A DNA stretch of 41,099 bases, taken from contig JAKBBV010000022.1 of the NCBI GenBank assembly GCA_021808285.1, positions 1 to 41,099 on the forward strand. The letters run 5' to 3'. The DNA is from Pseudomonadota bacterium (GTDB taxonomy: Bacteria > Pseudomonadota > Alphaproteobacteria > Caulobacterales > Caulobacteraceae). This document shows, in pieces, positions 1 through 41,099 of this stretch; the stretch's first letter is position 1; each line of letters begins with the position of its first letter. The position numbers and the translations under genes were made by a program. Below the pieces are notes generated by a model. It searched no databases and was not told the DNA's origin. It saw nothing but the letters and a program-made list of their open reading frames with translations.

Positions 1-103
1 GGCCCCACGGCGCGCTTGCCGGCCTCACCCCAGCCAGATACCTCGCCAAGCTACAGGCCGCAGAGACCGCCCCGTCTCACATGTGCTGATCCCGGACATC
101 AAC

Positions 104-132
104 TTGACTTGACCGCGCCCCGCCCCTTATGT
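104..132 (+). promoter_or_regulatory. Putative sigma70-type promoter of tRNA-Ala
   Basis: TTGACT (104-109) is followed after 17 nt by TTATGT (127-132). This is a reasonable -35/-10 pair about 42 nt upstream of the tRNA. A second overlapping TTGACC starts at 109. The assignment rests on sequence match and position only. Confidence 0.45.
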
Positions 133-174
133 CCGCCGACCCGTTGCGGAGGCCTTGTTTCGCTTTCGCCGCCA

Positions 175-250
175 GGGGCCGTAGCTCAGTTGGTAGAGCG
201 CCTCGTTCGCAATGAGGAGGTCAGGGGTTCGATTCCCCTCGGCTCCACCA
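175..250 (+). tRNA. tRNA-Ala (anticodon CGC)
   Basis: A full cloverleaf can be folded by eye. The 7-bp acceptor GGGGCCG pairs with CGGCTCC (one G-T pair). The D-arm contains AGCTCAGTTGGTAGAGC. The anticodon stem CCTCG/TGAGG encloses the loop TTCGCAA, giving anticodon CGC, which reads the alanine codon GCG. The T-arm has GGTTCGATTCC. The 3' CCA is encoded in the DNA, so the gene is 76 nt long. No second tRNA follows, and no clear terminator was seen after it. Confidence 0.96.
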
Positions 251-441
251 GGGAGCGGCTGTCGGGCTCCGGGGACACCGGCGGGGACACGGGCGAGATC
301 CCCAATTCAGGACTTCGGCGATCTGTTCGCCCGCCAACTCGGTGCAGGTGCTGATTGCGTGGCGCCCTCGGTCTCGCCCACAATTGTTTCAGCGGACGGT
401 CGAGGTCAACGGTCGCCGTCGGATTATGGAGGAACAGGCGG

Positions 442-1311
442 ATGAATGAACCCGAGGTCGTCGAGCTATGGCCGGAGGGCCCACCGGGCGGCAAGGCGGG
501 CTTTGACGAGCAGAGCTTTCGCCAGGAGTCGGCCGGCGGCGTCATCACCACCATGTTGCGCAACGTGTCGGTTCCCACCCTCACTGTGTTTCCAGCTGAT
601 CCGGCGACGGCCAACGGCATCGGGGTGATCGTCTGCCCCGGCGGCGGCTGGACGATCCTGGCCTGGGAGCATGAGGGCGTGGATGTGGCGCGCTGGCTCG
701 CGGCGCGCGGCTACTCCGCGTTCCTGCTGAAATATCGGCTGACGGGAACCGAGCCCGACCCGGCCCGATATGCCGAACAGACAGCGCTCACCATGACGCG
801 CCTGGCGGAGCGGCTAGCCCGGATGAAGCCGCCGCGTCGGCTTGGCGACCTGGTCACGGACGAGACCCTAAAGGCCGGGCGGGCGATGGCTCATCAGGAC
901 GGCCAACGCGCTTTGGCCCTGGTCCGCGAGCGCGCCGAGGCCTGGGGCGTCTCCCGTGGCGAGGTGGGGATGATCGGGTTTTCAGCCGGAGGGTTTCTTG
1001 CGGCCGATGTCGCCCTCGACCCCGGAGGCGCCCCGCTTGCCTTCGCCGCGCCCATCTATGGCGGTGAGGTGGACGGCAAACCCGTCCCCGCCGACGGCCC
1101 GCCCCTTTTCATCGCGGTCGCGGTGGACGATGCGCTCCTCTTCACCGTCACCCGGCGCCTCTTCGAGGACTGGACCGACGCCGGCCGGCCGGCCGAATTT
1201 CACGCCTATGCCCGCGGCGGACATGGCTTCGGCACGGGACGTCAGGGACTGCCTTCGGACGGTTGGATGGAACTCTTTGGACAATGGCTGGTCGATCAGG
1301 GCTTCGCCTGA
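442..1311 (+). CDS. Alpha/beta hydrolase, esterase/dienelactone-hydrolase-like
   Basis: This 289-residue protein belongs to the alpha/beta hydrolase fold, in the group of acetyl-xylan-esterase-like and Aes-type carboxylesterases. Visible elements are an oxyanion-hole segment CPGGGW near residue 60, the nucleophile elbow GFSAGG (serine nucleophile) near residue 185, an acidic residue in AVDD near 230 and a histidine in GGHGFG near 260. Together these give a plausible Ser-Asp-His triad. No signal peptide is seen, so it is probably cytoplasmic. The reading frame is open upstream to 355, but ATG at 442 is preceded by GGAGGA 8 nt away and begins the conserved part, so this start was chosen. The substrate cannot be told from sequence. 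It appears monocistronic between the tRNA and the lipoprotein. Confidence 0.85.
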   Translation: MNEPEVVELWPEGPPGGKAGFDEQSFRQESAGGVITTMLRNVSVPTLTVFPADPATANGIGVIVCPGGGWTILAWEHEGVDVARWLAARGYSAFLLKYRLTGTEPDPARYAEQTALTMTRLAERLARMKPPRRLGDLVTDETLKAGRAMAHQDGQRALALVRERAEAWGVSRGEVGMIGFSAGGFLAADVALDPGGAPLAFAAPIYGGEVDGKPVPADGPPLFIAVAVDDALLFTVTRRLFEDWTDAGRPAEFHAYARGGHGFGTGRQGLPSDGWMELFGQWLVDQGFA

Positions 1312-1507
1312 GGATCGACGTGAGGGGGCGGGACGTGACGTATCATCGCCGGCTTTACCCACGCGCCTGCTGAAGGTTGATCCGTGGAAGTTGTCGCGAC
1401 TATAAACGGACTTGGAAGAGTGCGGTTCGAACGAGGTCTCGTCGAGCTATTGGGGAAAACGGCGCTGAGCTGGCCCTCCAGGTCGGTCTCATGGGGATAG
1501 AGAAGAC

Positions 1508-1954
1508 ATGATCGACAGACGATTTAGCCCTTCGGCGCCGCTCGCCCTGGCGCTGATGCTCGGAGTCACCGGGTGCGCCTCCGTGGATGCCGTCCGTCAG
1601 GCTCAGGCGACGGCAGATCAGGCGCTCGCCAAGGCCAAGGAGAGCGCCGCCATGGCCGGCGATGCGCAGAAGACCGCAGATGACGCCGAGAAGAACGCCC
1701 AGGAGGCTGAAACCACAGCACAACAGACCGCTGACCTGGTGGCTCAGCTCAAGGATACAGTCGACAAGTCGGTGGTGGTAATCAACCAGTCTCTCGATCA
1801 GTCCAAGGAGTCCTATCAGGAAGCGCACCAATCGGCGGTGATCTCCGATCAGGTGGACACCAAGGTCAACCACCTGACGCGCAGCGTGCGCCACCTCGAG
1901 CGCCAGCAGGACGAGATCGTGCATCTTCTGAAGAGCGATCAGAAGCCGCAATAG
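1508..1954 (+). CDS. Small alanine-rich coiled-coil lipoprotein
   Basis: This 148-residue protein has a short N-terminal signal with a lipobox VTGC, putting the lipidated cysteine at residue 23. Alanine at +2 predicts outer-membrane sorting under the usual Lol rule. From about residue 25 to 135 the chain is almost wholly helical and rich in Ala, Lys, Gln and Glu, with heptad-like spacing (the ADQALAKAKESAAMAGDAQ type of alanine-zipper pattern). It resembles an elongated Lpp/alanine-zipper lipoprotein. Unlike Lpp, the C-terminus (KSDQKPQ) is not an obvious peptidoglycan-linking lysine end, although a lysine lies near it. A weak AGAGAAG precedes the ATG. The likely role is structural in the envelope. 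The exact family was not recognised. Confidence 0.8.
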   Translation: MIDRRFSPSAPLALALMLGVTGCASVDAVRQAQATADQALAKAKESAAMAGDAQKTADDAEKNAQEAETTAQQTADLVAQLKDTVDKSVVVINQSLDQSKESYQEAHQSAVISDQVDTKVNHLTRSVRHLERQQDEIVHLLKSDQKPQ

Positions 1955-2139
1955 GCCAGCCGGACGGCTTAGCTCCAGGCCGGGGCGATAGTCATCGCGT
2001 GCGCGGAGGCAAGGTGCGAGGCGTTGGGGCCGCGAGGCGCTCTCTGAAGCCACTGAATGCAGGGATCCGCAGCCGGAGCCCCGTCCAGGTAACGCTTCGC
2101 GATTCTGACCCCGCCTTGCCGGCGTCCGCCTGACCCGTC

Positions 2140-2547
2140 CTAAGCTTTCATCATGGCGTTGAGGGCCGCGCCGGCCGCAATACCCAGCCAGGCGGCGAGC
2201 AAGCAAAGGACGACCGACAGACCGACATAGACGGCGGCGGCGGTTACCTCGCCGGATCTGGCGAGCGCGAGGGTCTGCAGGCTGAAGGACGAAAAGGTGG
2301 TGAAGCCGCCACAGATGCCAGTGGTGACGAAGGCGCGGGCGTTCAGAGGAGTCTGCCGCAGCCACCCCTGGTCAAGCGCCAGCGTACTGAAAAAGGTGAT
2401 GACGAAGGAGCCCAGGATATTTATCAGCAGTGTGCCGAGCGGGAAACCATCGCCGAAGCTGTGAGAGACCAGGGCGCCAAGGCCCAGACGCGCCATGCTG
2501 CCAAGTGCGCCGCCCAGCCCTACCCAAAGATAGGTGAAGGGCGTCAT
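2140..2547 (-). CDS. crcB: Fluoride channel CrcB/Fluc
   Basis: A 135-residue membrane protein with four predicted hydrophobic helices and the family signatures: GLGGALGSMARLGLG at the N-terminus, PLGTLLINILGSF in helix 2, and GICGGFTTFSSFSLQ in helix 3, which contains the phenylalanine-rich and Ser/Thr fluoride-conducting track. CrcB/Fluc proteins act as dimeric inner-membrane channels exporting fluoride. The length is normal for the family. It is the only minus-strand gene in the first 5.7 kb and stands alone. A fluoride riboswitch was looked for upstream, but no convincing one was found. Confidence 0.95.
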   Translation of the reverse strand: MTPFTYLWVGLGGALGSMARLGLGALVSHSFGDGFPLGTLLINILGSFVITFFSTLALDQGWLRQTPLNARAFVTTGICGGFTTFSSFSLQTLALARSGEVTAAAVYVGLSVVLCLLAAWLGIAAGAALNAMMKA

Positions 2548-2685
2548 AGCCCCCCTCTCGCTTTCACATTGAGGCGCAACTCGCGCCGGCCTCCCGCGGA
2601 TCGCTTTTTGCCGTCACGGTCCACAGACCCCTCCCTCGATCTCCCGCGGTCGGAGTGATCAGCGCCAGGGCCCCGGCCTCACCAC

Positions 2686-2712
2686 ATCTCCAGCCGGCGG
2701 GATCTCCAGCCG
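2686..2712. repeat. Pair of 11-bp direct repeats in the crcB / crotonase-gene intergenic region
   Basis: ATCTCCAGCCG occurs at 2686-2696 and again at 2702-2712, a spacing of 16 bp or about one and a half helical turns. It lies in the 343-bp gap (2548-2890) between two divergent genes, so it could be an operator. No convincing gene or other structure was found in that gap. Confidence 0.35.
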
Positions 2713-2890
2713 CCGAACGGAATCTCCGCTCCAGCCCGAAAGCGGCGCTCGATACCTCCGTCGCCATCGTCGAGGCCAGAGGCCTAGCAGCCTCTCCCTC
2801 ACGCGTCGAGATCAGGACGACAGCGCGACTTCACCAACGACCGTTCCAGGACGTAAGACGCCAGGGTCGATAACACGGGAGACCCGGACC

Positions 2891-3721
2891 TTGAATTTTC
2901 AAGACATCCTCTATGACCTTGATGGTCCCCTGGCCGTGATCACCCTGAACCGCCCCGCCTATCGTAACGCCCAGGGCTATAGGATGCTCGATGAGATCGA
3001 TCGGGCTTTTGATCTCGCTTCGGTGGACAGGGCCGTGCGCGTGGTCATCCTGCGCGGCGCCGACGGGGTTTTCTCCACGGGCCATGACCTTGGAACCCCG
3101 GAGGATCTGGCCTACCGGCGGTCGCTGGGCGCTCAGCCGGGAATCGAGACCTACGACCAGTTCAAACGCTACAATCTCGATCTTCTAATCAAGTGGCGCA
3201 ATTTCACCAAGCCGACCGTGGCCATGGTCGAAGGCTATTGCATCTATGCTGGCTGGATGCTCGCGGCGGCTATGGATGTGGTCTTCGCCGCGGACACCGC
3301 GGAGTTTCTCGCCGGATTCGTGGAGTACATGTCGATCCCCTGGGATGTGGGAGTGCGAAAGGCCAAGGAGCTGTGTTTCGAGAGCCGGTTCATTTCCGCC
3401 AACGAGGCCCGCGATCTTGGCTTCGTCAACCAAGTCCTGCCCTTGGCGGATCTGGAGCGCGAGACCTTCGCCTGGGCCCGCCGGGTGGCTGAGAACAGCC
3501 CCGACGCCCTGCGCTTCATCAAAATCCAGATGAACAAGCACCAGGACGCCCAAGGTTACAGCCAGGCGCTGGAAGACTCGCTTGGCGACTATCAGGCCAT
3601 GCTCTATCTGCCGGGCATGCCGCACCGGGTCGAGGGCGAGCGGCGGCTTCAGACCGTGGATCTGGCGCTTCGGGGCAAGCGCGGCGAACGCGCCGGCCTG
3701 ACGCCCGCCGAGGGAGAATAG
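2891..3721 (+). CDS. Enoyl-CoA hydratase/isomerase (crotonase) family protein
   Basis: This 276-residue crotonase-fold protein has ITLNRP near residue 20 and the oxyanion-hole segment GVFSTGHDL at 59-67. The second oxyanion region reads [16 protein letters not shown] (114-129). In classical enoyl-CoA hydratase this region carries GGGCE with catalytic Glu144. Here that position is Met123, and the second catalytic glutamate position is Phe143. The fold and CoA binding are therefore likely, but simple hydratase activity is doubtful. The start is TTG, preceded by GGGAGA about 9 nt upstream; no better ATG exists. It is followed 4 nt later by the AcuI/YhdH-type reductase, so the two are probably co-transcribed and act on the same acyl-CoA pathway. 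Confidence 0.85.
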
Positions 3722-3725
3722 AGGC

Positions 3726-4712
3726 ATGACCTTTCGCGCTATCCTGGCTCTCAAGGCCGAGGGCGAACAGTCGGTCAGCCTCTCTCAGATGGACGAAGCC
3801 GATCTGATGCCAGGCGATGTCGAGGTCCGCGTCGCCTATTCGACCCTGAACTACAAGGATGGCCTGGCCCTGACCGGTCGCGCTCCGATCATCCGCCGCT
3901 GGCCGCTGATTCCGGGCATCGACCTGGCCGGAAAGGTGACGCGGTCGGACCATCCAGGCTTCGCCCCTGGGGAGGCGGTGGTGCTTAACGGGTGGGGCGT
4001 AGGCGAGGCGCATCACGGCGGCTATGCCCAAAAGGCCCGGCTTAACGGCGACTGGCTGGTCAAGCTGCCGGATGCCCTGCCCCCCTTCGACGCCATGGCC
4101 ATCGGGACGGCCGGCTACACAGCCATGCTCTGCGTCCTGGCCCTGGAGGATGCCGGTTTGACCCCGGCAGCCGGCGATATCCTCGTGACCGGGGCGGCGG
4201 GAGGCGTCGGCGGCGTGGCCGTGGCCCTGCTCTCCGCACTGGGCTACCGCGTCGTCGCCTCCACGGGACGGCTGGCCGAGGAAGCCTATCTCAGGACGCT
4301 TGGAGCGGCGGAGATTCTGGACCGGGCGGAGCTTTCGGCGCCCGGGCGGCCTCTGGGAAAGGAACGCTGGGCCGGCGCTGTGGACAGCGTCGGCAGTCAC
4401 ACCCTCGCCAATGTGCTGGCTCAGACCAGGTATGGCGGAGCGGTGGCCGCATGCGGGCTCGCCCAGGGCATGGACCTCCCGGCATCGGTGGCTCCGTTCA
4501 TCCTGCGGGGTGTGCGCCTTCTGGGGATTGACTCCGTGATGTGTCCGGCGCCTCGCCGCCGTCTGGCCTGGGACCGGCTGGCCCGGGATCTCGACCTCGC
4601 AAAGCTCCATGCGATGACCCGGACCGTGGCCCTTGGAGAGGTCATCGCCCTGGCCCCGGACATACTGGACGGTCACGTCCGCGGCCGGGTCGTGGTCGAC
4701 GTGATGAGGTGA
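3726..4712 (+). CDS. Zinc-free medium-chain oxidoreductase, AcuI/YhdH family (acryloyl-CoA reductase-like)
   Basis: A 328-residue MDR-superfamily enzyme. The N-terminal GroES-like domain has SSTLNYKDG-like text ([14 protein letters not shown], 38-51) and PGIDLAG. The Rossmann domain carries [16 protein letters not shown] (about 155-170) for NADPH binding. The motif set is that of the YhdH/AcuI group, whose characterised members reduce acryloyl-CoA to propionyl-CoA with NADPH. No structural zinc cysteine cluster is seen. The length is normal. It lies 4 nt after the crotonase homologue, which suggests a shared acyl-CoA route. The substrate remains an inference. Confidence 0.88.
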
Positions 4713-4713
4713 C

Positions 4714-4742
4714 CCCCCCTTTGGCGCGCGCAGGTCGGGGGG
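4714..4742 (+). terminator. C/G hairpin after the acyl-CoA gene pair
   Basis: Six C (4714-4719) can pair with six G (4737-4742) around a 17-nt loop just past the reductase stop codon. There is no U-tract after it, so it may be only a weak or stabilising structure. Confidence 0.25.
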
Positions 4743-4815
4743 AGTGGCCGAGGGCCGCACCGCGTGCGAAGGACATCCGACACAAAATCTCAACGCATGA
4801 GAAGGAGGAACGCCC

Positions 4816-5769
4816 ATGAAGTATCGGCAGCTTGGCGCCAGCGACCTGAGAGTCTCTGAAATCTCACTCGGCTCGTGGTTGACCTATGGCGTGGGCGTCG
4901 AGCGGGACAAGGCCGAGGCGTGTCTTGATCGGGCGTTCGAGGTCGGGATCAACTTCATCGACACAGCCAATGTCTATGGCCGCGGAGCCGCGGAATCGGT
5001 CTTGGGGGATCTTCTCGCGGGCCGGCCGCGAGACTCCTACGTCCTGGCCACCAAGGTTTTCGGCCAGATGAGCGACACCGATCAGGGGCTCTCGGCCGCC
5101 CAGATCACCAAGCAGATTGACGCCTCTCTAAAGCGTCTGAGGGTCGACCACGTCGATCTCTACCAGTGCCACCGCTACGACGTGAACACGCCCCTGGAGG
5201 AGACCATGGAGGCGCTCACCAAGGTCGTGCAGCAGGGCAAGGCGCGATGGATCGGATTTTCCGAATGGTCGCCGGCTCAGATCCAGGCCGCAATCGACAT
5301 GCCGGGCGTGACGCCATTCGTCTCCAGCCAGCCGCAGTACTCGCTCCTATGGCGACGTCCTGAGGCCAAGGTCATCCCGCTTTGCGCCGCCCATGGGATC
5401 TCCCAGATCGTCTGGTCGCCCATCGCTCAGGGAGTCCTAAGCGGCAAATACCTGCCCGGAGCGCCGGTTCCGGAAGGCACCCGGGCGGCGAGCGACTCCA
5501 TGGGTCAGCCGATTCGGGGCTGGATGCGCCCAGAGGTTCTGGAGGCGGTGCAGAAGCTAAAGCCCCTGGCGCGACAGGCCGGCTGCTCCCTCACCCAGTT
5601 CGCCTTGGCCTGGGTGTTGCGCGAACCCAATGTCGCCTCGGCCATCATCGGCGCCAGCCGACCCGACCAGGTGGACGAGAACGCCGCCGCCAGCGGTCTT
5701 GCCATTGATCCCGAATTGTTCCGTCAGGCCGAGGCCCTGACCGTAGGCCTCGAGCGCGCGTCGGGCTGA
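4816..5769 (+). CDS. Aldo/keto reductase, Kv-beta-like
   Basis: A 317-residue (beta/alpha)8 NADPH-dependent oxidoreductase. Seen are MKYRQLGASDLRVSEISLG at the start, the Asp/Tyr active-site pair in FIDTANVYGRG (about 52-62), the catalytic Lys in LATKVFG (near 80) and the active-site His in YQCHRYD (near 120). The C-terminal cofactor-binding segment reads ASAIIGASRPDQVDEN. The pattern is closest to the AKR6/potassium-channel beta-subunit-like group often annotated as general stress or aldehyde reductases. A strong AAGGAGGA (about 4802-4809) precedes the ATG. It follows the reductase by 103 nt and may have its own promoter. The physiological substrate is unknown. Confidence 0.93.
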   Translation: MKYRQLGASDLRVSEISLGSWLTYGVGVERDKAEACLDRAFEVGINFIDTANVYGRGAAESVLGDLLAGRPRDSYVLATKVFGQMSDTDQGLSAAQITKQIDASLKRLRVDHVDLYQCHRYDVNTPLEETMEALTKVVQQGKARWIGFSEWSPAQIQAAIDMPGVTPFVSSQPQYSLLWRRPEAKVIPLCAAHGISQIVWSPIAQGVLSGKYLPGAPVPEGTRAASDSMGQPIRGWMRPEVLEAVQKLKPLARQAGCSLTQFALAWVLREPNVASAIIGASRPDQVDENAAASGLAIDPELFRQAEALTVGLERASG

Positions 5770-5785
5770 GGGTGAAATCTCAGGA

Positions 5786-5941
5786 TCAGGCTCCGTCCCC
5801 CGATTTTTGCCTTCTGACGGATGTTCCCCTGTCCGGCGCGCGCCGCTCGCGTGTGAACCACTGAGTCCAGGCCAGAGTCAGCATGAAAACGCCGAAGGCG
5901 CTGAGCACGAGGGCCAGAAAGAGCGTGTCCGGATCAGGCAT
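5786..5941 (-). CDS. 51-residue single-span membrane protein under a FixK-type box
   Basis: A short frame coding MPDPDTLFLALVLSAFGVFM followed by LTLAWTQWFTRERRAP and a basic tail, 51 residues in all. Residues 6-28 form one hydrophobic helix and residues 31-46 are positively charged, predicting an inner-membrane protein with its C-terminus in the cytoplasm. The ATG at 5941 is preceded by a near-perfect AAGGAGG (5953-5947). A perfect TTGA-N6-TCAA palindrome lies 46 nt upstream of the start codon. It sits directly downstream of fixK on the same strand. Small proteins of this shape often accompany respiratory oxidases, but the family was not recognised and no oxidase gene is in the window. Confidence 0.72.
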   Translation of the reverse strand: MPDPDTLFLALVLSAFGVFMLTLAWTQWFTRERRAPDRGTSVRRQKSGDGA

Positions 5942-5987
5942 GGGATCCTCCTTCAGAAGAGGTTCGCCCGGCGGGCCGTCATCGGCC

Positions 5988-6001
5988 TTGAGTCAGATCA
6001 A
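5988..6001 (-). promoter_or_regulatory. FixK/FNR-type binding site upstream of the 51-residue membrane protein
   Basis: CTTGAGTCAGATCAAG (5987-6002) contains TTGA-N6-TCAA, the consensus half-site arrangement for FNR/FixK proteins. Its centre (5994.5) lies 53 bp upstream of the start codon. With the usual -41.5 spacing, transcription would begin near 5953, at the Shine-Dalgarno sequence. The site falls in the fixK-small-gene intergenic region. Confidence 0.7.
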
Positions 6002-6072
6002 GCCCCTCGATGCAGCCCACTGACGGGCGGACCACGCGGGAACGGCGGAATCCCGTCGCGCGAAGGGCCGCC

Positions 6073-6789
6073 TCAGGCGGCGAGCGCCTCCAGATCGTGG
6101 ACCACGACCCGACGTGCGTTTGGCAGATCGATGGCGTGGCTGCGCGCCATCTGGCTCATGGTGCGGGACACGGTCTCTAGGGTCAGGCCCAGATGATCGG
6201 CCATATCGCACCTCGACATCGGCAGTTCGATGACCCGCGAGTGGGCGCGGCGAGACAGCTTGAGTAGAAAGCTCGCGACACGCTCCGACGCGTTCTTGCG
6301 ACCGAGAAGCAACATGTGGTCCTGAAGATCCGCAAGCTCGTGGGAAGCGAGAGTCCAGAGCTGCCGCGCGATGGCGGGGTCGCGCTCGGCGGCGCGCTCG
6401 ACGGCCGAGCGTCGCACGATCGCCACGTCGGTCTGTGTCACCGCCTCTGCGGAGAATCTGTGAACCGGCCCAAACTCCAGGCCGAAGACATCACCGGGAA
6501 GATAGAAGGCGCCGATCTGACGGCGACCATCGCTGAGCAGTCGCGTGGTGCGCACAGCCCCGGAAAGCACCTTATAGACGAAGTCGGCCTCCTCCTCCTC
6601 TCCGAACGCCTCCTCATTGGGGCTAAGGGTGAGGGTGAATCCGGGCAGGGCGAGGCCCGGTCCAAGTTCGACCAGCCGGCCACCCGTCCGGGCTGGCGCC
6701 AATTCGGTCTCCATCACCGCATCATATCCCACGGCACGCTCCCTTGGTGTGTCGAGGCAGGGGTACGCCAAGCCGGGATGGGCGGACAT
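6073..6789 (-). CDS. fixK: Crp/Fnr-family transcription activator FixK
   Basis: A 238-residue regulator. The cyclic-nucleotide-binding-like beta roll spans about residues 45-140 (KVLSGAVRTTRLLSDGRRQI, YLPGDVFGLE). A dimerisation helix runs about 145-170, and a C-terminal winged helix reads MSRCDMADHLGLTLETVSRT (about 190-209). The recognition-helix pattern E-x-x-SR is that of FNR/FixK proteins, which bind TTGA-N6-TCAA. The N-terminal cysteine cluster that holds the FNR 4Fe-4S centre is absent; only one Cys (residue 11) is near the N-terminus. It therefore fits FixK, controlled by expression through FixLJ rather than by direct oxygen sensing. AAGGAGG 8 nt upstream supports this start. It is divergent from fixL with only 23 bp between start codons. 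Confidence 0.92.
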   Translation of the reverse strand: MSAHPGLAYPCLDTPRERAVGYDAVMETELAPARTGGRLVELGPGLALPGFTLTLSPNEEAFGEEEEADFVYKVLSGAVRTTRLLSDGRRQIGAFYLPGDVFGLEFGPVHRFSAEAVTQTDVAIVRRSAVERAAERDPAIARQLWTLASHELADLQDHMLLLGRKNASERVASFLLKLSRRAHSRVIELPMSRCDMADHLGLTLETVSRTMSQMARSHAIDLPNARRVVVHDLEALAA

Positions 6790-6799
6790 TCGGGGCGCC

Positions 6800-6809
6800 T
6801 CCTTAAGGA
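6800..6809. promoter_or_regulatory. Palindrome that supplies the ribosome-binding sites of both fixK and fixL
   Basis: TCCTTAAGGA is its own reverse complement. On the minus strand it reads TTAAGGAGG before the fixK ATG (6789). On the plus strand it gives TTAAGGAC before the fixL ATG (6813). With 23 bp between the two starts, the promoters must lie inside the opposite coding regions. Confidence 0.6.
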
Positions 6810-6812
6810 CAA

Positions 6813-8396
6813 ATGCGTATCCCGAGCCAGAGCATCCGACTTGCGGCGGCGATCAGGGCTTCCTACCAACAGCTTATGCAGAGAGTGTTCCGCGCACTGG
6901 AGGACGCGCCGGCCCCGCCGTCTGGGCCGCGTCCTCTCGTCGCGTCTTATCTCCTTGGGGCGCTGGCCATCGTTCTTGGCGCCGCCGCGCGCATCGCATT
7001 GGACCCCTGGCTCGGCGATCGGGCGGCGTTCTGGTTTTTCATGCCAGCGCTTCTGGCGACGGCCGCGACAGGCGGCTGGGCGCCGACCCTGGCGGCGAGC
7101 CTCATCGCGTCGCTCCTTAGCGAGGCACTCCTCGCCCGCCATCCTCTGGTCGCCGCCGATCAGATCGACGCCGGTCTGTTCCTGACCCTGAGCCTGGTCA
7201 TTGGCCTTGCCGGCGCCCATCTCAGGCGCGTTCGATCCGACTCCGCGGAGATGAGGCGGCGCGTGGCTGATCGTCAGGCGCACCTCCAGTCGATTGTCGA
7301 TACGGCGCCGGACGCCATGCTGATCATCGATGTCGCCGGACTCGTCCAGTCATTCAGTCCGGCCGCCGAGCGGCTCTTCGGTTGGACCACGGAGGAAGTT
7401 CTGGGACGCAATGTCAGCCTGCTCATGCCGCAGGACCATGCGATCGCCCATGACAACTACCTGGCCCGCTATCTGCAGACAGGCGAGCGCCGGATCATCG
7501 GACGCCCGCGCGAGGTCATCGCCCAACACAAGAACGGGGAGCAGTTTCCAGTCCAGCTCTTTGTCGGTGAGAGCGAAGCCGCTGGCGCGCGATTCTTTAC
7601 CGGATTCATCCACGATCTAAGAGCCCGCATGGCCGCCGAAAATCGGGTTCAGGGCTTGCAGGCCGAACTCATCCATACCTCCCGGCTGTCGGCGCTCGGC
7701 GAGATGGCGGCGGCCCTCGCCCACGAACACAACCAACCGCTTTCGGCGATCTCCAACTAGCTCAAGGGCGGACGTCGGCTGCTCCTTGACGAAAACCCCG
7801 GCAGCCGCGCCCTGGAGGCGCTGGACAAGGCCGCCGATCAGTCCCTTCGCGCCGGCGAGATCATCCGTCGCTTGCGGGCTTTCGTCGCCACCGGGGAAAG
7901 CCAGCGTGAGGTCGAAAGCCTCAAGGCGTTGATCGAGGAGACCGCTGTGCTCGGACTGGTCGGCGCGCGAGAGGCGGGAGTCAGGGTTCAAACCCGTTGG
8001 GATGCGGAAGTGGACAGGGTCGTGGTGGATCGCATTCAGATCCAGCAGGTCATGCTCAACCTGTTGCGCAACGCGTTGGAAGCGATGGAGGACTCGACCC
8101 TCCGGGAACTCGAGATCGCAACTGAGCGTGGAGAAACGGGTATGGCCATGGTCACCGTCAGGGACACGGGCCCCGGCATCAGCCCGGTGATCGCAGAACG
8201 CTTGTTCCAACCCTTCACCACAACGAAGCAGAGCCGCGGGATGGGCGTCGGGCTTTCCATCTGCCGCTCGATCATCGAGGCTCACGATGGGCGCATCTGG
8301 GTCGAGCCGAACCTGCCAAAGGGGGCGGCCTTTCACTTCACCGTCCCAAGGGCCAGCCACGGCGAGAGCGGCGCCGTTCAGGGAGATCGCCTCTGA
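6813..8396 (+). pseudogene. fixL: Oxygen-sensor histidine kinase FixL, interrupted by an in-frame amber codon
   Basis: The 528-codon frame starts at ATG 6813 and would encode a heme-PAS histidine kinase. An N-terminal region with about four hydrophobic spans (43-136) is followed by a PAS domain (about 150-260). In the PAS domain, His213 (AHDNYLARY) matches the FixL proximal heme ligand, and Arg219 and Arg233 match the two heme-pocket arginines of Bradyrhizobium FixL. The H-box reads ALAHEHNQP (phospho-His304; the usual HELNQP has become HEHNQP). Codon 316 (7758-7760) is TAG where relatives have Tyr (ISNYxKG). The same frame then continues with an intact ATPase domain: NLLRNALEAM, DTGPGIS, TTTK and GMGVGLS. 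As read, the product would stop at 315 residues without a catalytic domain. A sequencing error or suppression cannot be excluded. The stop codon overlaps the fixJ start. Confidence 0.9.
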
Positions 8397-8995
8397 TGTC
8401 GACGAGGGTTCACGTCATCGACGATGACGACGCTGTGCGGGACTCCTTGGCCTTCCTCCTTGAGACGGCCGGATTCGCGGTGACGACCTATGGCTCTGGC
8501 GTCGAGTTCCTGGATCGGTTCGCTGAAGCCGAGCGAGGTTGCGTCGTCACCGACATTCGTATGCCGGGCCTGACCGGGCTTGAGCTTGCGCGCGAACTCC
8601 AGGCCAGAGGATCAGGTTTGCCGCTTATCATCATGACTGGGCACGGAGACGTACCCCTGGCGGTGGAGGCCATGAAGGCCGGCGCCCGTGATTTTATCGA
8701 GAAACCCTTTGACGATGAGACAATGATCCTCGCCGTTCGGGCGGCGCTGGCCACACTGGCCTCGACCTCAGTGACAGACCCCGAGCGCGAGCGTCTGGCG
8801 AGTCTGTCCACCCGTGAACGCCAGGTGCTTCGCGGGCTTGTGGACGGCAAGGCCAACAAGGTCATCGCTCGCGATCTGGGCATCAGCCCCCGAACCGTCG
8901 AGATTTACCGGGCCCATGTGATGACCAAAATGCAGGCGTCTAGCCTGCCGGAGCTGGTGCGAATCGCGTTGCGTGTCGGCGAGGATGGAATCTAG
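8396..8995 (+). CDS. fixJ: Two-component response regulator FixJ
   Basis: A 199-residue response regulator. The receiver domain (1-120) has the acidic cluster IDDDDA (8-13), phospho-acceptor Asp53 in VTDIRMPG, Thr in IIMTGHGD and Lys in EKPFDD. The C-terminal LuxR/NarL-type helix-turn-helix (about 135-195) contains LSTRERQVLRGLVDGKANK and ISPRTVEIYRAHVMTKM, the FixJ signature. FixJ phosphorylated by FixL activates fixK and, in relatives, other microaerobic genes. The ATG overlaps the fixL stop codon (TGATG), so translation is expected to be coupled. If FixL really terminates at 7760, fixJ would need its own ribosome access. Confidence 0.95.
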   Translation: MSTRVHVIDDDDAVRDSLAFLLETAGFAVTTYGSGVEFLDRFAEAERGCVVTDIRMPGLTGLELARELQARGSGLPLIIMTGHGDVPLAVEAMKAGARDFIEKPFDDETMILAVRAALATLASTSVTDPERERLASLSTRERQVLRGLVDGKANKVIARDLGISPRTVEIYRAHVMTKMQASSLPELVRIALRVGEDGI

Positions 8996-9005
8996 CCCCT
9001 GGGTC

Positions 9006-9019
9006 TTGCGCGAGATCAA
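9006..9019 (+). promoter_or_regulatory. FixK-type binding site upstream of the fixT-like gene
   Basis: TTGCGCGAGATCAA fits the degenerate FixK consensus TTG(A/C)-N6-(T/G)CAA. Its centre (9012.5) is 41.5 bp from position 9054, the start codon of the next gene. This is exactly the spacing expected for a class II FixK promoter with transcription starting at the ATG. It begins 11 nt after the fixJ stop codon. Confidence 0.55.
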
Positions 9020-9052
9020 GGCGAGCCGCCCTCACATCGCCAATGTCGAACT

Positions 9053-9454
9053 ATGCCGAGCCCTAGTTCAGGCCGCACCGCTGCAGAGCGACGCAAGCTT
9101 CTCGTCATCGTCGAGGATGACGAGGCGCTATCGGCGGCCCTGGCCTTCGCGTTAGAGGTCGAAGGATACGCCACCAGAGCCTATCCGGATGCCGAGAGCT
9201 TTCTCGCCGAGGCGACGACGGCTGATCCGGATGCCTTCATTCTGGACTACCGCCTCCCAGGTCTGAATGGCTTGGCGCTGCTGGACCGGATTCGACAGCG
9301 ATCGGTGACGGCTCCCGCGATCGTCATAACCACGCCGACCCCCGCAGTGATTGCGAAGGCCGCGGCGGCGAGTGCGACGATTGTCGAGAAGCCGCTCCAC
9401 GCCGGCGACCTGATGGACGTGGTGCGCCGGCTGGCCGGTCCGCCGGCTGATTGA
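9053..9454 (+). CDS. Single-domain response regulator, FixT-like by context
   Basis: A 133-residue receiver domain with no output domain. It keeps the acidic cluster VEDDEA (20-25), phospho-acceptor Asp65 in FILDYRLPG, a Thr in VITTPT and the conserved Lys in VEKPL, so it could be phosphorylated. In Caulobacter, a FixK-activated single receiver called FixT inhibits FixL autophosphorylation and gives negative feedback. The position after fixLJ and the FixK-type box upstream suggest the same job here. Orthology to FixT is inferred from context and not proven by sequence. No Shine-Dalgarno sequence is seen before the ATG and no alternative in-frame start exists nearby, so the mRNA may be leaderless. 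Confidence 0.78.
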   Translation: MPSPSSGRTAAERRKLLVIVEDDEALSAALAFALEVEGYATRAYPDAESFLAEATTADPDAFILDYRLPGLNGLALLDRIRQRSVTAPAIVITTPTPAVIAKAAAASATIVEKPLHAGDLMDVVRRLAGPPAD

Positions 9455-9502
9455 ACTCAGCCTCTTCGAACGGTCGTCGCAGCGATGTCCGCCGACGGCC
9501 GG

Positions 9503-9835
9503 TCAGCCGCGCTGGCGGGCCTTCCGGGCGGCGTAGCGGGCGTCGCGCTTGGCCTTCTGTTCCGCCTTGGTGAGAGCCTTGCGCTCCTTACGGAGCTCGC
9601 GCTTCAGGGCGAGCTCGGCTTCGATTGTCTCCTGCGCCTTGAGGCGCGCCTCCTCGCGGGCGGCCGCCCGTGCGGCGCGCACGGCCTCAAGCTCCCGAGC
9701 GCGGATTTCGGCGCGGGTCTCGAATGCTTCGGCCTGAACCGTCGGCTTGGGCTTCAATTTCGCGAGCAAGGCTCGCTTGGCTTCCGCCTGAGCGCTCAGA
9801 CGCTCGGAAAAGCCGGTCTTAAGCGGATCCTTCAT
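9503..9835 (-). CDS. Conserved charged helical protein, DUF6481-like
   Basis: A 110-residue protein made almost entirely of Ala, Arg, Lys and Glu, predicted as one long charged helix. The N-terminus MKDPLKTGFSERLSAQAEAK and the C-terminus RYAARKARQRG resemble a small family common in Caulobacterales (DUF6481 as I recall it). It has no cysteines, signal peptide or membrane span. The function is unknown; the basic C-terminal half could bind nucleic acid. It lies convergent to the fixT-like gene with a 48-bp gap and appears monocistronic. Confidence 0.75.
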   Translation of the reverse strand: MKDPLKTGFSERLSAQAEAKRALLAKLKPKPTVQAEAFETRAEIRARELEAVRAARAAAREEARLKAQETIEAELALKRELRKERKALTKAEQKAKRDARYAARKARQRG

Positions 9836-9969
9836 TCGGAACGATAGGGTCTCTCGAAAACGCCCAGGGAGAGGCGTCGCTGGGCTGCGGCGCGCCCGAG
9901 GTGCGGGGCGCGGTCCTCAAAGCGCAGAATGACGCCTGTGGCAAGCCGCCTCACCGGGATAGAGGTTGT

Positions 9970-10419
9970 TTATTCGCCGAACCCGAGGCCGGGAGTCAGG
10001 GGATGCAAACGGATTAGCCGGCTGTCGGCCACGGCAGCCGTCCGATGCAGGACTTGTTTGCGGTACTCGGGATCCGTCACCATGGCCAAAAAGGCGGCGG
10101 CATCGGGATAGGCGGCGATGAAGGCCAGATCCCAGTGCTCGCCGGACGGACCGGTGACCACGACCTCGGGCCGGCCCGACCAGATCTGGCGGCCGCCGAC
10201 GCGAGAGAAGATGTGCGCCGTCGTCGCCCCATAGGCGCGATAGGCTTCAAGGCCTGAGCGAGCCTTGCCGTGGTCGGGATGGTCGGCGGGATAGGCCGCC
10301 AGTCGCCGCAGCCGAATCAGGTTGAGCATGTGGATCGGCGTCTGGCGCGGCAGCGCCTTGAAGGCGTCGAACTGGTCTCGCTGCGGGTCTATGGCCCCGA
10401 TGTTGTCATCATCATCCAT
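9970..10419 (-). CDS. DUF1330-family small protein
   Basis: A 149-residue protein with the dimeric ferredoxin-like (alpha/beta barrel) pattern of DUF1330. PIHMLNLIRLR is near residue 28, GLEAYRAYGATTAHIFSRVGG near 57, and WDLAFIAAYPDAAAFLAMV near 96-114, followed by the usual DPEYRKQ. Members of this family are small cytoplasmic proteins of unknown activity related to antibiotic-monooxygenase-like folds. GGAGGGA lies just upstream of the ATG and supports the start. It is divergent from the ATP synthase operon with a 218-bp gap. Confidence 0.85.
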   Translation of the reverse strand: MDDDDNIGAIDPQRDQFDAFKALPRQTPIHMLNLIRLRRLAAYPADHPDHGKARSGLEAYRAYGATTAHIFSRVGGRQIWSGRPEVVVTGPSGEHWDLAFIAAYPDAAAFLAMVTDPEYRKQVLHRTAAVADSRLIRLHPLTPGLGFGE

Positions 10420-10637
10420 GCTCGTCCCTCCGACATTATCGTTTCCCTACCGCAATCTGAGCCGGCGCGCTTGGTTGCGACGTCCGGGAGGCCATGATAT
10501 CAGGCGCGCGGCCTGGCGACGGGGGGACCTTCGCGGCGCGCCGATCCCTTCCGATTGGTAAGCGTTTTCAAGGCCTTGTTGTCGGTCCTGGCTTTTACGC
10601 CGGGAACGATGCCGTAAATATATCGAACGGATTGGAC

Positions 10638-11192
10638 GTGGCTGACGATTCCAAGGCGACGGATGTGGGCGCGCGCTATGCTCAGGCGCTGTTCGACCTC
10701 GCCGTCGATTCCCAGGCTCTTGAAGCCATCGAGGCCGATCTGGCGGCGCTCAAGGCCCTCATGGTCGAGAGCCGTGACTTGCGCACCCTGCTGGCATCGC
10801 CTCGCTTTTCTTCCGAGGATAAGGCCAAGGGGCTGGAGGCCATCGCGCGTCGGGCCCACATGCACGCCACGACCATCAAATTCCTCGGCCTTCTGGCGCA
10901 GAATCGTCGCACCGGCGCGCTCGGCGCCATCCTCGCCGCCTTTGACGCGCTGGCGGCGGCCCATCGCGGCTTCGTCGCCGCCGAGGTCGTCACCGCCGTC
11001 CCCCTTACACCCGCCCAGAGTCGGGGCCTGACCGCGGCTCTGCGCCAGGCCCTGGGTCAGGACCCACAGATCTCCGCCCGCGTCGATCCGGCCATTCTCG
11101 GCGGTCTGCGCGTCAAGGTTGGTTCGCGCCTCTATGATGCTTCGCTCAAATCGAAGCTCGATTCCCTGAAATTCGCCCTGAAGAGAGCTTGA
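10638..11192 (+). CDS. atpH: ATP synthase F1 subunit delta
   Basis: A 184-residue subunit that links the F1 catalytic head to the peripheral stalk. [13 protein letters not shown] at the N-terminus and the C-terminal [24 protein letters not shown] pattern are typical. GTG at 10638 is taken as the start because it gives the normal family length and begins just before the conserved part. An in-frame TTG at 10632 is an alternative, and the frame is open further upstream (to 10494) without conserved sequence. It is the first gene of atpHAGDC. The F0 genes are elsewhere, as is usual in alphaproteobacteria. Confidence 0.93.
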
Positions 11193-11205
11193 AGACATTA
11201 CCGCC

Positions 11206-12741
11206 ATGGATATTCGCGCCGCTGAAATCACCGACATCCTGAAGTCGCAGATCGCCAACTTTGGCGTCGAGGCGGACGTCTCGGACGTGGGCCAAGTGCT
11301 GAGCGTGGGCGACGGCATCGCCCGCGTCTACGGCCTCGACCAGGTTCAGGCCGGAGAAATGGTCGAGTTTCCCGCCGCCGGGGTCAAGGGAATGGCCCTA
11401 AACCTCGAGCGCGACAATGTGGGCGTGGTCATCTTCGGCTCCGACGCTGATATCGCCGAGGGCCACGAAGTGCGCCGTCTGGGCGAGATCGTCGACGTGC
11501 CGGTGGGCAAGGGCCTGCTCGGCCGCGTTGTCAATCCGCTGGGCGAACCGATCGACGGCAAGGGCCCGATCCTCGATGTGGCCGAGCGCCGCCGCGTGGA
11601 CGTCAAGGCCCCTGGAATCATCCCGCGCAAGAGTGTGCACGAGCCCGTGCAGACTGGCCTCAAGATCGTCGACTCGCTGGTGCCGATCGGCCGCGGCCAA
11701 CGGGAGTTGATCATCGGCGATCGTCAGACCGGTAAGACCGCCGTCGCCATCGACGCGATCCTCAATCAGAAGCAGGTCAATGCGGCGGGCGACGAGTCCC
11801 GCAAACTTTACTGCATCTACGTGGCCATCGGTCAGAAGCGCTCCACCGTCGCCCAGATCGTCAAGAATCTCGAAGAACGCGGCGCCCTCGACTACACAAT
11901 CGTGGTCAGCGCCACAGCTTCGGAGCCGGCGCCGCTGCAGTTCCTCGCCCCGTTCGCCGGATGCGCCATGGGTGAGTGGTTCCGAGACAACGGCATGCAT
12001 GCGCTCATCATCTATGACGACCTTTCGAAGCAGGCCGTCGCCTATCGCCAGATGAGTCTCCTGCTGCGCCGCCCGCCGGGACGTGAGGCCTATCCGGGCG
12101 ATGTTTTCTATCTGCACTCGCGCCTTCTGGAGCGTGCGGCCAAACTGAACGATGATTTTGGGGCAGGGTCGCTCACCGCTCTGCCGATCATCGAGACCCA
12201 GGCCAATGACGTCTCGGCCTACATCCCCACCAATGTGATCTCGATCACCGACGGCCAGATCTTCCTCGAAACCGACCTCTTCTATCAGGGCATCCGTCCG
12301 GCCATGAACGTGGGCGTCTCGGTGTCGCGGGTCGGTTCCTCGGCTCAGATCAAGGCGATGAAGACGGCCGTCGGCCCTCTCAAAGGCGAGCTTGCCCAGT
12401 ATCGGGAGATGGCCGCCTTCGCCAAGTTCGGCTCGGACCTCGACATCTCCACCCAGCGCCTTCTGGCCCGGGGCGAGCGGCTCACAGAGCTTCTCAAACA
12501 ACCGCAATATGCGCCGTTGCAGGCCGAGGAGCAGGTCTGTGTTCTCTATGCCGGCACGCGAGGCTATCTGGACCGTATTCCCACCTCCAAGGTGCAAGCC
12601 TTCCAGGATGAGCTTCTGAGCCGCCTGCGGGCGGGGGTAGGCGGAATCCTGGAGACTGTGCGGACAAGCCAGGCGCTCTCCGCGGAGACCGAATCCCAGC
12701 TCAAAGAACTCCTGGAGGCCGTAGCCTCCAGCTTCGCCTGA
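11206..12741 (+). CDS. atpA: ATP synthase F1 subunit alpha
   Basis: A 511-residue non-catalytic nucleotide-binding subunit of the F1 hexamer. The N-terminal domain carries [14 protein letters not shown]. The P-loop is GDRQTGKTA (about 170-178), and the arginine finger lies in [11 protein letters not shown] near residue 375. The full length is normal. It starts 13 nt after atpH and is followed 29 nt later by atpG. Confidence 0.98.
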
Positions 12742-12770
12742 TCCCGACGACGCGAGCGCCCTAGCCGCCC

Positions 12771-13643
12771 ATGGCCAGCCTCAAGGAACTCAGAAGCCGC
12801 ATCTCGAGCGTCGCCGCGACGCAGAAGATCACGCGCGCCCTGCAGATGGTCGCGGTGTCCAAGTTCCGCCGCGCCCGTGAGGCGGCGGAGAATGCCCGCC
12901 CCTACGCCGTGCGCATGGCCTCGGTGATCGCCAATCTGGCCGCCGGCGTCAGCGGAGCCGGCGCCCCCGCCATGCTGGTCGGGACCGGCTCGGTGCGACG
13001 CGAGCTGGTCGTTGTGGCCACCGCCGACCGCGGTCTCGCCGGCGGCTTCAACGGCGCCATCGTCCGCGCGGCGCGGGACCATATCGCCACCCGCCAAGCC
13101 GAAGGCCGCGAGGTGAGCGTGATTACCGTTGGACGCAAGGCGCGCGATCAGCTCCGCCGCCAGCTCGGAGACAGCATCATCGCCTCCATCGAGGCGGGCA
13201 ATGCGCCGTCCTTCGACAAGGCGCAGGAGGCGGCGGCGCTGGTCATGGAGCAGTTCAATTCGGGACGCGCCGACGTGGTCAGCCTGATCTTCAGCCAGTT
13301 CGTCTCCACCGTGAGCCAGAAGCCAACGATCAAACAGCTCATCCCGGCGGAGGTGAGGACCGGCGGCGACAAGATTGATCTGAAGGGCGCCGCTTATGAA
13401 TACGAACCCGAGGAGACCGCCATCCTCGAGGCCCTCCTGCCGCGCAATCTGACGACCCAGATCCTGGCCGCCCTTATGGAAAATCAGGCCGGCTTCTTCG
13501 CCTCCCAGATGGCTGCCATGGACAACGCGACCCGCAATGCGGGCGAGATGATCGCCCGCCTCACCCTGATCAAGAACCGGACCCGTCAGGCGCAAATCAC
13601 CAAGGAGTTGATCGAGATCATCTCCGGCGCCGAAGCGCTCTGA
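12771..13643 (+). CDS. atpG: ATP synthase F1 subunit gamma
   Basis: A 290-residue central rotor subunit. The N-terminal helix [20 protein letters not shown] and the C-terminal [20 protein letters not shown] form the coiled coil inside the F1 head. The internal [12 protein letters not shown] motif is characteristic. The length is normal. It lies between atpA and atpD in the F1 operon. Confidence 0.98.
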
Positions 13644-13657
13644 CCGACACGAGATAA

Positions 13658-15295
<1,638 letters not shown>

Positions 15296-15296
15296 G

Positions 15297-15572
15297 GTGG
15301 CCGAAAAGCTTCACTTCTCTTTGGTCTCGCCGGAGCGCGAATTGTTCGTGGGCGAGGTCCATCAGGTCGACGCGGCGGGGTCCGAAGGCGATTTCGGCGT
15401 CCTCGCCGGGCACGCGCCGTTCATGACGACGCTCAAAGAAGGCTGGGTGAAGGTGCATCTCGATGGCGGCGCAACCCGCATTTTCGATGTGCGGGGGGGC
15501 TTCGCTGACGTCACGCCCTCCGGTCTGACGATTCTGGCCGAAAGCGCTCAGGAAGTGACCGTTGAGAATTGA
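15297..15572 (+). CDS. atpC: ATP synthase F1 subunit epsilon, short form
   Basis: A 91-residue protein: MAEKLHFSLVSPERELFVGE, then GSEGDFGVLAGHAPFMTTL and a C-terminal LTILAESAQEVTVEN. This covers the N-terminal beta-sandwich only. The C-terminal two-helix domain present in the 130-140 residue forms, which can inhibit ATP hydrolysis, is missing. GTG at 15297 lies one base after the atpD stop codon (TGAGGTG), fixing the start and indicating coupled translation. It is the last gene of atpHAGDC. No clear terminator follows. Confidence 0.94.
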   Translation: MAEKLHFSLVSPERELFVGEVHQVDAAGSEGDFGVLAGHAPFMTTLKEGWVKVHLDGGATRIFDVRGGFADVTPSGLTILAESAQEVTVEN

Positions 15573-15687
15573 CCCTGGTCCAAGCGCGGGGGACTGGGTG
15601 TGAGGGACTGGGATTGACGACGTCGCTGGGACTCGTGTCGCCAGTGGCGCAAGACGCCGTAGTTGAGTGAAGAGAGGGATGAATCAG

Positions 15688-16389
15688 ATGCGTCTCGCGA
15701 TCGCCGCGGCCCTTAGCGCCGTCAGCCTCGGGCCCTTCACCTTGGCGCAGACGTCGCCGACTCCAGCTCCCGCCTCGACGACGGCGCCTCCTGTGGCTCC
15801 GGCCGCCCCGACGTCGACATCCGCGCCGTCGGTAGCGGGCTCGGCGCCCGCCTCAGCAGCTCCGGCCGCTGCGACGGCGGCTGCCGCTCCGGAAGCCCCT
15901 CCCGCACCGCCCGGTCCCCCGACGGATCCTGCCGCCATCGCCCTTCTCGATACGCTCGAGAAGGTCTGCATCCCTGCGGTGGGTGGCGGCAATGCCGGCG
16001 CTCTCGCCAAGACCATGGGCTTCCGCAAATCGGGCGAAAACTGGGTCTATAGGCGTCCGGGATACCAACTCACGCTTCTCCCCGCCGGCTCCAATCCGCA
16101 TACCTGTCAAGTGGACGTGCTTCACCCCATCGACCAGGCCGAGCCGGCTAAGCCCCTGGTTGTGGCCCTGCACAACTGGGCGATCTACGGTCACCAATGG
16201 GCCCTGGACCGGAACGACAAGCACACCGAGGATGGTCAGGAATTCATCACCCGATCCTGGGTGCACGACGCCGACGGCAAGCATCAGGCTCTGGTTCTGA
16301 CCACCATACGCAACGCCCCGGATACGCCCGCCGGACGCAACGCGGATACCTCGGAGATGTTCTACAATCTCACCGCGACCGGGGGCTGA
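15688..16389 (+). CDS. Secreted protein with Pro/Ala-rich linker, function unknown
   Basis: About 233 residues. It has a signal peptide (MRLAIAAALSAVSLGPFTLAQ), then about 60 residues of Ala, Pro, Thr and Ser that look like a flexible linker, then a compact domain of about 145 residues. The domain has two cysteines (EKVCIPAVGGG and NPHTCQVDV) that could form a disulfide, and the motifs NWVYRRPGYQLTLLPAG, HNWAIYGHQWALDRND and TSEMFYNLTATGG. I recognise no enzymatic motif. Upstream in-frame starts exist at 15667 (GTG) and 15679 (ATG). 15688 was chosen because AGAGGG is 9 nt upstream and the signal peptide begins there. It follows atpC by about 115 nt and is not clearly part of that operon. Confidence 0.75.
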   Translation: MRLAIAAALSAVSLGPFTLAQTSPTPAPASTTAPPVAPAAPTSTSAPSVAGSAPASAAPAAATAAAAPEAPPAPPGPPTDPAAIALLDTLEKVCIPAVGGGNAGALAKTMGFRKSGENWVYRRPGYQLTLLPAGSNPHTCQVDVLHPIDQAEPAKPLVVALHNWAIYGHQWALDRNDKHTEDGQEFITRSWVHDADGKHQALVLTTIRNAPDTPAGRNADTSEMFYNLTATGG

Positions 16390-16396
16390 AGCCCCC
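16381..16396 (+). other. GC hairpin spanning a stop codon
   Basis: GGGGGC-TGAA-GCCCCC forms a 6-bp perfect stem with a tetraloop that contains the TGA stop of the secreted protein. No U-tract follows. It may stabilise the 3' end of that mRNA or reduce read-through into the small membrane protein gene that starts 17 nt later. Confidence 0.4.
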
Positions 16397-16412
16397 ACTT
16401 TCAAGCGCACGG

Positions 16413-16661
16413 ATGAGCCTCCTGGACACGGTCGGTCTCTTCGGGGTCTGTCTGACCTTGCTCGCCTACGCCTTGGCCCAGCTACGACGCCTGGATCCGA
16501 TCAAGTTGCCGTCTCTGGCGATGAACTTCGCGGGCTCCTCGCTGATTGTTCTTTCGCTGATACACAACTTCAATCTCGCCGCCTTCATCATGGAGGCCGC
16601 CTGGGCGGCGACGGCGCTCTTCGGCATCGTGCGGCGACTGCTCGAGCTTCGGCGAACGTGA
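16413..16661 (+). CDS. Small membrane protein, CBU_0592-like
   Basis: An 82-residue protein with three hydrophobic stretches: LLDTVGLFGVCLTLLAYALA, AMNFAGSSLIVLSLIHNF, and LAAFIMEAAWAATALFGIV. The arrangement, including the NFxGSxLIxxSL segment and the M/WEAxW segment, resembles a small uncharacterised membrane family (CBU_0592-like). The start is ATG 16413; the frame is open upstream but lacks conserved sequence. It lies 23 nt after the secreted protein and could be co-transcribed. The function is unknown. Confidence 0.75.
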   Translation: MSLLDTVGLFGVCLTLLAYALAQLRRLDPIKLPSLAMNFAGSSLIVLSLIHNFNLAAFIMEAAWAATALFGIVRRLLELRRT

Positions 16662-16677
16662 AGGGCTGAGTTCCGCC

Positions 16678-17448
16678 TCAGACCGAAGCCTCAACCGATT
16701 GCTCGGCGATCCAGTCGAGGCAGAGCTCCGCCAGGGCGCTCCAGCCCGGTTCGCCGATCAGCCAGTGGCTGAGGCCCGGCGCCACCTCCAGACGCCCGCC
16801 CAGACGCTCGGTCGTCGCCCGGACAGTGGCGGCGGGGTGGAGCACATCGGCCGCCCCGGCCACGCCCAGAACTGGCGCGCGGATGCGCTCTGGCGAGACC
16901 TGCGTCGTCGCCATCGGATCCATCCACCAGTTCAGGGACTCAAAGAGCGCCCGTCCGCTTTCCGGAACAAGCCTCGCTGAAGCCTCACGCCTCTGATCCG
17001 GCGGCAGCCGGTCGAGGAGGTGGGCGCGGGCCAGGGCTCGGTCAGGCGAGACCGCCTGCATCCAGAAGGGGCCCAGGGCATAGAGGCTCATCGCGGCCGC
17101 GGCCTCCTCGAGACTGGCGCCCATGATCCCCCAAGGTGCGGAGGGCGCGAGCAGGATCAGACCCGCCAGATCCGCCTCTTGAGCCGCCATCTGAGCGACG
17201 AGGCCGCCAAGGGAGTGGCCGATGAGGAATGGAGGCTGCCGGGTCTGGGCGATCATCGCGGCAATGGCGCGGGCGTAATCCGACATGGAGAGACCGGCCA
17301 CCGCCTCATCGCTCCCGCCATGACCGGGCAAATCCGGCGTCAGAACCCTATGTCCCGCCGCCTCGAATGGCTGGCGAAAGGCATCAAACGCCCAGCCGCC
17401 GCAAAACGCCCCGTGCACCATGATGACTGGCGCAGACATGCATCCCAT
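16678..17448 (-). CDS. Alpha/beta hydrolase
   Basis: A 256-residue alpha/beta-hydrolase. IMVHGAFCGGWAFD provides the oxyanion HG motif, GHSLGG the nucleophile serine (about residue 98), GAADVLHP the acid and GLSHWL the histidine. The layout and length are those of small esterases, haloperoxidase-like or lysophospholipase-like hydrolases with a short cap. The first Met (17448) or Met4 (17439) could be the start, since both lie within one short ATGGGATGCATG stretch. It is transcribed convergently with the small membrane protein. It is the last minus-strand gene of the long run and starts 61 nt after the rppH stop. Confidence 0.88.
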   Translation of the reverse strand: MGCMSAPVIMVHGAFCGGWAFDAFRQPFEAAGHRVLTPDLPGHGGSDEAVAGLSMSDYARAIAAMIAQTRQPPFLIGHSLGGLVAQMAAQEADLAGLILLAPSAPWGIMGASLEEAAAAMSLYALGPFWMQAVSPDRALARAHLLDRLPPDQRREASARLVPESGRALFESLNWWMDPMATTQVSPERIRAPVLGVAGAADVLHPAATVRATTERLGGRLEVAPGLSHWLIGEPGWSALAELCLDWIAEQSVEASV

Positions 17449-17509
17449 TCAGCCGAGTCCCCCTTCGTCTCCGCGCCGTTCCGGCCCGCAAGCGTGTACC
17501 TTAATCTGT

Positions 17510-18004
17510 TTAGCCGGAGCTCCCCTCCAGGGACGGCATATAGGGCTTCAACTCTGCCATCATGGCCCGATAGGCGGAGAGTTTGAACTCCACGACGACC
17601 TCCAAAGCGTCGTCCGGCGTCGCCCAACGCCAAGCATCGAACTCGGGTGGTGAGTGAGAAACGATGTCGATCTCATGTTCGGCGCCCTCGAATCGGTAGA
17701 GGAACCACACCTGCTTCTGGCCAACCCATCGTTTCAGCCCCCGACGGCCATGGCCCGGCGGAAAATCGTAGCAGATCCAGTCCCGCGTGCGCGCCAGGAA
17801 GGTGACTGAGCTTACACCCGTTTCCTCACGCAGTTCGCGAAGGGCTGCCGCCTCGAGGGGCTCCCCGCGATCAACGCCGCCCTGTGGAAACTGCCATCGA
17901 CGGGGCCCGATCGCGCCGACCCGGCGACCGAGCCAAACACGACCGTCCGTCCGGACCAACACGATGCCCACGTTCGGCCGGTACAAATCTAGGCTGTGTG
18001 GCAT
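17510..18004 (-). CDS. rppH: RNA pyrophosphohydrolase RppH (Nudix)
   Basis: A 164-residue Nudix hydrolase. YRPNVGIVLV near residue 8, RRWQFPQGGVDRGE (35-48), the Nudix box ending in ALRELREETG, and GQKQVWFLYRFEG match the RppH/NudH group. RppH removes pyrophosphate from the 5' end of mRNA and so starts 5'-dependent decay. In alphaproteobacteria it commonly sits between the atp operon and ctpA, as here. The length is normal. Confidence 0.94.
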   Translation of the reverse strand: MPHSLDLYRPNVGIVLVRTDGRVWLGRRVGAIGPRRWQFPQGGVDRGEPLEAAALRELREETGVSSVTFLARTRDWICYDFPPGHGRRGLKRWVGQKQVWFLYRFEGAEHEIDIVSHSPPEFDAWRWATPDDALEVVVEFKLSAYRAMMAELKPYMPSLEGSSG

Positions 18005-18148
18005 CGACCCGTTGCCGCTCGGTGCGAGCCCAACCTGCTCGCGGCCCTGTAACCAGGATCCGACCCGTCATCGCGAGTCGGCATCAAAGCCTCGTGTTCT
18101 GGAGGCGATGGCGACGGACCGTCCACTCGATGCGCTCCCGGCGCAGGT

Positions 18149-19573
18149 TCAATTAGACTTGGGGGCCGTCGGGGCCGTCGGGGCCGTCGAGGCGGCGGGC
18201 TTGACGTCCGCGCCGTGAAGGGTCCGGAGGATCGCCGCCTGGGCGAGGCTGGCCTTGGGCTTCTCCATCTTTGGCGTCGCCTCCACCGAGCCATATTTGA
18301 GCACGTCCAGAGCTCGGGTGAGCTGAAAGTCGCCCTTCTTCACATCGAAATCCTTAGGCGGCTCCTCGGCGGGCTCATGGGGCGCAATTCGGCTCTTGCC
18401 GTCATCGGCGCTCAGCGCGTTGCTGAAACTCGCCTCGCTGAACTGGAAGGCCTGGTCGGCGACCTCCTGGGCCTGCTCGCGGGTCTCGGCGACCTCCAGA
18501 TCAGGCACAATCCCGGTTTTTTGGATCGATCGGCCCGATGGTGTGTAGTAGCGCGCCGTGGTCAGCTTCACCGCCCCGTCAAGACCGCCGCGGAGCGGGA
18601 CGACGGTCTGCACCGATCCCTTGCCGAAGCTGGTGAGGCCCACCAACGCCGCGCGGTGACGATCCTGCAAGGCGCCGGCCACGATCTCAGCCGCAGAGGC
18701 GGTCCCGCCATTGATCAGCACGACGACGGGCAGATCGAGTTTGGGTCCAGCGGTGGCGTCAAAGCGCTCGATGCTCTTGGCGTCGCGGCCCCGTTGTGAG
18801 ACGACCTCGCCGCCGCTGAGAAAGATGTTGGCCACACCCACGGCCTGGTCGAGAAGGCCGCCAGGATTGTTGCGCAGATCGAACACCAAACCCTTCATCC
18901 CCGGATGGGCGGCGCGCAGGGATGCGATGGCGGCGCGCACCTCGTCGGTAGCCTTCTCATTGAAGCTGGACAGACGGACATAGCCATATGCGCCCTCCAT
19001 CCGGGAGCTGACCGACTTCGGGGTGATCTCCTCGCGCACCAGTTTGACGTCGAACGGATCCTGCTTCTCCCGGGCGATGGTGAGCGTCACGGCCTGACCG
19101 ATCTTGCCTCGCATCTCCTTGACCGCGTCATTGACGCTTAGACCCAGGATCGTCTTGCCGTTGACGGCGGTGATATAGTCTCCAGGCTTGATCCCCGCCC
19201 TTGCGGCGGGCGTTCCGTCTATCGGGGAGATCACCTTGACCACCCCATCCTCGCTGGTGATCTCAATGCCCAACCCGCCATATTCGCCGCGGGTCTCGTC
19301 CTGCATCTGGTTGTAGTCGTCGGGCGTCAGATAGTCCGAGTGGGGATCGAGCGAGGTCAGCATCCCCTTCATGGCGTTCTGGATCAGGGTCTTGTTGTCG
19401 ACGGGCGTGACGTATTGATGGTCCACCTCGTCCAGGACGTTCCCGAACAACTCGAGCATATGATACGTCTCAGCGTGGGGCTCGGGCGTCGCAGCGGCCT
19501 GTTGACTGATATAGGCCATCGCTCCCGCGCCGAGCAGAAACGCCGAACCCGCAATCAGCACATATCTTTTCAT
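18149..19573 (-). CDS. ctpA: Carboxy-terminal processing protease CtpA (S41 family)
   Basis: A 474-residue periplasmic serine protease. An N-terminal signal/anchor MKRYVLIAGSAFLLGAGAMA is followed by the CTP N-domain (LDEVDHQYVTPVDNKTLIQ) and a PDZ domain (GIEITSEDGVVKVISPIDGT onward). The catalytic core has Ser in GGTASAAE and the Lys general base in GSFGKGSVQ. The tail holds a short TAP repeat encoded by three perfect 9-bp units (18162-18188). The frame can be extended to 19642, but the signal peptide starts at Met 19573, which was chosen. In relatives an envC-like gene stands between rlmH and ctpA; here a 216-bp gap takes its place. Confidence 0.94.
   Translation of the reverse strand: MKRYVLIAGSAFLLGAGAMAYISQQAAATPEPHAETYHMLELFGNVLDEVDHQYVTPVDNKTLIQNAMKGMLTSLDPHSDYLTPDDYNQMQDETRGEYGGLGIEITSEDGVVKVISPIDGTPAARAGIKPGDYITAVNGKTILGLSVNDAVKEMRGKIGQAVTLTIAREKQDPFDVKLVREEITPKSVSSRMEGAYGYVRLSSFNEKATDEVRAAIASLRAAHPGMKGLVFDLRNNPGGLLDQAVGVANIFLSGGEVVSQRGRDAKSIERFDATAGPKLDLPVVVLINGGTASAAEIVAGALQDRHRAALVGLTSFGKGSVQTVVPLRGGLDGAVKLTTARYYTPSGRSIQKTGIVPDLEVAETREQAQEVADQAFQFSEASFSNALSADDGKSRIAPHEPAEEPPKDFDVKKGDFQLTRALDVLKYGSVEATPKMEKPKASLAQAAILRTLHGADVKPAASTAPTAPTAPKSN
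18162..18188 (-). repeat. Three tandem 9-bp units at the 3' end of ctpA
   Basis: GGGGCCGTC is repeated three times without change. Read on the minus strand it codes (TAP)3 near the C-terminus of CtpA. A slippage-prone site whose copy number could vary without breaking the frame. Confidence 0.7.
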
Positions 19574-19789
19574 GATCTTCGTCTTGCTTGTGCGCCGCGC
19601 CAAAATTGCGGCGCCGGGATCCTTGCGGTGAAACGCGTTCATCTAGAGCGACCCGGAGATTCGGCGACGCATTTAAGGACTTGAGGCAAGGCGCAATTCC
19701 ACGCTCCCGCGACTCCGCGCCAACGCATCGCACCCTGTAAAACAATCCTACATCCCAAGCCGCCTGAATAGGGTCAAGCGTTGAAGCGG

Positions 19790-20260
19790 TCAGTCGCGAT
19801 GGTAGGGCAAACCGGCGGCCAGGGTCGTCGCCCGATAAATCTGCTCAGCCAGCATGGCGCGGACCAGTCCGTGCGGCCAGGTCTGGGGCCCAAAGGCCAG
19901 CGTGAGATCAGCGGCGGCGCGCACCATGGGATCATGGCCGTCCGCCCCGCCGACTGCGAACATCACCCGCCTGTGTCCCTCGTCTCGCCACCTCACAAGC
20001 TGTTCGCAGAACGCTCGGGATGAGAACACCGCCCCGCGCTCGTCGCAAGCGACCAGGAGACCGCCGTCGCGCCGGCTCAGCAGGGCGTTGCCTTCTGAAG
20101 TCCGCCCCGAAAGGCGTGTTTCGATCTCGATGATCTCGACCGGCCCCAGGCCATGCGCCCTCCCGGTCCGGGTGGCGCGCTGAACCCAATCCGCCGCCAG
20201 CTTCGCCTCCGCCGCCGCGCCCAAACGGCCGATGCAGGCAAGGACGATCCCTAGGCTCAG
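19790..20260 (-). CDS. rlmH: 23S rRNA pseudouridine-1915 N3-methyltransferase RlmH, probable CTG start
   Basis: A SPOUT methyltransferase with the family C-terminus: VGGADGHDPMVRAAADL, AFGPQTWPHGLVRAMLAEQI and AAGLPYHRD. The first strand expected of RlmH is present as GIVLACIGRLG. It lies upstream of the first ordinary start (TTG 20224), and the frame holds no ATG/GTG/TTG there. The only NTG codon is CTG at 20260, which overlaps the rsfS stop as CTGA and gives 156 residues, the usual length (155-159). The family normally acts on assembled 70S ribosomes. The start codon is an inference from length, the conserved strand and the overlap. Confidence 0.88.
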   Translation of the reverse strand: MSLGIVLACIGRLGAAAEAKLAADWVQRATRTGRAHGLGPVEIIEIETRLSGRTSEGNALLSRRDGGLLVACDERGAVFSSRAFCEQLVRWRDEGHRRVMFAVGGADGHDPMVRAAADLTLAFGPQTWPHGLVRAMLAEQIYRATTLAAGLPYHRD

Positions 20261-20679
20261 GACGCGACCTGTCCGCGATGAGCCGACTCCACTGACCAGA
20301 TCTTCTCAATATTGTAGAAGCCCCTGACCTCCGGGCGAAACAGGTGGACGATGACATCGCCCACGTCGATCAGAACCCAATCGCAGCCCGGTATACCCTC
20401 CACCTTGGCCCGACCCCGCCCGGCGTCTTTGAGCGCGCGCAGCAGGTGGTCCGCCATGGCGCCTACGTGGCGTTGGGACCTGCCCGAGGCGATGATTAAG
20501 GCGTCGGCGACCGAGCTCTGGCCGGCCAGGTCGATCAGAATGATATCCTGCGCCTTTTCATCCTCCAGACGGGCCAGGAGGAGGGACTCCAGGGGAGTGC
20601 GAGACGCAGCGGTCTCGGCCGAGACAGAGAGTATCTTGGGGCCAGGGGAGGGATCGGGCGTCAGGGGAACCCCTTTCAA
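20257..20679 (-). CDS. rsfS: Ribosomal silencing factor RsfS
   Basis: The conserved RsfS (Iojap/DUF143) domain covers about residues 30-130: LEDEKAQDIILIDLAGQSS, DALIIASGRSQRHVGAMAD, GCDWVLIDVGDVIVHLF and RGFYNIEKIW. RsfS binds L14 and blocks subunit joining in starvation. The first 30 residues (start TTG 20679) are not conserved and include LTPDPSPGP, a sequence type common in noncoding repeats. The real start may therefore be further in. No Shine-Dalgarno sequence was seen at 20679. It is followed by rlmH with a CTGA overlap and preceded by nadD. Confidence 0.9.
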   Translation of the reverse strand: MKGVPLTPDPSPGPKILSVSAETAASRTPLESLLLARLEDEKAQDIILIDLAGQSSVADALIIASGRSQRHVGAMADHLLRALKDAGRGRAKVEGIPGCDWVLIDVGDVIVHLFRPEVRGFYNIEKIWSVESAHRGQVAS

Positions 20680-20690
20680 TCAAAGGATGA

Positions 20691-20705
20691 GGCGACGAAG
20701 TCGCC
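20691..20705 (-). promoter_or_regulatory. Stem-loop just upstream of rsfS
   Basis: GGCGAC-TTC-GTCGCC (minus strand) forms a perfect 6-bp stem 11 nt before the proposed rsfS start in the 167-bp nadD-rsfS gap. It has no U-tract. A role in translation control or RNA processing is possible but unproven. Confidence 0.3.
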
Positions 20706-20846
20706 AATTGGTAACGTTCAGAGATATCGAACCGACCCCGAAGGCGTCGAACGCGACATCCGTACGTGAATCGTATGGTTCATGCTGGACTTGGGGACGA
20801 GACTGATATGTCCATCTGGAACCCCTAGCACAGCGTCGTCTCGGGA

Positions 20847-21511
20847 TCAGGTCCGTTTTGCACGGGCCCGCAGGGCCGAGGACGAAATCCGATGTAGGCG
20901 GGCCGGGACGTAAAGCCAGGCCGGGGGCGAGCGGCGAACCAGCCCCGACGCATCCGCGAGGGGGCGGCGCGAGTGGGGAAAGCGCCGCGCCATGGGCGAC
21001 ACCCGGCTGGAAATCATCGCCCCTTCCCTCGAAATGACCGCCAGCGGAATCTCGCGCGCCAAGTCCTGCCAACCATTCCACAGGTGAAAGGAGGCCAGGC
21101 TGTCGGCGCCCATGATCCAGACGAAGGCCACGGCAGGGAAGCGCGCCTTTAGCCAACGCACCGTGTCCAGAGTGTAGGGCGAGCCGAGCATGGCCTCCAA
21201 ACCGCTGGCCACGGCGGAGGGGCCGCGCAGTCGCCTGCGCACCGCCTCAAGCCGGACTCGTAGGTCCTGAGGCCCGGCGCCAGCCTGAGTCTTCAAGGGG
21301 TTGGCCGGACTTACCAGCCAGACGATCCGATCCAATCTCAATCGCCGCAGCGCTTCATGGGCGACATGCAGGTGACCCTCATGCAGGGGGTCGAACGAGC
21401 CGCCATAGACCCCGACGCGAAGCCTGGGCGCCAGACGCAGACCCTCTCGCAGGGCGGAAGGGCGCCCCGCCGCTGTTCGCCGCGGGGCCCGGGCGGTGCG
21501 AAGGCCGGTGC

Positions 21512-21515
<4 letters not shown>
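20847..21515 (-). CDS. nadD: Nicotinate-nucleotide adenylyltransferase NadD
   Basis: A 222-residue nucleotidyltransferase of NAD synthesis that makes deamido-NAD from nicotinate mononucleotide and [21 protein letters not shown] (about 35-52) holds the HxGH motif. [17 protein letters not shown] is near 130. The C-terminal ISSSALR corresponds to the ISSTxxR motif. The ATG overlaps the proB stop as ATGA. In relatives proA lies between proB and nadD; here it is absent. Confidence 0.95.
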
Positions 21516-23745
<2,230 letters not shown>

Positions 23746-23767
23746 TCAATTGCGATGCGGCAACGCC

Positions 23768-24442
23768 TCAGGCTCGCAGGAAGTCCAGAAACACCGGCGG
23801 GCAGTCCCCGAGCCCCTTCGCCTCATAGCGCGTGGTGACATGATCGCTGGGTGGCCGACGCCAGTCATCAGCCCGCTCCGCCGTCCAGATGAAGCCGCCT
23901 GAACGGATCAGGACGCTCAAGAACTGGTCCGCATAGTCCGCCCAGTCTGTAGCGAGGCGAACCTTTCCGCCAGGCCGAACGACCCGCGTCAGGTCGCTGA
24001 TAAATGCAGGTTGAATGAGCCGGCGCTTCTGATGGCGAGTCTTTGGCCAGGGATCGGGAAACAGGATGAAGACCCGGTCCAGCACAAAATCCGGAAGCCG
24101 GGGGAGAATCTCGCGAACGTCGCCGGCGTGAAGACGCACGTTCCGCAACCCCAGATCCTCGATCTTCGCCAGGGTCTGCCCGACCCCGTTCAGGAATGGT
24201 TCGGCGCCAAGGAACAGGGTCTGCGGCCTTCTCGCGGCCTGTCCTGTCAGGTGCTCACCGGCTCCGAAGCCAATCTCCAGCCAAACCTCAGTCGCGTTGG
24301 ACGCCAGCTCGGCCAGAGCCCGCGCGTCCGTGGGCAGACTGAGTCCAGGCAAGAGCGTGTCGATCAAGGTCTCCTGACGAGGCTTCAGGGGTCGCCCCCT
24401 GACCCGGCCGAAGGATCGCAACGGCGGGACGGCATCGGTCAC
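23768..24442 (-). CDS. trmB: tRNA (guanine-N7-)-methyltransferase TrmB
   Basis: A 224-residue SAM-dependent enzyme that methylates G46 of tRNA. WLEIGFGAGEHL (about 53-64) is the SAM-binding motif I. FILFPDPWPKTRHQKRR (about 124-140) is the TrmB signature, followed by TDWADYADQ. The GTG start overlaps the lnt stop as GTGA, and a GGAGGAAG sequence sits about 8 nt before it. Confidence 0.96.
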   Translation of the reverse strand: MTDAVPPLRSFGRVRGRPLKPRQETLIDTLLPGLSLPTDARALAELASNATEVWLEIGFGAGEHLTGQAARRPQTLFLGAEPFLNGVGQTLAKIEDLGLRNVRLHAGDVREILPRLPDFVLDRVFILFPDPWPKTRHQKRRLIQPAFISDLTRVVRPGGKVRLATDWADYADQFLSVLIRSGGFIWTAERADDWRRPPSDHVTTRYEAKGLGDCPPVFLDFLRA

Positions 24443-26040
24443 ACTGGCTTCCTCCGCTCGCGCCGCCAGGAGATCCCAATGGCCGAAATGAGAAGAAACA
24501 CGGCAAACGGCTGATCCCCCCAGCGCTCATAGAGGGTCGACGGGAGGGCCGTGGGAAGGCGCCCGTCGATGGTCCCGAAGGCGCCCATGCCGAGACTCTT
24601 GCCCGGGACGACACGCCCGAAGGCATCGATGATCGCAGACACCCCGGTAGGCGTGGATCTGACCATGGGCAGACCCTCTTCGATCGCCCGGTAGCGCGCC
24701 ATGTTAAAATGCTGGCGCGGCCCACTTCCCATGCCGAACCAAGCGTCGTTGGATATGTTGACGATCCATGCCGGTCTCCACCCTGCGCGCCGAGCCCCCT
24801 GGCGCGAGAAGCCCGGATAGAGCGCCTCGTAGCAGATCAAGGGCTGAACCGGGGGCAGGCCCTCCAGGCGGCGCGGCGTCGGCGGCGGCCCCGGAACAAA
24901 TCCATCTCCGACATGGACGAGTTGCTTGATACCGAGTCTGCCGGCCAAACCGTCGAGAGGCATGTATTCGCCAAACGGCACGAGCCGATATTTGTCATAG
25001 ACCGTCTCGACCCGCAGCCCATCCGAGGTGCGACGCAAGACTTCGAGGCTATTGAAGGCTTCCTGCCCTCCGTTTGCGCCCGGGGCGAAACGATAGCCAC
25101 CCAAAATGAGGGTCTGGCCGGGAAGCAGGGCGTCGGCGACGGCACGCTCGGTCCAAGCGCCAGGCGCGAGATAGTCGGCGAAGTCGTCAGGAATTGCGCC
25201 TTCGGGCCAGATGATCACTTCGGGTGGAAGGCCGGGGCCGGATCGGGAGGTCAGGTCGACATAACGACCGAGGATTTGCGCGAACATCGCCGGATCGTAC
25301 TTGCTCACCTGCGGGATGTCGGCCTGGACGATCCGAACCCGTGGCCCCCTCGCTGGCCCGTCCGGAGCCCTCGCCAAGCGCGAGGCGCCGACGCCCCATA
25401 GGCCTACGAACATCGCCACAGCGACGAGGGCGAGACGCCGGCCAGCCCGACCTTGGCCCTCAAGGCTCAGGGACGCCGCCGCCGCCACCGTCAACCAGGT
25501 CAAGCCATAGACGCCCACAAATGCAGCTGCCTGAGACAGCGCCGACCCCGCCTTCCAGGTCTCGCCAGGCAGATCCCACGGAAAGCCCGTCAGCAGGTGA
25601 CCGCGCAGCCATTCAGCCGCCGAGAGAAGCCCAGCAAAGAGCAGGGCTCGAAGCACGCCAGGGCCGGCAAACTTCCGATAGATGACGGCCGCGACGCACC
25701 AAAACAGGCCCAGAAGGGCGGCGACCAGGGGCACGGCCACAGGCCCCATCCAACCCTGATCCGCAGCATCGACCTGGAAGGGCTCATAGAGCCAGATCAC
25801 CGACACCAGAAAATAGCCGAATCCGCCCCACCAGCCGCGCAGCGCCGCGCTTCCCAGCCGCCGCGGGCCGGATGCCGCATCAACGGTGCGAAACAGCACC
25901 CCATAGCCGACCACGCCCGGCAGCAGCCCAAACGGCGGCTGCGCCAGAGCGGCGGCGACGCCGCTCATGAGGGCGAGAACGTGGGGCGCCGCGGGACGGG
26001 CCAGTGCCCACGCCCGGTTGACGGAGGGAGACAACGTCAT
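24439..26040 (-). CDS. lnt: Apolipoprotein N-acyltransferase Lnt
   Basis: A 533-residue inner-membrane enzyme that adds the third acyl chain to lipoproteins. About seven hydrophobic spans (20-220) precede a nitrilase-like periplasmic domain. The catalytic triad is visible as Glu in IIWPEGAIP, Lys in YDKYRLVPFGEYMP and Cys in LICYEALYP. A C-terminal span ends in basic residues. The length is normal. It follows the corC-like gene by 17 nt and overlaps trmB by 4 bp. Together with the lipoprotein at 1508-1954 it implies triacylated lipoproteins. Confidence 0.96.
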   Translation of the reverse strand: MTLSPSVNRAWALARPAAPHVLALMSGVAAALAQPPFGLLPGVVGYGVLFRTVDAASGPRRLGSAALRGWWGGFGYFLVSVIWLYEPFQVDAADQGWMGPVAVPLVAALLGLFWCVAAVIYRKFAGPGVLRALLFAGLLSAAEWLRGHLLTGFPWDLPGETWKAGSALSQAAAFVGVYGLTWLTVAAAASLSLEGQGRAGRRLALVAVAMFVGLWGVGASRLARAPDGPARGPRVRIVQADIPQVSKYDPAMFAQILGRYVDLTSRSGPGLPPEVIIWPEGAIPDDFADYLAPGAWTERAVADALLPGQTLILGGYRFAPGANGGQEAFNSLEVLRRTSDGLRVETVYDKYRLVPFGEYMPLDGLAGRLGIKQLVHVGDGFVPGPPPTPRRLEGLPPVQPLICYEALYPGFSRQGARRAGWRPAWIVNISNDAWFGMGSGPRQHFNMARYRAIEEGLPMVRSTPTGVSAIIDAFGRVVPGKSLGMGAFGTIDGRLPTALPSTLYERWGDQPFAVFLLISAIGISWRRERRKPV

Positions 26041-26057
26041 GCTGGGGCGACCCGTGA

Positions 26058-26924
26058 TCAGATGCCTGGCGCCGGCGTAGGGCGAAGCCTCAGACGTTTG
26101 ATGCGTCGTGGATCCGCCTCGATCACCTCAAACTCATAGCCAGAGGGATGAACGATGACCTCCCCGCGTTCGGGCAGCCGTCCAAGTTGCGACATCAGAA
26201 GCCCGGCAACCGTTTCCGGCGCCTCGGCATCGTCCGGTTGTGGAAAGCAGACGCCAAGCGCCTCTTCCAAGTCCCGAAGATCGGCCCGGGCATCGACGTC
26301 GAAGATCCCGCCTGGTCGGGCGACGATCTGGCCAAGCTCAGTTTCATCGTGCTCGTCATCAATGTCGCCGACGACGGCTTCGATCACGTCCTCCAGAGTG
26401 ACGAGACCGTCGACCCCCCCGAACTCATCAATGACCATGGCCATATGGATTCGCGTAGCCTGCATCCGCAGCAGCAGGTCGGCGGCGCGCATGGAGGGGG
26501 GGACATAGAGGGTTGGACGCTTCAAACGCGCCAGAGTCCGAGCCGCGGGCTCAACGCTGTCGCTGTCTGCGGCCAGAAGACCAAAGACGTCCTTGAGGTG
26601 AACGAGCCCGACGGGATCGTCGAGCGTGCGTCGATAGACCGGCAAACGGGAATGTTCGCTGCTGGCGAATGCCGCCACCACCTCGGTGAAAGGCGTCGCG
26701 AGCTCCACGGCGCGGATATCGGCCCTGGGAATCCTCACATCGGCGATGGTGAGCTTCTGGAACGCTTCGGCCTGACGACCGAGATCTGAAGACGCGTTGC
26801 GTTGGGACTCCTCCCCGGCGGTAGGAGGGGCGAGTCGCAGGCTCTTCAACCAGCCCGAGAAGGCGCGGCGACGTATGGCCGGCGTCAGCTTTGGCCGGGA
26901 TTTGGGACTAGCCGGGCTCGCCAT
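26058..26924 (-). CDS. CorC/HlyC-type CBS-domain protein
   Basis: A 288-residue cytoplasmic protein. Two CBS domains span about 62-190: VRIPRADIRAVELATPFTEV, the linker segment SEHSRLPVYR, then MVIDEFGGVDGLVTLEDVIE, the CorC signature. A C-terminal CorC_HlyC (transporter-associated) domain runs about 205-285. The N-terminal membrane domain found in longer homologues is absent, as in Salmonella CorC. CorC is linked to Mg/Co efflux, and the gene typically neighbours ybeY and lnt, as here. The start overlaps the ybeY end by 17 bp. Confidence 0.93.
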   Translation of the reverse strand: MASPASPKSRPKLTPAIRRRAFSGWLKSLRLAPPTAGEESQRNASSDLGRQAEAFQKLTIADVRIPRADIRAVELATPFTEVVAAFASSEHSRLPVYRRTLDDPVGLVHLKDVFGLLAADSDSVEPAARTLARLKRPTLYVPPSMRAADLLLRMQATRIHMAMVIDEFGGVDGLVTLEDVIEAVVGDIDDEHDETELGQIVARPGGIFDVDARADLRDLEEALGVCFPQPDDAEAPETVAGLLMSQLGRLPERGEVIVHPSGYEFEVIEADPRRIKRLRLRPTPAPGI

Positions 26925-27351
26925 AGGGATCGGGTACGTTCAACCTCTGGAGGATCTGGCGTTCGAGAGCTTCCATCCGCTCCGCATCAGCGGAGTCGAC
27001 ATGATCATAGCCCAGAAGATGCAACAACGCATGGACGACAAGATGGCGAAGGTGATCGGCCAGGGTTTTACACTGTTCATCTGCCTCCAGGCGGCAGACC
27101 TCGAAGGCGAGCGCCACATCTCCCAGATAGGGGCGATAGGTGTCAGCGGCGGGAAAAGCCAGGACATTTGTGGCGGCGTGGCGGTCTCGGAACCGGGCGT
27201 TCAGATCCCGGACCTGCTTCATGTTGGTGAGGAGGATCGTCGCCTCGCCCTCGCCAGGGGTTGCTTCCGCCGCCTGGCGGACCAGCGCGTCTGCATCGGC
27301 TAGAGCGTCCTCCCAGGCCAACTCCTGGATGAGGATTTCGGCGCGGATCAC
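26908..27351 (-). CDS. ybeY: Endoribonuclease YbeY (16S rRNA maturation)
   Basis: A 147-residue metalloprotein. The zinc motif HALLHLLGYDH (family form HGxLHLxGYDH) lies near residue 110. FRDRHAATNVLAFP and YLGDVALAFEVCRLEA are typical. GTG at 27351 overlaps the phoH stop as GTGA. The longer open frame upstream of it runs into phoH out of frame and has no family similarity. YbeY works in 16S 3'-end processing and 70S quality control and is classically linked to PhoH and Era. Confidence 0.95.
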   Translation of the reverse strand: MIRAEILIQELAWEDALADADALVRQAAEATPGEGEATILLTNMKQVRDLNARFRDRHAATNVLAFPAADTYRPYLGDVALAFEVCRLEADEQCKTLADHLRHLVVHALLHLLGYDHVDSADAERMEALERQILQRLNVPDPYGEPG

Positions 27352-28292
27352 GCGTGCGCCCGACGCGCCGCATCGGCGTCGTAGGCCTTGACGATCCGCC
27401 CCACGAGCGGGTGACGGATGACGTCCTCGGAGGCGAAGCGGGCGACGCCGACACCCTCGACGCCCTCCAGGATCGAGACCGCATGGGCAAGACCAGAGTC
27501 GGACGCGTTTACGAGGTCGACCTGGCTCGGATCTCCAGTCACCGCCATCCGCGATCCCTCGCCCAGTCGGGTGAGCACCATTTTCATCTGGAGCCGCGTG
27601 GTATTCTGGGCTTCGTCGACGATAACATAGGCGTGCGACAGGGTGCGGCCACGCATGAAGGCGATAGGCGCCACCTCGATTTCCCCACGCTCGCGACGTC
27701 GACGCAGGGCTTCGCCGCCCAGTATCGCCGTCAGCGCCTCCCAGACCGGGGCCATATAGGGATCGACTTTTTCGTTGAGATCCCCGGGCAGGAAACCGAG
27801 GCGTTCGCCGGCCTCGACCGCAGGGCGAGTCACGACAAGTCGTTCGACCTCGCCGGACCGGAGCAGACCTGCGCCATGGGCGACCGCGAGGAAGGTTTTG
27901 CCGGTTCCCGCTGGGCCCAATCCAAAAACAAGGTGTTCGCGATCCAGCGCCTCGAGATAAAGCGCTTGGGCCGGCGTCTTGGGCGCCACAGCCCCTCGAC
28001 GAGCGGTGGCGCGCCAATGCGACGCGCCGTGTCTGACATGGTCGATGGCGAGGCGGACATCGGTCAGAGACACCTCCAACCCCCGGGAGGCGTGTTCGGC
28101 AAGCATCTCAAGCGCCCGACGCGCCTGACGACGGGACGACGCGTCACCGCTCAGGGACACCCCTCCCCCCGGCGTCTCGACGAGAACCCCAAACGCATCC
28201 TCAATCAGCGCCACGTGACTTGCGCCGGGCCCGGACACTGCTCTCACCGCTTCATCGGAGAGGGCTACAAACTCACCCACAGCGCGTCTCAA
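27348..28292 (-). CDS. phoH: PhoH-family ATPase
   Basis: A 314-residue protein with an N-terminal KH-like region (about 25-100) and a RecA-like ATPase core. [12 protein letters not shown] is the Walker A (about 127). [10 protein letters not shown] is the Walker B, then TGDPSQVDL and [12 protein letters not shown]. The TTG start overlaps the miaB stop as TTGA and has GGAG five nt upstream. A GTG four codons later is an alternative. PhoH proteins are probable RNA-acting ATPases paired with YbeY. Confidence 0.94.
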
Positions 28293-29629
28293 GCGGACTC
28301 CACGACGCGGCCCGCGAGGCTGTTGGCGTGAGCCGCCTCAATCGTCACAGAGACCATGCTCCCCGCTCGATCGGCCGCCGCATCAAAATGCACCGCCTGA
28401 AGGTAGGGGCTGCGGCCGATCATCTGTCCGGGCTCGCGCCCCGGCCGCTCGACCAGAACCGGAAGCACGCGGCCCACGGCCGCGCCGTTGAACGCCGCTT
28501 GCTGGGCGTTCAGGAGCTCCTGAAGCATCCTGAGCCGCGCCGACTTGGTGGCCTCGTCCACTTGTCTGGGCAGAGCCGCCGCAGGCGTTCCGGGGCGAGG
28601 GGAATATTTGAAGGAGAAGGCGCTGGCGTAGCTGACCTCACGAATGAGCGAGAGCGTGGCCTCGAAGTCCGCATCAGTCTCCCCAGGAAATCCGACAATG
28701 AAATCTCCTGACAGGGCGATATCCGGTCGCACCGATCGCAGGCGTTCGATAATGCGCAGATAGGACTCCCGCGTGTGCGCCCTGTTCATGGCGCGAAGGA
28801 TGACGTTCGACCCGGCCTGCACCGGCAGGTGCAAATACGGCATAAGCGCCTCCACCTCGGCGTGAGCCGCGATGAGATCCTCGCTCATATCCGCGGGATG
28901 GCTCGTGGTGTAGCGGAGCCGTTCCACGCCTTCGACGCGCGCCAGACGCCGCACCAGGCCCGCCAATCCGTCCGCCCCAGCCCCACGCCAAGCGTTGACG
29001 TTCTGACCCAGCAGGGTGATTTCGCGAACCCCTCTCGCGGCGAGAGCCCTGACCTCGCCCTCGATCGCGTCAGCGGAACGAGAGAATTCAGCGCCCCGCG
29101 TATAAGGCACCACGCAGAAGGTGCAGAATCGGTCGCACCCCTCCTGCACGGTGACGAAAGCGGTCACACCCTTAACGTTTCGCACCTGTGGAAGGGCGTC
29201 AAACTTGGCCTCGGCCTCGAAGTCCGCCGCCACGAGGCGGCCTGTGGCCCGATGGACGCGGGCGATCAATTCCGGCAGTCGGTGATAGGCCTGGGGCCCA
29301 AGAATGAGATCCACAGCCGGTTGTCGGCGCTGAATCTCCATCCCCTCAGCTTGGGCGACGCATCCGGCCACCGCGATGACCATGCTCTCGCCTGCCTGGT
29401 TGCGGTCGTCTTTGAAACGCCGCAGACGGCCAAGCTCCGAGTAGACCTTTTCAGCCGCCTTGTCCCGGATATGACAGGTATTGAGGACCGCCAAATCCGC
29501 CTCAGCCGGATTATCCGTCAGCCGATATCCGAGCGGCGTCAGGAGATCCGTCATGCGCTCGCTGTCGTAGACGTTCATCTGGCAACCGAAAGTCTTGATG
29601 AACAGGCGCTTCGAGGGAAGTTCATTCAT
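28289..29629 (-). CDS. miaB: tRNA-2-methylthio-N6-dimethylallyladenosine synthase MiaB
   Basis: A 446-residue radical-SAM methylthiotransferase modifying A37 of tRNA. The N-terminal UPF0004 cysteines are visible in [15 protein letters not shown] and AGCVAQ. The radical-SAM cluster CDRFCTFC is near residue 155 and the C-terminal TRAM domain occupies about the last 65 residues. Met at 29629 begins the conserved region, and its ATGAATGA overlaps the fur stop by 8 bp. Confidence 0.96.
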
Positions 29630-30068
29630 CGAAGGGCACGCCATAAAGCTCCAGCCGATGGTCAATCAGGCGATAGCCCAAGCGCTTGGCGACAGCGCGT
29701 TGCAGGGCCTCAATCTCCTCGTCGACGAACTCGATCACTTTGCCGGTCTTGGTGTCGATGAGATGATCGTGGTGGGACTCCCCAGCTTCCTCGTAACGGG
29801 ACCGCCCGTCGCGGAACTCGTGTCGCATGAGGACCCCCATGTCCTCGAACAGGCGCACTGTGCGATAGACGGTCGCGATTGAAATGTGCGGATCGACTGC
29901 GACGCAGCGCCGGTGGAGCTCCTCGACGTCGGGATGGTCCTCCGCGCTGGACAGCACGCGCGCGACGACGCGACGCTGTTCGGTCATTCGCATGCCTTTT
30001 TCCAGGCAAAGCCTTTCAAGCCGATCCAAGCGGGCCCCGTCGAAGGAACATCGGTGAACAATCAACAA
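29622..30068 (-). CDS. fur: Ferric uptake regulator Fur
   Basis: A 148-residue metalloregulator with the winged-helix domain in the first 90 residues ([38 protein letters not shown]). The metal-binding dimer domain ([34 protein letters not shown]) follows. The CxxC zinc motif of gamma-proteobacterial Fur is absent, as in most alphaproteobacterial members. No Shine-Dalgarno sequence is visible at TTG 30068. A TTG at 30029 would give the common N-terminus DRLERLC and may be the true start. Confidence 0.92.
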
Positions 30069-30092
30069 GAATAGAGATAAGCGAAGTCGATG

Positions 30093-31208
30093 TTAAGCGC
30101 CGAGGTCGCGAGCCATGACCAGGGCGTCGCGGACGCCAGCGACGCCGACATAATAGGCTCGGCGTCGCCCGGTTTCGCGGAAGCCGGCCCGTCGATAAAG
30201 CGCCAGAGCCGGAAGATTGTCCTCGGCCACCTCAAGCCAGAGGCGTCGAGCGCCTCGGGACGCGGCCGCAGTCATGGCCGTCTCAATCAGCTGCCTCGCC
30301 AGGCCCCGACGCCTCGCCTCCGGCTGGACAGCAAGGGTCAGGATCTCGGCCTCATCAAGAATAGCCCTGGTCAGCACAAAACCGGCGGCGACGCCCTCCC
30401 TGAAGGCCAAGTAGGCGGCGACGCCCGGGCTCTCTAGCAATGTCCGGAAGTCCTGCGCCGACCACGTCTCCAGAAAGGCTTCGGCGTGCAGCGCGGCCAG
30501 AACCTCGGCCTGGGCGGCGGAAGCTGTCGCGACTTCGGTCGTTGTGACCTTCGGGATCGCGTCCGGAGGGCGAAGATAGAGAGGTTGGGCGCCGGGTCGG
30601 TCGAGGGGCGCAAGGCGGGCAATCTGAACGGGATCGGGAAAACGTCGATCCATGGCCTCCGCCCCGGCGAGATCCGCCAATCCGGCTTCACCCGGACCGA
30701 TGATGCTGAAGGCTGCGCCGCCGAATCTTTGCATGATCCGAATGCGGGATTCAGCGATGGTCAGGCGCTCCGGCGGGCTCGCTGGCGCCGCGGTCTCGAA
30801 GAGCTGGATAAACAGGCTGCCGCGTCCAGCGTCTATCACCGCGACGCGACGCGGCAAAGCTTCGGGCGCTTCGGCCAGAGCCGCCAGGACGCCTACGCCG
30901 CAACAAGGAATTCCGAGCGCTAAACCAAGTCCCTTAGCGAAAGCGAGTCCAACGCGCAGGCCCGTGAAAGAGCCGGGACCGACCGTCACAGCGATCGCCG
31001 AAAGGTCCGAGAAGGACGCTTCGCCTCTAGCCATGACCTGCTGAACCATAGGGGCGAGGCGCTCCTGGTGGCCACGAGACATTGGCTCGCTTGCAGAGGA
31101 AACCTCGACGCCATCGCGCACGAGAGCGACCTGGCAGGCGGGCAAACAAGTGTCGATCGCCAGGACGAGCGGGGCAGACGCCCGCTGCACGGTCAGAGAA
31201 CGCGACAC
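30093..31208 (-). CDS. tsaB-rimI: Fused TsaB-RimI protein (tRNA t6A synthesis / S18 N-acetyltransferase)
   Basis: One frame of 371 residues joins two proteins. Residues about 12-215 are Tsa[38 protein letters not shown] and PLYLRPPDA at the end. TsaB is the dimer partner of TsaD in making threonylcarbamoyladenosine at A37. Residues about 225-371 are a GNAT acetyltransferase like Rim[21 protein letters not shown] (acetyl-CoA loop RRRGLAR) and [20 protein letters not shown]. RimI acetylates ribosomal protein S18. There is no stop or frameshift between them. GTG 31208 is the longest start; GTG 31190, two bases after the nitroreductase stop, is also possible. Confidence 0.93.
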
Positions 31209-31798
31209 ACGTCGTCGAACTGATGTCGTGGCAACCGTTCGAACAGTCCCTCGTCGCCGCCAAAACCGATCGAGCAGATGAAATTGGATTTGATCTGGGT
31301 CCCGGCGAAAAACAGTTCATCCACCTTGGCGTTGTCGAACCCGGACATTGGGCCGCAGTCGTACCCCAGCGCCCGAGCGGCGATAATGAGATAGGCGCCT
31401 TGTAGCGATGCGTTGCGAAAGGCCGTCCATTCCGTCGCCACAGGGTCGGTGAAAAGGTTCTTGAAGCCTGGAGCGTGCGGAAAGAGCTTAGGCAAGGTTT
31501 CCGGAAACGCGAGATCATAGCCGATAATCACCGTGACCGGCGCCGCCTTGATCTTGGCCTGATTGCCCGGCGAGGCGACGGAGGCGAGCGTCTCCTTCGC
31601 ACTCGCTGAGGTCAAAAAGACAAACCGCGCTGGATTCGAATTGGCCGCCGTCGGACCCCACTTGGCGAGGTCGTAGATAGCCTGGAGGGCCCCTTCAGGG
31701 AGGGCCCGGTCTTGCCAGGAGTTGCGGGTTCGCGCAGTGCGGAACAGAATATCGAGCGCCGCACCATCAAGAGCTCCGGCGGATTCCGCAAGGGGCAT
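31193..31798 (-). CDS. Nitroreductase-family FMN oxidoreductase, RutE-like
   Basis: A 201-residue nitroreductase-fold protein. It matches the RutE/HadB-type group (malonic semialdehyde reductase family): [75 protein letters not shown] binding is expected from the N-terminal Arg-Ser/Asn segment and the GPMSGFD region. ATG 31798 with AAGGA 7 nt upstream was preferred to TTG 31813. It overlaps tsaB by 16 bp at the 3' end. The substrate is uncertain because other rut genes are absent. Confidence 0.9.
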
Positions 31799-31829
31799 CG
31801 TCTGATCCTTCAAAGTTGAGTAAGGCGCC

Positions 31830-32405
31830 TCAGATCGCCTGCTCGACCGCCGTCACCTCGGGAATGTAGTGGCGGATGAGATTCTCCACCCCCGCCTTCA
31901 AGGTCGCCGCCGAAGACGGACAGCCGGCACAGGCGCCCCGCATGTGCAGCCAGACCACCCCCGTCTCGGGCTCGAAGCGCGAGAACAGGATGTCCCCGCC
32001 ATCCTGAGCAACGGCCGGGCGAACCCGCGTCTCGAGGATATCCTTGATCTCTCGCACGATCTCAGCGGCCTCGGGGGAATAGGACTGTTCACTCTCCTCC
32101 GACGTGGCCCCCACCGTCTCCGCCTCGTCATCCGGTTGGGAGAAATGGTCCATGATTGCTGCGAGTATCGGCGCCTTAAGGTGCCCCCACTCGCGCGCTT
32201 CATCCTTGGTAACGGTAAGGAAATCTCGCGCGAAAAAAACACGACGCACGCCGTCGACCGCGAAGATCGCGCGCGCAAGCCCCGAGGCTTCGGCCTCCTC
32301 GACATTGTGAAACTCCCGCACGCGGCTGGCATCGCCGACCACAGTCCGTCCCGGGATGAATTTCAAAACCTCCGGGTTGGGCGTGGTATCCGTCTGAATG
32401 AACAT
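31830..32405 (-). CDS. nfuA: NfuA/NifU-type Fe-S scaffold protein
   Basis: A 191-residue protein. The N-terminal Nfu domain ([19 protein letters not shown], then [11 protein letters not shown]) is followed by a C-terminal NifU-like domain (about 115-190) with [11 protein letters not shown] and the cluster-binding CAGC in [11 protein letters not shown]. It carries Fe-S clusters to apo-enzymes; MiaB in the same run is a plausible client. Met at 32405 follows GGAGGCGAC and starts the conserved sequence. The upstream frame to 32444 is not conserved. Confidence 0.95.
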
Positions 32406-32602
32406 GTCGCCTCCATGACGGCATTTAGGGTTCGCGCCAGACACAGATTTCCGGGTCTACGGCGGCGAAGACGCCACGCGACCCACCCTCGTGCGACGCC
32501 TTGGACGTCATCGACCCAGGTCCGATGCGTCTCGGTTAAGCTCCTAAATGGCGCACGACTCACCGCCTCGCAACCCGCAGCCCATATCGATAGGCGCCGG
32601 CG

Positions 32603-33622
32603 CTAGAGAAATCCAACCCGCGCCTTGGTCTCAGCCAGTATCGGCGCCGCCAGTTCTCGAGCGCGCTCTGCCCCCTTAGCCAGAATGCAGTCAATTTCGG
32701 CCGGATCCGACATCAAGTCCCGCATGCGTTTGGTGATCGGCGCGAGCTTTTCGACCATAAGGTCGGCCAGGGCCGGCTTGAACACCCCAAATCCTTGGCC
32801 CGCGAAGCGCTTCAGGACCTGCGCCACACTCTCTCCCGACAGGGCGCTATAGAGACCGATCAGATTCTCCGCCTCAGGTCGCTCGGCGAGACCCTCGGGG
32901 GCTTCCGGCAAGGGAGCGGGATCAGTGCGAGCGCGGCGAACCTTCTGAGCGATCGTGTCCGCGTCATCAAGCAGATTGATGCGGGACTGATCGGAAGGGT
33001 CGGACTTGGACATCTTGGCTCGACCATCCCGCAGCGACATCACCCGCGCTCCTGGACCCTCGATCAGGGCTTCGGGAAGCGGGAAGAATCCGTCGGCCCC
33101 GAAGTCGTGATTGAACTTCGCCGCGATATCGCGGGTCAGCTCCAAGTGCTGCTTCTGGTCTTCACCCACGGGCACGTGGGTGGCCCGGTAGAGGAGGATA
33201 TCCGCCGCCTGCAGCACCGGATAGGTGTAGAGGCCGACGCTGGCTCGCTCCTTGTTCTTGCCGGTTTTCTCCTTGAACTGGGTCATTCGATCGAGCCAGC
33301 CGAGACGCGCGACGCAGTTGAAAATCCAGGCCAGCTCCACGTGCTCCGGCACGGCGGATTGCGCGAAGACGATAGCCCGTTCGGGGTCGACGCCGGCGGC
33401 AAAATAGGCGGCGGCGATTTCGCGCGTCTGGGCGGCCAAGAGTCTCGGATCTTGAGGCTGGGTGATCGCATGCAGATCGACCACACAATAGAGGCACTCC
33501 ATCCGATGCTGGAGGTCCACAAACTTCACCAGGGCGCCCAGATAGTTTCCAAGATGAAGCGCGCCCGAGGGTTGGACGCCGGAAAAGACGCGCGGGACAT
33601 GCGCTATGGGAAGATCGGTCAT
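32603..33622 (-). CDS. trpS: Tryptophanyl-tRNA synthetase TrpS
   Basis: A 339-residue class I aminoacyl-tRNA synthetase charging tRNA-Trp. The HIGH-like motif lies in [20 protein letters not shown] near residue 16. KMSKSD sits near 205 in [12 protein letters not shown]. The length is normal. Met 33622 starts the conserved region; the frame is open to 33685. Downstream of it lies a 197-bp gap without recognised features, then nfuA. murJ, often between trpS and glnD, is absent. Confidence 0.96.
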
Positions 33623-33764
33623 GTCGAGAGGTCTCTGATGCGGGGGGAGAAGGGGAACCTGCGGCGTGGGCGTCAGCCGCACCATCGAAGACCTTGGCGT
33701 TCCGCAGTCATGGGAGCCGGTTTATCGCCCCCCAGGCGGCGGGACAACCTTCCGCGCACTGCCT

Positions 33765-36584
33765 TCACCGCGCGTCGCTAGCCGGCGCACGGGTCAATCG
33801 ACGCGGGCGCGAGGCGGCCTCACCCGCCTCCAACACCTCGGTCAGGCTCTCGCGCACACGGGCGATGATGGCCGGGTCACTCAACTTCTGGCCGTCCCTC
33901 ATGGTGACGTAGAAGGCGTCCACAGCACGCTCGCCATAGTTGTCGATGTGAGCGGACTGAATCGAGAGGCCGAGACTTGACAGAGATCGGGCCAAAGCGT
34001 GCACAAGGCCCGGCCGGTCGCGTCCAGTCGCCTCGATCACGGTCGCCGACGCCGACGCCTCCTGGTCGACCACCACGCTGGAGGCGATGGCGAAGGCGGA
34101 AGCGCGGCCGGTGTCGAGCTGGGCTGGGGCGCCAGCTGCGGCGACTTCCCCCATCGCCGCCGCCTCAATGGCCCGGCAGAGGCGATCCAGACCGTGAGGG
34201 TGATCTCCGCCGAACGGTCGACCCGCCCGATCCTGAACATAAAATATGTCCAGAGCTTCCCCGCCGATCGAGGTGAAGATCCGGGCGCCCACCAGGTTCC
34301 CGCCGATTCGCGCTATGGCCAAGGCGAGATCCGCAAACAGCCCCTGTCGATCCTGGGCCACCAGGACAACCTCGGTCGCCACGCGTTGCGGCCTCACCTG
34401 GGCCCGCGCCGCCGCGCCTCCGCAAGCCGTGGCGCGGCGGGAAAGCTCCAGATGCGTGGTTTGCTCCGCCCGACTGAAGGCTGCGAAATAGGCATCCTCC
34501 ATACTCACAGCCCATGATCGTGCCGAGGGATCGACCGCAACGAGGGCGGTCCGGGCTTCGAACGCAACCGCTTCGAGTCGCCGACGGGCGTGGGCCGCGG
34601 TATCAGAGCTTCGACCGCCCCGGAATATGGTCTCGGTCGCCAGATAAAGCTCTCGCAGCAGTTGCCCCTTCCAACCGTTCCAGACGCCGGGCCCTACAGC
34701 GCGGATGTCAGCCGTGGTCAGGATAAGGAGGAGACGCAAACGTTCCGGGGTTTCAACCAGGGCGGCGAACGCGCTGACGGTAGCCGGGTCGGAGATGTCT
34801 CGCTTCTGAGCGAGGTCGCTCATGTCGAGATGATGCTCGACCAGCCAGGCCACGAGGTCGATCGTTTGGGGCTTGAGGCCAAGACGCTCGCAGGCCTGAC
34901 GGGCCGTACGCGCACCCGCGAGACTCTGACCTCCGACACCGCCCTTGCCCGTGTCGTGCAGCAGCATGGCGAGGAACAGCGCCTCCTTCTCCTCAACTAA
35001 GGGCAGGACCGCCGTCGACAGCGGATGGTCGTCTTGGAGGCGCCCGGAGGCGATGTCGGCTATGACGCCTATGGCGCGGAGCGTGTGCTCGTCCACGGTA
35101 TAGGCGTGGTACATATTGAATTGCATTTTACCGACGACATGGCCGAATTCCGGCACGAACCGACCAAGAACGCCCGCTTCGTTCATCAATTCCAGGGCGC
35201 GGCGCGGATTGCGCCCATGCGCCAGGATGTCGAGGAACACCCTCGCCGCAACGGGATCACGGCGCATACGAGCGCTGATGCGGTGGAGGCTGCGGGCGGC
35301 GGCGGTGAACGCATCTGGATGCAGGTCAACATCGTAGACATCCGCGACCTGGAAGAGCCTAAGAAGATTCACCGGATCAGCCTCAAACACTTCCGGGCCC
35401 CGCAGCGACAGGCGACCGCCTTCGATCAAGAAGCCGCGGTCGAAGCTCTCAGAGCCGGCGACAACGATCCTGCGAGGGTCTCGCTCCCGCGCTACCCTTT
35501 TGAAGTGACCGGCCTCCAATTTGGCGGCGTAGGCGCGGGTCAGGACCCCCACGTCCTTGGCGATGAGGAAATAGCGACGCATGAAACGCTCGACCGCCGG
35601 GCCTCCAGGTCCTGTCAGTTCGCTGCTGTTCCGATAGCGCATCCGCCGGGCGACCTCTGGCTGAAGGTCGAAGGTCAACCTTTCTTCTGGCCTGCCCGTT
35701 GTGAAATGAAGATGCGCGCGAACCGATTCCAGGAATTCGAAGGCGCGAACGACAATCCGCAGCTCCCGCCCCTCGAACATGAGGCTTCGCAGCGCCGCTT
35801 CATCCCTTGCGTCAGGATGGAGATAGCGGGCGATCCAGAACAGAGTGTGCAGATCACGCAGGCCGCCCTTCCCGTCCTTCACATTGGGCTCGACAACGAA
35901 CCGACTGGCGCCGACCCTCGCATGTCGCGCGTCGCGCTCAGCGAGCTTTGCGTCAATGAACTCGGCCGCCGTGCCGGTGAGGACCTGAGCTCCGAACCTG
36001 TCCTGGAGCTCGCTAATGAGCGTCCCGTGGCCGGCCAAGTAACGCAGTTCGAGAAGCGACGTGCGGATAGTCATATCGGACCGGGCCAGGTCGACACACT
36101 CTTCGACGGTCCGCGAGGCGTGCCCGACTTTGAAGCCCAAATCCCACAAGGCATAGAGCAGGTAGCCAATGGTGGCCTCCAGGCTCACCTGTCCACCGAG
36201 TTCGCCCCGCACGAAAAGGAGGTCAATGTCCGAAAAGGGCGCCAGCGCTCCGCGACCGTAGCCGCCCGTCGCCGCCAGCGCGAGGGGCGGCGACTGCTCG
36301 CTCATTGGGATGGCGATCGACGTCGTGAACTCCCAGAGCGCCCTGATGACGACATCGGTCACGCCGCACAGCAGACGGGCGGTCTCCATCCCGCTTGCGC
36401 CATTTTCGAGGCGTTCCTTAGCGATCATCCGCCCTCGGAACAGGGCGGCCCGGAGTACCTCCAGGGCCCGCGCACGCTGCGCGATCGGGTCGCCATAGGC
36501 ATCGCGCACGGACAGCGCCAGCTGGGATCGCAAACGCTGAGCGTCAAGAACGAAGTCGAGGCGCGTGGGACGAATACGGGGCAT
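33765..36584 (-). CDS. glnD: PII uridylyltransferase/uridylyl-removing enzyme GlnD
   Basis: A bifunctional nitrogen sensor of 939 residues. The nucleotidyltransferase domain has ATGGYGRGALAPFSDIDLLF with the Asp pair (about 105-125). A linker region (KDGKGGLRDLHTLFWIARYL) follows. The HD domain contains VDEHTLRAIGVIADI and LLHDTGKG. Two C-terminal ACT domains (about 725-800 and 835-910) end the chain and bind glutamine. The start Met 36584 (PRIRPTRLD) is preferred; the frame continues to GTG 36665 without conserved sequence. No good Shine-Dalgarno was seen. Confidence 0.95.
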   Translation of the reverse strand: MPRIRPTRLDFVLDAQRLRSQLALSVRDAYGDPIAQRARALEVLRAALFRGRMIAKERLENGASGMETARLLCGVTDVVIRALWEFTTSIAIPMSEQSPPLALAATGGYGRGALAPFSDIDLLFVRGELGGQVSLEATIGYLLYALWDLGFKVGHASRTVEECVDLARSDMTIRTSLLELRYLAGHGTLISELQDRFGAQVLTGTAAEFIDAKLAERDARHARVGASRFVVEPNVKDGKGGLRDLHTLFWIARYLHPDARDEAALRSLMFEGRELRIVVRAFEFLESVRAHLHFTTGRPEERLTFDLQPEVARRMRYRNSSELTGPGGPAVERFMRRYFLIAKDVGVLTRAYAAKLEAGHFKRVARERDPRRIVVAGSESFDRGFLIEGGRLSLRGPEVFEADPVNLLRLFQVADVYDVDLHPDAFTAAARSLHRISARMRRDPVAARVFLDILAHGRNPRRALELMNEAGVLGRFVPEFGHVVGKMQFNMYHAYTVDEHTLRAIGVIADIASGRLQDDHPLSTAVLPLVEEKEALFLAMLLHDTGKGGVGGQSLAGARTARQACERLGLKPQTIDLVAWLVEHHLDMSDLAQKRDISDPATVSAFAALVETPERLRLLLILTTADIRAVGPGVWNGWKGQLLRELYLATETIFRGGRSSDTAAHARRRLEAVAFEARTALVAVDPSARSWAVSMEDAYFAAFSRAEQTTHLELSRRATACGGAAARAQVRPQRVATEVVLVAQDRQGLFADLALAIARIGGNLVGARIFTSIGGEALDIFYVQDRAGRPFGGDHPHGLDRLCRAIEAAAMGEVAAAGAPAQLDTGRASAFAIASSVVVDQEASASATVIEATGRDRPGLVHALARSLSSLGLSIQSAHIDNYGERAVDAFYVTMRDGQKLSDPAIIARVRESLTEVLEAGEAASRPRRLTRAPASDAR

Positions 36585-36706
36585 CGTCTGCAGATATAAT
36601 CGCAAAGCGGAGGCCTTGCCTGCTATCTTCCACCAGACTTGCGTTCCACACGAAGACCGGACCACAAGCCGATTGGCCCCAACCGCAGTGAGCGTCGCCT
36701 CTGCAC

Positions 36707-37258
36707 ATGCGTCAGGTTACCGCTCTGATCCTCTGCCTTAGCGTTCTGGCGAGTCCTGTCGCGGCGCAGACCTTCGGCCCCCCGACGGCCGGAGTCTGTT
36801 TTCTCTCCAAGCAGAGAGTGCTTGACCAATCAAACGCCGGCGCAGCCGCTAACCATCGGTTCGATCAGTTGCGCGCGGCTGTGGATCAGGAATTGAGTGG
36901 TGAAAGAAGCGCCATCGCTAACGACGCCAAGGTTCTTGAGATCCAGAAACCGGTGATCGACATCGCCATCTACCAACAGCGGGCAGGCGCCTTGGCGCTT
37001 CGGCAACAGGCCTTTCAGACGCTGGAAAACACGCGCAACGACCAGCTGGCCCGCACACGCGCCGACGTGACGGCTCGGCTCATTCGCGCCATGGCCCCGA
37101 TCCTGGCGCAGGTCCTCTCACAGCATCGCTGCAGCGCCGTATTCGAAGCCGCCGGGGCCTACGCCTACAACCCTTCCATGGACCTTACGGGAGAGGTGAT
37201 CGCCATCATGAACGCCCAGCTCCCCGCCTTCCCTTTCGACCTCGATCCTGCAGGATAG
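36707..37258 (+). CDS. OmpH/Skp-like periplasmic protein (copy 1)
   Basis: A 183-residue protein with a signal peptide (MRQVTALILCLSVLASPVAA) followed by a Skp/OmpH-like domain: a short strand GVCFLSKQRVL, a long helical hairpin (about 45-125) and the closing segment AGAYAYNPSMDLTGEVIAIM. Skp proteins are trimeric chaperones for outer-membrane proteins in transit. Unlike classical Skp it has two cysteines in the mature part (Cys31 and Cys142), matched in copy 2. It is divergent from glnD and convergent with copy 2. Confidence 0.82.
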   Translation: MRQVTALILCLSVLASPVAAQTFGPPTAGVCFLSKQRVLDQSNAGAAANHRFDQLRAAVDQELSGERSAIANDAKVLEIQKPVIDIAIYQQRAGALALRQQAFQTLENTRNDQLARTRADVTARLIRAMAPILAQVLSQHRCSAVFEAAGAYAYNPSMDLTGEVIAIMNAQLPAFPFDLDPAG

Positions 37259-37284
37259 GGAATAAGGCCATTGGCGCCCGGACA

Positions 37285-37302
37285 GAGCCTTCGAAAGCGC
37301 TC
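37285..37302. terminator. Hairpin between the two convergent Skp-like genes
   Basis: GAGCCTTCGAAAGCGCTC folds into GAGC-CTT / AAG-GCTC with one bulged C and a CGA loop. It lies between the two stop codons and could act in both directions, but there is no U-tract. Confidence 0.3.
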
Positions 37303-37882
37303 AGGACTGAGGCGGCGCCAGGCTCAACGAGACCGAAGGCAGGGCCGCATCCACCTGTTGCAGGACTTCGCCCGTCAGATCCATCGCCGGGTTGACGCTG
37401 TAGGCGCTCGCGCGGTCAACAACGATCGCGCAGTGGTGGGCGGTCAGGCTGGCGTTGAGGACCGGCAGGGCCCGTGTCGAGATCTGCGAGATCGCAGCGT
37501 CGCGGGTATGAACCAGCTGGTCATTTCGCGTCCGCGTCAGGGCCTCGAGCGACTGAGCTCGCGCGCGGAGGTCCGCCGCCTGTTTGTCATAGTCAGCGGC
37601 CGAAAGGCTGGATTTGCGCGCCTCTAGAGCCTGATTGTCAGCAACGAGCTTGTCGCGAGCAGACGAAAGCTCGGCATTCACCGAGGACTGTATCTGCGCC
37701 AGCTGTTGGTTGGCTGATATTCCCGCCTTTGAACGACCAAGGAGAAGACTTTCGGAGTAGACGCAGAGGCCGGCGATCGGCGCACCAGGCGCTTGCACGA
37801 CCTGGGCCTTTGTCGAGAGGCCAACGCCGATAAGAGTGGGAACGAGAGCCCACAGTACAGCCGAGGTTGCGAAGGGCTTCAT
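37301..37882 (-). CDS. OmpH/Skp-like periplasmic protein (copy 2)
   Basis: A 193-residue paralogue of copy 1 with a signal peptide (MKPFATSAVLWALVPTLIGV), the strand AGLCVYSESLLLG, a helical hairpin (about 55-135) and the closing ASAYSVNPAMDLTGEV. Cys40 and Cys151 line up with those of copy 1. The RNDQL and MDLTGEV blocks are shared. Met 37882 follows GGAGACC and begins the signal peptide; the frame is open to 37978. It lies 105 nt downstream of the large autotransporter on the same strand and may assist its passage through the periplasm. Confidence 0.85.
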   Translation of the reverse strand: MKPFATSAVLWALVPTLIGVGLSTKAQVVQAPGAPIAGLCVYSESLLLGRSKAGISANQQLAQIQSSVNAELSSARDKLVADNQALEARKSSLSAADYDKQAADLRARAQSLEALTRTRNDQLVHTRDAAISQISTRALPVLNASLTAHHCAIVVDRASAYSVNPAMDLTGEVLQQVDAALPSVSLSLAPPQS

Positions 37883-37987
37883 TTTGTTAGGTCTCCAGGG
37901 TGCGGCGTGCGACGCCAACACATTATCGATTAAGGCGGCATCGCGTTCACGCCCCACCGACGCCTCCAACTTCCGCAAGTGTGCCGG

Positions 37988-40900
37988 TCAGTGCCCAAAG
38001 GTGTAGCTGAAGCCGGCCACGACTCCCACACCGGCGCCGTCGACCGGGCTCACGAAGGTCGTCGCGATATTATAGCGCCAGCGACCGTCAGCCGAGGTGT
38101 GATTGAGGCCAAAGGCGATCCCTGCATGGTCTGCATAGTAGGAGGCGGCGCCGGCGAGGGACGTGGTGCCGGGCGCGCTATCATAATGCAGGCCCGAAGA
38201 CGCGAGCGCGAGGGCGATTCCAGCGTTGGCCTGGGCGACGTATGTATTGATGTTCTGCTGCCAGGAGTTCTCCGCCGCGACCAGCTGATTGACGTTGACG
38301 GCATCGGTGCCGCTGACGCCCGGCGCGACATTGGTGATGCGGCGCTCATTACCCGGTGAGCCCACCGACACAACGTTCGCTTGGCCACCGTCCGTCGAGT
38401 TGGCGCCGATCGCCACCGAATTCTGACCCGTCGCCGTAGCGTGGTAACCGATCGCGGTGGCGGCTGGACCGGACGCGACCGCCCCATCGCCGCCCGCCGT
38501 CGACTGCAGACCGCTGGCGGTCGGCGCCGCGACTGTACCCGACTGATAGACCTGGAAGGCTCCGGCGGCGCCATTGTTCAAGTTCGTGACGTTGGTGTTC
38601 GTGGCGTAGAGCTGGCTGCCATTCACCGCCTGGGTCGACGTCGCCGAGAGGGCGCCAGCCGCGACGTTGTTCATTGCCACCGGAGAGGACGCGCCGACGC
38701 CACCCAAGGTCACGCTGTTGTGGCTGGCATTGTCATACTGAACCGCGTTCGCGGTCGCCCCGCCCAGCGCCGCCTCCAGCTGGCCCACATTAACCGCATC
38801 GTTGGAGGCTGTGCCCGCCGCGACGCCCGTGATCTGGCGGTCGCCAGACGTTCCCGAGACGCTCACCAAGGCGCCGCCGGTATTGGCCCCCACCGAGATG
38901 GCCCCATTCCCTGGCGCGCCGCCCTGCTGGGTGACTAGACCGGTGGAGCTGCTGGCGAGCGTGGCGACCTGGGTGCTCAGACTAGTGACGCTCGTCCCGA
39001 GGCTCGAGACATTCGACCCGATCGATTGCACCGCCTGATTCGTTGCGTAGAGCTCGGATCCGTTCACAGCGTCAGTGCTCGTCGCGTTGATCTGGCCGGC
39101 GGCCACATTCGTGATCTGCCGTTCGGCGCCAGGCGCGCCGACGCTGACAACGCTGGTCGGGTTCGACCCCGCGAACGCATAGGTGACGCCGCGGATCACT
39201 ATCCCCGACGTTGGGTTGGCGGCCGCCGTTGTCGAACCTGACCCGAGCGCAACATCATTGGTGTTGGCGGCGAAGGCGGCGTTGCCCAACGCCACCGATC
39301 CGGTTCCCGCCGCGGTGGACACGTTGCCGATGGCCACCGAGCCGTCGCCATTCGCCACGCTCACTTCACCCAGGGCGACCGCACCATTCCCCGTGGCCGT
39401 ATCGTTCTGGCCCATGGCGACTGCGCCATTGCCCACCGCGACAAGTGGGTCGCCGATGGCCACAGCGCCGGCGCCGGACGCGGTATTCTGCGCACCGACG
39501 GAGACGGCCGACCCCTGCGACGTGCCGCTTGCCGTGGAATTGTAGCCGAGGGCGACGTCGCCCGCCGCAGTTGCAGTGGCGCCCTGACTGATGGCGACGC
39601 TGTAGGCTCCGGTCGCGCCCGTGTTGTTGTAATTCGATGGTCCGCTGGAGGTCGACGATCCACTCGATCCCGTGGAGCTAGACGATCCGCCGGTCGTGCT
39701 CGTCCCACCGTTAGCTGAAGTCCCGTTGTTGACGCTGAAATAGTGAACTTCAGAGGCCTGGAGTTGGCTCACATTGACCGCGTCGGTTGGCGCGGTGCCC
39801 GCGGCGACGTTGGTCACAGTCACCGGGGCCGTACTATTGGAGCCCACCAGGGTCACGGTGTTGGTCGGCGATGACAGCCCGCTCGCAGCGCCGCTCGTGG
39901 AGGCGTACTGGACTGGCGAGGCCTGTTGCAGGGCCGTCACAGCCTGCGCCACCGTCGTCGTCGTCTGACCATACACAGTATAGGATGGACTGGTGACGGC
40001 GCCGCTGGCGCTGGTTGATCCGCCACCCAGGATGCCGGCCACGGTATTGGCGGTCTGGCTGACCTGCTCGGTCACGCTGTAGAGCTCGGAACCGTTGACC
40101 GCATCGGTGCTCGTCGAAGAGACGGCGCCCGCAGCAACATTGGTGAGAACTCGCGGCGCGCTCGCCGTGCCGAAGCTCACAACACCTGCCGGGTTCGACC
40201 CTGCGAACCCATTGTAGACGTTTCCACCGATCGTCACCCCTGCGGTGCCGACCGCTGAGGCGGTGACCTCGCTTCCCTGGCCGATGGCGACATTGCTGCC
40301 TATCAGGCCAGAAGCGATGCTGGCGCCTTCTCCAAGGACCGTGGAGTTAGCGACGCCGTTATCGGTCGCCGAGTTGCCAACCACGAGTGAGTTGGCCCCG
40401 CCGGCATAGGCTCCGAGGCCACCGGCCGTCGCGTTGACCCCGCTCGATGTCGGCAGATTTGTTGTCAGCGAGCTGTCGGACACGAAATCCGATACGTGAT
40501 CGAGGGCGGAAGTGACCGCCTGGTCGGTCGCATAGAGCTGGCTGCCATTGACGGCGTCCGTGCTCATCGCGCTCACGCGGCCGGGCGCGACATTCGTAAT
40601 CTGACGCTCTGCGCCGGGTGCGCCGACGCTCACCACGCTGGATGCCACTCCCGCGAGATTATAGGCGACACCGCCGATAGTCAGGGTGGTCGGCGCATTC
40701 GCCGCAGCGGTCACTGCACCGGCGCCCAGCGCCACGTCGCCCGCTGTAGCGGCGATCGCCCCCTGACCGATCGCCACCGAGCTCGCGCCCGCCGACGTCG
40801 CCACAGGACCAATGGCCACAGAGTTAGCGCCCAAAGCGTTCGAGTCACCCAGCGTCGAATTCGCGTGGAAGTACTTGATCCCCGCCCCGTTCGCGTCCGC

Positions 40901-41099
40901 GTTCAAGATCGCAATCGAGCTCGTCGCTGTGCTGATCCCGCTCGAGGTCGAGGTCGAGAGAGAGGCCACCGAGCTGTTGGTCGTGCTCAGACCCGTCGAC
41001 AGCGATGTCACGCCGCTCTGAGCCGTGCTGATCCCGCTTGAGGCCGAGGTAGAGAGCGAGCCGATGCTGCTCGCATTGGTGCTCACGCCCGTCGACAGC
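37988..41099 (-). CDS. YadA-type trimeric autotransporter adhesin, 5' end beyond the window
   Basis: A partial gene of about 1036 residues that is still open at 41099. From the N-terminal side it has a serine/threonine-rich stalk (SLSTSxSSGIST-type repeats), then alternating YadA-like head repeats (SVAIGQGA, GDVALGxGA, GAVAIGDP types) and about seven neck motifs of the DAVNGSQLYAT kind. A low-complexity Gly/Ser/Thr linker lies near 39600-39720. The C-terminal 75 residues form the four-strand membrane anchor (NINTYVAQANAGIALALASS onward). The chain ends YTFGH, with His in place of the usual terminal aromatic residue. Such proteins form trimers that secrete their own stalks and mediate adhesion. 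Its coding strand shares the region's high GC, so no sign of recent transfer was seen. Confidence 0.93.
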   Translation of the reverse strand, partial: LSTGVSTNASSIGSLSTSASSGISTAQSGVTSLSTGLSTTNSSVASLSTSTSSGISTATSSIAILNADANGAGIKYFHANSTLGDSNALGANSVAIGPVATSAGASSVAIGQGAIAATAGDVALGAGAVTAAANAPTTLTIGGVAYNLAGVASSVVSVGAPGAERQITNVAPGRVSAMSTDAVNGSQLYATDQAVTSALDHVSDFVSDSSLTTNLPTSSGVNATAGGLGAYAGGANSLVVGNSATDNGVANSTVLGEGASIASGLIGSNVAIGQGSEVTASAVGTAGVTIGGNVYNGFAGSNPAGVVSFGTASAPRVLTNVAAGAVSSTSTDAVNGSELYSVTEQVSQTANTVAGILGGGSTSASGAVTSPSYTVYGQTTTTVAQAVTALQQASPVQYASTSGAASGLSSPTNTVTLVGSNSTAPVTVTNVAAGTAPTDAVNVSQLQASEVHYFSVNNGTSANGGTSTTGGSSSSTGSSGSSTSSGPSNYNNTGATGAYSVAISQGATATAAGDVALGYNSTASGTSQGSAVSVGAQNTASGAGAVAIGDPLVAVGNGAVAMGQNDTATGNGAVALGEVSVANGDGSVAIGNVSTAAGTGSVALGNAAFAANTNDVALGSGSTTAAANPTSGIVIRGVTYAFAGSNPTSVVSVGAPGAERQITNVAAGQINATSTDAVNGSELYATNQAVQSIGSNVSSLGTSVTSLSTQVATLASSSTGLVTQQGGAPGNGAISVGANTGGALVSVSGTSGDRQITGVAAGTASNDAVNVGQLEAALGGATANAVQYDNASHNSVTLGGVGASSPVAMNNVAAGALSATSTQAVNGSQLYATNTNVTNLNNGAAGAFQVYQSGTVAAPTASGLQSTAGGDGAVASGPAATAIGYHATATGQNSVAIGANSTDGGQANVVSVGSPGNERRITNVAPGVSGTDAVNVNQLVAAENSWQQNINTYVAQANAGIALALASSGLHYDSAPGTTSLAGAASYYADHAGIAFGLNHTSADGRWRYNIATTFVSPVDGAGVGVVAGFSYTFGH
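40920..41099 (-). repeat. 96-bp tandem repeat in the autotransporter stalk
   Basis: GTGCTGATCCCGCT recurs at 40929 and 41025, and GTGCTCA...CCCGTCGACAGC recurs at 40983 and 41079, both at a spacing of 96 bp. The period equals 32 residues of coiled-coil stalk. Nearly two copies are visible, and the array reaches the window edge. Confidence 0.75.

Follow-up and report, generated by a model that had tools for sequence, protein, structure and literature searches.

An in-frame amber codon and an altered H-box in the oxygen sensor gene fixL of a Caulobacteraceae draft genome

The window, by which we mean the whole 41,099-nucleotide stretch analysed here, is contig C103 of a 2.9 Mb draft genome (105 contigs, 97.75% complete) and contains a fixL frame interrupted by a single stop codon, together with the regulatory genes expected around it. 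The features on which the analysis rests are the following:

6073 to 6789, reverse strand: fixK, a CRP/FNR-type regulator divergent from fixL (profile match), with a probable start at 6714 by comparison with G001
6804 to 6819, reverse strand: FixJ-site-like sequence between fixK and fixL, agreeing with the S. meliloti site at 11 of 16 positions (9 of 500 shuffles as good)
6813 to 8396, forward strand: fixL frame with one internal TAG (translation, profile matches)
7476 to 7628, forward strand: residues 222–272, the latter half of the heme-PAS domain, with a tip branch longer than the other 29 in a segment tree
7728 to 7730, forward strand: codon 306, His in HEHNQP, Leu in all 29 aligned relatives
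7758 to 7760, forward strand: codon 316, TAG, Tyr or Phe in all 29 aligned relatives and Leu in two of seven further loci
7761 to 8393, forward strand: catalytic half after the TAG, with a HATPase_c match (Pfam) and no further stop
8396 to 8995, forward strand: fixJ, response regulator, open frame (FixJ model 295.2 against a cut-off of 255)
9053 to 9454, forward strand: single-domain receiver adjoining fixJ, resembling FixT by its position alone and free of cysteine

The FixL PAS domain is recognised by Pfam, and the N-terminal region is hydrophobic, with a DUF4118 match below cut-off. The best of the models listed is the NCBIfam FixL model NF041777 (472.1 bits against a cut-off of 850, residues 147–515), a Rhizobiales equivalog, so the missed cut-off weighs little. 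Comparison with G001, a genome of the same genus, places the true start probably at Met22 (position 6876), and the piece before the TAG would therefore be 294 residues long rather than the 315 expected in the first-pass annotation. The G001 FixL itself ends at a contig end at residue 221, and a search for its kinase part found none. A DNA search of 60 genomes gave matches in 38, the genome itself included, the best of the others at 68% identity, while no second FixL copy was found across the draft genome.

Both the TAG within the FixL frame and the H-box HEHNQP, on which the first-pass annotation had centred, are present in the assembly. Column 316 holds Tyr in 26 of the 29 aligned FixL relatives and Phe in the other three, the 29 being the best-scoring loci of a search that matched FixL in 78 of 118 genomes, with nine distant relatives from another contig scan left out of the comparison. 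Reading seven further loci by eye gives Leu in six and Ile in one at the H-box residue, with Tyr in three, Phe in two and Leu in two at position 316. The same TAG, which the annotation had proposed to seek in related genomes, occurs in none of these 36 relatives (29 aligned and seven by eye), nor does any of the 29 aligned relatives or the seven further loci have His at H-box residue 306. Nine relative rows were flagged with some stop; the five that were opened (G070, G047, G117, G036 and G044) have their stops at or beyond gene ends, and the weak rows G029, G086, G112 and G081 lie outside the opened set. The two odd codons are 30 bases apart, within 33 bases, and the TAG cuts the frame 11 residues past the phospho-acceptor His304, within the DHp region. 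A literature search of titles and abstract openings found no report of a nonsense fixL in Caulobacterales, while clinical fixL mutations are reported in Burkholderia (PMC8406202).

The sensor half departs from its relatives over a longer stretch. The earlier statements that every other FixL feature is kept, and that the rest of the protein is normal, prove too strong, since the heme-PAS half, and above all residues 222–272, forms the longest tip branch of 30. As measured on one tree per short segment, with no test of significance, the tip branch is 0.51 against 0.28 for the next longest across residues 150–315 (sensor and H-box) and 0.80 against 0.29 for residues 222–272, ranking second of 30 for residues 150–221 and first, narrowly, for residues 273–315. 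Alignment and spacing indicate that His213, R219 and R233 are kept. The heme-PAS proximal His and distal Arg, H213 and R233, equivalent to H200 and R220 of BjFixL, are present, H200 being the proximal heme His in Bradyrhizobium FixL. By contrast with the kept residues, the equivalent of R226 of Bradyrhizobium FixL is His239, and the FG-loop G-I-G reads G-R-P in the alignment, making the FG loop and distal pocket unlike those of relatives. Neither P232 nor His267 is unique, recurring in G117 and G047, respectively, and S. meliloti FixL has Asp at position 232. Columns that are invariant in the others are odd here at six positions, and at five in each of two other relatives. Arg220, Arg206 and the FG loop are described as parts of the FixL O2 response in an extract of PMC10765370.

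Downstream of the stop the frame is open, bearing out the earlier claim of an ATPase domain free of further stops. The catalytic half ranks fourth of 30 in tip branch length, with segment 317–375 ranking fifth and segment 376–515 second. Its mean identity to relatives (0.567) is the third lowest of 30 and close to that of the sensor half (0.568); the sensor half is the better conserved of the two in all 29 relatives, in L042 by 0.004 only. Two of the six odd columns lie in the catalytic half, which by these sequence comparisons appears to be without clear decay, yet not pristine.

The claim that FixJ and FixK are intact holds, both being open frames with relatives. FixJ ranks tenth of 28 in tip branch length, in a comparison from which L042 and L043 were left out because fixJ is cut short there, and the best FixK model, NF050806 (Caulobacter), scores 222.6, below its cut-off of 300. 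The fixK frame is N-terminally extended; with its probable start, fixK would begin about 160 bases away from where fixL probably begins. The candidate FixJ-type site at 6804–6819 is plausible from its sequence, scored against the S. meliloti site quoted in an extract of PMC4999443, and the corresponding intergenic stretch reaches 11 of 16 in G001 (12 of 500 shuffles as good), 12 in L041 and 10 in each of L042 and L051. The FixK-type sites, earlier listed as intact, are weak when set against shuffled sequence, two one-mismatch sites being present where 0.40 are expected (5 of 100 shuffles have at least as many) and six relaxed sites where 4.4 are expected (25 of 100); their use as proof of an intact circuit was rejected on this ground. 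A FixK-type site at the cydA locus falls inside the gene. A one-mismatch FixK-type site at 13608–13621, near the end of atpG and some 55 bases ahead of the AtpD frame, could be due to chance. The AtpD frame (13676–15295, 539 residues) is matched by its family model from residue 59 onwards, so the protein either is extended at its N-terminus or starts later in the frame, and a 240-residue frame at 15667–16389 has no Pfam or NCBIfam match at E 0.001. The receiver at 9053–9454 scores 37.9 against the 150 bits of the NCBIfam FixT model, and a receiver gene also follows fixJ in L041, at 52% identity.

Whether the assembly carries other such stops was addressed by a codon usage screen for broken frames in the window and 400 kb from four other contigs (441 kb). 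Same-frame pairs of coding-like segments split by one stop numbered 45, of which a script removed 40 as frames shadowing other genes, and 19 pairs were read by eye. The five left were FixL and four genes that look complete and end naturally, as judged from Pfam for three of them and by eye for L146. FixL is thus the only gene of the 441-kb sample with an in-frame stop inside a domain, in a screen of limited sensitivity whose score thresholds let through 1187 of 1505 stops simulated inside genes (a test of the thresholds and not of the shadow filter), so the assembly does not appear to be full of such stops. Systematic stops in the kinases of this genome were also considered and rejected: three other kinases were flagged with a stop, and in the two opened, on C97 and C69, it lies at the natural gene end, C89:59263-59913 being outside the opened set.

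As for the respiratory context, FixLJ is reported in all four Caulobacterales studied in PMC4999443, with cco and cyd among the FixK targets of Caulobacterales. No ccoN match (cbb3 oxidase) was found in this genome, where a gap in the 97.75% complete draft could hide the gene; bd and aa3-type oxidases are present. Across the 36 genomes of the relatives search, its own included, ccoN is matched in 23 and exceeds the cut-off in 19. FixL, searched with 12 candidates scored per genome at E 1e-30, is stop-free in four of the 13 genomes that lack a ccoN match (G004, G005, G010 and G020), stopped in G000, ends at a contig end in G001 and is not matched in the other seven. As the four retain a stop-free FixL, lack of cbb3 would be permissive at most. 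The best FixL paralogue, on C97 of this genome (C97:9425-10174, locus L101), is an HEVNQP kinase with an adjoining FixJ-like regulator of its own and a sensor part cut by the contig end; it is a possible alternative FixJ partner.

The two readings that lead are those already named in the first-pass annotation, a recent loss and a sequencing error. On balance we lean towards a real and recent fixL nonsense allele, arising in a sensor that was drifting beforehand, with selection on it relaxed or changed, and leaving a fragment without the kinase domain. This is favoured by the position of the TAG in the only FixL copy found and by the abnormal H-box residue, which makes two changes in one motif, as well as by the long branch of the sensor half, the missing ccoN match and the outcome of the 441-kb screen. 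Against it, the evidence comes from a single draft genome, a catalytic half without clear decay also fits a working gene, and a local error in a read or in the assembly could produce two odd codons spaced this closely. If the allele is present in the cells, its product would be an anchored heme-PAS protein ending 11 residues after His304 and lacking both the second DHp helix and the ATPase domain, and would for that reason be incapable of autophosphorylation. FixJ would then stay unphosphorylated unless served by another kinase, low-oxygen induction of fixK would be lost, and the loss would be added to an older change of the sensor domain in a genome without detectable cbb3 oxidase.

The main rival, and a serious one although we hold it the less probable, is that the organism has an ordinary full-length FixL and that the stop arose through an error of sequencing or assembly, or is a variant of a minority strain that entered the consensus. 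Two odd codons so close together in one draft of 105 contigs, a stop-free catalytic half of only fourth branch rank and a stop seen in none of the 36 relatives would all fit such an artefact or variant; it sits less well with the 441-kb sample, in which no other in-domain stop appeared at the sensitivity given above, and with a sensor half whose unusual region extends well beyond the length that a single read error would span. It is very improbable that the stop is instead read through or suppressed to give a low level of full-length FixL, as the annotation had also allowed. The frame is open on both sides of the TAG and the catalytic half is still recognised by Pfam, but the search for amber-suppressor tRNA genes that had been proposed gave no CUA anticodon among the 37 tRNAs of the genome. 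As none of the 37 is named Ile or His the set is incomplete, so a suppressor may have been missed. The release factor 1 (RF1) model is over its cut-off, the pyrrolysine machinery was sought with PylS reaching 26.7 bits against a cut-off of 178.15, and the RNA following the TAG has no unusual fold (z 0.85; 160 of 200 shuffles fold as well or better). TAG is moreover a common terminator, ending 34 of 202 long stop-ended coding-like segments (a count that includes shadow frames and FixL's own), and with RF1 present genome-wide amber reassignment was rejected.

Equally unlikely is a split or retained sensor, in which the short heme-PAS piece is kept for a function of its own or the ATPase half is produced as a protein of its own and acts in trans. 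The piece does keep its PAS domain with His213, R219 and R233, and the second half is open for 211 codons; against this, no in-frame start follows the TAG until a TTG 37 codons further down, for which no ribosome site is seen by eye, the cut lies inside the DHp region, 11 residues past the H-box His, and the heme-PAS half is the very part with the longest branch. We give least credence, and very little, to a sensor half freed to diverge and kept alone as an anchored heme-PAS protein while FixJ is driven by another kinase, for example the FixL-like one on C97; were a kinase of this type to drive FixJ, a two-component system would have been re-wired by the cutting of its kinase. Should the preferred reading of a real nonsense allele be correct, the FixLJ-FixK oxygen switch would be caught at the onset of its loss, in a lineage without detectable cbb3 oxidase, with the sensor domain having drifted first and the kinase having been cut later. 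If the stop is an assembly error, the case is a reminder to consult the reads before taking one stop in a draft genome as a sign of a rewired circuit. Most likely this is an ordinary broken-gene case, unless sequencing reads show otherwise.

Compared with the FixL systems of Bradyrhizobium, Sinorhizobium and Caulobacter, the protein shares the heme-PAS domain, the proximal His, the R206 and R220 equivalents, the H-box His and HATPase_c, and the locus shares their layout, with fixJ directly downstream, fixK divergent and a hydrophobic N-terminal region on the sensor. It differs from known FixL in the TAG after the H-box, the HEHNQP motif, the His at the R226 equivalent, the G-R-P FG loop and the long sensor branch. 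The product of 9053–9454 resembles FixT, a receiver-type inhibitor of FixL autophosphorylation in an extract of PMC7078487, in consisting of one receiver domain and being encoded close to fixLJ, and differs in lacking the conserved FixT cysteine. As in nonsense-interrupted histidine kinase genes, there is one early stop and the remainder is open, which is the picture of a young pseudogene, in which one early stop is found while the remainder is still open. Unlike nonsense-interrupted kinases generally, the part that has drifted here is the sensor half and not the half after the stop.
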